Source of the DNA: Paenibacillus larvae subsp. larvae
Lineage (GTDB): Bacteria; Bacillota; Bacilli; Paenibacillales; NBRC-103111
Length of the DNA: 64,000 bases
Reading direction: 5' to 3'
NCBI RefSeq assembly: GCF_002003265.1
Contig: NZ_CP019687.1
Location: 4,097,501 to 4,161,500, forward strand
Shown here: piece after piece, positions 1 to 64,000 of the stretch
Layout of the letters: every line of letters starts with the position of its first letter
Numbering within the stretch: the first letter of the stretch is position 1
Made by a program: the position numbers and the translations under genes
Notes under the pieces: generated by a model
Database searches by the model: none
Seen by the model: the letters and a program-made list of their open reading frames with translations, nothing else
Told to the model about the DNA's origin: nothing

Positions 1-731
1 GCCTTCACACCAAGCGTGATGTTAGCGTGCTGACAGGTAAAGAGATGACGCCTGGGGAAATCCAGCAGAAAGCGGCGAAATTCTCGGGTCTCCCGGCAGA
101 ACAAATCAAAGTAAACGAAAACGGGAATGCTTCCGAATATCAGTCACTCAGTGCTAATGCCATGGGAGCGAGTGGCGAAAGTGTTTTGCAGATGGACTTT
201 ACCAAAAAAGGCGGGGAATTGATTTATTTCATGAAGCCCCGGGAGGTAAAAGAAACGAAGCTCAGTGTCCGGGAAGCCAGGGATAAGGCTAATGAATTTT
301 TGGATCAGCATGGTTACCCGAATATGACGGCCGTCAGCTTTGACAAGTACGGTAACACTGCAAATATCACTTTTGCACGTAAAATAGATGATATTGTTTA
401 TTATCCGCAAAAATTAGTAACAACAGTTGCTCTGGACAATGGAGAATTGACGGGAATGCAAACTACGGATTATGTATTTTCCAAAAAAGATCAGATTCCT
501 GCCAAACCAAAATTATCTTTGGATGAAGCCAGGAAGAAGCTGAATTCAAACCTTAAGGTAGTTAGTGATGGAATGGCTGTAATAAAGGATCAAAACGATA
601 AAGACGTGATGTGTTATGAATTTATCGGGAATATGAATGACCAGAGCTACCGGGTTTATATTAATGGTGATTTAGGAACCGAAGAAAAAATTGAAACAAT
701 TCGCAAAGAGGATGTCGAAGCCTCAAAATAA
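1..731 (+). CDS. ypeB: Germination protein YpeB, C-terminal part (5' end outside window)
   Basis: The frame is open from the first bases of the window, so only the C-terminal ~240 residues are present. The segment resembles the PepSY-type repeats of YpeB: two 'LSxxEARxKxN' helices (KLSVREARDKANEF and PKLSLDEARKKLN), each followed by a beta-rich stretch. YpeB is a spore inner-membrane protein needed for the localisation and stability of the cortex-lytic enzyme SleB during germination; sleB normally lies just upstream. The next genes (ypfA, ypfB, cmk) match the Bacillus order, which supports the call. A strong terminator overlaps the stop codon, so the gene ends its transcription unit. Start and N-terminal membrane anchor cannot be seen. 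Confidence 0.88.
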   Translation, partial: LHTKRDVSVLTGKEMTPGEIQQKAAKFSGLPAEQIKVNENGNASEYQSLSANAMGASGESVLQMDFTKKGGELIYFMKPREVKETKLSVREARDKANEFLDQHGYPNMTAVSFDKYGNTANITFARKIDDIVYYPQKLVTTVALDNGELTGMQTTDYVFSKKDQIPAKPKLSLDEARKKLNSNLKVVSDGMAVIKDQNDKDVMCYEFIGNMNDQSYRVYINGDLGTEEKIETIRKEDVEASK

Positions 732-774
732 AAATAAGAGTTTGTCCTTCATGAGGGGGCAAACTCTTATTTTT
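730..774 (+). terminator. Intrinsic terminator after ypeB
   Basis: A 15-bp perfect stem (730-744 with 760-774) with a 15-nt loop ends in a run of T. The 5' arm begins with A5, so it could also terminate transcription from the other strand. Confidence 0.9.
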
Positions 775-815
775 GTGCCAATATTTCTGGAACTGATTAA
801 CGCTCTTTATGATTA

Positions 816-868
816 GAATCAATTTCATAATACAACTCGGATGGGTATCTAAGTTATGAAATTGATTC
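816..868. repeat. Short inverted-repeat element, 53-bp copy
   Basis: The ends are the perfect 15-bp inverted repeats GAATCAATTTCATAA (816-830) and its reverse complement (854-868). The 23-bp centre contains CTCGGATGGGTATCTAAG, which in reverse complement resembles the left end of the longer copy at 45825-45943 (CTTAGAT..CCATCCGA). No clear target duplication flanks it. It looks like an internally deleted member of a MITE-like family. No coding capacity. Confidence 0.75.
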
Positions 869-906
869 ATTAGTATAAAATTTGAATCTATGTATGATTT
901 AGGGTG

Positions 907-915
907 TGATATAAT
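907..915 (+). promoter_or_regulatory. Candidate extended -10 promoter for ypfA
   Basis: TG-A-TATAAT forms a consensus extended -10 element about 45 bp before the ypfA ribosome binding site. No good -35 box lies at the normal distance. Confidence 0.5.
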
Positions 916-966
916 CGTCTATAGGACTTATAGTTAGGTCTTAAGTATGATAAAGGAGTGATGAAT

Positions 967-1619
967 TTGCTGCTAACCATTAATGATACTGTTTTTTTCA
1001 TATTGAATCTTTTGATGTGAATGAAGCAAAATCACACTATAAATCGCGTATTTCAGACATAGATGAAGAGATGCTGTACATAGAGATTCCAATGAATATG
1101 GAAACGGGATGCTATAAGAAATTGCATTTTGGAGACTTGCTTTCCATGAGTTTTGTAACAGAAGGAGGACTCAAGCATTACTTTCAATCTGAGGTGCTCG
1201 GGTATAAAGAAGAAGGAATCCGGATGATTGGTATCAGTAAACCTGAAGAAGGCCAAATTACAAGCAAGCAGCGCAGAAATTATCTCCGTATTCCCGCCAA
1301 ACTTGAAGTTGCCGTTGATTATAATGGAGTTTTCCGGTTTGTTACCGAAACAATCAATGTGAGTGGAGGGGGAATTGCCTTTGTTTATGATCGGAACGAG
1401 ACTTTGGATAAAGGGAAGAGAATATCTTGTTGGCTGCTGGTTCATTACAAAAACGGTATAATTGAACACCTGCCTTTTCAAGGAGAGATCGTACGTATTG
1501 GGGAAGCTGAAAGCGGCAAAAAAGTAGTCATGGTGAGATTTATCGAGATTACGGACCGTGATAGGCAAAAATTAATCCAATATTGTTTTGAAAGACAGCT
1601 TGATTTTCGTAAAAAATAG
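967..1619 (+). CDS. ypfA: PilZ-domain c-di-GMP receptor / flagellar brake protein YpfA (apparent frameshift near the N-terminus)
   Basis: The long open frame (GTG at 1017 to 1619, 200 codons) carries an N-terminal YcgR-like beta domain and a C-terminal PilZ domain. The two c-di-GMP motifs are visible: RxxxR at residues 87-91 (in QRRNYLR) and NxSxxG at 114-119 (NVSGGG). In B. subtilis YpfA (DgrA/MotI) binds c-di-GMP and slows the flagellar motor. The ribosome binding site AAAGGAG (952-958) is not placed for the GTG but for TTG 967 or ATG 961, which start another frame reading LLLTINDTVFF. Adding one T to the T7 run at 992-998 joins this to HIESFDVNEAKSHY, giving a normal-looking N-terminus. 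The coordinates describe this restored gene. Confidence 0.8.
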
Positions 1620-1683
1620 GCCGCATAATAAGACGTGTCGGGGAAACACTAGCATCAACCTACATAGGGGAGGGCGATCTCCG

Positions 1684-1926
1684 ATGCGGCGTGCATCGCA
1701 AAAACAACCATTATCTTCTTACGAACAGAAATTTATTGTTTGCTCCACTCATGTTGAAACTTGGTTAAAGAGGATGATTTTAGTTCTCTTGACCTTGTTA
1801 ATTATCGTACAGTCTATGCTTCTCATCCCGGATATAAGGCGGATTCTGAGCAGAATTGAGTCTGTGGAAGGGGTTTCCTATTCTACTTATTCCTTGACCG
1901 GGGACTTAAAAAGCGGCGCAAAATAA
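1684..1926 (+). CDS. ypfB: YpfB-like small membrane protein (DUF5359)
   Basis: An 80-codon gene begins at ATG 1684, preceded by GGGGAGGG at a good distance. The protein has a hydrophilic N-terminus of about 30 residues, one hydrophobic helix (residues ~34-52, MILVLLTLLIIVQSMLLI) and a short C-terminal tail with RILSRIESVEGV. Size, single membrane span and position between ypfA and cmk match B. subtilis YpfB, a protein of unknown function. It is separated from cmk by a promoter and terminator. Confidence 0.72.
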   Translation: MRRASQKQPLSSYEQKFIVCSTHVETWLKRMILVLLTLLIIVQSMLLIPDIRRILSRIESVEGVSYSTYSLTGDLKSGAK

Positions 1927-1936
1927 GTTTTGTCTT

Positions 1937-1965
1937 TTGCATCAGGCTTGTAGGTATGGTATAAT
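1937..1965 (+). promoter_or_regulatory. Sigma-A type promoter for cmk
   Basis: TTGCAT (1937-1942), a 17-bp spacer and TATAAT (1960-1965). The predicted transcription start near 1972 lies only a few bases before the hairpin at 1978-1992. Confidence 0.65.
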
Positions 1966-1977
1966 TTTCAACGTGTA

Positions 1978-1998
1978 GCAGGCAACGCCTGCTTTTTT
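1978..1998 (+). terminator. Compact hairpin-T6 just downstream of the cmk promoter
   Basis: GCAGGC, loop AAC, GCCTGC, then T6. It can terminate the ypfA-ypfB transcript. It also sits at the extreme 5' end of any transcript from the promoter at 1937-1965. A near-identical hairpin (loop ATA) follows mtrB at 17009. Confidence 0.7.
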
Positions 1999-2031
1999 GT
2001 TCGTAAGGTCTTGTTAGGAGGAACCGCAGTT

Positions 2032-2712
2032 TTGAAAAAATTTAATATTGCAATAGATGGACCTGCTGGGGCGGGGAAAAGTACAATCGCCAGATTAGTT
2101 GCTAATGCTCTTGGGTTCGTTTATGTAGACACCGGTGCCATGTACAGGGCGATTACCTGGAAAATGCTCCAGCAGAACCTGATTCCGGATCAGGCGGAAG
2201 CAGTGATCGAATTGGCCAGACAAACAAAAATTGAACTCATTCCTAACGAAGACGGTCAGCAGGTATTCGTTGATGGCAATCCGGTAACCAATCAGATCCG
2301 CAAGCCGGAAGTGAACTTCTATGTTTCTGCCGTTTCCGGCATTGGACCGGTCCGGGAAGTTCTGGTTGCTATGCAAAAAGAGCTTGCCGCACAAAAAGGA
2401 GTAGTCATGGATGGCAGAGATATCGGGACGAAAGTTCTTCCCGATGCCGAGGTTAAGATTTTTCTGACCGCTAGCAGAGAAAAACGGGCACAACGCCGGC
2501 TTCAGGAAATGCAGGAAGCTGGAATGGAAACCACTTTTGAACAGCTGGTGGAAGACATTGCCCGGCGGGACCGACTTGATGAACAAAGGGAAATTTCCCC
2601 TTTAGTCCGCGCTGAGGATGCCGTGTTACTAGACAGCACAGAGCTAAGTATTGAGCAGGTTGTAGACCGTATCCTCGATTTGTGCAAAGCAAATGTGGGC
2701 GGAGGGAAATGA
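2032..2712 (+). CDS. cmk: (d)CMP kinase
   Basis: Cytidylate kinase phosphorylates CMP and dCMP with ATP in pyrimidine nucleotide salvage. The protein opens with the P-loop DGPAGAGKST and has the conserved VYVDTGAMYRA and MDGRDIGT motifs, with a LID-type arginine-rich segment RRDRLDEQRE. Length 226 residues fits the family (~224). TTG 2032 is chosen because AGGAGGAAC (2016-2024) is correctly spaced before it and translation then begins LKKFNIAIDGPAG; the upstream in-frame TTG 2011 would place the Shine-Dalgarno inside the coding region. plsC follows almost directly, as in Bacillus-type cmk operons. Confidence 0.95.
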   Translation: MKKFNIAIDGPAGAGKSTIARLVANALGFVYVDTGAMYRAITWKMLQQNLIPDQAEAVIELARQTKIELIPNEDGQQVFVDGNPVTNQIRKPEVNFYVSAVSGIGPVREVLVAMQKELAAQKGVVMDGRDIGTKVLPDAEVKIFLTASREKRAQRRLQEMQEAGMETTFEQLVEDIARRDRLDEQREISPLVRAEDAVLLDSTELSIEQVVDRILDLCKANVGGGK

Positions 2713-2714
2713 CC

Positions 2715-3299
2715 ATGTTTTATCGGTTTGCAAGAGCGGTTTGTTACGGCTATTTCAAGCTTCTCTACCGATTAACGGTGATAGGCCTTGAACATATTCC
2801 AACAACCGGCGGAGTACTCCTTTGCTCCAATCACATTAGCACTTTAGATCCTCCCATCATCGGGGTTCCGATTAAGAGGGAGGTTCACTTTATGGCCAAA
2901 GCAGAATTGTTTAATATCCCTGTCCTCGGTTGGCTGATCAAAAAACTGAATGCTTTCCCTGTTAAACGCGGGGGTGTAAGCAAGGAAACGATCAAGCTTT
3001 CTATCAAGCTGCTGCGTGAAGGAAAAGTAATGGGCATTTTTCCGGAAGGCACGCGCGGCAATAACACCGGGATGGGAAAAAAGGGGGCGGCCATGTTTGC
3101 AGTAAAATCAGGCGCCGCAGTTATCCCTGTAGCTATTATCGGTAATTACAAACCGTTTCGTAAGATGACGGTTATTTATGGTCCTGCTGTGGATATGACC
3201 CCTTTTGAAAGCGGAACTAACGAAGATTTGGAGAAAGCTACGGAAAAGATCATGATGGAGATACGCAATCTGATTCAAACCCATTCTGCTTCAGCGTAA
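2715..3299 (+). CDS. plsC: 1-acyl-sn-glycerol-3-phosphate acyltransferase (PlsC family)
   Basis: A lysophospholipid acyltransferase of about 195 residues. The catalytic HX4D motif appears as NHISTLDPP, and the substrate-binding motif as FPEGTRG. The N-terminus has a membrane-associated hydrophobic segment. It would acylate lysophosphatidic acid at sn-2, the step after the PlsX/PlsY reactions (plsY lies at 9078). ATG 2715 is favoured over ATG 2709 because GGAGGG (2701-2706) is 8 nt from the former. It is translationally close to cmk. Confidence 0.9.
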   Translation: MFYRFARAVCYGYFKLLYRLTVIGLEHIPTTGGVLLCSNHISTLDPPIIGVPIKREVHFMAKAELFNIPVLGWLIKKLNAFPVKRGGVSKETIKLSIKLLREGKVMGIFPEGTRGNNTGMGKKGAAMFAVKSGAAVIPVAIIGNYKPFRKMTVIYGPAVDMTPFESGTNEDLEKATEKIMMEIRNLIQTHSASA

Positions 3300-3439
3300 A
3301 GAGGACTCGCAAAGTGTGATTGGACAGGTATGGAAATGATTGAATAGAATTATACTAATCGTGATTTTTGTGATAACCTGCGTTTTTCGCAGATTACTAT
3401 ATCAATTTATGGATGTGTTTTTAACAAGGAGGGTATACC
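3300..3439 (+). other. Leader region of the S1 gene
   Basis: An AT-rich intergenic region of 140 bp. It contains a small hairpin CTGCG-T5-CGCAG (3378-3392) without a following T run. A possible -10 (TATACT, about 3352) is seen but without a convincing -35. An open frame across here is not supported as a gene. Confidence 0.35.
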
Positions 3440-4675
3440 ATGTCAGAAGAAATGAAATCCCAAGAAGCTCAAGCTGCACAAGATGCAGGCCAGGAAGCTC
3501 AAGAAGCCATGAGCCAAGTGGCAACCTTAAAAAAAGGCGACATTGTGAAAGGAAAAATTGTGAAGGTTGAGCAGGACCAAGCCTTCGTTGACATTGGCTA
3601 TAAATATGACGGCATTATTCCGGTTCGAGAACTGTCCTCCGTTCAAGTGGATACTGCCGATAAAGCGGTGGAAGTTGGCCAAGAGGTGGAAGCCAAGGTT
3701 GTAACAATTGATGACAACAAGGAAAAGCTGGTCCTTTCCAAACGTGCTGTTGATAGTGAAAAGGCCTGGGAAGTTCTCCAGGAAAACATGGAAAACAGAG
3801 TTATCATGGAAGCTGTTGTGGCTGAAGTAGTAAAAGGCGGCCTTGTCGTGGATGTAGGAGTTCGCGGTTTTATTCCGGCTTCCATGGTGGAACGTCAATT
3901 TGTTGAAGACTTTAGTGATTACAAGGGCCGTACACTTCGTATGCGCGTAAAAGAACTAGACCGGGAGAAAAATAAAGTCATCCTATCCCAAAAAGATGTG
4001 TTGGATGAAGAATATGAAGCTAAAAAGAAAGAGATTTTAAACAGCATTGAGGTAGGCCAAGTGTTTGAAGGAACTGTCCAGCGCCTTACTCAATTCGGAG
4101 CTTTCGTGGATATCGGCGGACTGGATGGTCTTGTTCATATCTCTGAAATGGCATGGCATCATGTAGATCATCCGTCTGAAGTGGTAAAAGAGGGCGACAA
4201 AGTAAAAGTGAAAGTATTGAAAGTTGACCCTGAGCATGATAAAGTCAGCCTCAGCATTAAAGCTACTGAACAAGGTCCTTGGGACAAAGTAGAACAAAAC
4301 TTTAACATTGGAGACATTGTTGACGGAACAGTGAAGCGTCTTGCTTCCTTCGGTGCTTTTGTTGAAATTACTCCTGGTGTTGAAGGTCTGGTTCACATTT
4401 CCCAGATTGCTCACCGCCATATCGGCACTCCGCAAGAAGTCCTGAAAGAAGGACAAGAGGTTAAAGTGAAGATTTTGGATATCAATGCGGCGGAAAAGCG
4501 TATCAGCCTGAGCATTAAAGAAACGGAAGAGGCTCCAGAGCCGGCTACAAAAGCGGAGAAAGCTTCGCACCAAAAAGAGCTGGCCAACAATGAGAATGTC
4601 TCTTTGAGCAATCAGGGTCTTTCCTTGACACTAGGCGAGCGCTTTGGAGATAAACTCTCCAAGTTCAAAAAATAA
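3440..4675 (+). CDS. rpsA: S1 RNA-binding repeat protein (RpsA/YpfD-like)
   Basis: A 411-residue protein with four S1/OB-fold repeats starting near residues 33, 120, 200 and 287 (for example KGDIVKGKIVKVEQDQAFVD and GDIVDGTVKRLASFGAFVE). The last two repeats are the most canonical, with FGAFVDI and GLVHIS. It begins with a Gln/Ala/Glu-rich tail and ends with a charged region. Firmicute homologues (YpfD, ~380 residues) are related to ribosomal protein S1 but are shorter than the six-repeat E. coli form and usually dispensable; they may help translation or bind mRNA. The Shine-Dalgarno AAGGAGGGTATACC precedes ATG 3440. Confidence 0.9.
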   Translation: MSEEMKSQEAQAAQDAGQEAQEAMSQVATLKKGDIVKGKIVKVEQDQAFVDIGYKYDGIIPVRELSSVQVDTADKAVEVGQEVEAKVVTIDDNKEKLVLSKRAVDSEKAWEVLQENMENRVIMEAVVAEVVKGGLVVDVGVRGFIPASMVERQFVEDFSDYKGRTLRMRVKELDREKNKVILSQKDVLDEEYEAKKKEILNSIEVGQVFEGTVQRLTQFGAFVDIGGLDGLVHISEMAWHHVDHPSEVVKEGDKVKVKVLKVDPEHDKVSLSIKATEQGPWDKVEQNFNIGDIVDGTVKRLASFGAFVEITPGVEGLVHISQIAHRHIGTPQEVLKEGQEVKVKILDINAAEKRISLSIKETEEAPEPATKAEKASHQKELANNENVSLSNQGLSLTLGERFGDKLSKFKK

Positions 4676-4711
4676 TCTGATCTTTTGGATCTTCGTTAAG
4701 GAGGAAGCTGG

Positions 4712-5760
4712 ATGCGCATGTCGCGTAAAATGGAACATGTCCAATTTGCGCTTGAACTTGGCCAATCAGGCAAGCAAGGGTTTGCCTATCTGAAATTTGT
4801 CCATAACTGTCTTCCCGGCACCTCGGTAGAATCCATTGTATTAGATACCAGAATCGGCGATCTCACACTGAGCTCGCCGATTCTTATTAATGCAATGACC
4901 GGAGGAGCCTTGGAAACAGAAGAAATTAACCGGGAACTGGCAATAGTATCTAGGGAAAAAAGGCTCGCTATGGCAGTAGGATCGCAAATGTCTGCCATTA
5001 AGAACAAAGAAGTGCGGTCCAGCTATCAGGTTGTCCGTAGAATGAATCCGGACGGAATAATAATTAGCAATCTCGGTAGTGAAGCTACACCTGAACAGGC
5101 AGAGGAAGCGGTTGATATGCTGAAAGCAGATGCTCTGCAGATCCACCTGAATGTCATGCAGGAACTGATCATGCCGGAGGGTGACCGCAGCTTCGAAGGG
5201 GCCCTGGAACGCATATCTGCTATCATAGACCGTGTAGGAGTGCCCGTTATAGTGAAGGAAGTGGGCTTCGGTATTATGAAAGAAAGTGCTGCTAGACTCA
5301 ACGAAATCGGTGTCGGCATAGTAGATGTTGCGGGAAGTGGAGGGACCAACTTTGCTGCGATTGAAAATGCCCGAAGAGATATAGAGTTGGATTGGCTGAA
5401 CGATTGGGGGGGATGACATCGACTGCACTTCTGGAAACTCTGACTGTCTACCCGAAAGGCCAAGTTATTGCCTCAGGAGGAATTAGGAACAGCCTGGATA
5501 TAGTAAAGGCATTATCGCTCGGGGCTTCTGCTGTCGGGATGGCCGGAAGGTTACTCCATATTTTGAAGACTAGAGGAACTTCTTCCCTTATACAATACAT
5601 AGAAGAGCTTGAAGGGGGGATTAAGCTTGTTATGACAGCCCTTGTGGCAAAGAATATCCCCGCTCTGACCGAGGTTCCGCTTGTAATTTCGGGGGGGACT
5701 GCCGAGTGGTGTAAAGCCAGAGGCATTGATTTCGTTTCTTATGCAAGACGAGGAAACTGA
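4712..5760 (+). pseudogene. fni: Type 2 isopentenyl-diphosphate delta-isomerase, apparently frameshifted
   Basis: The two frames together encode a ~349-residue FMN- and NADPH-dependent type 2 IPP isomerase, the normal length. Conserved pieces are NAMTGG, SNLGSEATPEQ, the QIHLN metal/substrate segment, VIVKEVGFG, DVAGSGGTNFA and the C-terminal GGIRNSLD / ALSLGASAVGMA phosphate-binding region. The first frame stops at 5416 after WLNDWGG; the second continues with GMTSTALLETLTVY. The break falls on a run of seven G (5406-5412); eight G restores one frame. IPP/DMAPP balance is needed for the prenyl chain made by HepS/HepT further on. It may be a sequencing error rather than a dead gene. Confidence 0.85.
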
Positions 5761-5878
5761 GTAAGAAAACTATCCTTTTGCCATACTAAGACAAAAGCGA
5801 AAGACGGCTTTGTCCTTACGGGATCTGGCCGTTACGCTGGAGAAAATTAAGAAGATTCTTATATTTTCTTATTTTGTA

Positions 5879-5896
5879 CAAGAACTCCTGTTCTTG
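5879..5896. promoter_or_regulatory. Dyad with LexA-like core upstream of yphA
   Basis: CAAGAAC-TCCT-GTTCTTG is a perfect 7-bp inverted repeat with a 4-bp centre, 26 bp before the yphA start. Its core GAAC-N4-GTTC is that of Gram-positive LexA boxes (CGAAC-N4-GTTCG), but the outer C/G is replaced by A/T. It could instead be an RNA hairpin. Confidence 0.35.
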
Positions 5897-5921
5897 ATTA
5901 ATGTCTGGTAGGGTGAACTGC

Positions 5922-6545
5922 ATGAACTCAGGTTATCTCGCAGGATTGCTTTATGTAATCACGCTTATTTTATATGCGAGCGGATGGAAAGAAACCCTGT
6001 ATGGAAGCAGCTCACAGAAGAGCCTGCTTCTTTTTTTATGGGGTTATGGCCTCTTGGGTTGGTTTACATGGGAAGGTCAATATATAGGATTGTCCGGAGG
6101 CTTTGTTATCATCGCTGTTTGGGGAATTGGAAGTATCTTGAACATTCATATTGAGATGAACCGGATTCATGTCCTGGTTGTGAGCGGACTGCTCACGGTG
6201 ATTGGTTATTTATATGAAGGGATTATTACAAAGGATCCTTTTTTTATTATCTGGAATGAATATATAGACACTGCGGTACTTCTTGGATTACTGACATCGG
6301 CAGCTTTATACAACCCTATTGCTCAGATTGGCTGCTTAACCCTGATATTGATAATACTTGATTTATGGAAATTTCGGGAACGGATTCCGCTTAATGGGGA
6401 GATCATTGGAGGAGGCACTTTTCGGGATATGTGGTGGGCAGCGGTTGTAACAGTACGCGTCACCAGTATTCTAATCCAAAAAGCGGTGGAAGAAAGCCGG
6501 GAAAAAGTAGCAGGGTGGATGGAAAAGAAACGGGGGGCCAAATAG
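5922..6545 (+). CDS. yphA: YphA-like integral membrane protein
   Basis: A ~207-residue polytopic membrane protein with about six hydrophobic segments; it begins MNSGYLAGLLYVITLILYASGW and ends with a charged tail (EESREKVAGWMEKKRGAK). It matches the size and location of B. subtilis YphA, a membrane protein of unknown function in the fni-yphA-der region. ATG 5922 is chosen over GTG/ATG 5901 because the only purine-rich stretch (AGGGTG) sits 6 nt before it. The stop codon TAG shares its G with the GTG start of the next gene, so the two are probably coupled. Confidence 0.7.
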   Translation: MNSGYLAGLLYVITLILYASGWKETLYGSSSQKSLLLFLWGYGLLGWFTWEGQYIGLSGGFVIIAVWGIGSILNIHIEMNRIHVLVVSGLLTVIGYLYEGIITKDPFFIIWNEYIDTAVLLGLLTSAALYNPIAQIGCLTLILIILDLWKFRERIPLNGEIIGGGTFRDMWWAAVVTVRVTSILIQKAVEESREKVAGWMEKKRGAK

Positions 6546-7462
6546 TGTTTAGCTGGTTGATTAATCAATCTTATATAGTTGGCATTATTATTGGGGTGCT
6601 GTTCGGGGTTACGGCAAGAATTCAGCTGCTGAGGACCGATTACCGCCAGTACCCGACTTATCCCCACGGCAAGGTTATTCATATGGCACTTGGTGTAATT
6701 GCTGCAGGGTTAGGGGCAGTGGCCGTTCCTGCTCTGCTGAATAAGGATTATACAGCCGTCACATTTTTGACGGTCGCAGCCCAGCAATTCCGGGATGTCA
6801 GGAATATGGAGCGGCAGAGCCTTATGCAGATTGACAGCATGGAACTGGTCCCCAGGGGGGCAGCTTATATTGAAGGGATTGCCATGGTGTTTGAAGGACG
6901 CAATTATCTTGTGATCTTTACAGCATTTATGGCTTCCCTGTTCAGCATTATGTTTCATTGGTACTGGGGAATAGCTGTAGGGATCGCTGCTCTTGCGGCG
7001 GCCAACCTGTTGAAATCAGGTAAAAGTTTAGCCCATATTGCTGACGTGGTTCCGGTTGAAGTCAGACTCGAGGGCCCGGATTTGTATGTGGATTCCATTT
7101 ATATTATGAACGTCGGCCTTGACTCTTCAAGGGAGATTATCAAGAAAAAGAGCATTGGCCTGCTGATCAAGCCTAAGAATAAAAACAGCCGGGTCACTAT
7201 TGCCAACATTGGGCAGCGGCAGGCTATTTTACATGATGCCTCTACCATTTTGGGGGTTTACCGGGATACCGGCGAGCCGGCACTGATTCCCATGGCCAAG
7301 CTGGATTTAGAAACAGGTATATTGGGAGTTCTTCTTCTTCCCCAGGATAAAGATGAAGAGAAGGCGGCGGAAGCGGTCAGGCAGGTCCCTATCCTGGAAA
7401 GTGCAGTACGTCTTCCATCCGAATCATCGGCTCAGCATAAATCAGGAGGTCGTTCAGAATGA
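6545..7462 (+). CDS. YIEGIA-family membrane protein
   Basis: The protein carries the literal signature YIEGIA (in RGAAYIEGIAMVFEG) that names this Firmicute family. It has N-terminal membrane segments (ILVGIIIG-type helix, then VIHMALGVIAAGLGAVAVPA), a central helix pair after the signature, and a soluble C-terminal half that resembles a ligand- or partner-binding domain. GTG 6545 is chosen because it overlaps the yphA stop and begins VFSWLINQSYIVG; the upstream frame is out of character. The family is found in spore formers and is always near a short partner gene, here the next ORF. Its biochemical role is not established. Confidence 0.8.
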   Translation: MFSWLINQSYIVGIIIGVLFGVTARIQLLRTDYRQYPTYPHGKVIHMALGVIAAGLGAVAVPALLNKDYTAVTFLTVAAQQFRDVRNMERQSLMQIDSMELVPRGAAYIEGIAMVFEGRNYLVIFTAFMASLFSIMFHWYWGIAVGIAALAAANLLKSGKSLAHIADVVPVEVRLEGPDLYVDSIYIMNVGLDSSREIIKKKSIGLLIKPKNKNSRVTIANIGQRQAILHDASTILGVYRDTGEPALIPMAKLDLETGILGVLLLPQDKDEEKAAEAVRQVPILESAVRLPSESSAQHKSGGRSE

Positions 7463-7638
7463 CGAAAATTTTGGCAGTAGTGACACTGCATAAGGATACC
7501 GTATCAGGAGGGGGAGCACCCCGTTTTGTCGTTCAGCATATAGAGGAACTTCAACAGACTGCATTTACACTTGAAAAAATCCTTGATGCCAATGCGCATG
7601 ATCTGAAGAACGGGACGATAATCCTGGTCAGGCATTAG
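7459..7638 (+). CDS. Small partner protein ('capping complex subunit for YIEGIA')
   Basis: A 59-codon gene overlaps the YIEGIA stop by ATGA (7459-7462), with AGGAGG eleven bases upstream, so it is coupled to that gene. The product starts MTKILAVVTLHKDTVSGGGAP and ends NGTIILVRH. It looks like a single small alpha/beta domain with the conserved VSGGGAPRF stretch. The name is taken from the standard annotation of small proteins next to YIEGIA; the function is inferred from gene pairing only. Confidence 0.72.
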   Translation: MTKILAVVTLHKDTVSGGGAPRFVVQHIEELQQTAFTLEKILDANAHDLKNGTIILVRH

Positions 7639-7679
7639 GGAATGGAAGCAAAACATTAGCCAAGGCCCCTCTTTTTTGC

Positions 7680-7685
7680 TATGAT
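7680..7685 (+). promoter_or_regulatory. Candidate extended -10 for der
   Basis: TG-C-TATGAT (TGC at 7677-7679) lies about 45 bp before the der ribosome binding site, in the 104-bp gap after the YIEGIA partner gene. The -35 region is poor. Confidence 0.35.
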
Positions 7686-7742
7686 GTAGAATGTATTCGA
7701 ACCGAAGATATGTAGCTTGTACGACTGTGAGGAGTGAAAGAA

Positions 7743-9065
7743 ATGGGCAGACCCATTATAGCAATTGTGGGCCGACCTAACGTTGGGAAATCCACGATTT
7801 TTAATAAAATCATCGGTGACCGGTTAGCTATTGTGGAAGACCGGCCGGGCGTTACGAGGGACCGTCTATACGGAATAGGAGAATGGATGAACCGTGAATT
7901 CAGTATTATCGATACCGGTGGTATTGAAATTGACGGGGAAGACCATATTATGAAATCTGTCAAGGTTCAGGCCGAACTGGCTATTGAAGAATCAGACGTC
8001 ATTATATTTATGGTGGATGCGAAATCCGGCCTGACCCCGTCTGACGAAGAGGTGGCCGAACTCTTGTACCGTTCCCGAAAACCGGTTGTTCTGGCCGTCA
8101 ATAAAGTCGATAATCTTAAACGGCAGGACGAGATTTACGAGTTTTACGGTCTTGGTTTTGGCGATCCAATCCCGATCTCCGGCGCACACGGTCTAGGGAT
8201 TGGTGACTTGCTCGAAGCGGCTTCCCGCCATTTTCCGGAAGAAGAGGACGGAGAATACGGTGAAGAAGTTATCCGTGTAGCTCTTATCGGCCGCCCGAAT
8301 GTAGGGAAATCTTCTCTTGTTAATGCGATATTGGGAGAAGAAAGAGTCATTGTCAGTGACCAGGCGGGAACAACGCGTGATGCGATTGATACTCCGTTTG
8401 AAAAAGATGGCCAGAAGTATGTCATCATTGACACGGCTGGCATGAGAAAACGCGGGAAAGTATATGAGAATACAGAGAAATACAGTGTCATGCGCGCCTT
8501 AAAAGCGATCGAACGGGCAGATGTGGTATTGGTTGTTCTAAATGGGGAAGAAGGTATTATTGAACAGGATAAACATATTGCCGGATACGCACATGAAGCA
8601 GGCAAAGCAGCTTTATTTGTAGTTAACAAATGGGATGTTGTTGAAAAGGATGACAAAACGATGCAGCGGTTTACCCAGAATATCCGTGACCACTTCCTGT
8701 TTATGACCTACGCACCGGTTACTTTTGTTTCAGCCAAAACACATCAGAGACTGCACCGTTTGCTGCCTATTGTGGACCGGGTTGCCGAAAAGCATGCTAT
8801 GAGAGTACAAACCCATGTACTCAATGACGTAGTATCGGATGCGGTGATTTTCAATCCGCCGCCAACTGATAAAGGGAGAAGACTTCGCATTAATTATGCT
8901 ACCCAAGTCTCGGTTAAGCCTCCATGCTTTGTGTTCTTTGTCAATGATCCTGACTTGATGCATTTTTCCTATGAACGGTACCTTGAGAATAAAATCCGGG
9001 CCGCTTTCGATTTTGAAGGAACTCCAGTCCGGTTATTTACTCGCAGAAAATCTGATCAGGAATAG
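7743..9065 (+). CDS. der: Ribosome biogenesis GTPase Der (EngA)
   Basis: A 440-residue protein with the two tandem G domains unique to Der: GRPNVGKST at the N-terminus (G1, residues ~9-17) and GRPNVGKSS near residue 182. DxxG motifs (DTGG and DTAG) and NKVD/NKWD G4 motifs are present for both. The C-terminal ~90 residues form the KH-like domain. Der is essential for 50S subunit assembly. ATG 7743 is used since GAGGAG (7729-7734) is 8 nt upstream; GTG 7734 overlaps that site. Confidence 0.97.
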
Positions 9066-9077
9066 GGGAGAGGTTTA

Positions 9078-9671
9078 TTGCTTGCAGCGGCAGCGATAAT
9101 TATTAGTTATTTTATTGGCTCAATCAGTTTCAGCTTTTTGATCGGCAAATGGGTAAGGGGCATCGACATCCGCAAGCACGGAAGCGGAAATGCGGGGGCT
9201 ACAAATACTTTACGGGTACTTGGGAAAAAACCTGCTATTGCTGTTCTTGCCCTGGATGTACTGAAGGCCATTTTTGCGGTTTTGATCGGTAAGTGGCTAA
9301 ATACGTACGATCATGAGTGGGTACCAGTATGGTGTGGACTAGCCGCCATTATTGGCCATAACTGGCCTATTTATTTTGGTTTCCGGGGTGGCAAAGGAAT
9401 CGCAACTACAATTGGTGTTACGGCAACTCTTTGTTTCTTTCCGGCTCTTTATGCCGGCATAATAGCCATAGCTTCCATCTTTTTTACCCGGTATGTTTCG
9501 CTCGGTTCCCTATTGTTTACAACACTTCTTCCATTATTTGTTTGGGGAATGGGGCGGCCGCCGGAGATTGTTTGGGCCAGTCTGATTGTTTGCGTTTTTG
9601 CCTTTGTGCGCCACCGTACAAACATAGTGAAGCTGATTCAAGGCAGGGAAAATAAAATTGGCTCCAAATAA
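9078..9671 (+). CDS. plsY: Glycerol-3-phosphate acyltransferase PlsY
   Basis: A 197-residue, strongly hydrophobic protein with about five membrane spans. The three PlsY motifs are clear: GSGNAGATNTLRVLGKK (motif 1, phosphate binding), GHNWPIYFGFRGGKGIATT (motif 2) and FVRHRTNIVKLIQGRENKI (motif 3). PlsY transfers acyl groups from acyl-phosphate to sn-glycerol 3-phosphate, supplied by GpsA, which is encoded next. TTG 9078 follows GGGGAGAGG. Confidence 0.95.
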   Translation: MLAAAAIIISYFIGSISFSFLIGKWVRGIDIRKHGSGNAGATNTLRVLGKKPAIAVLALDVLKAIFAVLIGKWLNTYDHEWVPVWCGLAAIIGHNWPIYFGFRGGKGIATTIGVTATLCFFPALYAGIIAIASIFFTRYVSLGSLLFTTLLPLFVWGMGRPPEIVWASLIVCVFAFVRHRTNIVKLIQGRENKIGSK

Positions 9672-9718
9672 CCTTGTACTTGTTTTATCATCAGCCGTCA
9701 CAGTAAGGGGGACTAACT

Positions 9719-10764
9719 TTGAGTAAAAAAGTATCAGTGATTGTGGCAGGAAGCTGGGGAACATCCCTTGCTTCCGTACTTGCCGATAATGGGCACGATG
9801 TCATGATTTGGTCGCGCAATGAGCAGCAGGTTAAAGAAATAAATACCAAACATACGAATGAGCGGTTCTTAAAAGGAGTTACGCTTTCTTCCCGGATTAT
9901 TGCCACAACTTCTTTACAGGAAGCTGTCACTGGTTCCGAAGCCGTCGTACTGGTTGTCCCTTCCTCCGGGATGAGGGAAGTGACGGCCCGGATTAGGCCG
10001 TACATTAAGCCCGAAACACTTATCATCCATGCGACAAAAGGATTTGAAACCGATACTTTACATAGAATGACCACGGTTATTACGGAAGAGCTTCCTCAGA
10101 TGGAGCCTGAACGCATCGTAGTCCTGTCTGGGCCGAGTCATGCGGAAGAGGTTATTCACAAATGTCCAACAACTGTAGTAGTGGCTTCAGGCAATCTTCA
10201 GGCAGCTGATGCCGCACAGGATTTGTTTATTAATGATGCTTACTTCCGTGTGTATACAAACCCTGATGTCGTCGGGGTTGAGGTGAGCGGAGCTTTGAAA
10301 AACATCATCGCATTAGGGGCAGGACTTTCCGATGGTCTCCGCTTTGGGGATAATGCTAAAGCCGCCCTGCTTACACGCGGTCTGGCTGAAATCGCCAGGT
10401 TAGGGGTAACCATGGGGGCAATCCCATGACCTTTGCCGGCCTTGCAGGAATCGGGGACCTGGTTGTGACTTGCACCAGCCAACATAGCAGAAATTGGAGG
10501 GCGGGGTACTTATTGGCTCAAGGCAAACCCCTTGATAAGGTCTTAGAAGAGATGAGCATGGTTGTTGAAGGAGTGAAAACAACCAAAGCGGCTCATGCCC
10601 TGGCAGCCAAATACGGGGTAACGATGCCGATAACCGCTGAACTCCACCGCGTTCTCTTTGAGGATAAGGATGCAGAAGAGGCAGTAAGAGATCTCATGGG
10701 CCGTGTAAGGACACATGAGCTGGAGGAGATTGCGAGCCCGGATACCCGCAAATGGATGAGTTAG
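9719..10764 (+). pseudogene. gpsA: NAD(P)H-dependent glycerol-3-phosphate dehydrogenase, apparently frameshifted
   Basis: The gene would encode ~348 residues, the usual GpsA length. The first frame (TTG 9719 to 10429) has the Rossmann domain, VLSGPSHAEEV, VYTNPDVVGVEVSGALKNI and [23 protein letters not shown]. The second frame resumes with [27 protein letters not shown]. One extra G in the run at 10414-10418 gives [10 protein letters not shown], the family sequence. It reduces DHAP to sn-glycerol 3-phosphate for phospholipid synthesis. Also odd: the first glycine of the dinucleotide motif GxGxxG is replaced by valine (VIVAGSWGTS). gpsA is normally essential, so an error in the sequence is the simplest explanation for the frameshift. 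Confidence 0.87.
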
Positions 10765-10844
10765 CCTACACCCTTTAAAGCCTGCCTTCATACATTACTT
10801 TAGAAGCTAGTGCAACATGCACTTTCTAGGTAAGGAGGGGCAGA

Positions 10845-11126
10845 ATGGCAGGTAAAGATATGTCCAAAGATGTGTTGAATGTCGTAAAGAAAAAGACTGG
10901 GAAATCCGTAAGCTCCCAAGATATCAATAGGCTGGCGAGCGGAGTTAAGTCTTCTACAATGAAGGATGAAGCGCAACTCAGAGAGCTGATCAGGCAAGTC
11001 TCAGCATTAGTTCATGTAGAAGTGTCCGAGAAGACGACAAATGAAATCATATCGGCAATAAAAAACAGCAAGCTGGATGAGAACAACATTCAGAGCCTGA
11101 TGAGCATGATGATGGGGAAACAGTAA
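10845..11126 (+). CDS. spoVIF: Stage VI sporulation protein F-like
   Basis: A 93-residue, hydrophilic, mostly helical protein (SKDVLNVVKKKTGKSVSSQDINRLASGVK ... IQSLMSMMMGKQ) typical of the SpoVIF family. SpoVIF is made late in the mother cell and acts in spore coat assembly together with GerE in B. subtilis. AAGGAGGGGCAGA precedes ATG 10845. It is a single-gene unit closed by the terminator at 11161. Just upstream, GTGCA-ACA-TGCAC (10810-10822) forms a small hairpin. Confidence 0.82.
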   Translation: MAGKDMSKDVLNVVKKKTGKSVSSQDINRLASGVKSSTMKDEAQLRELIRQVSALVHVEVSEKTTNEIISAIKNSKLDENNIQSLMSMMMGKQ

Positions 11127-11160
11127 TATAAACCGGAATTAACGATAGGATGATAAAAAA

Positions 11161-11197
11161 GCAGGCGTGGACCAAAATGGGTCTGTGCCTGATTTTT
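11161..11197 (+). terminator. Intrinsic terminator after spoVIF
   Basis: CAGGCGTGGACC (11162-11173) pairs with GGGTCTGTGCCTG with two G-U pairs, followed by ATTTTT. Confidence 0.8.
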
Positions 11198-11212
11198 CTA
11201 TTCTTGCATCAA

Positions 11213-11241
11213 TTCACAAAGCAATCGCCTAATGCTATAAT
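11213..11241 (+). promoter_or_regulatory. Sigma-A type promoter for the ferredoxin cluster
   Basis: TTCACA (11213-11218), 17-bp spacer, TATAAT (11236-11241). It starts the transcription unit 11316-13421. Confidence 0.65.
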
Positions 11242-11315
11242 CAAGTGAGATTGTCAAACTTTGTCTGTTTCCTGCGGGGGGACACCAGTTTGAGAAGGAG
11301 GAGCGGCATCACCAT

Positions 11316-11615
11316 ATGGTTACACTAAAGACACGCGCCATGCAAAAAGATATTGAACCGGTTCCTGGGGAGACTTTGCTGCAGCTGGCTATCCGGAATA
11401 AAATGGATTGGGGTCATAATTGCAAAAGGGGTACCTGCGCCCGCTGCCGGTGTTTTATTCAGGAAGGGGCGGCACTTCTTGAGGATTCCACGGAAGCAGA
11501 GGAATTAAGACTGGAACCTGAGGAAATTGAACAAGCATACCGTCTGGCTTGTCAAGCTGTTATAAAGGATGAAGGACGCCTGATTGCCGTACATAAGCCT
11601 TATTTCTTTTTTTAG
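11316..11615 (+). CDS. Plant-type [2Fe-2S] ferredoxin domain protein (first of two)
   Basis: A 99-residue single-domain ferredoxin. The cluster ligands are in HNCKRGTCARCRCF (C-x4-C-x2-C) with the fourth cysteine in YRLACQAVI. The short length and lack of other domains fit small electron-transfer ferredoxins; the partner is not indicated. ATG 11316 lies 12 nt after AAGGAGGAG, a slightly long spacing. A second, non-identical ferredoxin is encoded at 12280, with a nucleotidyltransferase-like gene between them. Confidence 0.85.
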   Translation: MVTLKTRAMQKDIEPVPGETLLQLAIRNKMDWGHNCKRGTCARCRCFIQEGAALLEDSTEAEELRLEPEEIEQAYRLACQAVIKDEGRLIAVHKPYFFF

Positions 11616-11665
11616 CGTTTTAAGCTGCATACATCCAGAGGGCAAGGAAAGGTGATGGAGGAAAA

Positions 11666-12256
11666 GTGACAGATTCAACCTCTATACTTCCGGTTGTTTC
11701 CCGCCTGTCTCAAGATTTGAGCCGCACAGAGGCTAAGTGGCTGCTCGGAGGAAGCTGCGCTCTCCTTCTTCAGCGCGTAGAGATTGGCAGAGAACCGAGA
11801 GATATTGATATTTATATAGACGAGCAGGATGCGCTTCTGGTTTATGAGGCTCTTCGGCACATAGCGGTAGATAAACCTGTTTTCAGTACAACGCCGATAT
11901 ACCGATCAGAACTAAGTCATTACTCGATTGAAAACATGCAAGCGGAAGTGGTCGCTGGTTTTGAAGTGCAAGCGGAAGGGTCTATATATAAAGTAGAATC
12001 ACGGTTCTTATATGATCATATTGCCCAATCCGTGGCTGTAGGGGGGGCGGAAGTACGTATGATGCCTCTGGCTCATGAATTTTTATTTAATATTCTGAGG
12101 AACCGTCCAGACCGGTATCAGCCTATAGCCGAACAGATCAATAGGCACCCCGGGGATCATATTCCGGCATTCAGGTCCTTAATCAGCAGAAACCATTGGG
12201 ACCCCGGCCATCTGAAGAAAGTGGAATCCCTGCTCCGCCTTCCTGTACATCCATGA
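11666..12256 (+). CDS. Nucleotidyltransferase-like protein, function unknown
   Basis: A 196-residue protein. The region WLLGGSCALLLQ ... PRDIDIYIDEQDAL (residues ~25-55) has the GGxxA-x(n)-R-DID-x pattern of the DNA polymerase beta-type nucleotidyltransferase fold found in antitoxin/AbiEii-like and aminoglycoside nucleotidyltransferase-like proteins. A later VESRFLYDHIA is followed by a helical C-terminus. I cannot tell substrate or whether it is active. GTG 11666 is preceded by GATGGAGG. Its place between two ferredoxin genes suggests one transcription unit, not necessarily one function. Confidence 0.6.
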   Translation: MTDSTSILPVVSRLSQDLSRTEAKWLLGGSCALLLQRVEIGREPRDIDIYIDEQDALLVYEALRHIAVDKPVFSTTPIYRSELSHYSIENMQAEVVAGFEVQAEGSIYKVESRFLYDHIAQSVAVGGAEVRMMPLAHEFLFNILRNRPDRYQPIAEQINRHPGDHIPAFRSLISRNHWDPGHLKKVESLLRLPVHP

Positions 12257-12279
12257 ATGAAGTAAAGGTAGGAGTTTAA

Positions 12280-12633
12280 ATGAAACTGTATACGATCCGA
12301 TTCGAACCACAGGGAAAGGTAGTGGAAGTACGCCCGGGTACTTCTGTGCTTGATGCTGCCCGCAAAGCGGGAGTAGTTATCCGCACCCGCTGCGGAGGAA
12401 AGGCCGGCTGTCTGATGTGCAAGATACAGGTTACAAAACCAAGCGGACTAAGTAAGGCGAATGATCCGGAAAAAAGGAAATTGGGAAGTTTAGCGGACAA
12501 AGGAACGCGTTTATCTTGCCAGGCCAAAATAATAGGAAACACTGAGGTAATTATTCCGGAAGATCCCCTAAAGGCCGCAGTTCGGGCACAACTCGAAAAA
12601 CAACGTAAGGAACAGGAAGAAGATCTATGGTAA
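12280..12633 (+). CDS. [2Fe-2S] ferredoxin domain protein (second of two)
   Basis: A 117-residue ferredoxin with beta-grasp start MKLYTIRFEPQGKVVEVRPG and the cluster motif RCGGKAGCLMCKIQV (C-x5-C-x2-C) plus a distal cysteine in RLSCQAKI. A long charged helical tail (AAVRAQLEKQRKEQEEDL) follows. The cysteine spacing differs from the ferredoxin at 11316, so the two are paralogues of different subtypes rather than a recent duplication. It overlaps the start of the next gene by 7 bp. Confidence 0.85.
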   Translation: MKLYTIRFEPQGKVVEVRPGTSVLDAARKAGVVIRTRCGGKAGCLMCKIQVTKPSGLSKANDPEKRKLGSLADKGTRLSCQAKIIGNTEVIIPEDPLKAAVRAQLEKQRKEQEEDLW

Positions 12634-13421
12634 GAGTCAGGAATGGCCAAAGAAACAGGCGGAAGACAACAGCCGGGAACTTCTTAAGAAGATGGGGAGT
12701 GTTTGTTTCGCTTAGCTGCATCCTGCTTTTGAACGGGTGTCTGTACCCTGATGAAATGCGTAAGCAAAATAACGTGAATTTGCAGGAATACCTCCCTGTC
12801 GTCCAGCAGGCTGTGGATGTCTATCGGGAAAAAACGGGTGTGCTTCCTATCAAAAATAGCGAGATAGAGACACCTTTATATGAGAAGTATGTAATTGATT
12901 TTCAAAAATTGAAGGAACGCGGACTTATGTCCACTCTTCCACCCAATGCGTTTGAAAGCGGCGGTACCTATATCTACGTGTTAATCCATGTAGAAGAGAA
13001 GCCTGAAGTCCGTCTGATGGATCTCAAAGGATACCAAACCGTACAAGAGTTACAGGCTAAGGTGGAGGGATATAAAACAAAGAATGGAAAATTGCCCAAG
13101 GGTGAACCTGTAAGCAACGGGTTCCATTACTTGGATTTTATACAGTTGGGAATGAAAGATCCACAGCTTAAAAGCCTGTTTAACCGGAATCAAACCGTAA
13201 GTTTTGTACTCCATGATTCAGGAAAAGTCGGTATCGATATCGCTCCTGATTTGGCAAAAGAAATTGAAAAGCAGCAGCTTGCATCTAAGCTGGAAGCGAA
13301 ACAAGATTTACGGGAGATATTGATTCAGTCTACACCTTTTGTTCCGGTTCCGTCGTTTTCCTACCATTGGGAGAAGGGACAGCCTGTGCCTGTTCTGGAA
13401 CCGGTTCAAGAAACGCCATAA
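12627..13421 (+). CDS. yphF: YphF-like lipoprotein (DUF3939)
   Basis: A 264-residue predicted lipoprotein. A basic N-terminus (MVRVRNGQRNRRKTTAG...) precedes a hydrophobic segment ending in the lipobox LLNGC at residues ~35-39. The mature part is hydrophilic and has two copies of a 'VYREKTGxLPI / GYKTKNGKLPKG' element, suggesting two related subdomains. The location directly upstream of spoIVA and the size match B. subtilis YphF. It is probably anchored to the outer face of the membrane; function unknown. Confidence 0.75.
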   Translation: MVRVRNGQRNRRKTTAGNFLRRWGVFVSLSCILLLNGCLYPDEMRKQNNVNLQEYLPVVQQAVDVYREKTGVLPIKNSEIETPLYEKYVIDFQKLKERGLMSTLPPNAFESGGTYIYVLIHVEEKPEVRLMDLKGYQTVQELQAKVEGYKTKNGKLPKGEPVSNGFHYLDFIQLGMKDPQLKSLFNRNQTVSFVLHDSGKVGIDIAPDLAKEIEKQQLASKLEAKQDLREILIQSTPFVPVPSFSYHWEKGQPVPVLEPVQETP

Positions 13422-13563
13422 AAGGGGGCAAAAGATATTGCTTCCGGTCTGAATGAAAGGTGTCCGCTCTCCAGCCAAAACCTTTTATCTGCAGCGGTAA
13501 ATTCAAAGACATTTTCGTCCGGTTTTTGTATTTTTGTTTATCAATAACTTTGCTTAAATCCAG

Positions 13564-13594
13564 CCTTTTTTCCTTCGGGATGAAAGGTTTTTTT
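13564..13594 (+). terminator. Intrinsic terminator with UUCG tetraloop
   Basis: CCTTTTTTCC (13564-13573), loop TTCG, GGATGAAAGG, then T7. It closes the ferredoxin-yphF transcription unit. The stem has two central mismatches. Confidence 0.75.
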
Positions 13595-13978
13595 AATATT
13601 GATGTCCGGCATAGGCATATTATCCTTGTAAAGCCCATATAGTTTTATGAGGGCAGCACAGCCCCACGTTTTGAAAAATTAGAATTGGCCTAAAGGCATT
13701 TTATCCGGATGCTACGGAGAAAACAATAAGTTTGATCTCTATTTTATAACTCCGATTTCCATTCAAACGGTGCAAGACATAGACACACCTGATGGTATAA
13801 GAATTATCAGCAGTTTTATGAATTGGATGTATCAAAGCATATTTCTAGCAACCGTACATATATTTTTACTAGTCCAAATGAATGTACGAGGGTTGCCCGC
13901 ATACGGATCATAAGGAAAGCCTGATTGAATCGTATTGTGGCTCTTGCTTCATTTAACAACCTGTAGGAGGGGATCTCA
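13595..13978 (+). promoter_or_regulatory. spoIVA upstream region with possible sigma-E promoter
   Basis: The ~380 bp between the terminator and spoIVA hold no convincing gene. CATACGGAT (13900-13908) resembles a sigma-E -10 (CATACAnT). GAATGTA 13 bp upstream (13880-13886) is a weak match to the -35. spoIVA is sigma-E dependent in B. subtilis, so a mother-cell promoter is expected here. Confidence 0.4.
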
Positions 13979-15457
13979 TTGGAGAAAGTGGATATCTTTA
14001 AGGACATTGCAGAGCGAACTGGCGGGGATATATACCTGGGGGTCGTTGGAGCGGTTCGTACGGGGAAATCGACTTTTATCAAACGCTTTATGGAATCGGT
14101 TGTACTGCCGAACATACAAAGCGAATCTGACCGTATCCGGGCAACGGATGAACTGCCGCAAAGTGCAGCAGGCCGGACCATCATGACGACGGAACCCAAG
14201 TTTGTACCGAATAATGCTGTGCAAATATCGGTCGCTGAAGGGCTGAATGTTAATGTGCGTTTGGTTGATTGTGTAGGTTATGCGGTAGAGGGGGCCAAAG
14301 GTTACGAGGATGAGAATGGGCCCAGAATGATCTCAACACCATGGTTTGATGAACCGATTCCTTTTCAGGAAGCTGCCGAGATCGGAACACGCAAAGTCAT
14401 TCAGGAGCATTCTACTCTTGGAGTCGTAATCACGACAGATGGAACTATTTCCGACATCCCACGCTCTTCTTATGTGCTTGCCGAGGAACGGGTGATTGCA
14501 GAACTCAAGGAAGTTGGTAAGCCGTTCATTGTCATTGTCAATTCGCAAAAACCGAATAGTGAACCTGCACAAGAGCTTAGAAGTGAACTTCAAGAAAAAT
14601 ACGACATACCGGTAGTTACTATGAGTGTAGCCAACATGGGGGAAGATGAAATGACCTCCGTGCTGCGCGAAGTTCTTTACGAATTCCCGGTTCACGAAGT
14701 TAATGTCAACCTGCCGAGCTGGGTAATGGTCCTGCAGGAAAAACACTGGCTTCGCTCTCACTTCGAGGATTCGGTAAGGGATACCGTTCAGGACATTCGC
14801 CGTCTTCGCGATGTAGACCGGGTTGTCGGGCAATTTTCTGAGTATGAATTTATTGAAAGAGCCGCTCTCGCCGGAATGGATATGGGACAGGGGGTTGCTG
14901 AAATTGACCTTTATGCCCCCGATGAACTGTACGATAAGATCCTGATGGAAGTGGTAGGAGTGGAAATCAGGGGGAAAGACCATCTGCTCCAGCTGATGCA
15001 GGAGTTCACCCATGCCAAGCGGGAATATGATCAATTTGCGGAAGCGCTGGAAATGGTGAAAACAACCGGTTACGGTATTGCGCCTCCAACACTTGCCGAA
15101 ATGGCTCTGGATGAACCGGAACTTATCAGACAGGGATCGCGTTTCGGGGTCCGTCTCAAAGCTACAGCACCTTCCATTCATATGATCCGTGTCGATGTGG
15201 AATCGGAATTCTCGCCGATTATTGGAACAGAGAAGCAAAGTGAAGAGCTGGTCCGTTACCTTATGCAAGATTTTGAGGAGAATCCGCTTAAGATCTGGGA
15301 TTCCGATATTTTTGGGCGCTCCCTGCATTCCATAGTCAGGGAAGGCATTCAAGGTAAACTTGCCATGATGCCGGACAATGCAAGATACAAACTTCAGGAG
15401 ACTTTGGGGCGTATTATCAATGAAGGCTCCGGAGGGCTTATTGCGATCATATTATAA
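13979..15457 (+). CDS. spoIVA: Stage IV sporulation protein A, spore coat basement ATPase
   Basis: A 492-residue protein, exactly the B. subtilis length. The N-terminal ATPase domain has the Walker A GAVRTGKST (residues ~23-31) and the switch-like MTTEPKFVP and LVDCVGYAVEGA segments; the middle domain and the conserved C-terminus (ending EGSGGLIAIIL) needed for membrane targeting via SpoVM follow. SpoIVA hydrolyses ATP to polymerise on the forespore surface and forms the base of the coat. TTG 13979 has TAGGAGGGGAT correctly placed upstream. Confidence 0.97.
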   Translation: MEKVDIFKDIAERTGGDIYLGVVGAVRTGKSTFIKRFMESVVLPNIQSESDRIRATDELPQSAAGRTIMTTEPKFVPNNAVQISVAEGLNVNVRLVDCVGYAVEGAKGYEDENGPRMISTPWFDEPIPFQEAAEIGTRKVIQEHSTLGVVITTDGTISDIPRSSYVLAEERVIAELKEVGKPFIVIVNSQKPNSEPAQELRSELQEKYDIPVVTMSVANMGEDEMTSVLREVLYEFPVHEVNVNLPSWVMVLQEKHWLRSHFEDSVRDTVQDIRRLRDVDRVVGQFSEYEFIERAALAGMDMGQGVAEIDLYAPDELYDKILMEVVGVEIRGKDHLLQLMQEFTHAKREYDQFAEALEMVKTTGYGIAPPTLAEMALDEPELIRQGSRFGVRLKATAPSIHMIRVDVESEFSPIIGTEKQSEELVRYLMQDFEENPLKIWDSDIFGRSLHSIVREGIQGKLAMMPDNARYKLQETLGRIINEGSGGLIAIIL

Positions 15458-15490
15458 CAGGTAATTGCGTTTTGGATGAATGAGCCTATG

Positions 15491-15515
15491 AAAACACCCG
15501 GCCCGGGTGTTTTTT
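15491..15515 (+). terminator. Intrinsic terminator after spoIVA
   Basis: AAAACACCCG, loop GCC, CGGGTGTTTT, followed by more T. Confidence 0.9.
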
Positions 15516-15747
15516 GTTTGAATATCCTTGATAAGAAAGTGAAATTGTCATATTTCAGACGAAAATTGTTAAAAATCATGGGGCAGGACTTGAAATTAAA
15601 GCTTTCGTATATTACTATAAATCTGTTCATGAAGACTCAGGGCCAGAAGGGACATACGTTTTTCCGTAGTTTAGGTATAAATTCACTTAAATCGGTGAAG
15701 AAAGAAAATAAGAGATAAGTAGAATTTTTGGGGGGAGGTGAAATAGC

Positions 15748-16020
15748 ATGAATAAATCTGATTTGATTGCTAAGGTAGCAGAAGCCTCCGAGCTTTCCAA
15801 GAAAGACGCTACAAAAGCAGTGGATGCTGTTTTTGAGGCGATTGCTGAAGCTTTAAAAGAAGGTGACAAGGTTCAACTTGTCGGTTTTGGTAACTTCGAA
15901 GTCCGTGAACGTTCCGCACGCAAAGGACGTAACCCGCAAACCGGTGAAGAAATCGAAATCGCTGCAAGCAAAGTTCCGGCTTTCAAACCTGGTAAAGCTT
16001 TGAAAGAAGGCATTCAATAA
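15748..16020 (+). CDS. hbs: DNA-binding protein HU
   Basis: A 90-residue HU protein: N-terminal helices ([28 protein letters not shown]), beta arm with [24 protein letters not shown] and the Pro-containing tip, and C-terminal [13 protein letters not shown] is the main nucleoid protein of Bacillus-type cells. The very strong Shine-Dalgarno GGGGGGAGGTGA fits high expression. It follows spoIVA as in B. subtilis, but the folE (mtrA) gene that usually separates hbs and mtrB is missing. The ~230 bp upstream of it (15516-15747) hold no gene. Confidence 0.97.
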
Positions 16021-16049
16021 TTGCTAGTCTTACATAGCAAGCAGAAATG

Positions 16050-16112
16050 TTTCCGTCCTTCGCAAGGACGGAAACCGAAGACCGTTTCCTTTTTTCAAGG
16101 CACGGTCTTTTC
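16050..16112 (+). terminator. Double hairpin terminator after hbs
   Basis: A strong stem TTTCCGTCCTT-CGC-AAGGACGGAAA (16050-16074) is followed by a second stem AAGACCGT...ACGGTCTT (16078-16109) with a T run. The second hairpin is the terminator; the first may protect the HU mRNA 3' end. Confidence 0.75.
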
Positions 16113-16154
16113 TGTTATTTGCAGGTTTATTTGAAAATATTGCCCTTCTAAGAG

Positions 16155-16184
16155 TTGACAGATACACACATTGTTCATTATAAT
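16155..16184 (+). promoter_or_regulatory. Promoter of tRNA-Pro
   Basis: TTGACA (16155-16160), 18-bp spacer, TATAAT (16179-16184). The mature tRNA begins 14 bp downstream. Confidence 0.85.
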
Positions 16185-16197
16185 GGCTATGGAAAGT

Positions 16198-16274
16198 CGG
16201 GGTATGGCGCAGTCTGGTAGCGCGCACCCTTGGGGTGGGTGAGGTCGCAGGTTCAAATCCTGTTACTCCGACCA
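16198..16274 (+). tRNA. tRNA-Pro (anticodon GGG)
   Basis: A 77-nt cloverleaf: acceptor CGGGGTA / TACTCCG, D arm GCGC-AGTCTGGTA-GCGC, anticodon arm CACCC-TTGGGGT-GGGTG with anticodon GGG at positions 34-36, and T arm GCAGG-TTCAAAT-CCTGT. Discriminator A and an encoded CCA end complete it. It is a single-gene unit with its own promoter. Confidence 0.95.
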
Positions 16275-16519
16275 TTTATCATTTTACCGTCGTGGCGGCG
16301 TTTTTGGCACTTGGCCGTAATAACGAAGATTGTGGCTGTAGCAAACCCGAAGCCAGATCGGTAACTCAGGTCCTTAGACCGCATCGTAATCCTGTGGTCA
16401 GGACGGTACAGGAATACATAAAAAGGTTAACGCCTCTTGTTTGATTACTAATCGAATAAGAGGCTTTTTGTATATTTGCTTCTAACGTTGGCATCATAAC
16501 TGAAAAGGAGTGTGCTTAT
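16275..16519 (+). other. Intergenic region between tRNA-Pro and the 52-codon gene
   Basis: No gene is seen. A weak GC hairpin followed by T5 (CGTCG-TGG-CGGCG-TTTTT, about 16289-16306) may end the tRNA precursor. A better terminator, GCCTCTT ... AAGAGGC-T5, is at 16432-16469. Confidence 0.55.
16432..16469 (+). terminator. Intrinsic terminator
   Basis: GCCTCTT (16432-16438) pairs with AAGAGGC (16458-16464), with partial extension of the stem inward, and is followed by T5. Confidence 0.75.
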
Positions 16520-16678
16520 ATGCATAAGGAAAAAAAGAACAAGAAGAAAGAGCCGACTATAGCACCGGGCATGAATACTCATGATCCACTGGAAAAGAAG
16601 GCTTCTGAAGAAGACATTAAAACCGGAAACTATACTGAGGTTACCCGCCTTTACCTGGACCGGAATCCGGAAGATTAA
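16520..16678 (+). CDS. Small hydrophilic protein, 52 residues, unknown
   Basis: ATG 16520 follows AAAAGGAG (16503-16510) at a proper distance. The product is MHKEKKNKKKEPTIAPGMNT... ending RLYLDRNPED. The N-terminus is lysine-rich and the rest acidic, with no membrane segment. It has its own terminator upstream and an apparent -35 (TTGACA, 16700) just downstream for mtrB, so it looks like an independent small gene. I do not recognise a family. Confidence 0.55.
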   Translation: MHKEKKNKKKEPTIAPGMNTHDPLEKKASEEDIKTGNYTEVTRLYLDRNPED

Positions 16679-16775
16679 CGCACAAAATGTCTTTATCCGG
16701 TTGACATTCTCTGGCTTTTTTAGCATCATAAAGAGAGGTTAACAATATGGCAATTTACATTGCTTGTGGGGGAAA

Positions 16776-16997
16776 ATGATGGAAAATAGTCAAGGTGAAT
16801 ATTTTATTATAAAAGCTAAAGAAAACGGAGTTCACGTAATCGGCCTAACGAGAGGTCAGGACACCAGATTTCATCATACGGAAAAACTGGACAAGGGAGA
16901 AGTAATGATTGCCCAGTTTACCGAGCATACATCGGCGGTAAAAGTACGCGGGAAAGCAACCATTATGACGAAATTCGGAAATGTCGAAACGGAGTAA
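16776..16997 (+). CDS. mtrB: trp RNA-binding attenuation protein (TRAP)
   Basis: A 73-residue TRAP subunit ([57 protein letters not shown]). The residues that bind tryptophan and the KKR RNA-contact set (K37, K56, R58 in B. subtilis) are represented by EKLDKGE and [12 protein letters not shown] forms an 11-mer ring that, with tryptophan, wraps NAG-repeat RNA. The expected target is the trp leader at 27314-27384. ATG 16776 or 16779 lies after GTGGGGG; the upstream in-frame TTG 16764 is less likely. Confidence 0.95.
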
Positions 16998-17008
16998 GTA
17001 CCTAAATT

Positions 17009-17030
17009 GCAGGCATAGCCTGCTTTTTTT
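17009..17030 (+). terminator. Intrinsic terminator after mtrB
   Basis: GCAGGC, loop ATA, GCCTGC, then T7. Confidence 0.9.
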
Positions 17031-17128
17031 CATTGTACAATGAGTAGAGAGCCTTTTTAAGATACGTAAGACAGCCACTTAATAAATTTACCGAAGGCTC
17101 AGCCAATCTGCCAAGGAGTCAGAGTACG

Positions 17129-17671
17129 ATGAAAATGCGGAGATGGTTCATATATTCCTGTTTGATAGCGGGTATGGGATGCATGATGCTATACATCATA
17201 CCGTGGCTGGATGCCAATGTTTCGGAACGTATGGAAAGCCGCTGGTCCCAGGGCCGTACCCTGCAAATGACCGAACAGAATCTGCCGGATTTTATTGTCC
17301 GTCTGCCTGTTCAACTGAGGATCAGAAAAGTGGAGCTCACGCACTCCATTCTGTCTTTGGATCTACATATGCCTAAATATGCAGATGAACTAACTGTTTA
17401 TCAGGACTTACATACTATCGCCAAATACGCGGCCGGACATACCGATAATATCAACCGGGTGCTTGTGCGGGTTTTGGATTACTCCCCAGAAAATAATCAA
17501 CAAGCGAACGCCCAACTGCTGATTGCTATGGATGCTACAAGAGAGAATGCCAATTCCCTGCCTGTTGAACTACCGGTTCCACAGAGTGCCGAAACAGCCC
17601 GGGAATCCTTGCAGAGCAAGGTATCTCTAATCTTCACAGATACTTGGATCAAGAGATATCTAAACCTATAA
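17129..17671 (+). CDS. Membrane-anchored protein of unknown function
   Basis: A 180-residue protein with a short cytoplasmic N-terminus, one hydrophobic helix (WFIYSCLIAGMGCMMLYIIPWL, residues ~6-27, described by position) and an extracytoplasmic domain. The external part has VELTHSILSLDLHMP and an internal TVYQDLHTIAKYAA helix. I do not recognise a named family. It sits between mtrB and hepS, where some Paenibacillus genomes carry a conserved hypothetical gene. An overlapping frame at 17143 is spurious. Confidence 0.6.
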   Translation: MKMRRWFIYSCLIAGMGCMMLYIIPWLDANVSERMESRWSQGRTLQMTEQNLPDFIVRLPVQLRIRKVELTHSILSLDLHMPKYADELTVYQDLHTIAKYAAGHTDNINRVLVRVLDYSPENNQQANAQLLIAMDATRENANSLPVELPVPQSAETARESLQSKVSLIFTDTWIKRYLNL

Positions 17672-17675
17672 GTGT

Positions 17676-17706
17676 TTGTACTTCTTTAAACAGGATGTGC
17701 TATAAT
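17676..17706 (+). promoter_or_regulatory. Promoter for the hepS-hepT operon
   Basis: TG-C-TATAAT (17698-17706) is a consensus extended -10, with TTGTAC (17676-17681) at a 19-bp distance. It starts the quinone operon at 17759. Confidence 0.6.
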
Positions 17707-17758
17707 TAACTAGATAAAAAGGGAACATGAATTTTTGGCACAGTTACGGAGGCAATGT

Positions 17759-18622
17759 ATGAATTCTTATCGAATCCCAGAGATTGCGAAAAAATATACG
17801 GAATATGATATGATTCAAAAGCATACTAACCTGCCGGAATTTCCCGAATTCCGTACGCGGTTGCTCTATGCTTTTTTGAATGGGGATTCCAATCTTACCA
17901 GCTCAGGAGAGCTGTTTACTTTAGTGACTTCACTCGTTCAGATCGGTCTGGATACGCATGATCTGGTGTCCGTAACCAATGAAAAAAAAGAAAAAAAGGC
18001 TTCACGCTCCAGGCAATTGAAAGTGCTGGCCGGGGATTATTTCAGTTCACATTTTTATAACCTGCTCTCAGAAGCGGGACAGATTGAACTGATCAAGCGC
18101 ATATCCCAGTCTATTTGTGAAGTCAACCGGCTGAAAGTACTCTTTTATCAGAAAGTGAAGCAGTTCAAACTGACGGCGGAAGATTACATCTCTGAGACTG
18201 TGCGGATCAAAACGGTATTATTCCAATCTTTCGCAACTTTGATGGAGGAAATGCATCATCGGGTATGGCCGGATATTTTGGAGGGATTTACACGATGTGA
18301 AGTTTTGTTTAAGGAAATTTTCAGAGCGGATCATGTAGATGAATTTGCGGGAAGCTGGGCGTATTGGCATATTATTCAGAACGGTTCCAAGGATGAGCGG
18401 AAACAACTGCAAACCGAAGAGAAAGACCCTGTCAAAATCAGATCGCTCATACACAAATACGGTGTCCCCTCACAATTATATGAACAATTTGTGGTTCAGT
18501 GGAAACAGCTGTACGCCAAAATGAAAACGCTGGATTCCGAAAAACTGGCCAGCGAATTATTTCATATAAGCGAACCCTTTCATAGATTTTTGTCTAAACC
18601 GAAAATTTTGGAAGAAATGTAA
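17759..18622 (+). CDS. hepS: Heptaprenyl diphosphate synthase component 1
   Basis: A 287-residue helical protein with no DDxxD motif, as expected for the small regulatory subunit of heptaprenyl diphosphate synthase. Recognisable parts are GELFTLVTSLVQIGLDTHD, QLKVLAGDYFSSHFYNLLSEAG and the C-terminal helices. With HepT (21743) it makes the C35 side chain of menaquinone-7. ATG 17759 is selected because ACGGAGG (17746-17752) is 6 nt upstream. menG follows directly, as in B. subtilis. Confidence 0.9.
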   Translation: MNSYRIPEIAKKYTEYDMIQKHTNLPEFPEFRTRLLYAFLNGDSNLTSSGELFTLVTSLVQIGLDTHDLVSVTNEKKEKKASRSRQLKVLAGDYFSSHFYNLLSEAGQIELIKRISQSICEVNRLKVLFYQKVKQFKLTAEDYISETVRIKTVLFQSFATLMEEMHHRVWPDILEGFTRCEVLFKEIFRADHVDEFAGSWAYWHIIQNGSKDERKQLQTEEKDPVKIRSLIHKYGVPSQLYEQFVVQWKQLYAKMKTLDSEKLASELFHISEPFHRFLSKPKILEEM

Positions 18623-18633
18623 GGAGATTCGGC

Positions 18634-19341
18634 ATGGAGACCAAAAAAGAAAAGTTTGTGCACTCCGTTTTTGAAAGGATTGCCCCGAAGTATGATTTTA
18701 TGAATGATTTGCTCAGCTTCCGCAGGCACAAAGCCTGGCGGAAGTTTACCATGAAAAAAATGAATGTGAAGCCCGGGGAGACGGCCGTTGATCTGTGCTG
18801 CGGCACAGGTGATTGGACGATCAGCCTGGCAAAGGCCAGCGGTACCGGACGCATTGTGGGCCTGGATTTTAGCGATAACATGTTGCGGTACGGGGCCCAC
18901 AAAGTCAGTGAAGCTGGGTTGGACAAGCAAATTGAATTAGTCCAGGGTAATGCCATGAGTCTGCCTTTTGAAGATAATTCTTTTGATTACGCGACGATTG
19001 GTTTTGGTTTGCGTAATGTTCCTGATTTGAAGCAGGTCATTCGGGAAATGCAAAGAGTGGTCAAGCCTGGCGGCCTGGTCGTTTCATTAGAACTATCCAA
19101 ACCAACCTGGCAGCCTTTTAAAGCTATTTATTATTTTTATTTCCGCTATTTATTGCCTTTACTAGGTAAGCTTATAGCCAGAAGTTACGAACAGTATAAA
19201 TGGCTGCCTGATTCGTTAATACAATTTCCGGACCATAAACAGCTCGCTGATATTTTCCGGGAGATTGGGCTAAAAAATGTGGAGGCTTATCCGTTAACGG
19301 GAGGCATTGCAGCCTTGCACATCGGAGTGAAGAGGGCCTAA
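18634..19341 (+). CDS. menG: Demethylmenaquinone methyltransferase (MenG/UbiE)
   Basis: A 235-residue class I SAM methyltransferase. The SAM site is VDLCCGTGDWTISLA (motif I) followed by GLDFSDNML and the UbiE signatures YDFMNDLLSFRRHKAWR and GFGLRNVPDLKQVIREM. It methylates demethylmenaquinone, the last step of menaquinone synthesis in either the classical or futalosine route. Shine-Dalgarno TAAGGAGA precedes ATG 18634. Confidence 0.96.
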   Translation: METKKEKFVHSVFERIAPKYDFMNDLLSFRRHKAWRKFTMKKMNVKPGETAVDLCCGTGDWTISLAKASGTGRIVGLDFSDNMLRYGAHKVSEAGLDKQIELVQGNAMSLPFEDNSFDYATIGFGLRNVPDLKQVIREMQRVVKPGGLVVSLELSKPTWQPFKAIYYFYFRYLLPLLGKLIARSYEQYKWLPDSLIQFPDHKQLADIFREIGLKNVEAYPLTGGIAALHIGVKRA

Positions 19342-19410
19342 AAAGAACTGAGCAATTGCATATCGGCGCACTGATCGAATTTATGCAAATGCTAAAATAG
19401 GAAAGAATGG

Positions 19411-20289
19411 GTGTACATGTGGAAAAAATTTATAACATTTCTTGAGATGATTAAGTTCGAACATACTTTATTCGCCCTTCCTTTTGCTTTTATGGGTACC
19501 TTGCTTGGAGCTATTGTAGAAACAGGCGCTTTACCAACCTGGTGGCAAATTTGGTGGATTACCGTAGCGATGGTAGGTGCCCGGACTGCTGCCATGTCTT
19601 TAAACCGTTTAATTGATAAGAACATTGATGCCAGAAACCCGCGTACGGCGGGCAGAGCCCTACCGGCTGGACTTATCAGTAATTTGGAAGTAATTATTTA
19701 TATTGTCGCTTCTTTCGGGCTTTTATTCTGGGCGACGTATCATTTGAACGTACTTTCCATGAAACTGCTGCCGATTGCAGTCTTTTTTGTGGTTTTATAC
19801 TCTTATACAAAGCGGTTTACATGGTTATGTCATTTTGTGCTCGGAATTACGCTGGGATTTGCCCCGTTGGGCGGATGGGTAGCAGTTACCGGGGAGATGT
19901 CTGCCGCTGCACTGATTTTGTTTATCACTGTTGTTTTCTGGAGTGCCGGGTTTGATATCGTATACGCTTGCCAGGATGAAGAATTTGATCGGAAGGAGGG
20001 GCTGCATTCCATACCTAGCCGGTTTGGGATTCCAAAATCATTATGGATCGCCCGGATACTCCATGTACTTACGGCAGTCGGGCTGGTCAGTCTCTTCTTT
20101 ATAACGAATCTGAGCTGGGTATATCTCATTGGTATCCTGATCGCATATGTGATCTTGTTTTATGAGCATAAGCTGGTTTCGCCTGACGATTTGTCCAAGC
20201 TGAACCAGGCTTTTTTCACCATGAATGGAATATTAAGCACAGTGGTGTTTGTATTTACATGTATGGATCTTTTTGTGGCAGGTGGTTAG
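19411..20289 (+). CDS. mqnP: UbiA-family prenyltransferase (menaquinone pathway, MqnP-like)
   Basis: A ~292-residue protein with eight or nine membrane helices. The two aspartate-rich prenyl-diphosphate motifs are NRLIDKNIDARNPRT (NxxxDxxxD, near residue 69) and the second loop YACQDEEFDRKEGL. It resembles the 4-hydroxybenzoate-type UbiA branch rather than MenA, the branch used in futalosine menaquinone synthesis to prenylate the 1,4-dihydroxy-6-naphthoate skeleton. The next two genes (UbiX, MqnA) support this. GTG 19411 or ATG 19417 are both possible. The symbol is inferred from context. Confidence 0.82.
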   Translation: MYMWKKFITFLEMIKFEHTLFALPFAFMGTLLGAIVETGALPTWWQIWWITVAMVGARTAAMSLNRLIDKNIDARNPRTAGRALPAGLISNLEVIIYIVASFGLLFWATYHLNVLSMKLLPIAVFFVVLYSYTKRFTWLCHFVLGITLGFAPLGGWVAVTGEMSAAALILFITVVFWSAGFDIVYACQDEEFDRKEGLHSIPSRFGIPKSLWIARILHVLTAVGLVSLFFITNLSWVYLIGILIAYVILFYEHKLVSPDDLSKLNQAFFTMNGILSTVVFVFTCMDLFVAGG

Positions 20290-20889
20290 ATGAGAGGTTG
20301 GGTTATTGGACTGACAGGAGCCAGTGGAGCTATTTATGGAGTAACCTTAATACAGGAACTTCTTTCCCGGGGATATTCCATTCATCTCATAATAACGGAA
20401 GCCGGATGGCGGGTACTTCACGAAGAACTTGACTGGCAGGTAAATAAACGGGAAGAAGTCCTGGAACAGCATTTTGGCGGTTTCCCGGGCACTTACACCT
20501 ACCATTTCAATAAAGATATCGGGTCTAGTGTGGCGAGCGGATCGTTCCGGACGGACGGGATGGTGATCATTCCATGTTCAATGGGGACGTTGTCGGGGAT
20601 TGCTCACGGAGCTTCTGACAACTTGCTTGAGCGTACGGCTGATGTGATGTTAAAGGAAGGACGTAAGCTTATCCTGGTACCCAGGGAAACTCCGCTTCAC
20701 GCCATCCATCTGGAAAATATGCTGAAGCTATCTAAGATGGGAACAAGGATGATCCCGGCCATGCCGGCCTTTTATCATCGCCCTCAAACTTTGGAAGACA
20801 TCGTCCGTTTTTTGGTAGGAAAAGTTCTTGATAACATGGGAATTGAGCACGAATTGTTTAAAAGATGGGGAGAATCAGATGAACACTAA
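20290..20889 (+). CDS. ubiX: UbiX-family flavin prenyltransferase
   Basis: A 199-residue flavoprotein with the UbiX N-terminus VIGLTGASGAIYGVTL, the ASGSF(R)TDGMVIIPCSM phosphate/FMN segment and the C-terminal LVPRETPLHAIHLENMLKL and MPAFYHRP motifs. UbiX makes prenylated FMN, the cofactor of UbiD-type decarboxylases. In futalosine menaquinone synthesis a UbiX/UbiD pair removes the carboxyl of the prenylated naphthoate. It starts at the base following the UbiA stop and overlaps mqnA by 11 bp. No ubiD lies in this window. Confidence 0.93.
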   Translation: MRGWVIGLTGASGAIYGVTLIQELLSRGYSIHLIITEAGWRVLHEELDWQVNKREEVLEQHFGGFPGTYTYHFNKDIGSSVASGSFRTDGMVIIPCSMGTLSGIAHGASDNLLERTADVMLKEGRKLILVPRETPLHAIHLENMLKLSKMGTRMIPAMPAFYHRPQTLEDIVRFLVGKVLDNMGIEHELFKRWGESDEH

Positions 20890-21721
20890 CATTGAACCGC
20901 TGCGTATCGGAAGAATTGATTACACCAATGTATGGCCGGTCTATCACTATTTTCCATCATCCTCTCTCAAAGATAAAGTCAGCATTATTCGTAAAGTTCC
21001 CGCTGAGCTTAATCAGGCCCTTAAGGAGGGGACTGTTGATGTGAGTACGGTATCATCATTTACATACGGAGAATCTTTCGAAGATTGCGTATTGCTGCCG
21101 GACCTGTCGGTAAGTGCTGACGGCGAGGTAAAGTCCATATTATTATTTCACAAAAAACCGCTTGAAGAGATACGGAATGGACGCATTGCATTGACACGCA
21201 CATCAGCTACTTCCGTGAACTTGCTAAAGATCATTTTTGAGACTTTTCTTGGCGGTAACCCTCACTATTCTATAACGGACCCTTTTTTGGAAGAAATGAT
21301 GCAGGATCATGATGCTGCCCTTTTGATCGGGGACTCCGCTATAAGAGCGAGCTGGGAGCAGCACGGGTATACCGTAACAGACCTTGGGCAAGAATGGAAA
21401 AAACGGACGGGGCATGGTATGACTTTCGCTGTCTGGGCAGTCCGCAAAGATGCTGTAACCCGGTACCCCGAACTTATTCAAGAGGTATACCAGGCTTTTA
21501 AAAACAGCAGGAAGATGGCTTTGGAAGATCCGTTGTCCATGATTAGGGACGCCAAACAGTTGATCGGAGGAAGCGAGGAGTACTGGATGGGCTATTTCCA
21601 AAACCTTGTCTATGAATTTCAAGAGGAACAGTGGAAGGGGCTTGACTTGTATTATCGGCATGCCTGGGAACTGGGACTTCTTCCAAAACAAGTACATATG
21701 GAAATCTGGTCTCATAAATAA
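20879..21721 (+). CDS. mqnA: Chorismate dehydratase MqnA (futalosine pathway)
   Basis: A 280-residue periplasmic-binding-protein-like enzyme with the MqnA features IGRIDYTNVWPVYHY, PAELNQALKEGTVDVSTVSSF, ALTRTSATSVNLLKIIF and LLIGDSAI. MqnA dehydrates chorismate to 3-[(1-carboxyvinyl)oxy]benzoate, the first committed step of the futalosine route to menaquinone. ATG 20879 overlaps the end of ubiX; GGGGAGA is just upstream. The chorismate synthase gene aroC is only 3 kb away. mqnB/C/D/E are not in the window. Confidence 0.93.
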   Translation: MNTNIEPLRIGRIDYTNVWPVYHYFPSSSLKDKVSIIRKVPAELNQALKEGTVDVSTVSSFTYGESFEDCVLLPDLSVSADGEVKSILLFHKKPLEEIRNGRIALTRTSATSVNLLKIIFETFLGGNPHYSITDPFLEEMMQDHDAALLIGDSAIRASWEQHGYTVTDLGQEWKKRTGHGMTFAVWAVRKDAVTRYPELIQEVYQAFKNSRKMALEDPLSMIRDAKQLIGGSEEYWMGYFQNLVYEFQEEQWKGLDLYYRHAWELGLLPKQVHMEIWSHK

Positions 21722-21742
21722 AAAGACGGCACGGGGGATGGA

Positions 21743-22717
21743 ATGAAACTACTGGATATATATTCACGTAAGAAAAAGGATATTGCGTTCATTGAAAAAT
21801 CGCTGGAACGCAGTATAGATGTGGACCTCCCGACACTGCGCGATGCTTCCCTTCTTTATTTAAAGGCAGGAGGAAAACGAATCCGTCCGGTTTTTGTTCT
21901 TCTGGCCGGAGAATTCGGACACTATGATTTGGAACGAATGAAGCATATAGCAGTTCCATTGGAACTTATTCATATGGCTTCTTTGGTTCATGACGATGTC
22001 ATTGATGATGCGGAGACCCGAAGGGGGAAAGCTACGGTCCGATCCAAATGGGACAACCGTATTGCTATGTATACGGGTGATTACGTGTATGCCAAAGCAC
22101 TGACTTTGGTGACGGAACTTAAAAATCCTGCCATTCATCAAATCATGTCTAAAGCCATGATCGAGATGAGTATAGGAGAAATGGAACAGATCCGTTTATT
22201 CTTTGAACATGGTCAAACGCTGAGAGATTATTTGCGGAGAATTAAACGAAAAACGGCGCTTCTGATTGCAGTGAGCTGTCAGTTAGGCGCTATGACGGCA
22301 GAGGCCTCCGAGAATTATGCCAAGCGTTTGTTTCATTTTGGGTATTATGTGGGAATGGCCTTTCAGATCCGGGATGACATTCTGGATTTGGTAGGAACGG
22401 AGAAACAGATTGGGAAGCCTCCGGGTAGTGACATCAAACAGGGGAATATAACACTGCCTGTTCTATATGCCCTTCAAGAACCAAAATTACGAAAGCCGAT
22501 GCTGGAAGAACTGGATCGTATCCGGAAAGCAGACGGTCAAACCGATGTAAGCCGATTCTTAAATCTTGTTAGAGAAAGCGGTGGCATTGAAAAGGCAGAT
22601 GAAATTGCGGAAACCTGCATTCAAAAAGCTATTGCCTCAATCGATCCGCTGCCGGATATTCAGGCCAAAAAAGATTTAGTTAATATTGCTTATTTTATCG
22701 CGAAGAGATCCTACTAA
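21743..22717 (+). CDS. hepT: Heptaprenyl diphosphate synthase component 2
   Basis: A 324-residue trans-polyprenyl diphosphate synthase. The first aspartate-rich motif is HDDVIDDAETRRG (DDxxD) and the second is IRDDILDLVG; GGKRIRP and KTA are the usual substrate contacts. With HepS it extends FPP with IPP to C35. GGGGGATGGA is near ATG 21743. It ends the quinone operon; ndk has its own promoter. Confidence 0.95.
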   Translation: MKLLDIYSRKKKDIAFIEKSLERSIDVDLPTLRDASLLYLKAGGKRIRPVFVLLAGEFGHYDLERMKHIAVPLELIHMASLVHDDVIDDAETRRGKATVRSKWDNRIAMYTGDYVYAKALTLVTELKNPAIHQIMSKAMIEMSIGEMEQIRLFFEHGQTLRDYLRRIKRKTALLIAVSCQLGAMTAEASENYAKRLFHFGYYVGMAFQIRDDILDLVGTEKQIGKPPGSDIKQGNITLPVLYALQEPKLRKPMLEELDRIRKADGQTDVSRFLNLVRESGGIEKADEIAETCIQKAIASIDPLPDIQAKKDLVNIAYFIAKRSY

Positions 22718-22752
22718 TGAGAGGGAACGGTTTCAATATTTGATCCAAACAA

Positions 22753-22781
22753 TTGTCATTTGGCAAGAAACATAGTAAAGT
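22753..22781 (+). promoter_or_regulatory. Sigma-A type promoter for ndk
   Basis: TTGTCA (22753-22758), 17-bp spacer, TAAAGT (22776-22781). Confidence 0.55.
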
Positions 22782-22824
22782 AATTATTGTTTGGAATAAA
22801 TTAACTTTCTATGGAGGCATCAAC

Positions 22825-23268
22825 ATGGAAAAAACGTTTCTTATGGTAAAGCCCGATGGAGTACAACGAGGATTAATAGGTGAAATTGTAAAACGACTTG
22901 AGCAAAAGGGATTTCAAATGATTGGCTGCAAATTATTTCAGATGACTAAAGGGCAGGCCGAGACACATTATGCCGAGCATAAGGACAAGCCATTCTTTGG
23001 CGAACTGGTTGGCTTTATAACATCCGGACCAGTGCTCGCCATGGTTTGGCAAGGAGATCAGATTATTGCCCTTTCCCGTACTCTGATGGGAAAAACGAAT
23101 GTGATGGATGCTGCTCCCGGAACCATTCGCGGAGATTTTGCCCTTCATACCAGTAATAACTTGATTCACGGTTCTGATTCCCCGGAAAGTGCGGAACGTG
23201 AGATTAATCATTTCTTCAAACCCGAAGAGCTGGTTACATACAGCCGTGAGCTTCAAGCCTGGCTATAA
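22825..23268 (+). CDS. ndk: Nucleoside diphosphate kinase
   Basis: A 147-residue NDPK. It has [15 protein letters not shown] at the N-terminus and the active-site histidine in the [16 protein letters not shown] motif, with RGDF upstream. It equilibrates NTP/NDP pools. Start ATG 22825 follows GGAGG. Same position between hepT and cheR as in B. subtilis. Confidence 0.97.
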
Positions 23269-23280
23269 CATTTGATTTTT

Positions 23281-23315
23281 AAAAAAGACGGAACCTTAAG
23301 TGTTTTCGTCTTTTT
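23281..23315 (+). terminator. Intrinsic terminator after ndk
   Basis: AAAAGACG-GAAC...GTT-CGTCTTTTT hairpin closing on a T run. Confidence 0.75.
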
Positions 23316-23413
23316 AATTTGGGAAGAACTTTCACTTGATTCTTTTTAGCAGGATTCCGATATAAGTAAGGGGAATAAAAGAAAGTACGATAATCAGAGG
23401 TGGGAGACACAAC

Positions 23414-24196
23414 TTGACAGACCAGGATTTTACATTATTCATGAAGAAAATAAAAGATTATACTACAATTGACCTCACCCTTTACAAAGAAGCTCAAATG
23501 AAACGGCGGCTGACAACCCTTCGGACCAAGAAAGGATTTTCTACGTTTCAGTCTTACTTTGACGCGATCACGAAAGATCCGGAGTTGCTTCACGAATTTT
23601 TGGACCGGATGACGATAAATGTATCGGAATTCTGGCGTAATCCGCTCAGATGGGAACAGGTCGAAAAACGTTTTATCCCTGAAATGCTCAAGCTGACCAG
23701 ACGTCTGAAGATATGGAGTGCAGCCTGCTCAACCGGGGAAGAACCGTATACCCTGGCCATGATCCTTGCCGAACAGAAAGCTTTGCAGGATACCCTGCTG
23801 CTGGCTACGGATATCGACGACGGAGCTCTAGCGAAAGCAGAGAAAGGAATGTATCTGGAACGTTCCCTAAAAGATGTGCCTGCTGCCTACATCAGCAAGT
23901 ATTTCCGGAAAGAGCAGGGGACCTATTTTATTTCCGAAGATGTAAAGCGGGGGGTAAAATTCCAAAAGCAAAATTTGCTTGAGGACCGTTTTGAAACCGG
24001 TTTTGATCTGATTGTATGCCGTAACGTCATTATTTATTTTACCGAAGAAGCCAAACACAAGCTCTACCAAAAATTCGCCCAGTCTTTAAAACCCGGAGGC
24101 CTTTTGTTTGTGGGATCTACGGAACAGATATTTTCACCGGGGCAATATGGACTAGAGCCCGCGGATACATTCTTTTACCGCAAAATAGGACTTTAA
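23414..24196 (+). CDS. cheR: Chemotaxis protein methyltransferase CheR
   Basis: A 260-residue SAM-dependent methyltransferase. The N-terminal helical CheR domain (residues ~10-65) is followed by the catalytic domain with IWSAACSTGEEPYTLAMIL (SAM site), LATDID and IVCRNVIIYF, ending with LFVGSTEQ. It adds methyl groups to glutamates of chemoreceptors for adaptation. TTG 23414 is preceded by AGAGGTGGGAG. It lies upstream of aroC as in B. subtilis. Confidence 0.95.
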   Translation: MTDQDFTLFMKKIKDYTTIDLTLYKEAQMKRRLTTLRTKKGFSTFQSYFDAITKDPELLHEFLDRMTINVSEFWRNPLRWEQVEKRFIPEMLKLTRRLKIWSAACSTGEEPYTLAMILAEQKALQDTLLLATDIDDGALAKAEKGMYLERSLKDVPAAYISKYFRKEQGTYFISEDVKRGVKFQKQNLLEDRFETGFDLIVCRNVIIYFTEEAKHKLYQKFAQSLKPGGLLFVGSTEQIFSPGQYGLEPADTFFYRKIGL

Positions 24197-24292
24197 CCGG
24201 ATTCAAATTAAGAATAAAATGGATTAGGCCGTATAAAATGTTTCAGGTTCGTCCTATACTTAGAATACAGGGTAGTTTAGGAGGCCAATCTC

Positions 24293-24460
24293 ATGGATAA
24301 ACGAAAAGTGATAACCGCTTATCGCAGGGGGATCCTGACGATGCAGGAATGCGCGCAGATCCTTGGGGTAGATTCTTTGCAGATAAAAGGCATGGTCAAC
24401 GATCCGAACCTGATAGAGAAGCCGCGGGTGGTCAAGGGAAAACCTGCTGCTAACGAATAG
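24293..24460 (+). CDS. Small protein, 55 residues, possible helix-turn-helix
   Basis: ATG 24293 follows TAGGAGG at a good distance and the gene is closed by a strong terminator at 24492. The product (MDKRKVITAYRRGILTMQEC...) has a helix-turn-helix-like core LTMQECAQILGVDSLQIKGM and a basic tail PRVVKGKPAANE. It is basic overall, so DNA binding is possible. I do not recognise a named family; it is similar in style to short Paenibacillus hypotheticals near aroC. Confidence 0.6.
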   Translation: MDKRKVITAYRRGILTMQECAQILGVDSLQIKGMVNDPNLIEKPRVVKGKPAANE

Positions 24461-24491
24461 GCCATGCAATGGAACAAGCACGTATGATTAC

Positions 24492-24535
24492 AAAAACACG
24501 CTTGATGCGGCAAGGACCGGCGAGGCGTGTTTTTT
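24492..24535 (+). terminator. Intrinsic terminator before aroC
   Basis: AAAAACACGC pairs with GCGTGTTTTT; the loop has a further GC-rich hairpin. It separates the 55-codon gene from the aroC promoter. Confidence 0.85.
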
Positions 24536-24545
24536 CTGCTTCTTG

Positions 24546-24574
24546 TTGTCAAACGGAAATCACTATACTATAAT
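24546..24574 (+). promoter_or_regulatory. Sigma-A promoter for aroC operon
   Basis: TTGTCA (24546-24551), 17-bp spacer, TATAAT (24569-24574). Confidence 0.8.
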
Positions 24575-24637
24575 GAACCTAATCTTACACACGTCACAGC
24601 GATAAAGTATTCGGATAGGTAGAGAGGAGAACGGAAA

Positions 24638-25801
24638 ATGAGATACTTAACTGCTGGGGAGACCCATGGCCCGCAGCTTACTGCAATTATTGAGGGTTTT
24701 CCAAGCAATGTGAGGATAGATTTTGATGCAATGAATGTGCAACTGCATAGAAGACAGCAAGGCTATGGACGCGGGCGCCGGATGCAGATTGAAAAGGATA
24801 GAGCCTCAATCGTCGGAGGGGTACGCCACGGAAAGACAACTGGTGCTCCGATTGCCCTCATTGTCGAAAATAATGACTGGAAAAACTGGACAAAAATAAT
24901 GGGAATTGAGGATGTGGCTGAGGGAGATGAAGCTAAACGTCGTGTAAACCGGCCGAGACCGGGACATGCTGATTTGAATGGCGGTTTGAAATATAACCTG
25001 AAGGATTTGCGGAATGTCCTTGAACGTTCGAGTGCCAGGGAAACCACCATGCGCGTTGCTGTTGGGGCTGTTGCCCGGCAACTGCTCGCGGAGTTTGGAA
25101 TTCAAATCGCATCTCAGGTCATCCGGATCGGGGACGTCGAAGTAAAAAGGCAGAATCTTCCTCTGGATGAACTGATTCGGATTACGGAAGAATCCCCTGT
25201 CCGGGTAGTAGATAAAGACGCCGAATTTCAAATGGTTGCGGCTATTGATGCGGCAAAAGCAGAAGGGGATACCCTTGGCGGCATTGTGGAAGTCATCGTC
25301 GAAGGGGTTCCTGTTGGACTTGGAAGCCATGTGCAATGGGATCGCAAATTGGATGGCCGTATAGCTCAGGCAGTGCTTTCTATTCAGGCATTTAAAGGAG
25401 TCGAATTTGGAATCGGATTTAAAGCGGCCCAGCTTCGGGGATCTAAAGTCCACGATGAGATCGGTTACCGGGAAGAAGACGGATTCTATCGGGCAAGCAA
25501 CCGTGCAGGGGGATTTGAAGGTGGCATGACGACTGGCGAGCCAATCGTGGTCCGGGGTGTCATGAAGCCAATTTCAACGCTATATAAACCGCTGCAAAGC
25601 GTGGATATTGATACAAAAGAAACTTTTACGGCACAAGTGGAACGATCGGATACATGCGCAGTTCCTGCAGCAGGTGTTATTATGGAGAACGTGGTTGCCT
25701 GGGAAGTAGCCCATGCATTTATGGAGAAATTTGGAGGGGATTCCCTGGAAGAAATCCGCAGAAATTACGAACAATACATCAAACAAGTGGAGAGTTACTA
25801 A
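24638..25801 (+). CDS. aroC: Chorismate synthase
   Basis: A 387-residue FMN-dependent chorismate synthase (named aroF in B. subtilis). Signatures include GETHGPQL, the [13 protein letters not shown] stretch, [13 protein letters not shown], the [13 protein letters not shown] motif and GGMTTGEPI. It removes phosphate from EPSP to give chorismate, used here by TrpE, AroH and MqnA. A good Shine-Dalgarno (AGAGGAGA) precedes ATG 24638. aroB follows with a 1-bp gap. Confidence 0.97.
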
Positions 25802-25802
25802 G

Positions 25803-26909
25803 ATGAACCCGGGGATTAAGGAACTGAAGGTTAAACTGGGGAAGCGGTCTTACCCCATTTATATCGGGGAAGGTCTGCTTTCCGGCACAGGCGCTTATTT
25901 GGAACGGCATGAGGTTCCTAAACGTTCACCTGTACTGGTTGTAACAGATGAACATGTGGCAGCCCTACATTTGGGAATTGTGATGCAGGATCTCGAAATG
26001 AAAGGTTATAAGGCCTTTTCCCATGTCGTGCCTGCCGGGGAATCCTCCAAGTCATTAGCGATGCTGGAAAAAGTGATCACTGCGGCATTAGAGGCAGGTT
26101 TGGACCGGGCATCAACCGTGCTTGCATTAGGAGGAGGAGTGGTTGGAGATTTGGCGGGATTTGCTGCTGCCAGTTTTATGCGCGGCATCCGTTTCGTCCA
26201 GCTGCCTACGACTGTTCTTGCCCATGACAGCAGTGTTGGCGGGAAAGTTGCAGTTAATCACCCGCTGGCCAAAAACATGATCGGTGCTTTCTACCAACCG
26301 GAATTCGTTTTGTATGATGTGAGCGCACTCAAGACACTTCCGATCCGGGAAATTCGGGCAGGGTATGCGGAACTGGTCAAGGAAGGGCTCATCTGGGACC
26401 ATAATTTTGCCCTGTGGTGCGGAGATCATGCGGATGATTTGCTGTCCCTGAACCAAGAAGCACTTATTTACGGCTTATATCAAGGCTGCCGTATCAAGTC
26501 TTTAGTAGTATCCCAAGATGAGACGGAATTGGGACTACGCGCCATTCTTAATCTGGGACATACAATCGGTCATGCCATTGAGGCGGTTTCCGGTTACCAC
26601 GAGTTTTTACATGGCGAAGCCATTTCCATAGGCATGATCGGTTCTGCGAAGCTGGCCCGTTATTTTGATTATCAGGAGAACATCTATACAGAAACGAAAC
26701 GGCTTCTTAAGGCGTTTGGATTACCTGTCCGACTTCCAGAACATTACGGGACCGAGGCTATACTGAAAGCTTTGATGCACGATAAAAAATTTACTGAAGG
26801 CACAATGACATTTATTATTCCGAAAAATCTGGGTGAAGTGGAAATCCGCAGGGATGTACAATCTGCCTGGGTACGTGAAGTCATTGAGGAATTGAAAAAG
26901 GAGGAATAG
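25803..26909 (+). CDS. aroB: 3-dehydroquinate synthase
   Basis: A 368-residue DHQ synthase with NAD-binding GGGVVGDLAGFAA and metal ligands in the LNLGHTIGHAIEA and GYHEFLHGEAI segments. It converts DAHP to 3-dehydroquinate. ATG 25803 is used; the frame extends upstream into aroC but the GGAGAG and the normal N-terminus fit 25803. The aroH GTG/ATG start overlaps or abuts its stop. Confidence 0.96.
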   Translation: MNPGIKELKVKLGKRSYPIYIGEGLLSGTGAYLERHEVPKRSPVLVVTDEHVAALHLGIVMQDLEMKGYKAFSHVVPAGESSKSLAMLEKVITAALEAGLDRASTVLALGGGVVGDLAGFAAASFMRGIRFVQLPTTVLAHDSSVGGKVAVNHPLAKNMIGAFYQPEFVLYDVSALKTLPIREIRAGYAELVKEGLIWDHNFALWCGDHADDLLSLNQEALIYGLYQGCRIKSLVVSQDETELGLRAILNLGHTIGHAIEAVSGYHEFLHGEAISIGMIGSAKLARYFDYQENIYTETKRLLKAFGLPVRLPEHYGTEAILKALMHDKKFTEGTMTFIIPKNLGEVEIRRDVQSAWVREVIEELKKEE

Positions 26910-26911
26910 TG

Positions 26912-27289
26912 ATGTATGTGCGCGGTATTCGGGGAGCAACGACGGTCGAAGCCGACGAAGAGAAACAGATATTAGAAGCCACTACGGAATTGTTGGAACA
27001 GATTGTCGCTCACAATGCTATTCGGCCCGAGGACATCTGTTCCGTGCTGATCACCGTTACTCATGATTTGACATCCGCATTTCCGGCAAAAGCCATTCGG
27101 GGAATGAAAGGATGGGAACTGGTTCCGCTTATGTGTTCAATGGAGATACCGGTTCCAGGCAGCCTTGAACGCTGTATCCGGATGATGGTTTTAACCAATA
27201 CAGGCAAAAACCAAAATGAAATCAGGCATATTTACTTAAAAACCGCAAAAAAGCTCCGTCCCGATATTTTGGAATTGACAGCAAAGTAA
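26912..27289 (+). CDS. aroH: Chorismate mutase AroH
   Basis: A 125-residue monofunctional AroH-class chorismate mutase (MMYVRGIRGATTVEAD..., VTHDLTSAFPAKAIR, EIPVPGSLERCIRMM). Conserved catalytic Arg residues fall in RGIRGAT and the C-terminal LERCIR. It turns chorismate into prephenate for tyrosine and phenylalanine. ATG 26912 follows AAAGGAGGAA. The trp promoter lies inside the last codons. Confidence 0.95.
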   Translation: MYVRGIRGATTVEADEEKQILEATTELLEQIVAHNAIRPEDICSVLITVTHDLTSAFPAKAIRGMKGWELVPLMCSMEIPVPGSLERCIRMMVLTNTGKNQNEIRHIYLKTAKKLRPDILELTAK

Positions 27290-27303
27290 GCGGATTGTAT
27301 AGT
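27275..27303 (+). promoter_or_regulatory. Sigma-A promoter of the trp operon
   Basis: TTGACA (27275-27280), 17-bp spacer, TATAGT (27298-27303), located across the end of aroH. Predicted start near 27310, directly before the TRAP site. It lets trp be transcribed independently of the aro genes, as in the B. subtilis supraoperon. Confidence 0.85.
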
Positions 27304-27313
27304 GGACATAGAA

Positions 27314-27384
27314 GAGTCAGAGTAGAGTTTAGTTTAGATGAGCCTGAGTACAGTTGAGATGAGATAGGATAGAGCTGAGAAGAG
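27314..27384 (+). promoter_or_regulatory. TRAP-binding site in the trp leader
   Basis: At least 11 and up to 13 NAG triplets (mostly GAG or TAG, one CAG), generally spaced by two bases, begin at 27314, 27320, 27325, 27330, 27335, 27340, 27346, 27351, 27356, 27361, 27365, 27370 or 27372, 27377 and 27382. This is the layout bound by the 11-subunit TRAP ring. mtrB (16776) encodes TRAP. Only one (CAG) triplet deviates from the K-A-G form. Confidence 0.9.
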
Positions 27385-27465
27385 AAAGCGAAAGGCCCAA
27401 AGGCTTAGAGTAAGGAAGCTGATTTTTGGGTTATAGCCGTATATATTTTTCTTAAGGATCAGGAG

Positions 27466-27498
27466 AGATAAGTTCCACTTCATTTTCCTTATCTTTTT
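27466..27498 (+). other. Secondary hairpin with T run in the trp leader
   Basis: AGATAAG (27466-27472), 15-nt loop, CTTATCT (27488-27494) and T4. A small GC hairpin CCGCC-CTTAA-GGCGG (27499-27513) follows at once. These may be alternative folds or weak terminators. Confidence 0.4.
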
Positions 27499-27577
27499 CC
27501 GCCCTTAAGGCGGGGAATTGTTTTCTCTCGCGCACAGCCGAATTCCTTTTATTTCCATCTTGATACTCATACTTATT

Positions 27578-27604
27578 AACCTCTACTTTGGTAGAGGTTT
27601 TTTT
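27578..27604 (+). terminator. Intrinsic terminator (attenuator) before trpE
   Basis: AACCTCTAC (27578-27586), loop TTTG, GTAGAGGTT (27591-27599), then a T run. The 5' arm CTCTAC is complementary to GTAGAG (27322-27327) within the TRAP site. TRAP-free RNA could therefore form an antiterminator, as in the Bacillus attenuation mechanism. Confidence 0.85.
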
Positions 27605-27625
27605 AATGTAAAGGAGAGGTGAGAG

Positions 27626-29182
27626 ATGGACATTCACAAACAGTATGAACTTCAAGAAATCCTTCGTTTATCTGAACATTTCAATTTAATCCCCATTGTC
27701 CGTGAATTGTTGGCAGATACTGAAACCCCGATCCGGATGTTCCAACATTTTTATGAGGACCAGCATGCATTCCTGCTGGAAAGTGTGGAGGGCGGTGTAA
27801 AATGGGCCCGCTATTCCTTTATCGGAACTGATCCGTTTCTGATAATTCGAAGTAAAAAAGGCCTCACTACCGTTGAAAAGAACGGAAAGCATAAGGTTTA
27901 TCAGGAAAAACCGATTGAAATTCTTAAATCGAACCTGGATGGTTACCGGAGCCCCGAGTTTCCACATCTTCCCCGTTTCACAGGGGGGGCGATCGGATTC
28001 TTCGGATATGATCTACTCCGTTACTATGAAAAGCTTCCAGCCCATGAACAGGATGATTTGGATATGCAGGATATGGAGTTTATGTTTTTTGACCAGATTA
28101 TTGTTTTCGATCATGTAAAACAGCAGGTTCTGGTCATTTCTAATGTGCATATACCTCCGGAGGCGGATGATCTTATCATCGCAGCGGCTTACCTGGAAAC
28201 ATGCCGGAAAGTGGATCGGACTTTAGCCAGGCTGCAAAAGCCGCTTCCATCCATGTCGGCTATTCCGCAAGTAACCCATAAAGAAGTGAAAGCATCCGAA
28301 ATACGGTCAAATATATCGAAAGAAACCTATATAGAGAATGTTAAAAAAGCCCAGGAATATATCCGGGCAGGTGATATTTTTCAAGTTGTCCTTTCCCAGC
28401 GTTTTGAAATGGAGACGGCTGCTTCACCTCTGCAGGTATACCGGGTTCTTAGAACGGTAAACCCTTCTCCCTATATGTATTACTTGAAACTGGGGGATGA
28501 AGTTATTGTCGGGTCTTCCCCGGAGCTTCTGGTTCGGGTCGAGGACGGGAAAGTGGAAACAAAACCGATTGCCGGAACAAGACCGCGGGGACAGACTTCT
28601 GCCAAGGATATAAGTTTGGAGCGGGAATTGCTGGCAGATGAGAAAGAACTTGCGGAGCATGTTATGCTTGTCGATTTGGGCCGTAACGATATTGGCCGTG
28701 TAGCCGAATACGGCTCCGTACATTGCGAGACATTTATGGAGATTGAGCGGTTTTCGCATGTGATGCATATTGTGTCCACTGTAGCTGGACAAATGCGGAA
28801 AGATAAGGATATATTCGATGCTTTTCTATCCTGTCTGCCTGCTGGGACCGTTTCCGGAGCGCCCAAGCTCAGGGCTATGGAAATTATAGCGGAATTGGAG
28901 AAAACATGCCGGGGGACTTATGCGGGGGCCATTGGATATCTCGGTTTTACAGGCAACCTGGATTCCTGTATAACAATCCGGACTATCGTATTTAAAAACG
29001 GTAAGGCGTATGTGCAGGCCGGTGGTGGAATTGTCGGCGATTCTGTCCCGGAAAAGGAGTACGAAGAGTCCTTTAACAAAGCGAAAGCACTGCTCAATTC
29101 AATCCGTATGGCAGAGAATTTGTTCAGGCCGCTTCGGGAACATTCAGATATTAATAGTGATTATTTTGTGGACGCGAAATAA
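27626..29182 (+). CDS. trpE: Anthranilate synthase component I
   Basis: A 518-residue TrpE with the N-terminal Trp-binding domain (LLESVEGGVKWARYSFIG carries the LLES feedback element) and a C-terminal chorismate-binding domain (PSPYMYYLKLG, SPELLVRVEDGKVETKPIAGTRPRG, VDLGRNDIGRV, AGGGIVGDS). It makes anthranilate from chorismate and glutamine-derived ammonia. The strong Shine-Dalgarno AAAGGAGAGGTGAG precedes ATG 27626. As in B. subtilis, trpG is missing from the operon and would have to be the amphibolic pabA elsewhere. Confidence 0.97.
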   Translation: MDIHKQYELQEILRLSEHFNLIPIVRELLADTETPIRMFQHFYEDQHAFLLESVEGGVKWARYSFIGTDPFLIIRSKKGLTTVEKNGKHKVYQEKPIEILKSNLDGYRSPEFPHLPRFTGGAIGFFGYDLLRYYEKLPAHEQDDLDMQDMEFMFFDQIIVFDHVKQQVLVISNVHIPPEADDLIIAAAYLETCRKVDRTLARLQKPLPSMSAIPQVTHKEVKASEIRSNISKETYIENVKKAQEYIRAGDIFQVVLSQRFEMETAASPLQVYRVLRTVNPSPYMYYLKLGDEVIVGSSPELLVRVEDGKVETKPIAGTRPRGQTSAKDISLERELLADEKELAEHVMLVDLGRNDIGRVAEYGSVHCETFMEIERFSHVMHIVSTVAGQMRKDKDIFDAFLSCLPAGTVSGAPKLRAMEIIAELEKTCRGTYAGAIGYLGFTGNLDSCITIRTIVFKNGKAYVQAGGGIVGDSVPEKEYEESFNKAKALLNSIRMAENLFRPLREHSDINSDYFVDAK

Positions 29183-29202
29183 AGGATGGGGAGGAACCGG
29201 AA

Positions 29203-30249
29203 ATGAGTAACGGTAACGGTATAGCAGCTCGAAAAGCCATTGAGACACTTATTGGCGGCAAACATTTAAATAGAGAAGAAGCCAGAAAAATGATGAGCGA
29301 TATAATGGACGGACTGGTGACCCAGGCCCAGATCGGAAGCCTGCTCACAGCCTTGCGCATGAAAGGGGAGACGGAAGAGGAACTTACCAGTTTTGCAGAA
29401 GCCATGCGGCAAAAAGCTGCGCAAATCGGTCTAGCCCAACAAAACCTGTTGGATACAGCAGGGACCGGTGGTGACGGAGCCAATACATTTAATATTTCTA
29501 CTGCATCGGCTATTGTTGCAGCGGCCGGGGGTGTTCGTGTAGCAAAGCATGGGAACAGGGCAGTCTCAAGTAAAAGCGGAAGTGCGGATGTTCTGGAGGC
29601 CCTTGGCGTTAATATTAGTTTAACTGCTGAGCAGGCAATCGATTGCTTGAATTCTATCGGCATCTGTTTCATGTTTGCCCAGCTCTACCACCCATCCATG
29701 AAGTATGCGGCATCTCCACGGAAAGATCTGGGTGTGCGTACTGTTTTCAACCTTCTCGGACCGCTGACGAATCCTGCCGGCGCAGATCACCAACTCCTGG
29801 GTGTTTTTGACCGAAATAAAACTCCGGTTATGGCAAGTGTGCTGCGTTCATTAGGATTGAAAAGAGCCCTTGTCGTATCTAGCCTGGATGGATTGGATGA
29901 AATCAGTATTTCTCAAGCCACCCAGATTAGCGAACTTAAGGACGGAAAAATCCGGACCTATGAGATAAATCCCGATCATTTGGGACTTGGACAATATCCG
30001 CTCCAGAAGGTGAAGGGCGGGAATGCATTAGAGAATGCAGAGATCATCAATCGGATTTTTGAAGGAGAGCCGGGAGCTTGCCGGGATATCGTATTGGCCA
30101 ACTCTGCAGCATGCTTCTATGTCGCTGGAAAAGCGGGATCATTGCAGGAAGGGGTTAAGCTGGCCAAGGATTTGATCGATTCGGGGAAGGCCAGGCAAAA
30201 ACTGCAGGAACTTGTCCGTTATACGAGGGATTTGAGCTATGTTTCTTGA
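29203..30249 (+). CDS. trpD: Anthranilate phosphoribosyltransferase
   Basis: A 348-residue class III phosphoribosyltransferase-like enzyme with the DTAGTGGDGANTFNIST PRPP/anthranilate site, KHGNRAVSSKSGSADVLEALG and FNLLGPLTNPA. It joins anthranilate to PRPP. GGGGAGGAA precedes ATG 29203. trpC begins 11 bp before its stop. Confidence 0.97.
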   Translation: MSNGNGIAARKAIETLIGGKHLNREEARKMMSDIMDGLVTQAQIGSLLTALRMKGETEEELTSFAEAMRQKAAQIGLAQQNLLDTAGTGGDGANTFNISTASAIVAAAGGVRVAKHGNRAVSSKSGSADVLEALGVNISLTAEQAIDCLNSIGICFMFAQLYHPSMKYAASPRKDLGVRTVFNLLGPLTNPAGADHQLLGVFDRNKTPVMASVLRSLGLKRALVVSSLDGLDEISISQATQISELKDGKIRTYEINPDHLGLGQYPLQKVKGGNALENAEIINRIFEGEPGACRDIVLANSAACFYVAGKAGSLQEGVKLAKDLIDSGKARQKLQELVRYTRDLSYVS

Positions 30250-31036
30250 ACGGATTTTAAAAACGAAGAGGCAGGAAGTGGCTGGCCTTCAAATCAAAAC
30301 ATCCCTGAATCAGCTTGAAAAAATGGCAGCCGCAATACCAATGTGCAGAGGATTTGAACAGGCATTGAGAAATGGACGAAAGATAAATGGTCTCGGTTTA
30401 ATTGCTGAGGTCAAAAAAGCTTCTCCATCAAAGGGGCTGGTCCGGGAAAATTTTCACCCGGTCACTTTGGCACAGTCGTACGAAAGGGCAGGAGCACATT
30501 GTTTGTCTGTATTGACGGATGAAACTTATTTTCAGGGGAAAGCGGAATATCTTCAGCGAATTAAGCAGGAAGTTGGTTTGCCCATTCTGCGTAAAGATTT
30601 TGTCATTGATCCCTACCAGGTTTATGAGTCCAAGGTACTGGGAGCGGATGCGGTCTTACTGATTGCAGCAGCATTGGATAAGCCTATTATGGAAATATGT
30701 CTCAGGGAGGCAAAGGCTCTTGGACTGGATGTGCTTATAGAGATTCATAACCGGGAGCAACTGGAAGAGATCCTGAATTTGAATCATTCTCTAATCGGGA
30801 TCAATAACCGTAATTTACACACATTTGAAACCAGCCTTCAAACAACAAAGGATCTTATTCCTTTATTGCCGGACGATATTTTTGTAATCAGCGAGAGCGG
30901 TATTCACAGCGGGGAAGACCTGAAATTTGTACTGTCAGCAGGTGCAGGAGGAGTTCTGATCGGAGAATATTTCATGCGCCAAGAGAATGTGGAGAAGGCA
31001 GTTAAAAAGCTTATGCAGGCACTTCTGTCTGTATGA
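30239..31036 (+). CDS. trpC: Indole-3-glycerol phosphate synthase
   Basis: A 265-residue TIM barrel: LIAEVKKASPSKGLVRENF (active-site lysine), VLTDETYFQGKAEYL, LPILRKDFVIDPYQV, IGINNRNLHTFET and ISESGI. It closes the indole ring of CdRP. The start overlaps trpD, so coupling is likely. Confidence 0.97.
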   Translation: MFLERILKTKRQEVAGLQIKTSLNQLEKMAAAIPMCRGFEQALRNGRKINGLGLIAEVKKASPSKGLVRENFHPVTLAQSYERAGAHCLSVLTDETYFQGKAEYLQRIKQEVGLPILRKDFVIDPYQVYESKVLGADAVLLIAAALDKPIMEICLREAKALGLDVLIEIHNREQLEEILNLNHSLIGINNRNLHTFETSLQTTKDLIPLLPDDIFVISESGIHSGEDLKFVLSAGAGGVLIGEYFMRQENVEKAVKKLMQALLSV

Positions 31037-31082
31037 TGACAAAAACGGAACGGTAAATAGAGGATGAAAGGAGGAAGGAGAC

Positions 31083-31786
31083 ATGCCGGACATGCTATCA
31101 ACCAGAATAAAAATATGTGGACTCCAAAGCGTTGAAGCACTAAACTACCTTATGCGTTTACCTGTCTCTTATGTAGGACTGGTTTTTGCCGCAAGCAAAC
31201 GGCGGATCCGTATTGATCAGGCTGCGGAACTGACAGCTTACCTTCGCCGCACTCCATTTCCCGACCCCCAAAAAGTGTAGGTGTTTTTGTTAATCCAATC
31301 CGGGAAGAATTGACTGATGCGGTCCATAAGGCCGGATTTGATTTCGTCCAGCTTCATGGGGATGAGTCTCCCGAATTTTGCTGTTGGGTCAAAGAAAATC
31401 TAAATGTCGGGATATTCAAGGCTTTCTGCATTACGCCTGATATCAAAAAGGACCACACGGAATCCAATTCCGTTGTGGATAACAAATGGGGGCCCTATTC
31501 GGAAGCCGGAGTGGATGCTTTCCTGCTGGATACACTGGACCCGGACCAACAGGGGGGAACAGGGAAAACATTTTGCTGGGGGAAGCTTCCGGTTTACCTG
31601 GAATGGTCCCGCCGGCATCATGTCCCGCTTTTTGTAGCGGGCGGTTTGAATGACAATAACGTCTCAGAACTGATATCGGACTATCATCCTTATGGGGTGG
31701 ATGTTTCGAGCGGAGTAGAGACGGACGGATGGAAAGATCCAGATAAAATTAAACGCTTTGTGGAGAGGGTGGCTGCTTGTGGTTAG
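31083..31786 (+). pseudogene. trpF: Phosphoribosylanthranilate isomerase, apparently frameshifted
   Basis: Together the two frames give a ~235-residue TrpF. The first (to 31280) has TRIKICGLQSVEALNYL with the catalytic cysteine, and YVGLVFAASKRRI. The second continues KSVGVFVNPIREELTDAV, FDFVQLHGDES, LDTLDPDQQGGTGKTFCW, FVAGGLNDNNV and [11 protein letters not shown]. The break is in CCCCC-AAAAA (31265-31274); one extra base gives DPPKSVGVFV in frame. It isomerises PRA to CdRP between TrpD and TrpC. trpB overlaps its end. All other trp genes are intact, so a sequence error is more likely than auxotrophy. Confidence 0.87.
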
Positions 31787-32975
31787 TGTACCGGATCAAC
31801 ACGGTAGATTTGGAAAGTTTGGCGGAAAATATGTACCCGAGACTTTGATGAACGCACTTCTGGAGCTGGAGGAAGCTTACCGCACCTTTGCAGGAACAGA
31901 TGAGTTCAAAGAGGAAGTTAACTATCTGTACAGGCAATACTCCGGAAGACCTACCCCTTTGTATTTTGCTGATAGGCTTACCCGCCACTTAGGCGGGGCT
32001 AAAGTATACTTGAAAAGGGAAGACCTTAATCATACGGGAGCACATAAAATTAACAATACGATTTGCCAGGCCGTTCTTGCCCGGAAAATGGGGAAATCCA
32101 AAGTAATTGCCGAAACGGGGGCCGGACAGCACGGAGTGGCAACCGCTACGATAGCTGCTTTGTTGGGGCTGGAATGTAAGGTATTTATGGGACAGGAGGA
32201 TATGAAGCGCCAACAGCTGAATGTGTTCCGGATGAAACTTCTGGGTACTGAAGTGGTCCCCGTAACTTCCGGTACACAGACATTGAAGGACGCGTGCAAT
32301 GAAACGCTCCGCTATTGGGTCAGCAACGTTCAGGATACCTTCTATATTCTGGGGTCGGCTACAGGTCCGCACCCTTATCCGATGATGGTCAGGGATTTTC
32401 AGCGCATCATCGGAGATGAGACCAGAAAGCAGATCCTTGAAGCGGAAGGACGCCTTCCTGACGTAGTGATTGCTTGTGTCGGTGGGGGAAGCAATGCCAT
32501 TGGCATGTTCTATCCTTTCGTAAAGGATAATGCGGTCAGACTGGTCGGGGTTGAAGCTGCTGGTCGGGGAATTCATACAAATGAGCACGCCGCCACGATG
32601 AATAAAGGTACAGATGGGGTTTTTCAAGGGTCCTATAGCTTCTTACTTCAGGATGAATATGGTCAAGTACTGCCTGCCCACTCCATCTCAGCCGGTCTTG
32701 ACTATCCGGGGATCGGACCCGAACATGCATACCTGAAGGATATCAAACGTGCTGAATATCATCCGGTTACAGATCAGGAGGCGTTGGATGCTCTTCAGCT
32801 TCTTAGCAGGACTGAAGGCATAATCCCTGCACTGGAAAGCGCACATGCCGTAGCTCAGGCTATCAAAGTGGCTCCAACCTTATCTTCCGACCAGCTTCTT
32901 GTGATAAATATTTCGGGCCGGGGAGATAAAGATGTGGAAGCCATTATGGGATATCTCGGAGGTGATCTGGCATGA
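31779..32975 (+). CDS. trpB: Tryptophan synthase beta chain
   Basis: A 398-residue PLP enzyme: [31 protein letters not shown] with the PLP lysine, [41 protein letters not shown] and the C-terminal [10 protein letters not shown]. It condenses indole with serine. GTG 31779, inside the trpF end, is chosen over TTG 31758 because GAGAGG is ~10 nt upstream and the protein then starts like family members. trpA overlaps by ATGA. Confidence 0.97.
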
Positions 32976-33784
32976 ACCGCTTAGATCAAGCGTTGGAACA
33001 GGCAAAAAACCAGAATAAAACAGCGCTTATTCCATTTCTTACCACTGGAGATCCTGACCTGGAAACAACCGTAGATTTGATTTTGGAACTAGAGCGGGCA
33101 GGGGCTGATGCGCTGGAGTTAGGAGTTCCGTATTCAGATCCCTTGGCGGACGGACCCGTGATTCAGAAATCTTCATTGAGAGCGCTGCAAAACCGCATTA
33201 CTATTCTGGATTGTATTGAAGCCGCAAGCATGGCAAGAAGACGCGGCTCTAAGCTTCCCTTTGTCTTATTTACCTATTTTAACCCCTTTTTGCAGGTCGG
33301 TTTGAAAAATATGTTCAATTTGATGCTGGAACACGATATCAGCGGACTCATCATTCCTGATCTTCCGATGGAAGAAGATAATGAAGTGAAAAAAATGGCG
33401 GATGCTTATAACATTCATCTGATTCCGCTGGTAGCTCCCACTTCAGGTGACCGTATTCAGAGAATCGTAAGCCGGGCCAGCGGGTTTATTTACTGTGTTT
33501 CTTCTTTAGGAGTAACGGGAGTAAGAAAAAATTTCTATGAAGGAATCGGTGAATTCTTGCAAATGGTGCGGGCCTTGGCAGATCTTCCTATCACCGTCGG
33601 TTTTGGCATATCAAGCCGGGAGCAGGTGAAAGAACTTGCTTCCCAGTGTGACGGGGTTGTGGTAGGAAGCGCGATAGTGAAACAGGTTGAGGCTCATTTA
33701 CCGCAGCTGCAATCCGGGAATCCGGAGGAGAAAAAGAAAGCCCTCTTGCAAATCGGAGAATTTGTGCGACAATTAAAAGAATAA
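32972..33784 (+). CDS. trpA: Tryptophan synthase alpha chain
   Basis: A 270-residue TIM barrel with [33 protein letters not shown] (catalytic Glu and Asp), [33 protein letters not shown] and [10 protein letters not shown]. It cleaves indole-3-glycerol phosphate and passes indole to TrpB. It is coupled to trpB through a 4-bp overlap. Confidence 0.97.
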
Positions 33785-33805
33785 ACTGATAAAGAGGTGA
33801 TAACC

Positions 33806-34906
33806 GTGCAGCCGAAACCTAATATTGTACATCTGCCTGTTTACCAGCCAGGCAAGCCAATCGAAGAAGTGAAGCGGGAACTAGGATTGACTCATGTAAC
33901 AAAATTAGCTTCTAATGAGAACCCATTTGGTTGTTCCCCAAAAGTCCGTGAAGCGATGAAAGAAGAATTGAATAAGCTTCATACCTATCCGGACGGAGGA
34001 AGCGTGGAACTGTCCCAGACATTAGCTGACTTTCTGGGTGTCAAGAGCAATCAGCTAATTTTCGGCGCAGGTTCGGATGAAGTCATTCTGATGATTGCCA
34101 GAGCTTTCCTGGTGCCTGGGGATGAAACCATCATGGCTACGCACACGTTCCCACAGTACAAACATAACGTGGAAATCGAAAACGCCAAAGCCGTAGAGAT
34201 CCCCCTTATCCAAGGGACTCACGATTTGGCTAGTATGCTCGGGGCCATAAACGAACGGACCAAGATTGTCTGGATTTGCAACCCGAATAATCCGACGGGA
34301 ACGTTACTTACCCACGATGAGATTGCCGGGTTCTTACAACAAGTACCGGACCGTGTTTTGGTAGTCCTGGATGAAGCATACTGTGAATACGATACGACAG
34401 GCGATTATCCGAGAACTTTTGAACTGCTTGAGCAGCATCCTAATGTCATTGCGCTGCGTACATTCTCGAAGATATACGGTCTTGCTTCTTTGAGAATCGG
34501 ATATGGAATCGGTCATCCTGACGTTATCCATACTATTAATCAGGTTAGAGAACCATTTAATACAACCCGCATGGCTCAGGCCGCTGCCAAAGCAGCCATT
34601 TCGGACCAAGACTTTATTGAAAGCTGCCGGCTTAAGAATGCGGAAGGGCTCCGTTATCTGAATGAACAGTTCAAACGATTGAATCTGGAAGCATTTCCTG
34701 CCCACGGAAACTTTATCATGGTAAATACCGGCCGTCCCGCCGCAAAGGTCTTTGAAGGGCTGCTCCGAAAAGGATTTATTGTCCGCAGCGGCGATAACCT
34801 GGATTTCCCGTCCCATATTCGCGTTACGGTTGGGAACAATGAACAAAATAAACAATTCGTTGCTGCCTTGGAACAGGTATTGGCGGATATATCGGTAAAT
34901 GTATGA
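33806..34906 (+). CDS. hisC: Histidinol-phosphate aminotransferase
   Basis: A 366-residue fold type I aminotransferase: LASNENPFGCSP, YPDGGSVELSQTLA, FGAGSDEVI, WICNPNNPTGT, VLDEAYCEY, and the PLP lysine in RTFSKIYGLASLRIGY. In this operon the enzyme probably also serves as an aromatic aminotransferase for tyrosine and phenylalanine, as the B. subtilis homologue does. GTG 33806 is preferred over GTG 33797: AAAGAGGTGA (33791-33800) overlaps the latter. Confidence 0.94.
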   Translation: MQPKPNIVHLPVYQPGKPIEEVKRELGLTHVTKLASNENPFGCSPKVREAMKEELNKLHTYPDGGSVELSQTLADFLGVKSNQLIFGAGSDEVILMIARAFLVPGDETIMATHTFPQYKHNVEIENAKAVEIPLIQGTHDLASMLGAINERTKIVWICNPNNPTGTLLTHDEIAGFLQQVPDRVLVVLDEAYCEYDTTGDYPRTFELLEQHPNVIALRTFSKIYGLASLRIGYGIGHPDVIHTINQVREPFNTTRMAQAAAKAAISDQDFIESCRLKNAEGLRYLNEQFKRLNLEAFPAHGNFIMVNTGRPAAKVFEGLLRKGFIVRSGDNLDFPSHIRVTVGNNEQNKQFVAALEQVLADISVNV

Positions 34907-35793
34907 AAATTGCTGTTATCGGGGTCGGCCTGATCGGAGGATCGCTGGCCCTTTCCATGAAAGGTAAACACGGAGTTGCCGTAACCGGCTTTTGCCATGA
35001 CGGGCAGACAGCGGAGCGTGTCCGGCGCCGGCAGGTGACAGACCATGTGACCACTTCCCTGCAGGAAGCCGTGGAAGATGCAGATGTCATTTTCCTAAGT
35101 GTTCCTGTCGGGTTATTATCTTTTTACATGGAACAAGTATTAGGGTGTAATCCAAAACCAGGATGCATCATAACTGATGTGGGCAGTACAAAAGCTTCCA
35201 TTGTAGAAGCTGCAGAAAAGTTGAACATGACCGGTGTACATTTTATCGGGGGGCATCCGATGGCCGGTTCGGAACGTTCAGGGGTAGAAGCAGCTACTTC
35301 CTACCTGTTTGAGAATGCGTACTACGTGTTGACACCACTTCCGGGAACGCCAGAAACGGCAATTGAACGGCTATCGGAAATCATCGGTTGGACCAAGGCA
35401 AAGGTCATTCAGGTTGAAGCGGCCCGTCATGATGATATTGTCGGCGCGATCAGCCACCTTCCTCATGTTATTGCAGTAGCACTCGTCAACCAGATCCGCA
35501 AGTACCATGAAGCAGATGACTTATATAAAGTGCTGGCAGCCGGCGGTTTCCGGGATATCACACGAATCGCTTCGAGTGATCCGCAAGTATGGAGAGATAT
35601 TTTGCTTAATAACAGAGAGATCGTACTCAAATTGCTGAATGATTGGGATTATGAGCTTTCTCACTTTAGGCAATTGCTGCTTGAATGTGATGGTGAAGGA
35701 ATTCAAAATGAATTCAAATCCGCAGGAGAATTTCGCTCCTCTGTTCCGGAAAGACGCAAAGGTATGATTTCTTCTTTTAAGCCGGCAGTATGA
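34903..35793 (+). CDS. tyrA: Prephenate dehydrogenase lacking the C-terminal ACT domain
   Basis: A 296-residue protein with a Rossmann start (IAVIGVGLIGGSLALSMK), GSTKASIVEAAEKL, FIGGHPMAGSERSGVEAA, AISHLPHVIAVAL and GGFRDITRIASSDPQVWRDIL. It oxidises prephenate to 4-hydroxyphenylpyruvate. The B. subtilis enzyme is ~70 residues longer, with a regulatory ACT domain; here the frame stops after ERRKGMISSFKPAV, in the linker. No ACT-like sequence is found in the other frames downstream. It overlaps hisC by ATGA. The EPSP synthase gene that often ends this operon is not present. Confidence 0.92.
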   Translation: MKIAVIGVGLIGGSLALSMKGKHGVAVTGFCHDGQTAERVRRRQVTDHVTTSLQEAVEDADVIFLSVPVGLLSFYMEQVLGCNPKPGCIITDVGSTKASIVEAAEKLNMTGVHFIGGHPMAGSERSGVEAATSYLFENAYYVLTPLPGTPETAIERLSEIIGWTKAKVIQVEAARHDDIVGAISHLPHVIAVALVNQIRKYHEADDLYKVLAAGGFRDITRIASSDPQVWRDILLNNREIVLKLLNDWDYELSHFRQLLLECDGEGIQNEFKSAGEFRSSVPERRKGMISSFKPAV

Positions 35794-35886
35794 AATTCAC
35801 AAATGAATAACAGGTCGTCCTAAAACACGGAAAACATTAACAAGTTTATGAAAAAAAGGACGGGAAAGCGATTTCGAAAAAAAGTG

Positions 35887-35915
35887 TTGACAGATTGAAA
35901 CCGTATTCATATAAT
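35887..35915 (+). promoter_or_regulatory. Perfect consensus sigma-A promoter
   Basis: TTGACA (35887-35892), 17-bp spacer, TATAAT (35910-35915). It drives the candidate small RNA that ends at 35995. Confidence 0.9.
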
Positions 35916-35921
35916 AAAAGT

Positions 35922-35995
35922 ACAGTATGGTTTCTCTCCACTCCTATCCGATAATCGCACAATGTGCAGCCACCTTTGATAAGGTGGTTTTTTTT
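35922..35995 (+). ncRNA. Candidate small RNA or terminated leader, ~75 nt
   Basis: The promoter above would start near 35922, and the transcript meets an intrinsic terminator CCACCTT-TGAT-AAGGTGG-T8 (35970-35995). Between them is a pyrimidine-rich single strand (TTTCTCTCCACTCC) and a small hairpin GCAC-AAT-GTGC. No ORF or Shine-Dalgarno is present. It could be a trans-acting sRNA or a constitutively terminated leader of the gene at 36113. Not matched to a known family. Confidence 0.55.
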
Positions 35996-36112
35996 GCTTA
36001 GGAACGAAAGAGAAGAAAGTCTTGGATTTCCCGCGAACTTTAAGATAAGATAATAAAAAGGCATAGAAGAATCCTGGACGGGTTCATAAATATTGGGAGG
36101 GAACAGACACAA

Positions 36113-36709
36113 GTGACGACAATCGGTTTTATCCGGCACGGAATTACAGAGTGGAACCGACTTGGGAGAATTCAGGGGGTTATGGATATTCCGTTGAATG
36201 ATGAAGGACGGGAACAAGCCCGTAAATTGGGCAATCGCCTGAAGCATGAAAATTGGGATGGCATTATTAGCAGTGACTTGCGCAGAGCCAAAGAAACTTC
36301 GGAAATTATTTCCCAGCTCTCCGGGATCCCCGTCCTAGAGTATGACAAGAGGCTCAGGGAACGCTTTTTCGGAGAAGCAGAAGGCACTACCCTGGAGGAA
36401 AGAGAAGAACGTTGGGGATCTGAATGGAGAAATGCCGGCATTGGAGTAGAGACAGATGAAGCATTGTTACAACGCTGGGATGATTTTACTGAAACACTTT
36501 TTAAGAAATACCCGGAGAGACGTATTCTGCTTGTAAGTCACGGTTCATTTATAGGAACGATTTTAAAAAGACTCGAGATTGAACAGCCTGGGAATTGGCT
36601 GACCAACACGTCACTGACGTGTCTGCAAAAAAAAGAGAACACGTGGGAATGTACCTTGTATAACTGCTCTTCGCATTTGAACGATTCTGCCAAAACAGAA
36701 AGAGTATAA
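36113..36709 (+). CDS. Histidine phosphatase (phosphoglycerate mutase-like) family protein
   Basis: A 198-residue branch-1 histidine phosphatase: IGFIRHGITEWN holds the RHG phospho-acceptor, LRRAKETSEIIS the second Arg, the acidic LRERFFGEAEG segment, and LLVSHGSFIGTIL the second His. Substrates in this family range from 3-phosphoglycerate to alpha-ribazole phosphate and cannot be fixed from sequence. GTG 36113 follows GGGAGGGA. Terminated at 36730. Confidence 0.85.
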   Translation: MTTIGFIRHGITEWNRLGRIQGVMDIPLNDEGREQARKLGNRLKHENWDGIISSDLRRAKETSEIISQLSGIPVLEYDKRLRERFFGEAEGTTLEEREERWGSEWRNAGIGVETDEALLQRWDDFTETLFKKYPERRILLVSHGSFIGTILKRLEIEQPGNWLTNTSLTCLQKKENTWECTLYNCSSHLNDSAKTERV

Positions 36710-36729
36710 TCATGGGGCTTGGCCCGCCA

Positions 36730-36766
36730 GACTTTTAGGAACGCCTGTATCCTAAGAGTCTTTTTT
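36730..36766 (+). terminator. Intrinsic terminator
   Basis: GACTTTTAGGA (36730-36740), 9-nt loop, TCCTAAGAGTC (36750-36760), T6. Confidence 0.9.
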
Positions 36767-36779
36767 ATGCGAATTTAAG

Positions 36780-36794
36780 TTATGAAATTGATTT
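36780..36794. repeat. Single end of the 15-bp inverted-repeat element
   Basis: TTATGAAATTGATTT matches 14 of 15 bases of the element right end (854-868), and the preceding TAAG is also shared (TAAGTTATGAAATTGATT). No partner end is found nearby, so it is a solo or decayed copy. Confidence 0.55.
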
Positions 36795-36800
36795 ATGAAC

Positions 36801-36821
36801 GAATATTTTCAGAAAATATTC
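36801..36821. promoter_or_regulatory. Perfect dyad upstream of the 36888 gene
   Basis: GAATATTTTC, one base, then its exact reverse complement. It is AT-rich, 67 bp before the start of the next gene, and has no T run, so an operator is as likely as an RNA hairpin. Confidence 0.4.
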
Positions 36822-36887
36822 CCATAATGGTTACTAGCAAAGCCGCACTGACAAGCACCAAATGCAAGTGGAAAGGAAGTAGAAACC

Positions 36888-38018
36888 ATGAATTTGGCGG
36901 ATATGCTAAGCTATGCCGATATCCAGGAGTTGAAAAAAATCGCTTCTACTTACTCTTGTGAATGCAATAGCCATTCCAAGAATGAGCTGATCCAATCAAT
37001 TCTCAGTACGGTAAACCGCAGGGAGGTTTTTGAAGAGCGAATCAGCCGGTTAAGTATGGAAGATATCCGTTTTTTAAATTCACTGCTCTATGATCGGCGG
37101 AATTCATTCAGCATGGAAGAGCTTATCGCCCGTGTCCAGCAGACCAAATTTTCCGGGGAAGAGCAAAAAGACATCCAGCCCAGGGAAATGATTCTTAAAT
37201 TTAAACAGCATGGCTGGCTATTTCACGGGTTCTCCCAGCAGACCAAATGCTTGTTTCAGGTTCCTACCGATCTGAAGAAAAGGTTCAATGCCGCTCTTGC
37301 TAAAAAATTCGGATCTTCGCTTGTAACAACAGGCAAGCCCAACGTTTACAGGGATGAGCAAACACTTTTTCAACAGGACATTCTTGCGGTGCTGCGGTTT
37401 TTCTCCATGAATGAAATTCCTTTAACGGGCGAATTATTCTTGTACAAAAGGCAGCTTCAGCATTTGCTGGATTTGCTTTCTGTTGAGGAAAAGGGCGTTC
37501 CGAAAGGGGCGTGGAGATTCGGATACGGACGTAAATGTAAAGAATACCCTGACCGCTTTTCGCTGATTTATGACGTCTGTTACTTTGACCGCCTAATTGC
37601 CGAGGAGGGGGGCAGGGTGATAGTGACCGAAAAAGGGAAGGAATTGCTGGAATCAGGGAGCAAACCGGACATCACAGAGATTTATAAGATTTGGCTCAGA
37701 CTTTACAAAAATCCGGTCCCTAACATCCAGTCTCTGGTTCACTGGATAGACACACTGGCGGCTGAGTGGGTGACGGTATCCTCTTTGCAGCTGGTTTTAG
37801 TCCAGCTTATCCGTCCGTTTTACTACGATTCGGCGGAGTCAATCTTTCACCAAAGACTTGTTCGGATGATGATGCATCTTGGTTTTGTTCAGCTTGGGGA
37901 AGATGATAAATATGGACAGGTTATAAAAATGACTCCGCTTGGTCATGCGGTTATTCAAGGCATCTATGTTGCAGAGGAAGACTACATACAACTAAGAACG
38001 GACCCTAATAAGATTTGA
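36888..38018 (+). CDS. Conserved hypothetical protein, helical, possible winged-helix
   Basis: A 376-residue soluble protein. The N-terminus (MLSYADIQELKKIASTYSCECNSHSKNELIQSIL) looks like a SAP/LEM-type small helical module. The middle has several helices and FSQQTKCLFQVP. The C-terminal half has MTPLGHAVIQG, reminiscent of winged-helix ends in helicase-associated proteins. No catalytic motif is visible. GAAAGGAAG precedes ATG 36888. I do not recognise a named gene; it occupies the ypiA/ypiB position of the Bacillus map but does not resemble them. Confidence 0.65.
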   Translation: MNLADMLSYADIQELKKIASTYSCECNSHSKNELIQSILSTVNRREVFEERISRLSMEDIRFLNSLLYDRRNSFSMEELIARVQQTKFSGEEQKDIQPREMILKFKQHGWLFHGFSQQTKCLFQVPTDLKKRFNAALAKKFGSSLVTTGKPNVYRDEQTLFQQDILAVLRFFSMNEIPLTGELFLYKRQLQHLLDLLSVEEKGVPKGAWRFGYGRKCKEYPDRFSLIYDVCYFDRLIAEEGGRVIVTEKGKELLESGSKPDITEIYKIWLRLYKNPVPNIQSLVHWIDTLAAEWVTVSSLQLVLVQLIRPFYYDSAESIFHQRLVRMMMHLGFVQLGEDDKYGQVIKMTPLGHAVIQGIYVAEEDYIQLRTDPNKI

Positions 38019-38076
38019 CGAATTACTCCGCACCTACTAAGATGAGAGAAATTCATCTAGAAGGAGTGTGGTAGAG

Positions 38077-38598
38077 ATGCTGCACAAGTATAATGCCCAA
38101 TTTCCAAGCCTGGCTGACGACGTATTTTTGGCTCCGGGCTGCCAAATCATCGGGGATGTAGCCTTGGGAGAGCAAGCATCCGTCTGGTACAACGCAGTAC
38201 TACGGGGAGACATGGCTCCCATCAGGATCGGGAAAAGAAGCAACATTCAGGACGGCTGCATCGGACATGTTAATACGGGACAGCCCCTTATTTTGGACGA
38301 CGATGTCTCCGTCGGCCACGGGGCTATCATACACGGATGCCGGATAGGTAGAGGCACATTAATCGGTATGGGGGCTATCGTCCTGAACGGTGCTGAAATT
38401 GGTGAATATGCTTTAGTAGGGGCCGGTTCACTTGTCACGGAGGGAACACAAATTCCTGATTATACCTTAGCGCTGGGAACGCCGGCAAGAGTAGTGCGAG
38501 AACTGACAGACAAAGACCTTGAACGGATGAAACGCACTACGGCAGCCTATGTGGAAAAAGGGAAGGAATACAGGTTGGGGCAAGCCGGAACCGACTGA
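38077..38598 (+). CDS. Gamma-class carbonic anhydrase-like hexapeptide repeat protein
   Basis: A 173-residue left-handed beta-helix protein (hexapeptide repeats with IGDVALGEQ, IGKRSNIQDG, IGRGTLIGMG, IGEYALVG). The three zinc-ligand histidines of gamma carbonic anhydrases appear in CIGHVN and VGHGAIIHG. The family often acts as a CO2 hydratase, but acetyltransferase-like roles are also known. ATG 38077 is used; the GTG at 38068 is too close to AAGGAG (38061-38066). Confidence 0.88.
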   Translation: MLHKYNAQFPSLADDVFLAPGCQIIGDVALGEQASVWYNAVLRGDMAPIRIGKRSNIQDGCIGHVNTGQPLILDDDVSVGHGAIIHGCRIGRGTLIGMGAIVLNGAEIGEYALVGAGSLVTEGTQIPDYTLALGTPARVVRELTDKDLERMKRTTAAYVEKGKEYRLGQAGTD

Positions 38599-38649
38599 TC
38601 TGCCACTGCTCCTCAGGAAGGCGCGGACGATACTTTGGAGGTTAGTCCT

Positions 38650-38835
38650 ATGGGAAAAATGAATGTATACAACGATGCAATGCTGACTCTTTTTGCTGAG
38701 ATGATTCTGGATGAGGCCATACGCAAAAGAAAAGAGAGTCATCTCTACCAACAAATTGATAGTGCCTTAGCCGAGGGGGATGAAGCTGCCTTTCTAGCCT
38801 TAACGGCCGAATTGAAATTGATTCAGAATCCCTAG
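38650..38835 (+). CDS. IDEAL domain protein
   Basis: A 61-residue protein whose C-terminal half (LYQQIDSALAEGDEAAFLALTAEL) fits the IDEAL domain (Ile-Asp-x-Ala-Leu). The N-terminus MNVYNDAMLTLFAEMILDEAI is a helix. The IDEAL domain occurs alone or at the end of YpiB/ComK-related proteins in Bacilli. GGAGG (38637-38641) is 8 nt before ATG 38650; the upstream in-frame TTG 38635 is not used. Confidence 0.78.
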   Translation: MGKMNVYNDAMLTLFAEMILDEAIRKRKESHLYQQIDSALAEGDEAAFLALTAELKLIQNP

Positions 38836-38880
38836 GGTAACGCACGGGTAGTCCAGGAGCGATTCCGGGGCCTTGGGAAC

Positions 38881-38920
38881 AACAAAAAGACATATGACCA
38901 GGTTCATATGTCTTTTTGTT
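38881..38920. terminator. Long perfect hairpin terminator, bidirectional
   Basis: A 17-bp perfect stem (38881-38897 with 38904-38920), loop CCAGGT; the arm ends with T5GTT on one strand and starts with AACA5 on the other. Confidence 0.85.
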
Positions 38921-38949
38921 ATGATTGTTTTCGCAATTTCTTTCTGCCT

Positions 38950-38962
38950 GAATCAATTTCAT
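38950..38962. repeat. Single left end of the inverted-repeat element
   Basis: GAATCAATTTCAT matches the first 13 bases of the element end (816-828), then diverges. It sits in the 230-bp gap between the hairpin at 38881 and ypiF. Confidence 0.5.
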
Positions 38963-39150
38963 TAACCAGGGGAAATACAAGTTCCCAAATTGGCTCTTTA
39001 GTACAAGATATGAAAAAAACTCACTACCCCTGTTTAAATTTTCCTCATGGATGCCCGCAAGGTGTTATGATGGGATTGAAAGAACAAACAGAAATGGCTA
39101 TGGTGTTCTTTTTGGGACAGCACCAGGCAAAGAAAGTGAGTGAAGGTGTA

Positions 39151-39603
39151 GTGAAATTTAGTGAAATTGAACAAGATCAATGGTCTTCGGTCAAGGAATA
39201 TTTTGATACCGCCCTTTTACCGGTTACGGGCTTAAAGGGAAACGAACAGCCATGGGAAGTGACCAAGGCGCTGGAAGAGCTCAGGGATGCCCTGGACTTC
39301 CTGGAAATACCATACAAAGGACGGACTGTGACCTATCCTTCTATTCATTTTATCAACGAGGAGAACGGGGAGTCGGCTATTAACACATGTTGCCGCCGGC
39401 TTAAAGAAGCGGGTTTTTCTTACGTGGTGGTGGTTACCGCCAATGAAGATTTGGCTTCTTTGCATTTAGCAGAGGCAGACCTGCTTTTTTTCCTGAATTC
39501 TTCCAAATCGGGAGTAAATCCCGAAGAATACAAAAATGAAATTGCTCTAAAGGTCCAACAGCTATGGTTCGGGTCCAATAAATGCTATATTATAACCAAA
39601 TAA
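39151..39603 (+). CDS. ypiF: YpiF-like protein (DUF2487)
   Basis: A ~150-residue protein beginning VKFSEIEQDQWSSVKEYFDTALLPVTGL and ending WFGSNKCYIITK. It has the mixed alpha/beta pattern of DUF2487 and lies directly upstream of qcrA, like B. subtilis ypiF. The open frame extends to 38908, but no family similarity is evident before residue 82, and a promoter or other signal probably lies there. GTG 39151 has a poor, close Shine-Dalgarno (AAGGTG), so the start is uncertain. Function unknown. Confidence 0.65.
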   Translation: MKFSEIEQDQWSSVKEYFDTALLPVTGLKGNEQPWEVTKALEELRDALDFLEIPYKGRTVTYPSIHFINEENGESAINTCCRRLKEAGFSYVVVVTANEDLASLHLAEADLLFFLNSSKSGVNPEEYKNEIALKVQQLWFGSNKCYIITK

Positions 39604-39723
39604 TAAGAATAAATCAAGGATTTTTTACGTGATTAAATTACGATATTTCCACGTATATGTGACAAAATATTAAAATTTAGTGAAAAATGCCTCTGAAGCA
39701 GCCGGAATAAAGTGGTAATATTC

Positions 39724-39752
39724 TTGACGCTCCTATACCCATAGGATAATAT
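39724..39752 (+). promoter_or_regulatory. Sigma-A promoter for qcrABC
   Basis: TTGACG (39724-39729), 17-bp spacer, TAATAT (39747-39752), 105 bp before qcrA. The region just upstream is AT-rich and has an inverted ACGTG...CACGT pair (about 39627-39653) of unknown use. Confidence 0.65.
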
Positions 39753-39857
39753 TAGAAATGTCCTAGAATATGTTGTGTAATAAAATGTCGAACGAGACGT
39801 GATATAAAATTCGCCCTGGCTCCGGAAGTGGATGCTGCGAATTGTTAGGGGGGAAGT

Positions 39858-40412
39858 ATGCGAATGAAAGACCGCTTTGAGGCAAATGAGGAACAAACTG
39901 GAAGGAAAGCGACTACAAAACGCGAAATGTCCCGCCGCCAGTTTCTGGCTTATACGTTGGGCGGCACTGGAGGTTTCATGGCTGCCGGCATGATCGCTCC
40001 GATGCTTCGCTTTGCCGTGGATCCTGTTCTGAAACCAAAGGCCAAGGCCGAATGGATAAAAGTGGTTGAAGAGTCGAAAATTACTGAGGAACCGCAATCA
40101 TTTACATTTAAGGTTCATCAGGTGGACGGCTGGTACGAATCGGATCCCGAAATCACCACATGGATTGCCAAAGGCAGCGACGGACAAATCTTCGCGCTGA
40201 ATCCGACCTGCAAGCACCTTGGCTGTACGGTAGGATGGAACAACAACAAGGAGTATAAGGACCAGTATTTCTGCCCTTGCCACGGTGCGCATTATACAAA
40301 GGATGGCAAGAACCTGGCCGTAGCTCCTAAACCTCTTGACCAATATGATCTCAAAATTGAACAGGGCTTCGTCTATCTGGGTGAACTGAAAGCCAACAGT
40401 AGAGTGAAATAA
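39858..40412 (+). CDS. qcrA: Menaquinol-cytochrome c reductase Rieske iron-sulfur subunit
   Basis: A 184-residue Rieske protein. The N-terminus has a twin-arginine-type anchor (SRRQFLAYTLGGTGGFMAAG). The [2Fe-2S] ligands are in CKHLGC and CPCHGAHY. It accepts electrons from menaquinol in the bc complex. ATG 39858 or 39864 are both compatible with AGGGGGGAA. It is the first gene of qcrABC. Confidence 0.96.
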   Translation: MRMKDRFEANEEQTGRKATTKREMSRRQFLAYTLGGTGGFMAAGMIAPMLRFAVDPVLKPKAKAEWIKVVEESKITEEPQSFTFKVHQVDGWYESDPEITTWIAKGSDGQIFALNPTCKHLGCTVGWNNNKEYKDQYFCPCHGAHYTKDGKNLAVAPKPLDQYDLKIEQGFVYLGELKANSRVK

Positions 40413-40429
40413 GGGAGGCGTAACATCAG

Positions 40430-41101
40430 ATGTTAAAGAAAATGTATAACTGGATGGACGACCGTCTTGATATCACGCCGATGTGGAGAGACGTGGCTGA
40501 TCATGAAGTTCCGGAACATGTGAACCCGGCGCATCACTTCTCCGCCTTTGTCTATTGTTTCGGCGGGCTCACATTCTTCGTGACTGTCATTCAGATTCTA
40601 TCCGGTATGTTTTTAACAATGTATTATACTCCCGATATCATCAATGCCTACCTCAGTGTGGATTATCTCCAGCATAAGGTAGCATTCGGTGTGATTGTCA
40701 GGGGGATGCATCACTGGGGGGCTAGCCTGGTTATCGTCATGATGTTATTACATACACTTCGCGTCTTCTTTACCGGCTCATATAAGGCGCCCCGCGAGAT
40801 GAACTGGGTTGTAGGCATGCTGATTTTCTTTGTTATGCTTGGATTGGGTTTAACAGGGTACCTTCTCCCGTGGGATAACAAAGCGTATTTTGCCACGAAG
40901 GTAACGATGGAGATTGCCGCCTCTGTACCTTATCTAGGCCCCTATATCCAGACGTTCCTTCAAGGGGGCTCCATCGTGGGTGCTGAAACCTTGACGCGTT
41001 TCTTTGCCCTTCACGTGTTCTTCTTACCTGCGGTTTTACTTGCCCTGCTTGCCGGACACTTTATTATGATCCGCAGACAGGGGATTTCCGGACCGCTATA
41101 A
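40430..41101 (+). CDS. qcrB: Menaquinol-cytochrome c reductase cytochrome b subunit
   Basis: A 223-residue b6-type cytochrome with four membrane helices. Heme ligand histidines lie in MHHWGASLVIVMMLLHTLRVF and ALHVFFLP...AGHFIMI; LTGYLLPWDNKAYFATKV is the conserved loop. It is the short b6-like form expected in Bacilli, whose subunit IV part is in QcrC. GGGAGG precedes ATG 40430. Confidence 0.97.
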   Translation: MLKKMYNWMDDRLDITPMWRDVADHEVPEHVNPAHHFSAFVYCFGGLTFFVTVIQILSGMFLTMYYTPDIINAYLSVDYLQHKVAFGVIVRGMHHWGASLVIVMMLLHTLRVFFTGSYKAPREMNWVVGMLIFFVMLGLGLTGYLLPWDNKAYFATKVTMEIAASVPYLGPYIQTFLQGGSIVGAETLTRFFALHVFFLPAVLLALLAGHFIMIRRQGISGPL

Positions 41102-41134
41102 TGTGAATCTGAAGAATGAAAGGAGGGCCTTCTA

Positions 41135-42004
41135 ATGGCACATAGACATGATCCAAACGAGAAAGTCATCTATGTCGGAGACTCGCGTATCCGTAAAAAA
41201 ACTAGCAGGCCTGATCCAAGAGATTACTCAGCGTACCCGGGCAAATCGGAAGCGTTCATTCCTAACTTTTTATTGAAGGAATGGATGGTTGCCGTTGTAG
41301 TGCTTGTAGGAATCCTGGTGCTGGTCATGTCGGACCCGGCTCCGCTTGGCTATCCGGCTGATCCGAGGGCGAATATCATCCCGATGCCGGACTGGTATTT
41401 CTTGTTCCTGTATCAGTTTTTGAAATACCCGTATACATCTGACCAGTACATTGTTTTCGGTACGCTTCTTGTACCAGGTATTGCTTTTGGCGCTTTATTG
41501 CTGGCCCCTTTCCTCGATACGGGAAAAGAAAGGCGTTTTTATAGACGGCCTATTGCTTCCGGTCTAATGATTCTTGCTTTGGCTTCCTGTACTTACTTGA
41601 CCTGGGTTGCCTGGGACCATTATCAAAAAGAACTGGCAGAAACCGGAACCGTCCCCGATCATATTAAACGGGAAGAGGAGCGCAAAGCCGGAAATACAGA
41701 AGCTCCTAAGCCACAAGGAAAACAAGTCCTGCCCGCTATTGTTGCTGCTGATGATCCGGCTGCGGAGATTTACAAGAAGGCAACTTGTGTATCCTGTCAC
41801 GCCGCAGATTTAAAGGGCCAATCCGGTATCCCACCACTAAGGGGCATCGGAGACAAGCATAATAAGGATGAGATTTTGAATATTATCAAAAATGGCCAGG
41901 GCGGAATGTCTCCACAATATGAAGCTAATAAGTCTGCGGGACTTAGTGATGATGATATCGATAAGCTGTCCGATTGGCTGGCAAAACAGAAAAAAGGAAA
42001 GTAA
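41135..42004 (+). CDS. qcrC: Menaquinol-cytochrome c reductase cytochrome b/c subunit
   Basis: A 289-residue fusion of a subunit IV-like membrane part (three helices; PDWYFLFLYQFLKYP motif) with a C-terminal cytochrome c domain whose heme site is CVSCH (residues ~214-218) and whose likely distal Met ligand is in the GGMSPQY segment. This fusion is typical of Bacillus-type bc complexes. AAAGGAGGG precedes ATG 41135. Confidence 0.96.
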   Translation: MAHRHDPNEKVIYVGDSRIRKKTSRPDPRDYSAYPGKSEAFIPNFLLKEWMVAVVVLVGILVLVMSDPAPLGYPADPRANIIPMPDWYFLFLYQFLKYPYTSDQYIVFGTLLVPGIAFGALLLAPFLDTGKERRFYRRPIASGLMILALASCTYLTWVAWDHYQKELAETGTVPDHIKREEERKAGNTEAPKPQGKQVLPAIVAADDPAAEIYKKATCVSCHAADLKGQSGIPPLRGIGDKHNKDEILNIIKNGQGGMSPQYEANKSAGLSDDDIDKLSDWLAKQKKGK

Positions 42005-42148
42005 GATACAACCGAGTTTGCAGTCCTGAACGAGCATTTGCACTAAATCTCCCAAAGACAAGATTGACAATTTCATCTTTAAGTGAAATAAGCAAAATGA
42101 TAAAATAGGACCATATGGTAAAGGTTGTATTACTTTATCCTTTGGAGG

Positions 42149-42183
42149 AAGACTTGACCGCACAAGGGCGGTCAGGTCTTTTT
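42149..42183 (+). terminator. Intrinsic terminator after qcrC
   Basis: AAGACTTGACCGC pairs with GCGGTCAGGTCTT, loop ACAAGG, followed by T3-4. Confidence 0.85.
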
Positions 42184-42269
42184 AGAAATTAGGATGCAGG
42201 CATGTGCTTTGATCAAAAATTCATTTGCCCCTATAGGATAAAGGAAACTTGCGAGCAGGAGGAGCCCAG

Positions 42270-42965
42270 TTGGAGACCAAAAACCGAATTTCTTTTTTCT
42301 TCAGCCATTCTTTTTTGTGTAATCGAAATGTACTATGGCCATTGTTTGTATGTAATATGCTGGGTACAATCTATGGATTTGAATGGTACCGGTATCAATT
42401 AATCGAAACCATCCATACACAGCCAGCCTGGTTTGCCATTTTTGTGCCGGACAGTCCTACAGCCAGCCTGTTTTTTACTATCAGCGTTTGTTTTCTGTTT
42501 TGGGACCAGAACAAGGGGAAAACCGGGAAACAAACGGGTTCCGAAGATATCCCGTTAATCAGTCGCCATTCCGTATTGAGAGGGTTTGTAGATGCATTTG
42601 CCTTTATAACAAGTTACAAATATGGAATCTGGGCTGTAGCTATGATCTGGGCAGGAAATTGGAAAGGGCTTCCGCTGGTATGGCAGGATTGGATGCTGAT
42701 GGTTTCTCATTTGGCAATGACTATGGAAGTGTTTATATACGCGAAATGGATGAAGTTTACTTGGACGGGAATTCTACTTGCAGGCTCTTGGACACTGCTA
42801 AACGATTATATGGATTACCATTACGGGATCTTCCCTTCTTTATTTGTTTTGCTTCACCCGTATTTATCTATCATTCAGTGGTTTACAGTGGCACTAAGCA
42901 TTACGGGAATAGGCCTTGCAGTATTCGTTTTATTCAAGGCAAAAAAACACCAACGGGGGATGTAG
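42270..42965 (+). CDS. ypjA: YpjA-like membrane protein (DUF1405)
   Basis: A ~231-residue membrane protein with about six helices; conserved parts are NMLGTIYGFEWYRYQL, WFAIFVPDSPTASLFF and LNDYMDYHYGIFP. It matches DUF1405/YpjA and lies after qcrC as in B. subtilis. TTG 42270 is chosen because AGGAGGAG (42257-42264) is 5 nt upstream; the reading frame itself opens earlier. An overlapping frame at 42383 is a shadow. Confidence 0.82.
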   Translation: METKNRISFFFSHSFLCNRNVLWPLFVCNMLGTIYGFEWYRYQLIETIHTQPAWFAIFVPDSPTASLFFTISVCFLFWDQNKGKTGKQTGSEDIPLISRHSVLRGFVDAFAFITSYKYGIWAVAMIWAGNWKGLPLVWQDWMLMVSHLAMTMEVFIYAKWMKFTWTGILLAGSWTLLNDYMDYHYGIFPSLFVLLHPYLSIIQWFTVALSITGIGLAVFVLFKAKKHQRGM

Positions 42966-43016
42966 GTCTAAAAGCGGTGATCTCTCCATAAAATGATGTT
43001 AAAGGAGGGATGTCCA

Positions 43017-43880
43017 ATGCTGCTGCTTAAACAAAAAATAAGGACAGCCGGATGGGGAATCAGTCTGGTTGTCTTTTTCATTATGCTAACCGGATGCGGC
43101 TGGAAAGAAAACGCCGTTCAAACCGTAATGAAATCCGTTGAAGATGCCCAAGTAGTGGCATCCCTGAATAATACGGCTGAACAGATGTATGAATCTATCA
43201 TGCAGGGAGATGAGGGTCGCGGAAAACAGGAACTGGAACGACTGGCAGCAAGTCTTCAAGAGACAGGGATCGTTGGTTTTGCTTCCAGCCATGCGGCTCA
43301 AGCATTGCAGGAAGCTATGGACGAGGGACAGACCCTGTTTGCCTCTTCAGGCAAGACCGCAGAAGACAAAGAAAGAACTGCCGCTAAAATCCGTCTGGCC
43401 ATGGATGCTATTGCACATCCCAAGCAGCCTTTGTGGTTGCAGTATGACCGGCTGATCCGGGATGATAATCATAAACTATGGGCTGCCGCCCTGTCTGAAT
43501 CACCAGAAGCCATGATTGCCGCGTTCAATGATTTGCTTCGGCATATTGCCCGCGTAAGGCCGGCTCTTCTGCTCAGCAAGGATGCCGGGGCTGTAGGAAG
43601 GCTGGACAATGAAATCATGGCGATGAGAAATGAGCTTTCCCGTTCTGACATATCCGGTAAACGGGTGCAGGAACGGCTTGTAACGCTTCAGCGGACAATA
43701 GACAGTTTATGGAATCAAGGAGAAGAAAGCACGTTTCTTCCCGTAGCCGATCCTCAAAAACCAATTATATGGACTCTGGGTATAGGGTCCGCCATTGTGC
43801 TGACTTTGTTTTATGCTGCATACAGGATGTATGGGCTCAGGAAGCAGGCAATCTCCATTCCGGGAAGACGCAAACCCTAA
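43017..43880 (+). CDS. ypjB: Sporulation protein YpjB (lipoprotein)
   Basis: A 287-residue protein with a signal peptide and lipobox (IMLTGCGW, cysteine near residue 28), a long helical extracytoplasmic domain, and a C-terminal hydrophobic helix (IIWTLGIGSAIVLTLFYAAY) with a basic tail (GRRKP). This matches YpjB, a sporulation-associated protein. ATG 43017 is selected from AAAGGAGG (43001-43008). The stop overlaps the convergent ypjC stop by 4 bp. Confidence 0.8.
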   Translation: MLLLKQKIRTAGWGISLVVFFIMLTGCGWKENAVQTVMKSVEDAQVVASLNNTAEQMYESIMQGDEGRGKQELERLAASLQETGIVGFASSHAAQALQEAMDEGQTLFASSGKTAEDKERTAAKIRLAMDAIAHPKQPLWLQYDRLIRDDNHKLWAAALSESPEAMIAAFNDLLRHIARVRPALLLSKDAGAVGRLDNEIMAMRNELSRSDISGKRVQERLVTLQRTIDSLWNQGEESTFLPVADPQKPIIWTLGIGSAIVLTLFYAAYRMYGLRKQAISIPGRRKP

Positions 43881-44746
43881 TTTTCTTTAAAACCTTCACC
43901 CAGCACCTCATGTACTTCATTGATAATGATAAAAGCACGGGGGTCAATTTTATTAACCAGGTCTTTGAATTGTTTCATTTCGCGCCGGTACACAACACAA
44001 TATACAACTTCCTTTTCCATCTTGGAATAAGCGCCCTTAGCCGGAAAGAGGGTAACTCCGTGGTCCATTTCTTTCGTGATGACATCCGCAATCTCCTGAG
44101 GGTGGTTCGTTATAACGGTAAATGCTTTGGCTGCGTGCGTACCTTCTGTAATAAAGTCAATCATTTTGGAACCGACAAATACGGTAACAAGTGTGTAGAG
44201 AACTTTTTCTTTCGGTATGTACAATAATGAACTGGTAATGACAATCACATCGATAAACAAGATGACCTGCCCGACGCTCAGGCCTTTTTTCTTTTGGACA
44301 AACCGGGCCAGAATGTCTGAACCGCCCGTGGTCCCTCCATAACGAAACACAAATCCCAGGCCGGTTCCAATGGTAACTCCCGCATACAGTGCGGCCAGGA
44401 TATAATCCTGCTTTGTTGCAAACGGAATAATCCATCCGTGTTTGATAAACGTTTCCATAACCCATAAAAAGAAGGACAGGGAAACAGTTCCGAAGATGGT
44501 ATAGGACATGGCTTCCTTGCCGAAAGCCCTCCAGCCTAAATAAAATAATGGAATGTTGATGACGAGATTCGTGATGGATGGAGGTACATCAAACGCATAT
44601 TTTAACAGAAGGGCCACACCTGTAACCCCGCCTTCCATAAGTTCATTCGGAATGACAAAATAATGCAGTCCGAATGCAAAAATGGCCGTGCCTACAGCTA
44701 TCGGAATTAGTTGGGAAAGGCGCCGGGCAAAACGTTTGGACGACAT
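43877..44746 (-). CDS. ypjC: YitT-family membrane protein (YpjC)
   Basis: A 289-residue protein with five to six N-terminal membrane helices (IPIAVGTAIFAFGLHYFVIP and VTGVALLLKYAF) and a C-terminal DUF2179 soluble domain (THAAKAFTVITNHPQEIADVI ... VDKIDPRAFIIINEVHEV). The start ATG at 44744-44746 has TAAGGAGGTC upstream; the longer frame to 44821 is rejected. Transcribed against its neighbours, convergent with ypjB, as in B. subtilis. Confidence 0.9.
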   Translation of the reverse strand: MSSKRFARRLSQLIPIAVGTAIFAFGLHYFVIPNELMEGGVTGVALLLKYAFDVPPSITNLVINIPLFYLGWRAFGKEAMSYTIFGTVSLSFFLWVMETFIKHGWIIPFATKQDYILAALYAGVTIGTGLGFVFRYGGTTGGSDILARFVQKKKGLSVGQVILFIDVIVITSSLLYIPKEKVLYTLVTVFVGSKMIDFITEGTHAAKAFTVITNHPQEIADVITKEMDHGVTLFPAKGAYSKMEKEVVYCVVYRREMKQFKDLVNKIDPRAFIIINEVHEVLGEGFKEN

Positions 44747-44899
44747 AGATGACCTCCTTAAAATAAGGGTATAATGGAAAGATAATCGTTTCCTGTTATA
44801 CCTTGTTTCTTTTGATTCCAAAAAGGATAAAAAAATTTGTCATACGTCAGGCTTTGCGATAACATGAAGAAAAAGACAACTGGAGGGAAAAAGCATAAT

Positions 44900-45238
44900 A
44901 TGACAGACCGTTCCCTTAAAGAACTTCAAGCGGAAGTTCATGAATATATTTCCCAGTTTAAAGAAGGATATTTCAGTCCGCTTGCCATGCTGGCAAGAAT
45001 GTCTGAAGAAGTGGGTGAGTTGGCCAGAGAGGTAAATCATTATTATGGGGAAAAGCCTAAAAAGCCCACCGAGGAAGACAATTCCATCGAGCTTGAACTC
45101 GGAGATATCCTCTTCATCACGATTTGTTTTGCCAACTCCCTTGGTATTGATCTGGCAGAGGCTCACGGAAAAGTAATGAGAAAGTTCCAAACCCGAGATG
45201 CCGGACGCTGGACGAAAAAGGACACCGAAACAAGTTAA
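44900..45238 (+). CDS. ypjD: MazG-type nucleotide pyrophosphohydrolase (YpjD)
   Basis: A 112-residue protein, close to the 111 of B. subtilis YpjD. The metal-binding helices are ARMSEEVGELAREVNH (EExxE) and NSIELELGDILFITICFAN (ExxD). It would hydrolyse non-canonical NTPs as a house-cleaning enzyme. ATG 44900 is used; TGGAGGG is 12 nt upstream and the longer frame from 44837 begins within unrelated sequence. Confidence 0.9.
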   Translation: MTDRSLKELQAEVHEYISQFKEGYFSPLAMLARMSEEVGELAREVNHYYGEKPKKPTEEDNSIELELGDILFITICFANSLGIDLAEAHGKVMRKFQTRDAGRWTKKDTETS

Positions 45239-45310
45239 ATTACATATGCTGTACCATCCTACTTTCCTTGAATATTCTAGTAAAGGTAAGGCTGAGAGGG
45301 GGATGTGTAC

Positions 45311-45826
45311 ATGAACGGTGAACAGGAGATACAAAAAGCTTACCAGGCTCTTCTGGACAATGATTTTGAACAGGCTATTGATTGTTTTGAACAAGCTGTC
45401 AGGAGAGATCCTCTCAATGCGGATTTTCATTACAAGCTGTCTATTAGCTGCGCAAGAAGCGGTAAGCTGAAAAAAGCTCTTGCTCACGCAAGAGATGCCT
45501 TGCGGCTTGCCCCGAATGATGAGGTTTATTTACTTCATTCCCGGAACTTGAAAGCAAAATCCCTGATGCAGCAAGCCGGAAAGTTTTTGAAAGAGGGAAA
45601 GAATGAACAGCATAAGGCTATCCGTTTGTTGAAGGAAGCCGTTATTTTGGATCCGCTGTTCTTCGAGGCATTCATTCTGCTCTCCGTTTCTTATGATGAT
45701 CTTGAGGACTACACGATGGCTCTAAAAAGCGTTCACGAAGCACTAAAATTAAATCCGGCAGATGAAACGGCACAGACTCTCCGGGCTGAATATGAGAACA
45801 AATTGAAGGCATTTTTACACAGGTGA
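45311..45826 (+). CDS. Tetratricopeptide repeat protein
   Basis: A 171-residue TPR protein with at least three repeats (AYQALLDNDFEQAIDCFEQAV, DFHYKLSISCARSGKLKKAL, FEAFILLSVSYDDLEDYTMAL). TPR arrays mediate protein contacts; no partner can be inferred. ATG 45311 is preferred (GAGAGGGGGA upstream). Its stop codon TGA is shared with the first bases of the inverted-repeat element at 45825. Confidence 0.8.
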   Translation: MNGEQEIQKAYQALLDNDFEQAIDCFEQAVRRDPLNADFHYKLSISCARSGKLKKALAHARDALRLAPNDEVYLLHSRNLKAKSLMQQAGKFLKEGKNEQHKAIRLLKEAVILDPLFFEAFILLSVSYDDLEDYTMALKSVHEALKLNPADETAQTLRAEYENKLKAFLHR

Positions 45827-45943
45827 ATCAATTTCATAACTTAGATTTCCATCCGAACGGGTACAAGATGCAGTTAAATCTGAACCGTATTCATCTACAT
45901 CTTCTCAATTAAACGCTGACCAGTTGTTTTATGAAATTGATTC
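45825..45943. repeat. Short inverted-repeat element, 119-bp copy
   Basis: Bounded by perfect 15-bp inverted repeats GAATCAATTTCATAA (45825-45839) and its reverse complement (45929-45943). The left end continues CTTAGATTTCCATCCGA, close to the reverse complement of the 53-bp copy at 816. Its insertion supplies the TGA stop of the TPR gene. No ORF inside. Confidence 0.8.
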
Positions 45944-46008
45944 GGGTAGATAACATGAAAATACAAAGAAATATACCATTGCCGCATATAAGGAAGGGGT
46001 TTTAATTC

Positions 46009-46812
46009 ATGACCAGACAAATACGTGTAGCAGTAGCCGGAGCAAGCGGCAGAATGGGACGTGAAGTAATAAAGATGCTTCTTCAGGATGAAGAACTGGT
46101 TCTGGCAGCAGGGGTGGACCGCTCAAGCGGCCCCCTGGATCTTGGAAACCTGGTCGGAATGGAAGCTTGCGGGGTTATCATGATGAATAATTTAGAACAG
46201 GCGCTTATAGAAACAAGGCCGGACGTTTTGGTTGATTTTACGGCTCCTGAGTCTGCCCTGGATCATACAAGCCTGGCCATTAAGCATGGGGTGCGTCCTG
46301 TGATAGGCACGACCGGTTTTTCTCCAGGGGATATCGAAACGCTGGACAAGCTATGCCTCGAAAAAGGCATTGGCGGCTTAATAGCCCCCAATTTTTCCAT
46401 CGGGGCCATCCTGATGATGAAATTTGCAGCTCAAGCGGCAAAATATTTCCCAAATCTTGAAATCATTGAGTACCATGGAGATCAAAAGCTAGATGCACCT
46501 TCGGGGACATCTGTAAAAACGGCTGAGATGATCTCACAAGTGAGGGAAGAGATAAGACAAGGCAACCCTAGGGAAAAGGAGATACTGGAGGGGGCCCGCG
46601 GGGCTTATTATAATGGGTTTCGCATTCACAGTGTACGTCTTCCCGGAGTATTCGCGCAGCAGGAAGTGATTATGGGAGCCTTCGGCGAATCTCTGAAAAT
46701 TCGTCATGACTCATATGATAGAGCAGCTTATATGCCGGGAGTTAAGGTAGGTATACAAAAAGTAATGGAGTATACAGGGCTGGTTTATGGTTTTGATCAT
46801 TTCATAGAGTAA
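46009..46812 (+). CDS. dapB: 4-hydroxy-tetrahydrodipicolinate reductase
   Basis: A 267-residue DapB: nucleotide site VAVAGASGRMGREVIKML, VDFTAPESALDH, GTTGFSPGDIETL, APNFSIGAILMMKF and the substrate loop EYHGDQKLDAPSGT. It reduces HTPA for diaminopimelate, lysine and spore dipicolinate. In many species the loop reads HH; here it is HG. AAGGAAGGGG precedes ATG 46009. Confidence 0.97.
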   Translation: MTRQIRVAVAGASGRMGREVIKMLLQDEELVLAAGVDRSSGPLDLGNLVGMEACGVIMMNNLEQALIETRPDVLVDFTAPESALDHTSLAIKHGVRPVIGTTGFSPGDIETLDKLCLEKGIGGLIAPNFSIGAILMMKFAAQAAKYFPNLEIIEYHGDQKLDAPSGTSVKTAEMISQVREEIRQGNPREKEILEGARGAYYNGFRIHSVRLPGVFAQQEVIMGAFGESLKIRHDSYDRAAYMPGVKVGIQKVMEYTGLVYGFDHFIE

Positions 46813-46899
46813 AACTTTAAAATGGAACTGGAGAAACAAAAAACAGCCTTTGTTCCAGAATTTTATCGGTAGCCCGGCATAAGGAGAGTGGGGACAGCT

Positions 46900-47328
46900 A
46901 TGTTTAAAATCGCATTCATTGCACATGACCGAAAAAAAGAAGAAATGGTGAACTTCACCACGGCCTATGAGAAAGCATTTCAGGGCCATCAGTTATATGC
47001 AACAGGTACTACAGGGCTTCGTATTATGGAAAAAACAAGTCTGCAGATTCACCGTTTTATGTCCGGCCCGCTTGGCGGGGATCAGCAGATAGGTGCCCTT
47101 GTCGCACAAAATGAGATGGACCTCATTATATTCCTGCGCGATCCTTTAATGGCACAGCCCCATGAACCTGATATTACCGCTTTGCTCAGGCTATGTGATG
47201 TTCAGGGAATTGCGCTGGCTACAAATGTGGCTTCCGCCGAGATATTAGTTAAGGCACTGGACCGTGGGGATTTTGCCTGGAGAGAAGTGGTACATAAATA
47301 TAGGCAGCAGGGTGAGGGACATGAGTGA
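46900..47328 (+). CDS. mgsA: Methylglyoxal synthase
   Basis: A 142-residue Mgs[17 protein letters not shown] with catalytic Asp, [27 protein letters not shown], and [18 protein letters not shown]. It converts DHAP to methylglyoxal. ATG 46900 is preferred to GTG 46888, which overlaps AAGGAGAG. Same order dapB-mgsA-bshB1-bshA as in B. subtilis. Confidence 0.96.
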
Positions 47329-48013
47329 ACGGCTCGACCTGCTCATATTCGGTGCTCATGCGGACGACGCTGAGATAGGCATGGGCGGTACGATTAAAAA
47401 ACACGTTCTTCAGGGGTACAGGGTAGGAATTTGTGATTTGACCCGTGCCGAGATGTCCTCTAACGGTGACGTGGATACCAGACTGAAGGAAGCTGAAGCG
47501 GCTGGAGAAATTTTGGGCTTGGCTCTGCGTAAAAACCTGGGTCTGCCTGATCGGGGACTGAGCCTTTGCAAAGAGCACATCGATGCGGTTACGATACAGA
47601 TCCGGAAGTACAAACCTCGTGCCGTTTTCGCCCCTTACTGGGAGGACCGGCACCCTGATCATGTTGCTTGTTCAAAACTAGTAGAGGAAGCGGTATTCAA
47701 TGCGAAGCTGCGTCGTTATCTTCCGGATGCAGATCCGTGGACGGTTGAGCAGGTATATTTTTACTTTATTAATGATGTCGTACAGCCGGATGTGATGGTG
47801 GATGTCACGGCGGTTTACCCGTACAAAGTGAAGGCGCTGGAAACGTACCGCAGCCAATTTATTCCGGGAGAGAATACTGTTATGACTCCGCTTAATCAAG
47901 AATATGTGGAGCGGGTGCGGGCACGGGATCAACTCTTGGGACAGAAAAGAACAATAGGATGTGCCGAGGGGTTCATAACGAGGATTCCCTTCATGCCAGA
48001 TACTTTGCTGTAG
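47321..48013 (+). CDS. bshB1: Bacillithiol biosynthesis deacetylase BshB1
   Basis: A 230-residue LmbE-like zinc deacetylase. Zinc and catalytic residues are in [15 protein letters not shown] (AHADD) and YWEDRHPDH. It deacetylates GlcNAc-malate made by BshA. ATG 47321 overlaps the mgsA stop; GTGAGGGA is upstream. The longer frame into mgsA is not used. Confidence 0.93.
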
Positions 48014-48036
48014 CCGTTTGGAGAGGATATAAACCT

Positions 48037-49197
48037 ATGAAAGAAAAACTGAAAATAGGCATCACTTGTTATCCTTCTTTAGGGGGATCCGGAGTAGTTG
48101 CGACAGAACTGGGAAAATTGCTGGCCGAACAAGGGCACGAGGTACATTTTATAGCTCACAGTATGCCGTTTCGGCTGGGCAGATTCGATAAAAACGTATT
48201 TTATCATGAAGTGGAAGTCAGTGATTATTATGTGTTTAAATATCCTCCCTATGATCTTTCCCTGGCGAGTAAGCTCGCACAAGTAGCGCGGATGCAGGAG
48301 CTTGACTTGCTTCACGTCCATTATGCGATCCCCCATGCTGTTTGTGCCTTGCTGGCCAAGCAAATGGTGGGGGATCATCTGAAAGTGGTGACAACGCTTC
48401 ATGGGACGGATATCACGGTTCTTGCACAGGACGCATCGATCAGCAATATGATCCGTTTCGCCATTAATGAAAGCGATGCGGTAACAGCTGTATCTGAAGA
48501 TCTGATCCGCGAAACCAGGCAGACACTGGACATACAAAAACCAATTCACAAAATATACAATTTTGTGGATAAGCGTATGTATTATCCGAGACCTGTCGAA
48601 GATTTAAAAAGGGAAGTAACAAGGCCCGGAGAGAAGCTCTTTATTCATATCTCGAATTTCCGGCCGGTTAAGCGGGTACATGATGTGGTACAGATCTTTG
48701 CGAGAGTACACAGGGAAATACCCAGTCGCCTTCTGCTTGTCGGGGAAGGTCTGGAATTGTCCCGGATAGTCTCGGAGGTTCGCGAGCTTGGGCTTCAGGA
48801 CTTTGTGGAATTCTGGGGTAAACAGGATGATGTTGCACAGGTGATCTCACTTGCTGATGTGATGCTGCTTCCTTCAGAAAAAGAAAGCTTCGGTCTAGTA
48901 GCTTTGGAAGCCATGGCTTGTGGGGTGCCTACGGTAGGATCGAACGCGGGTGGAATACCTGAACTTATCACCCACGGTGAAACAGGTTTTATGGCCGAAG
49001 TTGGTGATGTAGATACAATGTCAAAGTATACGATACGTCTACTGGAGGATGAAGAGCTGCTTAAGCGGGTATCGGAAGCCTGTGTGCAGCGGGCCCGCAA
49101 AAAGTTTTGTAATGATTCGCTCCGCGCCAGGTATGAACAAGTATACTATGAGGTGCTTGGGCTTCCCATACCGGAAAGACTGAATGAACTAAGATAA
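48037..49197 (+). CDS. bshA: N-acetyl-alpha-D-glucosaminyl L-malate synthase BshA
   Basis: A 386-residue GT-B (GT4) glycosyltransferase: KIGITCYPSLGGSGVVATELG at the N-terminus, the HVHYAIPHA acceptor site, and LPSEKESFGLVALEAMACGVP for UDP binding. It joins GlcNAc to malate as the first step of bacillithiol, the Firmicute low-molecular-weight thiol. bshB1 lies next to it; bshC is not in the window. ATG 48037 follows GAGAGGA. Confidence 0.94.
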   Translation: MKEKLKIGITCYPSLGGSGVVATELGKLLAEQGHEVHFIAHSMPFRLGRFDKNVFYHEVEVSDYYVFKYPPYDLSLASKLAQVARMQELDLLHVHYAIPHAVCALLAKQMVGDHLKVVTTLHGTDITVLAQDASISNMIRFAINESDAVTAVSEDLIRETRQTLDIQKPIHKIYNFVDKRMYYPRPVEDLKREVTRPGEKLFIHISNFRPVKRVHDVVQIFARVHREIPSRLLLVGEGLELSRIVSEVRELGLQDFVEFWGKQDDVAQVISLADVMLLPSEKESFGLVALEAMACGVPTVGSNAGGIPELITHGETGFMAEVGDVDTMSKYTIRLLEDEELLKRVSEACVQRARKKFCNDSLRARYEQVYYEVLGLPIPERLNELR

Positions 49198-49210
49198 AGA
49201 GAAATGGCAT

Positions 49211-50578
49211 GTGATAGAAATGAACATGAAACAAGCGGCATGTAGCGTCATTCAGCAGCTTCATAGACATGGCTATGAAGCTTATTTTGTAGGCGGCTGC
49301 GTCCGCGATGAACTGCTGGGCAGACCGGTAAAGGATTTCGATATAGCCACGGCAGCATTACCTGAACAGGTGATGGGCTGTTTTGAAAAGGTGATTCCTA
49401 CGGGTTTGCAGCACGGCACAGTAACCATTCTGGCAGAAGGCTTCGCATTTGAGGTGACAACGTTCCGGAAAGAATCGGAGTATGAACAGTTCCGCCGTCC
49501 TAAAGAGGTCTGTTACATTACCGATCTCAATGAAGATTTACGCCGCCGCGATTTCACCATGAATGCCATGGCTATAGGCTTGGATGGCCGTATAATTGAT
49601 CCGTTTGGCGGACAGGAAGATTTGGCAAAGGGACTGCTGCGATGTGTAGGACAGCCTGATGAGCGATACAGGGAGGATGCGCTTCGCATGCTAAGGGCCA
49701 TCCGTTTTGCCTCCACTTATGCGCTTCGGATCGAGGAATGTTCCTGGCAGGCTCTTTTATCAGCCGCTCCCCTTCTTCGTCATATCGCCATGGAACGAGT
49801 CCGGACTGAGCTTGAACGGATGGTGGCGGGGCCTGCCCCTGAGCATGCAGTGGATTTACTTCTTAAAAGCGGTTTATGGGAGCATTTTAAAGATCCGCTC
49901 CATGTGTCACTTAACATGCTGGGTGAAGATCCTGCTAAAATGCTTCTTCCCGTCCTGGATGAACTTCCCGACTTACAAGACCGATGGACGCTCCTTTTTC
50001 TTCTGGCCGGGGCCAAGGCAAAAGAAGCTTCCCGCGCTATGCGGAGTCTTACTTTCTCGAACCAGGATCTTTTTACGGTAAAAAATATACTAGCTTCTGC
50101 AGAAACTCTGGCGAATGAAATAGTTTCGGAGCGGAAAGGATCCATGGAATCCTGTACCAGCGAAAAGCTCTGGAAGCTAACGGCTGTCCGCCAGTCCGGC
50201 ATTTCTTTATTCTCGCTTGCCCGAATTGTGACGGCGGTATATCCCCGGTTCTATGCAAAGCCCGGTCGAAAAACGGAATCCCTTCAGGCGGGGACGCCTT
50301 TTTATGCCCTGCTTCATATTTTAGGAGAAGACATCTGGAAGAACGGAATCAGATGGCTTGAACAAATTCCTTGCAAAGAAGTTAAGGCATTGGCGATTAC
50401 GGGCCGCGATCTTATGAAGCATTTTGATCAAAAAGGAGGGCCCTGGTTAAAAACGCTGCTGCAGTGCCTTTTGGAAAAAGTTGCACTAAATGTCCTTCCC
50501 AATGACCGCGAAAAGCTGCTTGAAGAGGCTGAACGATATATGATGAACTGGAATAAAGAAAGGAAAGCGCATGATTGA
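49211..50578 (+). CDS. cca: CCA tRNA nucleotidyltransferase
   Basis: A 455-residue class II CCA-adding enzyme: GGCVRDELLGRPVKDFDIATAA (catalytic DxD), TIPTGL-type motif VIPTGLQHGTVTIL, RDFTMNAMAIG and YREDALRMLRAIRFAS (base selection), then a helical body and tail. It repairs or adds tRNA 3' CCA. birA overlaps its end by 8 bp. Confidence 0.95.
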   Translation: MIEMNMKQAACSVIQQLHRHGYEAYFVGGCVRDELLGRPVKDFDIATAALPEQVMGCFEKVIPTGLQHGTVTILAEGFAFEVTTFRKESEYEQFRRPKEVCYITDLNEDLRRRDFTMNAMAIGLDGRIIDPFGGQEDLAKGLLRCVGQPDERYREDALRMLRAIRFASTYALRIEECSWQALLSAAPLLRHIAMERVRTELERMVAGPAPEHAVDLLLKSGLWEHFKDPLHVSLNMLGEDPAKMLLPVLDELPDLQDRWTLLFLLAGAKAKEASRAMRSLTFSNQDLFTVKNILASAETLANEIVSERKGSMESCTSEKLWKLTAVRQSGISLFSLARIVTAVYPRFYAKPGRKTESLQAGTPFYALLHILGEDIWKNGIRWLEQIPCKEVKALAITGRDLMKHFDQKGGPWLKTLLQCLLEKVALNVLPNDREKLLEEAERYMMNWNKERKAHD

Positions 50579-51551
50579 ACGTATACTTGCCATGTTTGAA
50601 CAGAACCCTGGTGAATATTTGTCCGGTGAGCAATTGAGCCGGGAACTCGGTGTGAGCCGGACGGCAATATGGAAGCATATCCAAGCCATGAAGCAACAGG
50701 GTTACCGGTTTGAAGCCTCCAGGAGGAAGGGATATAAACTTCTGGAAGAACCTGAACGTCTGGATGTCGAACGGCTTAAGAGCCTGCTTAAAACGGATAT
50801 ATTTGGACAGACTGTCCATTATGCTGAAGAAACGGCGTCTACTCAAAATCTGGCTGCAAGTCTTGTTTCAGAAGGGGCCAAGCACGGCACATTAGTAGTG
50901 GCGGATGCCCAGAATCAGGGAAGGGGGCGCCACGGCAGGCACTGGTTTTCTCCAAAGGGAAAAGGCATCTATATGAGTTTGCTTCTTAGGCCTAAAGTGC
51001 CGATTTTCTTCGCTCCGCAGCTTACTCTTGTGGCAGCGGTGGCCTTGTGCCGGACTATTCAAAAGCTGTATGGACTGAACATCGGAATAAAATGGCCCAA
51101 TGATTTGCTAATCGGCGGGCGCAAAGTATCCGGGATTCTTCTGGAAATCAGTGGCGAAGATGAAAGACTGAAGCATATCATTGCCGGCATTGGAATTAGT
51201 GCGAATATAGAGGCCGGGGATTTTCCGGAGGACCTGCGCGAGGTAGCAACCTCTTTGGAAGCTGAACTGGGATATAAAGTGGACCGGGAGGAATTAATCG
51301 CGGCCTTTTTACAGGAATTCGAGCAAATCTATGTGCTGTATATGGAAAAAGGATTTGCCCCTATCCGCACACTCTGGGAAGCTCAGAGCATCTCCTTACA
51401 CCGGACAATCCGGGTGCGCACTTCGGACGGAGAGTTTGAAGGTATAGCCGAATGTCTCGATGATGCCGGTGCCTTGGTTGTCCGAACACCGGGAAACAAG
51501 ATTTATAAGATGTATTCCGGCGAAGTGGACATTCCCGCCCAGCCCGAATAA
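50571..51551 (+). CDS. birA: Biotin-protein ligase / biotin operon repressor
   Basis: A 326-residue bifunctional BirA. The N-terminal winged helix (LSGEQLSRELGVSRTAIWKHIQ) is followed by the ligase domain (TASTQNLA, NQGRGRHGRHWFSPKGKGIYMS and KWPNDLLIGGRKVSGIL) and a C-terminal SH3-like part. It biotinylates carboxylases and represses biotin genes. It overlaps cca and is followed by the pan leader. Confidence 0.95.
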   Translation: MIERILAMFEQNPGEYLSGEQLSRELGVSRTAIWKHIQAMKQQGYRFEASRRKGYKLLEEPERLDVERLKSLLKTDIFGQTVHYAEETASTQNLAASLVSEGAKHGTLVVADAQNQGRGRHGRHWFSPKGKGIYMSLLLRPKVPIFFAPQLTLVAAVALCRTIQKLYGLNIGIKWPNDLLIGGRKVSGILLEISGEDERLKHIIAGIGISANIEAGDFPEDLREVATSLEAELGYKVDREELIAAFLQEFEQIYVLYMEKGFAPIRTLWEAQSISLHRTIRVRTSDGEFEGIAECLDDAGALVVRTPGNKIYKMYSGEVDIPAQPE

Positions 51552-51585
51552 AGGAGCGTTTGTTTGATCCCAACTGAAATTTAGA

Positions 51586-51614
51586 TTTCCAGATACAAAT
51601 AAATTTGTTATACT
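51586..51614 (+). promoter_or_regulatory. Promoter for the panB leader
   Basis: TTTCCA (51586-51591), 17-bp spacer, TATACT (51609-51614). Predicted start near 51621. Confidence 0.55.
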
Positions 51615-51620
51615 ACCTGA

Positions 51621-51809
51621 TGAGGCGGTATCCAATATCGAACTGCACTCTTACAAGATCTTCATTTATAACGTTTTTAACATGAACCATATTGTTAGCT
51701 TAACGGATGATGACGGATTCTGCTCTGAGCCTGGAGGGACCGAGACAGAAGGATCAACGATTCTTTGTTTACGTGTGCCCTTTAGCGTTTTTTTGCTGAA
51801 GGGTTTTTT
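51621..51809 (+). ncRNA. Structured panB leader, candidate pan-type motif with terminator
   Basis: The ~190-nt leader contains a hairpin built from TTCTG-CTC (51718-51725) and GAG-A-CAGAA (51742-51750), with an outer TGAT/ATCA pairing and an internal loop rich in purines. It ends with the terminator CCCTTTAGC...GCTGAAGGG-T6 (51778-51809). Bacillus panB operons have a conserved 'pan' RNA motif at this place (family knowledge), but I cannot confirm its consensus. A terminated standalone RNA is also possible. Confidence 0.45.
51778..51809 (+). terminator. Intrinsic terminator in the panB leader
   Basis: CCCTTTAGC (51778-51786), T-rich loop, GCTGAAGGG (51795-51803), T6. It lies 135 bp before panB, so most transcripts may stop there unless read-through is allowed. 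Confidence 0.85.
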
Positions 51810-51944
51810 GACGGAATATAAACATGTAACGGGAAAAAACCTTTAATTGGACAGGAGGGTCGTTTCCTCTTTGCTCGGCATGTTAAAGCGGGAAAACCAG
51901 CAGTTCGCTTTTTGCGCCTACAATGATAAGGAAAGAGTGAGGAC

Positions 51945-52805
51945 ATGGAAACAAACCGCAAGCCGCTTACGACGGCAAAAATCAAAAGTATGAAAAAAGA
52001 GGGCATTCCCATTACAATGATCACGGCTTATGACTATCCCTCTGCCATGCTGGCTGAGGAAGCCGGTGTAGATATGATTTTGGTAGGGGATTCCTTGGGA
52101 AATGTGGTGCTTGGCTATGATTCAACCCTTCCTGTAACGGTTGATGATATGATTTACCATACGAAAGCCGTGACCCGTGCCGTAAAATCTGCCTTCGTTG
52201 TAACAGATATGCCCTTTATGACTTATCACGGAAGTCTTGACCAGACCCTATATCATGCCGGGCGCATCATGCGGGAAGGATTGGGAAAAGCCGTCAAGCT
52301 GGAAGGGGGAGCTGAAATCGCCCCGGCTGTGAAGGCTCTAACCCAAGCGGGAGTTCCTGTTGTCGGCCACCTGGGATTAACTCCGCAATCTGTTCATCAA
52401 ATTGGGGGTTACCGGGTTCAAGGGAAAAATTCTGACCAGGCCCGGGAACTGCTAAAAGATGCTTTGACTATCCAGGAAGCGGGTGCTTTTTGTTTGGTGC
52501 TGGAACTCGTTACGGACGAACTGGCCGCTTGGATAACGGATCAGCTCTCTATCCCGACTATCGGTATCGGAGCGGGTCCTTCCTGTGATGGACAAGTGCT
52601 TGTTTTCCATGATGCTGTAGGCTATGAATCCAAACCATGGCCTAAAAAGTTTGTAAAAACTTATGTCCACGCCGGAGAGCTCATCCGGGATGGAATTACC
52701 CAATTTGTCAATGAAGTGAGAAACCGCCAATTTCCGGCCGGGGAGCATACCTTTAAGATGGATCAGGAGGCGGTTGACCGTCTGTACGGAAACAAAGGGA
52801 ACTAA
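51945..52805 (+). CDS. panB: 3-methyl-2-oxobutanoate hydroxymethyltransferase
   Basis: A 286-residue PanB: MITAYDYPSAMLAEEAGVDMILVGDSLGNVVLG, DMPFMTYHG, VKLEGGAEI, VVGHLGLTPQSVH and IPTIGIGAGPSCDGQVLVFHD. It uses methylene-THF to make ketopantoate. The gene follows the structured leader; panC and panD follow. Confidence 0.96.
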   Translation: METNRKPLTTAKIKSMKKEGIPITMITAYDYPSAMLAEEAGVDMILVGDSLGNVVLGYDSTLPVTVDDMIYHTKAVTRAVKSAFVVTDMPFMTYHGSLDQTLYHAGRIMREGLGKAVKLEGGAEIAPAVKALTQAGVPVVGHLGLTPQSVHQIGGYRVQGKNSDQARELLKDALTIQEAGAFCLVLELVTDELAAWITDQLSIPTIGIGAGPSCDGQVLVFHDAVGYESKPWPKKFVKTYVHAGELIRDGITQFVNEVRNRQFPAGEHTFKMDQEAVDRLYGNKGN

Positions 52806-52851
52806 CCTACGAACTTATGACTAAAGGATTACAAAGGAGCATGAACTCTGG

Positions 52852-53754
52852 ATGAAAGTCATCACACGTATTGCCGAGCTGAAGCAAGCCATTTGGGAAT
52901 TAAAAACGGGACATAACCGTTTTCATCTTGCCCCCGTCGGGTTTGTTCCGACAATGGGATATTTGCACGAAGGCCACTTAAGTCTTGTGGAAGAAGCCAA
53001 AAAACAGTGTTTTATCGTTATAATGAGCATTTTTGTGAACCCTCTTCAGTTCGGGCAGAATGAAGATCTGGATCAATACCCGCGGGATATAGAGCGTGAT
53101 AAACAGCTTGCTTCGGAAGCGGGTGTGGATCTTCTTTTTCTTCCGACAGTTGAGGAAATGTATCCCCGGTCACAGCGTACTACCGTTCATATATCCGAAC
53201 TTACGAACGTTCTGTGCGGGGCTTCAAGGCCGGATCATTTTGACGGTGTTACAACTGTGGTATCAAAGTTATTCCATATTGTTCAGCCGGATAAAGCTTT
53301 TTTTGGGCTTAAAGATGCACAGCAAGTGGCCGTGATTGAACAAATGGTAGAAGATTTAAACATGAATGTAGAAATTGTTCCCTGCCCGATTGTCCGTGAA
53401 AAGGACGGGCTTGCGAAAAGTTCCCGGAATGTTTATTTAAGTCCTGAAGAGCGAAAGCAAGCCCTGGTTCTTTCCGCGGCACTGAACGATACACTTACCT
53501 GGCTAAGCGAACAAAAGGAATTCAATACTCAGGAAGTCAGACAGAGGCTTGTAGACCAGATTAGCAGTCAGCCATTGGCGGACATCGATTATGTAGAGGT
53601 ACTTAGTTACCCTTCTCTCAAGCCCCTGCCTGAACGGCTTACCTTAAGTAATAATGTAGACGAGCGTATCATTTTTGCTTTAGCCGTTCGTTTTGGTGGT
53701 ACGCGTTTAATTGACAATGCCATATTTCATTGGGGAGAGATCAGCCATGTTTAG
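52852..53754 (+). CDS. panC: Pantothenate synthetase
   Basis: A 300-residue Pan[19 protein letters not shown] (HIGH-like), [45 protein letters not shown] and [13 protein letters not shown] (KMSKS-like). It joins pantoate and beta-alanine with ATP. The panD start lies inside its end. Confidence 0.96.
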
Positions 53755-54130
53755 AACTATGATGAAAGCTAAAATTCATCGGGCAACCGTGACAGAAGCA
53801 AATTTAAACTATATAGGCAGTGTAACCATAGACCAAGATATTTTGGATGCTGTGGATATGCTCCCGGGTGAGAAAGTTCAGATTGTCAACAATAATAATG
53901 GTACCCGTCTTGAGACCTATATTATTCCCGGCCCCCGCGGCTCTGGAGTGATCTGCCTGAACGGGGCGGCTGCACGTTTGGTACAGGTTGGAGATATTGT
54001 CATCATTGTTTCCTATGCCTTGATGACTGACGAGGAAGGCAGGAACCACTGCCCTACAATTGCCTTCATGGGTGAAGGAAACCGGATTGAAGAAGTGCTA
54101 AAAGAGGAGACACATTCCACGATCCGCTGA
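53747..54130 (+). CDS. panD: Aspartate 1-decarboxylase proenzyme
   Basis: A 127-residue pyruvoyl-type decarboxylase, the B. subtilis length. The self-cleavage site is Gly-Ser in NYIGSVTID; the catalytic Arg is in [12 protein letters not shown]. It yields beta-alanine for PanC. ATG 53747, with GGGGAGAG upstream, overlaps panC by 8 bp. Confidence 0.95.
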
Positions 54131-54231
54131 AGGGTTTTACATGTATGAAACGGGTAGCCCCTGCAAAGAATGAGTGTATCGGTACGAAGTCCATCGCTTC
54201 TTTGAATGCCAGGTTAAGGTGGGATACACTC

Positions 54232-54808
54232 ATGTTCAAACAATTATTCGGTACCATGAATGAAGTTCTGGATGATATCATCAAGGAGTCGAAAACAGCC
54301 ACAGGGGCTGCCAAACAAGAGCTTGAAGAACAGTTGACCGCCTTAAAAGCAATGAGTGATGAGTGCATTGAACAATGGCTGCTGTTTGAAGAGAAGCTCT
54401 CGCAATTCGTCCATAGCGCAACAATGAAAACTCCAACCCTTCATCAAGATCTATTGGAATTAGACTGGACAGGGAAACAATCCGAAGAATTTCTGCGGGG
54501 CAGGGTTATTTTAAACTATACATGTATAGACAGGCCATTCAAGAGTTTGAAAAACTTGTTCAAAAAGAGCCGGACTTTCTGCTTGCCCGAATTTATTTAG
54601 CTATGGGTTATTTAAAACAGGGAGAGTTGCCTGAAGCAAAAAGACATTTCCAGCTGCTTGCCCCTCTGGTTGATAATGCTCAAATGAAGGCCATTACTTA
54701 TAATGCCCTTGGTTGTATTCAATTTTCCAGCAAGCATTTGAGTACTTCAAAAAAGCTTACAGCGCTGACCCGTCTATTGTGGAACCTCTTCTGAATTTGG
54801 AAGAATAA
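54232..54808 (+). pseudogene. Tetratricopeptide repeat protein, two apparent frameshifts
   Basis: ATG 54232 follows AAGGTGGG. The first frame gives an N-terminal coiled-coil-like domain (MFKQLFGTMNEVLDDIIKES ... LELDWTGKQSEEF). The second (from about 54500) gives QAIQEFEKLVQKEPDF and LARIYLAMGYLKQGELPEAKRHF, two TPR units. The third ends FEYFKKAYSADPSIVEPLLNLEE at 54808. One extra base in G4 (54497-54500) and one in T4 (54723-54726) give a single ~193-residue frame. It sits between panD and dinG; function unknown. Confidence 0.75.
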
Positions 54809-54864
54809 CAGCTATCCCTTTTTCGTTCATAATTTGGTATGCTAAAGAGAAGAAGGAAGAAGGG

Positions 54865-57737
54865 ATGGAAACTACAGGAATGAAATTTGCGGTATTAGAT
54901 TTTGAAACCACCGGAACAAGCACTACCGATACGATTATCCAGGTCGGTCTTGTCATTATAGATGAATTCGATATTACAGACAGGTATACTTCCCTTGTGA
55001 ATCCAGGGGTACGTATACCTTCTTCTATTACATCCCTTACCGGCATTACGGATGAAATGGTGGAGAATGCTCCTTCAGTGGAAAAAGTAATGGCGGATTT
55101 ATACCCGCTGTTGTCTGATTGTGTCCTTGTGGCCCATCATGCCTCATTTGACCACGCCTTTTTACAGCGTTCCCTAACGAAAGCCGGGTATCCTCCTTTT
55201 ACAGGAAGGGTACTCGATACAATCGATGCTTTAAGGGTTGCATTCCCTTCCCTTGGCAGTTTTCAGCTGGGGCATGTGTGCAGTTTGTTTGGAATAGAAC
55301 ATGAAAACCCGCATCAGGCAAATTGTGATGCCCAGGTAACAGCAGAGCTGTGGATTCGCATTATGCAGAAGCTATTTGGACTTCCTTTGCTTACTATTCA
55401 GAGAATTAGCCAGATCCTGGATCCGAATGTTAGTGACCTGGGTTGGTTTATTAATGAGATCCGCGCTTATAAAGAGCTTCACACGGCTGAGGATGAAGAA
55501 ACTTACCGTTATTATCGGCAATTTGCCTTAAATGTCGATGACTGGGGGAAAGAAGAGCCTGTACGGGATGAACAGGATGTTCTTAATCTGGGAACATTTG
55601 ATGAATATATGCAGCAGGTAAATGATTCCTTCAAAAAGGTCTTTCCTAACTATGAAGCTAGAGAAGCACAGCAACAGATGATTCACGAAGTAGCTTCTGC
55701 TTTTGAAGATACTAAACATTTGATGATCGAGGCAGGAACGGGTACCGGCAAAACATTGGGATATCTGATTCCGGCTCTTTATTACGGGATTAAGCATGAA
55801 GAAAAAATAGTTGTCAGTACACATACAATTAATCTTCAGGAACAGCTAAGAGAAAGGGATATTCCGCTTCTTCACCATATTTTGCCAATTGGGTTTACGG
55901 CTTCTGTTCTTAAAGGAAGAAGTCATTATTTGTGTCTTCGCAAATTTGAGAATAAAATGAATATCAGAGATTATGATCCCGGGAAGGAAGATACGCTTAC
56001 GGCAGCCCAAATGACAGTCTGGCTTAATGAGACAGAGCGGGGGAAGATGAGGAGCTTTATTTTGGTAACCGGGGGATGTCTTTTTGGCATCAGGTTTCCA
56101 GTGATGCAGATTCCTGTATGAACAGGCATTGTCCGTGGTTCAGGAAATGTTTTTATCATAGAGCCAGATATGAAGCAGGTGAATCCGATGTTGTCATTAC
56201 AAACCATTCTCTGCTGCTCACAGATACAAAAGCTGAGAATCGGCTCCTTCCTTCTTATAAACATCTGATTCTGGATGAGGCTCATCATTTTGAAGATGTA
56301 GCCGGGAAGCATTTGGGTACGGATCTTCATTATATGGGGCTGGCCAACCAGCTCTCACAGCTATACAAAGACAGCCATTCAGGGCAGCTGCCCATGCTGT
56401 TATCCCGGTTTTACGGAATACAGAACGACAAAATCACAGTTAGCTTACAGGCAGTTGAACGGATTAGTGAACGGATTGTGGATGCCAAAGAGGAATGGGA
56501 CCGTTTAACGGAGAAAATGTATGAATGGCTTTCCGGAAACCATGAATCTTCCGGAGCTGAAACCGGCCAGCTCATCATTCGGGTTAAAGAGGATGTTCTT
56601 CCTGACAATTGGCATGAGTTTGCAGAAATTGAGGAAAATTTGCTTCTCGCGCTTCAGGACATTCATAAGAAATTGGACCAGCTCATCCAAGAGTTAAAAG
56701 AGGTTCAAGATGAATATGACCTGCAAAGCATATTGACCGACCTTGGGGGGATATCCAAAGAGATTGCCCAATACAAGCAAAATATACGATTTTTTATGAA
56801 ACGGGAAGATCAGGATTTTGTATATTGGCTAGAAGCGAATACTTACACCAAAAGCCGGTCCGTCCAGCTTGTATGCGTCCCCCTTGATGTAAGTCCCTTG
56901 CTGCGTGACCTGATATTTGATACCAAAGATAGTGTTATCATGACATCCGCTACATTATCTGTGAACAAATCTTTTAGCTATTCTTTGGGAATGTTTGGTC
57001 TAGAATCTCCGGAAGAAGGGCAAGAGAAAGCTAAACTGAGAACGGTTATGCTGCCTTCGACGTTTAACTACAGACAACAAGCTTTAGTGATGATACCGCG
57101 TGATTTTCCGGGTATACGGGGCAGGCAGGGGGAAGCCCTTTTTGTTGAGGCTCTCATTCATTCACTGATGGAAGTGGCTATAACAACTAGAGGCAGAATG
57201 CTGGTGCTTTTTACGTCGAACCGGATGTTGAAAGATACGCATAAGGAGCTTAAAGAAAAACTCAGGCCTTATGGTATTGAAGTCCTGGGCCAAGGTGTAG
57301 ATACCGGTAACAGAAGCAAACTGACCAGGCTATTTCAAGAAAGTGAAGCCTGTGTACTGCTGGGGACCAGTTCATTTTGGGAAGGGGTGGATATCCCTGG
57401 GCAAGCTCTGACCTGTCTGGCTATTGTGAGGCTTCCTTTCCAACCTCCAAATCATCCATTGGTTGAAGCCAAAAGTGAGAAATTGAAGAAAATGAATCAG
57501 AACCCATTCATCAAATTATCCGTACCTCAAGCGGTCATCAGGTTTAAACAAGGTTTTGGCCGGCTTGTGCGGACAGCAACAGACAAAGGGATCGTCATCC
57601 TGTATGATACTCGTGTAATAGAAACCCAATATGGCAAATATTTCCTATATTCATTGCCAGGGCCTAAAATGGAGCACATGACAAGAACACAAATTGTGCC
57701 AAGAATTGAAGAATGGATGGGAGAGAAGCAGGAATGA
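54865..57737 (+). pseudogene. dinG: DinG-type 3'-5' exonuclease/helicase, apparently frameshifted
   Basis: The two frames together encode ~957 residues, like B. subtilis DinG (931). The N-terminal DEDD exonuclease has AVLDFETTGTS, HHASFDHAFLQ and HQANCDAQVT. The helicase begins with EAGTGTGKTLGYLIPA (Walker A) and stops in frame at 56121. The second frame resumes WHQVSSDADSCMNRHCPWFRKC (iron-sulfur-type cysteines in this family) and has LDEAHHFEDVAG, GTSSFWEGVDIPG and RFKQGFGRLVRT. The break is near G5 (56071-56075) or T5 (56081-56085); one extra base restores it. rex overlaps its end. Confidence 0.85.
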
Positions 57738-58372
57738 AGACGGAAAAAATATCTGAAGCCGTCGTTCGGCGATTGCCGATTTATTTACGGTACTTGAACG
57801 AATTAGCCATAAAGAATGTAATGACTGTTTCGTCTCAGGACCTGGGCCAGAAATTGGATCTGAACCCGGCGCAAATCCGCAAGGATCTAGCTTACTTTGG
57901 TGAATTCGGCAAGAAGGGGATCGGGTATGATGTTGCTTATCTGATTGAAAAAATTCGGCAGATTCTAAATCTGGACAAACAAAACCCAGTAGTGCTGGTA
58001 GGCGCCGGTAACCTTGGGCGTGCATTATCTAATTATAACGTCTATTTGAGCGATCAGATGAAGATTGTAGCGGTGTTTGATGCTTCGCCGGGCAAAATCG
58101 GTCAAACCATCAATAATTTACAGGTGAAACCGATGGAAGACCTGATTCCAACAGTTAGAAAACTGGGGGTTCGGATTGGGATTATTACCGTTCCGGCTTC
58201 GGAAGCGCAAAATGTAGCGAATCAATTCATTGAAGCAGGTGTGGAAGCTATCCTGAACTTTGCTCCAATCATTATTAAAGTTCCACCGGAAGTACGTGTC
58301 CATAATGCGGATTTCACAGCCGATCTTCAAAGTCTCGCTTATTATCTGGTAGAAAAAAACACCGAAGCTTAA
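57734..58372 (+). CDS. rex: Redox-sensing transcriptional repressor Rex
   Basis: A 212-residue Rex: N-terminal winged helix (VRRLPIYLRYLNELA, VSSQDLGQKLDLNPAQIRKDLAYFGEFGKKGIGY) and a Rossmann domain (VVLVGAGNLGRALSNY) that binds NADH/NAD+, then the domain-swapped C-terminal helix. It represses fermentation and respiration genes when NADH is low. ATG 57734 overlaps the dinG stop. The terminator overlaps its own stop codon. Confidence 0.95.
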   Translation: MKTEKISEAVVRRLPIYLRYLNELAIKNVMTVSSQDLGQKLDLNPAQIRKDLAYFGEFGKKGIGYDVAYLIEKIRQILNLDKQNPVVLVGAGNLGRALSNYNVYLSDQMKIVAVFDASPGKIGQTINNLQVKPMEDLIPTVRKLGVRIGIITVPASEAQNVANQFIEAGVEAILNFAPIIIKVPPEVRVHNADFTADLQSLAYYLVEKNTEA

Positions 58373-58388
58373 TAGCTTCGGTGTTTTT
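58355..58388. terminator. Bidirectional terminator between rex and pit
   Basis: A 15-bp perfect stem AAAAACACCGAAGCT/AGCTTCGGTGTTTTT with loop TAAT; A5 and T5 at both ends serve both convergent genes. Confidence 0.92.
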
Positions 58389-58394
58389 AAGTCT

Positions 58395-59393
58395 TTATAC
58401 AAAAAATTTAAACATGAGCATGTAGATCAGATAGGCAATCGCAATACTGATTGGAATTGTAATTACCCAAGTAACAAGCATCCGCTTAACTGTTCCCCAT
58501 TTTACATCATGCAAACGCATGACACTACCTGTTCCGATAATGGACGAAGAAATAACATGAGTGGTAGAAAGCGGCATTCCCATAGCTGTTGAGGCCTGAA
58601 TAATGGCGGACGATGTTAAATCAGACGCAAAGCCGTTAATCGGTTCGATCTTGATAATTTTTGAACCGACGGTTTTAATAATCCTCATTCCGCCAATTGA
58701 TGTTCCAAGCCCCATGGCCGTTGCCGCAGCCAGTTTAACCCACAGAGGTACGTCCAATGTATCTTGTAAACCGGCAGCGACGAGTCCAAAAACAATAATC
58801 CCCATAGCTTTTTGGGCATCGTTACCGCCATGTGAAAAGGACAGAAGCCATGCCGATAAGATTTGGAAAAAACGGAAAACACGGTTTAACTTCGAACGGG
58901 ATTTGTTACCGCTTAGAATGATGAGGCGTTTAATCACCGTCATAATCATGTAACCAGCCACGAATGCAATGACCGGGGAAAGGATAAGGATCAGTACAAT
59001 CTTGCCGAAACCTCCCCAATTAAGGGCCCCTGCACCAGCACCGGCCATGACAGCACCAGCAAGAGCACCGATCAGGGTATGGGAGGATGATGAAGGGATT
59101 CCATAATACCAGGTGAGAAGGTTCCAGATAATTGAAGCGAGAAGAGCCGCGATAACAACATAAACACCGTTCTCAATATCAGCAGGGTTGGCGATGCTTC
59201 CCCCGACGGTTTTAGCAACTTCCGAGGAGAAAATGGCCCCGAGGAAGTTTAGGATTGCAGCACTCAAAATCGCAAAACGCGGTTTCATGGCTCTGGTCGA
59301 AATTGAAGTGGCAACAGCATTTGCTGTATCATGAAAGCCATTAATAAAATCAAATGCCAGGGCAAGCGCTACAATAAAGAATAAAGTGATCAT
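58395..59393 (-). CDS. pit: Inorganic phosphate transporter, Pit family
   Basis: A 332-residue membrane protein with ~10 helices and the two PiT signatures FDFINGFHDTANAVAT (N-terminal GFHDxANxxAT) and SFSHGGNDAQKAMGII (C-terminal). STTHVISSSIIGTGS is also typical. It imports phosphate (or metal phosphate) by H+ symport. It is downstream of, and in the same operon as, the DUF47 gene. Confidence 0.94.
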   Translation of the reverse strand: MITLFFIVALALAFDFINGFHDTANAVATSISTRAMKPRFAILSAAILNFLGAIFSSEVAKTVGGSIANPADIENGVYVVIAALLASIIWNLLTWYYGIPSSSSHTLIGALAGAVMAGAGAGALNWGGFGKIVLILILSPVIAFVAGYMIMTVIKRLIILSGNKSRSKLNRVFRFFQILSAWLLSFSHGGNDAQKAMGIIVFGLVAAGLQDTLDVPLWVKLAAATAMGLGTSIGGMRIIKTVGSKIIKIEPINGFASDLTSSAIIQASTAMGMPLSTTHVISSSIIGTGSVMRLHDVKWGTVKRMLVTWVITIPISIAIAYLIYMLMFKFFV

Positions 59394-59426
59394 GTTTGCC
59401 TCCTAATGTTACAGCTGGGCTTTCGC

Positions 59427-60056
59427 TTATGAGTAGCGCAGAACTACGCTTTCAAGAATATTCGCGACATCTTCACAGACATCGGTTGTTTCTTCAAGGC
59501 GTTCATAGAGTTCTTTCAAGTTGAAATCATCATACGGATCCCGGCGGTTTGTGAAAATTTCACGAATTCCCTCTCTCATCAAGCGGTCACCTTCGTTTTC
59601 GAGGCTGTTAACTTCCACCGTATGTTGCTTAATTGAATTGTATTTTTTCTTGGATAGCAGCTTAAAGGCTTCAAGCAAATGTTCACAAGCTTTTACGATT
59701 ACTTCTGTAAATTCCTGCATGTACTTATCGATCGTTTGAATATTCAAATAATCAAAGCGGGCAGCTGTTGCTTCAATTCCGTCAATCACATCGTCAAGAT
59801 TGGAAGCTAGTTCCATGATATCTTCACGGTCGATAGGAGTAATAAACACTTTGTCTAATTCACGGAAAATTTCGTGAGTGATTTGGTCTCCTTTAGTTTC
59901 CATATCCTTGATGTTTTGAAAAAAATCAGCAGGGAGCTTATTGCCCAACAGAGCATCGCGGAACATGATCGCCGCTTGATGTGTGTTATCGGCAGATTTC
60001 ACGAGTAAGCCCAGAAAATCGACTTCATCTCGTTTGCTGTTGAAAATGGATACCAT
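59427..60056 (-). CDS. DUF47 (PhoU-like) Pit accessory protein
   Basis: A 209-residue all-helical protein of the PhoU-like DUF47 family, with IKDMETKGDQITHEIFRELD, ITPIDREDIMELASNLDDVID and ENEGDRLMREGIREIF. DUF47 genes are usually paired with pit and are thought to regulate its transport. The start ATG 60054-60056 has TTAGGAGGCAC upstream on the minus strand. Confidence 0.9.
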   Translation of the reverse strand: MVSIFNSKRDEVDFLGLLVKSADNTHQAAIMFRDALLGNKLPADFFQNIKDMETKGDQITHEIFRELDKVFITPIDREDIMELASNLDDVIDGIEATAARFDYLNIQTIDKYMQEFTEVIVKACEHLLEAFKLLSKKKYNSIKQHTVEVNSLENEGDRLMREGIREIFTNRRDPYDDFNLKELYERLEETTDVCEDVANILESVVLRYS

Positions 60057-60377
60057 AGTCTTAAGTGCCTCCTAATTGTAGTGAATACCTTATTTCCGTA
60101 TAGATTTAAATTACAATTCAATTAGCAATTTGCACATGTCTTGTATATTCGAATGAAGGATGCAAAGTGCGTATGTAGAAAATTGTAGCTTAAACTCACA
60201 AAAAATAAAATAGCATAACACAGATAAAGAAAGCAATGAACTTTTTGACGCTGGCCACCCTTGATTTTGACATAGGGAAGATGTAGAGTGAAAATGAAGA
60301 TATACCGAGCGTTTTCGTCCCCATGTAGACGGACGAAGTCGTTCCCGTTTGTATAAAACCAAGGTGGAGAAGAGGTT
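60057..60377. promoter_or_regulatory. Divergent promoter region between pit operon and mtaD
   Basis: A 320-bp AT-rich gap. On the plus strand TTGACA (60267-60272), 17-bp spacer and GAAAAT (60290-60295) could start mtaD. No clear minus-strand promoter or gene is seen. Small frames here are not supported. Confidence 0.4.
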
Positions 60378-61685
60378 ATGGCTTTGGCAAAAAAAATTGT
60401 CATTACTGACGGGTTTTTTTTGACTCTAAAAGAGCAATGTCCCGTTCTGGAAGGGTCCATGATTATAGAGGAAGACCGAATTATTTATATAGGAGAAAAT
60501 CCGTCTCCTCAAGATCTTGAACAAGCAGATGAAATCATTTCTGGTATAGGTAAACTGTTTATGCCCGGACTGGTAAACACTCACGGTCATGCAGCCATGT
60601 CACTGCTCAGAGGGTATGGCGATGATCTGGCACTTCAAGTTTGGCTTGAGCAAAAAATGTGGCCGATGGAAGCGAAATTTACTTCCCAGGACGTTTATTG
60701 GGCCACCCTTCTTTCAATAATTGAGATGATGAAGAGCGGAACAACAGCTTTCGTGGATATGTATGATCATATGGATCTGGTAGCCAAAGCTGTTGAGGAA
60801 TCCGGCATGCGCGGCTGCCTTACCCGTGGCGTGATCGGTCTTTGTCCAAAAGAAGTGCAGGATCAGAAGCTGGCGGAAGCGGCCCGGTTTGCCCGAGACT
60901 GGCATGGCAAGGCTGACGGACGGATTACCACTATGATGGCGCCGCATGCTCCGTACACTTGTCCACCTTCCTACATTGAGCAATTCGTTCAGGCCGCACA
61001 TGATCTGGACTTGCCTATTCACACTCATATGTCTGAAACCTTACGTGAAGTGGAGGCCAATGTTAAGGAATATGGCCTTCGTCCTGTGGAGCATCTTTAT
61101 AAACTGGGTGTCTTTACAAGACCGGCCCTTATCGCCCACGGGGTTCACCTGACGGATGAGGAAATCCGTCTTTTAAGCGAGCATGATGTCCGGGTTTCCC
61201 ACAATCCGGGAAGCAATCTCAAGCTTGCAAGCGGGGTAGCCCGCGTACCCGAATTAATTCAAGCAGGAGTGAAAGTCTCTCTTGGAACAGACGGGCCGGC
61301 AAGCAACAATAACCTGGATATGTTCGAGGAGATGAGACTTGCGGCATTAATTCATAAAGCAGTAAGCGGAGACCCTGTTGCTGTTCCGGCAACGGAAGCC
61401 TTGCGTATGGGGACTATCATAGGAGCTGAATCCATTTGGCTTGAAAATATCGGTAAGCTGGAACAGGGAGCTAAAGCTGATTTTATAGCACTGGATATCG
61501 ATCAGCCCCATTTTCTGCCGAAAACAGATTATGTATCCCACGTCGTTTACTCGGCTTCCGCAAAAGATGTGATAGATGTTTGGGTAAACGGCCGGCAGCT
61601 TGTCAAATCCGGAAAATGCCTCACGCTGGATGAAGAAAAGATTAAGCGTGAATTTGAGCTTTGCTTTGAACGTCTGGTACAATAG
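60378..61685 (+). CDS. mtaD: Amidohydrolase, MTA/SAH deaminase type
   Basis: A 435-residue amidohydrolase of the TrzN/MtaD branch: metal ligands in LVNTHGHAAMSLLRGY, HTHMSET, HGVHLT and GTDGPASNNNLDMFEEM. The LRGYGDDLALQVWLEQKMWP segment is typical of 5-methylthioadenosine/S-adenosylhomocysteine deaminases. Related members deaminate other nucleosides, so the substrate is inferred. The Shine-Dalgarno AGGTGGAGAAGAGG precedes ATG 60378. The symbol is tentative. Confidence 0.85.
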   Translation: MALAKKIVITDGFFLTLKEQCPVLEGSMIIEEDRIIYIGENPSPQDLEQADEIISGIGKLFMPGLVNTHGHAAMSLLRGYGDDLALQVWLEQKMWPMEAKFTSQDVYWATLLSIIEMMKSGTTAFVDMYDHMDLVAKAVEESGMRGCLTRGVIGLCPKEVQDQKLAEAARFARDWHGKADGRITTMMAPHAPYTCPPSYIEQFVQAAHDLDLPIHTHMSETLREVEANVKEYGLRPVEHLYKLGVFTRPALIAHGVHLTDEEIRLLSEHDVRVSHNPGSNLKLASGVARVPELIQAGVKVSLGTDGPASNNNLDMFEEMRLAALIHKAVSGDPVAVPATEALRMGTIIGAESIWLENIGKLEQGAKADFIALDIDQPHFLPKTDYVSHVVYSASAKDVIDVWVNGRQLVKSGKCLTLDEEKIKREFELCFERLVQ

Positions 61686-61727
61686 GACATCCGCCTTTAT
61701 TCTAAAGTAATTGGAAAGGAGCTGGAT

Positions 61728-62227
61728 GTGCAATTTCAACGAAATGGAAATGGATCGCAGGATCTGTATTTATGTTGATGACCATAGTGTTTGTTGTCAC
61801 CCGATTTTATATGAATATCCAGACTGAACATTGGAATGAAAAAACGAAAGCGGTGGAGGCGGCGTATGCCAAAACCGTGCTGACTAAGGCCGACAAAGTG
61901 ACCCCATTTCACGGAACAAGCAGTTATCAGATTGTCTATGGGCAGGATAAGCTGGGAAACCCCGTCATTGTCTGGGTAGGTGAAAATGGGGAAGTTCATA
62001 CTGAACGGGCGGATCAGAATTATACGGAACAGCAGGTTCGTAATGAGGTATCAAAAAAGCATGAAGGTGCTGAAATCCTGCGCATAAATGCAGGCAAATT
62101 AAAGGACGAATATGTATGGGAAGTGTTTTATTCCGTCAAAGACAATAAAACCAAACGTTATTATTACGATTATTATAAATTTGCAGACGGTACTTTTATA
62201 GATACGTATACGCTCAGCTTACAATAA
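61728..62227 (+). CDS. ypmB: YpmB-like membrane-anchored protein (DUF5590), apparent frameshift at the start
   Basis: The open frame used from ATG 61772 gives 151 residues: half of a membrane helix (MLMTIVFVVTRFYM) then an extracytoplasmic PepSY-like domain (AYAKTVLTKADKVTPFHGTSSYQIVYGQ ... EVFYSVKDNKTKRYYYDYYKF). The ribosome binding site GGAAAGGAG (61713-61721) instead fits GTG 61728, whose frame begins VQF. Adding one T to TTT at 61734-61736 gives VQFSTKWKWIAGSVFMLMTIVFVV, a normal basic start and full helix. It matches YpmB position and size. Function unknown. Confidence 0.75.
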
Positions 62228-62241
62228 GCTGAGTTTTTTTT
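62213..62241 (+). terminator. Intrinsic terminator overlapping ypmB stop
   Basis: CTCAGCTT, loop ACAAT, AAGCTGAG, T8. Confidence 0.92.
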
Positions 62242-62280
62242 CACATTTTCCCACTCTTTTCTTTCGGTATTTTGTCCTCC

Positions 62281-62291
62281 ACTATGATATA
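62281..62291 (+). promoter_or_regulatory. Candidate extended -10 promoter
   Basis: TG-A-TATACT just after the ypmB terminator and ~65 bp before the next gene. The -35 is weak. Confidence 0.4.
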
Positions 62292-62355
62292 CTTTTGTTT
62301 GAAGATTTATTTGCTATACGAACGTATAGATGAACCTACAGAAAGGGGGACGTTT

Positions 62356-62904
62356 ATGAGAAAGCTGCGTCTCTTTCCTATTGTGATAAGTGTCGTAATA
62401 ACAGCGTCTGTTTTATTTGGCGGATGGTTTGCCTATCAAAGTTTCGCGATGGAAAGTCCTTTCTCTCAGATCATCAGTAAAACTCCCGGTGTGGAGGATT
62501 CTACCATAGAGTTTGGCAAAAGCCAGGTGAATGTGAAAGTCACACCTAAAGAGAATGCTAGTTTGAGAGAAATCTATCAATATATCGAAAAAGAAGGAAG
62601 GTCCTTGCTCGGGTCCCGGAAATTAAATGTAGAGGTGAAGGGGAACGATCCTTCCAAAGAATTGGAACAATGGTGGTCCAGGTCCCTGTTTGATGTGGCG
62701 CAGGCCATGGAAACCAGGCATTATGGGGACATCCCGGCTGCATTGGAAAAGCATGCTGCAGAAATGGCGGGTTTGAATGTGAAAACGGAGATGGACAACA
62801 AGAATGTATATATCACGCTGACGAAAGGTCAGGAAAGTAAAAATCTGATCCTGCCGCGGACATCGGCAAAGATAGGAGTGTGGCCGAATGAGCAGGTACA
62901 GTAG
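62356..62904 (+). CDS. Membrane-anchored hypothetical protein upstream of an FtsH-like protease
   Basis: A 182-residue protein: short basic start (MRKLRLFP), one hydrophobic helix (VVITASVLFGGWFAYQSF) and an extracytoplasmic domain. The domain has VKVTPKENASLREIYQYIE and repeats of alternating hydrophobic strands; it contains no catalytic motif I can see. AAAGGGGG precedes ATG 62356. The next gene starts inside its last codons, so the two are probably co-translated and may act together at the membrane. Confidence 0.65.
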   Translation: MRKLRLFPIVISVVITASVLFGGWFAYQSFAMESPFSQIISKTPGVEDSTIEFGKSQVNVKVTPKENASLREIYQYIEKEGRSLLGSRKLNVEVKGNDPSKELEQWWSRSLFDVAQAMETRHYGDIPAALEKHAAEMAGLNVKTEMDNKNVYITLTKGQESKNLILPRTSAKIGVWPNEQVQ

Positions 62905-64000
62905 AGAAATTTTAATCGGGGCTCTGCCCGTTGTCATTATTTTTCTTCTTTATATCGGGGTAAGTCCCCTGCCACTGTTATTCACAGCGGGTCTGATCGG
63001 CATGAGTTACTATCTGATCAAACAACGTGGAGGAGGACAGGCTGTTTTTATGGGCCGCCAACAAAGGCGCTCGGGCCGCAAGCCCACCTATTTGACGTTT
63101 GAGCAAATCGGGGGACAGGACCGCGCCAAGAATGAATTGATCGAAGCACTTGATTTTCTGATCAAACCAGAGCAAATTGAAAGGCTGGGAATCCGTCCGT
63201 TAAAAGGCATTCTGCTGACCGGGCCGCCGGGAACCGGTAAAACCTTGATGGCAAAGGCTGCCGCTCATTATACGAATTCGGTTTTCGTGGCCGCATCCGG
63301 CTCTGAATTCGTGGAAATGTATGTAGGTGTAGGAGCCAGCCGCATCCGTAACCTGTTTCAGGATGCCAGAAACCGGGCTCAGAAAGAAGACAAAGAAAAT
63401 GCCGTAATCTTTATTGATGAGATTGATGTGATCGGTGGAAAAAGGGATGGGGGCCAGCAAAGGGAATATGATCAGACATTGAACCAGCTGCTGACGGAGA
63501 TGGACGGAATTCATTCGGTCCAAACTCCCCGCATTCTTATTATTGCGGCCACTAACCGTAAGGAAATGCTGGACAGTGCTCTGCTTCGTCCCGGCCGATT
63601 CGACCGTCATATAGAAGTGGATCTGCCTGATAAGAAAGGCCGTCAGGCCATCCTGGAGATCCATGCCCAAAATAAACCTCTGGAGGAAAGTGCTGACCTG
63701 ATGAAGGTTGCGGAGCAGACATTCGGATTTTCCGGAGCCCAGTTGGAAAGCGTTCTGAATGAGGCGGCAATTTATGCCATGAGGGAAAGCTGCGAAGTTA
63801 TTCACCAGAAACATTTATCATCCGCAATTGACAAGGTGATGATGGGAGAGAAAACAGACCGGGAATCCACGCAGGAGGAAAAAGAACGTGTTGCTTATCA
63901 TGAGCTGGGACATGCCATTATGGCAGAGCTGGTCCGCCCGGATTCTGTCTCCCAGGTAGCTCTGAGTCCCCGGGGTAAAGCACTTGGTTATGTACGTCAT
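62888..64000 (+). CDS. FtsH-like AAA+ metalloprotease (3' end outside window)
   Basis: ATG 62888 overlaps the previous gene by 17 bp. At least 371 residues are visible. Two short membrane helices (ILIGALPVVIIFLLYIG, PLPLLFTAGLIGMSYYLI) precede the AAA module: GPPGTGKTLMAKAAA (Walker A), AVIFIDEIDVIGGKRDGG (Walker B) and RPGRFDRHI (SRH). The zinc site follows as AYHELGHAIM (HExGH). The N-terminal region lacks the large extracytoplasmic domain of house-keeping FtsH, so this looks like a shorter paralogue. The neighbour gene may supply that function. Confidence 0.85.
   Translation, partial: MSRYSREILIGALPVVIIFLLYIGVSPLPLLFTAGLIGMSYYLIKQRGGGQAVFMGRQQRRSGRKPTYLTFEQIGGQDRAKNELIEALDFLIKPEQIERLGIRPLKGILLTGPPGTGKTLMAKAAAHYTNSVFVAASGSEFVEMYVGVGASRIRNLFQDARNRAQKEDKENAVIFIDEIDVIGGKRDGGQQREYDQTLNQLLTEMDGIHSVQTPRILIIAATNRKEMLDSALLRPGRFDRHIEVDLPDKKGRQAILEIHAQNKPLEESADLMKVAEQTFGFSGAQLESVLNEAAIYAMRESCEVIHQKHLSSAIDKVMMGEKTDRESTQEEKERVAYHELGHAIMAELVRPDSVSQVALSPRGKALGYVRH

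Follow-up and report, generated by a model that had tools for sequence, protein, structure and literature searches.

A candidate CcpA-repressed small RNA with a near-invariant C/U-rich seed in Paenibacillus larvae and other Bacilli

Known relatives in function and the place of the new locus

The Staphylococcus aureus small RNA (sRNA) RsaI (RsaOG) is under CcpA repression at high glucose, and pairs with the Shine-Dalgarno sequences of glcU_2 and fn3K, repressing their translation (PMC9266662). Its mRNA-binding region is C-rich, its G-rich regions bind other sRNAs, and it is confined to Staphylococcus (PMC8216469). RosA of Bacillus subtilis is a stand-alone, CcpA-repressed sRNA with a sigma-A promoter (PMC8216469); it is ~225 nt long, processed, acts as a G-rich sponge of RoxS and FsrA, and has its CcpA operator (cre) at -1 to +12. 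SR1, also of B. subtilis, is repressed on glycolytic carbon, with repressor sites upstream of the -35 element and in the promoter spacer (PMC8464778); it is a 205-nt RNA controlled mainly by CcpN and encodes SR1P. RoxS/RsaE (RF01820) is C-rich and regulates central metabolism of Bacilli in trans (PMC8216469); its own control is by ResD and Rex. Targets are known for only five of the trans-encoded sRNAs of B. subtilis (PMC8464778).

The locus described here lies in a 64,000-nt stretch of the Paenibacillus larvae subsp. larvae chromosome (hereafter the window), and is predicted to produce an RNA of ~74 nt. RsaI is its nearest counterpart by function, with CcpA repression and Shine-Dalgarno binding both inferred for the new RNA, yet it is not a homologue by any test made here: no Rfam model matched the new family, and the G-rich motifs with which RsaI binds its sRNA partners have no counterpart, as position 35922-35995 contains no GGGG. 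With RosA the new RNA shares, by inference, a sigma-A promoter, CcpA repression and a stand-alone gene, but it is far shorter and C/U-rich; with SR1 it shares repressor sites, here putative, upstream of the -35 element and in the promoter spacer, but it has no conserved ORF. A search of this genome with RF01820 gave no match, and no Rfam family, FsrA included, matched the new loci. Sequence, length, base composition and Rfam thus set it apart from RsaI, RosA, RoxS/RsaE and SR1 alike.

The suggestion, made in an earlier note on this DNA, that the sRNA is new was borne out as far as catalogues and publications go. Rfam 15, searched at gathering and loose thresholds with the window and 20 distant homologues, returned nothing relevant to the element, and no description was found in literature on the sequence itself, on sRNAs of Paenibacillus and P. 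larvae, or on non-coding RNAs of Brevibacillus and Paenibacillus. An apparent overlap with Hrs13 in a single homologue (L112) was rejected: its score was 35.2 bits, the cut-off being 52, and it began after the start of the seed. RNA-seq of P. riograndensis yielded 27 small RNAs, the majority without a known function, and the present sRNA may already be among them, unrecognised. We place the element, for whose transcription direct evidence is missing, in a new family within a kind already known, the CcpA-repressed trans-acting sRNA.

Anatomy and conservation of the gene

The features of the locus are collected in Table 1. Both hexamers of the promoter are consensus (12/12), separated by 17 bp; exact TTGACA-N15-19-TATAAT sequences occur twice in the 64 kb, as compared with 0.06 expected by chance. 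The other instance, at 16155-16184 and with 18 bp between the hexamers, precedes a tRNA gene by 14 bp (promoter and gene together 16155-16271, +), and the description of the sRNA promoter as the best in the window therefore reduces to a tie in the hexamers. The RNA start was placed 7 nt after the -10 element and is a prediction without 5'-end data. The resulting RNA folds with -17.3 kcal/mol (z -1.9), its 5' pyrimidine-rich part remaining mostly open and two hairpins lying behind it, the second of which, the terminator, has 9 pairs and a loop of 4.

Table 1. Features of the sRNA locus and its neighbours (window coordinates)
Feature	Position	Strand	Basis or detail
tyrA (prephenate dehydrogenase), conserved upstream neighbour	34903..35793	+	Pfam PDH_N/PDH_C; synteny
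Degenerate upstream cre-like site GGGAAAGCGATTTCGA, 8/11	35862..35877	+	Comparison with relatives
Sigma-A promoter	35887..35915	+	-35 TTGACA 35887-35892; -10 TATAAT 35910-35915
cre (CcpA operator) TTGAAACCGTATTCAT	35895..35910	+	Perfect match to WTGNAANCGNWNNCWW; fills the -35/-10 spacer
Predicted sRNA, ~74 nt	35922..35995	+	Sequence, fold, covariance model R1
Near-invariant C/U-rich seed UUUCUCUCCACUCCUAUC, mostly unpaired	35931..35948	+	Conservation, fold
Small hairpin GCAC-AAT-GTGC	35957..35967	+	Fold; compensatory changes within family
Intrinsic terminator	35968..35995	+	Stem 35968-35989, then T run to 35995
Histidine-phosphatase-family gene, downstream neighbour	36113..36709	+	Pfam His_Phos_1; synteny

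The element was found by BLASTN in 104/104 genomes of the GTDB family, representing 22 genera, normally as one strong match per genome. A covariance model (R1) built from 53 homologues extended this to 246/248 genomes of the order (12 families) and 197/399 genomes sampled across the class Bacilli. The earlier note had named lack of conservation in close relatives as grounds for refuting its proposal, and had called for a covariance search; the first test was passed strongly, and in the second compensatory changes keep both hairpins. Its promoter and terminator are thus a real pair, present more than by chance and family-wide, the small hairpin that it had mentioned appears in the predicted fold, and the C/U-rich strand that it had pointed to turns out to be the conserved, mostly unpaired part of the RNA. 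Within the family loci, two-sided changes affect 7/12 helix pairs (73 cells vs 24 in shuffles), with slid controls far below the real helices. This count used a hand-set structure, since RNAalifold alone missed the terminator because of variation in loop length.

Conservation is concentrated in the seed. UUUCUCUCCACUCCUA is nearly invariant between variable flanks, and ACAGTATGGTTTCTCTCCACTCC is invariant in all 69 fetched loci of the GTDB family, while the flanks on both sides diverge and the hairpins, including the terminator stem, vary with compensation. Mean unpaired probability over the seed is 0.81 (109 homologues). Little is left in distant Bacilli loci apart from TTTCTCTCCACTCCTA, a terminator and a near-consensus sigma-A promoter; outside the order, almost every locus has this promoter in the corresponding position. 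The 100% conservation of the core in this distant set is partly due to selection, because the loci were picked by the model and the core, though core variants are still few (L122, L134). Among the weakest model matches, several (f17, f24, f47, f59) have both core and promoter and are judged genuine, and L337, L338, L343 and L345-L350, in which the core is missing, are false matches. Scanning contigs with a narrow pattern found carriers that include Ammoniphilus, Hydrogenibacillus, Ca. Carbobacillus and Paenibacillus sinopodophylli. No copy was found in phage, plasmid or viral collections, and there is therefore no sign of a mobile element. Sequence and comparison establish the anatomy of the gene, the conservation of its seed, the presence of the cre, the common place on the chromosome and the breadth of the family.

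Putative CcpA operators around a fixed RNA

The earlier note overlooked both this breadth and a CcpA operator inside the promoter. The cre at 35895-35910 is the only perfect one in the window, but 0.73 would be expected, so the weight of the observation rests on its place and conservation: a spacer cre matching at 11/11 positions stands in the identical place in 68/69 family loci. Most family loci also have a second cre-like site 31-33 bp upstream of the spacer cre; its homologue in P. larvae is degenerate, and most relatives match at 9-10/11 positions (AAACGTTTTCAA).

Outside the order, a cre of at least 10/11 was present in 25/47 loci and a perfect one in 12/47, as compared with 2.5 and 0.1 expected from dinucleotide shuffles. 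Related loci are not independent, and these ratios thus overstate the number of events; the differing positions of the sites nevertheless require several, since the cre lies over the -35 element in L329, L332 and L333, inside the terminator loop in L103, L104 and L106, downstream of the terminator in L115 and L344, and at the start of the promoter in L138 and L145. The pattern looks as if CcpA control had been re-acquired at lineage-specific places around a fixed RNA. By the consensus used, a good cre is missing from about half of the loci beyond the order, which counts against the CcpA explanation. Repression of the promoter by CcpA is in any case inferred from the cre alone, without binding data, and CcpA itself was not sought genome by genome.

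Proposed action, candidate targets and competing explanations

We think it probable that the locus is a stand-alone sigma-A sRNA gene, repressed by CcpA, whose C/U-rich seed pairs with Shine-Dalgarno regions to lower translation; the open seed and the CcpA operator both agree with an antisense role and with repression by glucose. As long as a preferred sugar is available, CcpA would occupy the cre between the -35 and -10 elements and block the promoter; once that sugar is exhausted the RNA, whose transcription is itself an inference, would be made, so that it would act when glucose is scarce. Its 5' seed would then pair with purine-rich Shine-Dalgarno regions of mRNAs and reduce their translation, the targets probably being genes that are useful only on a preferred carbon source. 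Both the antisense action and this target class are inferred. The earlier suggestion that the strand pairs with Shine-Dalgarno sequences is consistent with these data, and no target is proven.

In this genome AGGAGTGGAGAGA, a 13-nt perfect complement of the seed, covers the Shine-Dalgarno and start region of ptsI (enzyme I; TTG start), and a shorter match occurs at a 6-phosphogluconolactonase-like gene; both names come from reading the proteins, without a family search. The ptsI complementarity was not conserved in other enzyme I genes (30 genomes tested), and we treat it as a species-specific lead. No mRNA target recurring across genera emerged from the target search. A Shine-Dalgarno-like pattern was enriched over a reversed control in the family, but the genes found did not recur, and the enrichment is weak evidence because ordinary ribosome sites would give the same result. 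A single-stranded C/U-rich sequence fits many Shine-Dalgarno sites by chance.

That the whole 16-18 nt is frozen exceeds the usual demand of ordinary seed pairing and counts against this explanation. It could instead be, although we hold this to be rather unlikely, that the seed has a single, deeply conserved partner, be it a protein, a second RNA or a component of the ribosome, and that the RNA is mainly a sponge or decoy under CcpA control. The near-invariance of the seed over many families, the failure to find a conserved mRNA target and the existence of CcpA-controlled sponge RNAs such as RosA (PMC8216469) all point this way, as does a second sRNA-like gene with ATCTCTCCACTCCTACC, a 13-nt motif shared with the first, in two genomes of one family (L301, G257:C5 about 172015; L278, G424:C1 about 1184539). 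This second gene contains the anti-Shine-Dalgarno motif ACCTCCT, has a promoter region that is cre-like and ends in a terminator of its own; it also accounts for two exact antisense 14-mers from distant genomes that were at first candidates for targets. However, the known CcpA-regulated sponges use G-rich rather than C/U-rich sequences (PMC8216469), no partner has been identified, and seeds with many targets can be frozen too.

We give little credence to the conserved block being a DNA element such as an operator, with the transcript incidental. The promoter spacer of L116 and L117 carries GGAGTGGAGAG, an inverted copy of the seed ~30-40 bases before it, as does that of L110 with one base different, and these copies remain unexplained; such a copy is missing in other loci, however, and the block has a sigma-A promoter immediately before it and a covarying terminator behind it.

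Chromosomal position bears on the still weaker suggestion that the element acts in cis, as leader or attenuator for the gene behind it, or belongs to the 3' end of the upstream operon. In the window it does follow tyrA and precede another gene of the same strand, and in most loci the sRNA gene stands directly behind hisC, tyrA or aroA, that is, at the end of an aromatic amino-acid operon. The gene behind it, however, varies in identity and strand (opposite in L101, L105 and L113), and this fixed place with a variable next gene favours vertical descent and speaks against a leader acting in cis. The histidine-phosphatase gene of P. larvae differs from the neighbour in most relatives and is therefore not a conserved cis target. 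The element further has its own consensus promoter and terminator, and the covariation analysis found no alternative conserved fold for the latter. Some genomes have a second copy elsewhere (e.g., L139).

Several other features of the neighbourhood were recorded. A 376-aa ORF without a Pfam match (36888-38018, +) has homologues (cluster 7) that in other Bacilli stand behind the sRNA locus, and genes for IDEAL-domain and DUF2487 proteins lie further downstream (38635-39603, +), resembling the ypiB-ypiF neighbourhood of Bacillus. The pan motif (RF01749), a known cis-regulatory RNA, occurs at 51622-51752 (+).

No more probable than the cis element is a role as messenger for a short peptide (MVSLHSYP...), alone or with a second function as in SR1. 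The earlier statement that there is no ORF was almost right: a frame of 24 codons does run from an ATG at 35928 through the terminator, and ATGG precedes the core in 90/109 distinct homologues, but this ATG lies 6 nt after the predicted +1 without a Shine-Dalgarno sequence, is missing in many lineages (L135-L138, L327-L342), and begins a frame that is not conserved, whose downstream length is random (8 to 100 codons) and whose third codon positions are conserved just as strictly as the others.

Returning to the CcpA-repressed antisense sRNA, its distribution can be set against that of RoxS/RsaE. In the class sample RF01820 was found in 110/399 genomes (B. subtilis, the control of that search, carries RsaE) and the new model in 197/399, with both in only three (G489, G513, G592). 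The new-model matches in G489 and G592 have no core, and that in G513 (E 0.0096) rests on the model alone, so that the two RNAs essentially never co-occur. The split follows families and may thus reflect one or few evolutionary changes rather than many.

The sRNA gene is largely confined to orders without RoxS/RsaE. Tentatively, it could be an ancestral carbon-status sRNA of the Bacilli whose 16-nt core has been frozen while CcpA control was rebuilt around it, with a role like that of RoxS/RsaE in Bacillus and Staphylococcus, and maybe one dominant, deeply conserved partner in place of several ordinary mRNA targets. A small RNA gene spread over the Bacilli, its seed almost unchanging and CcpA sites recurring around it, would represent a large blind spot, and would offer a single short sequence with which to test how Bacilli couple carbon status to translation.
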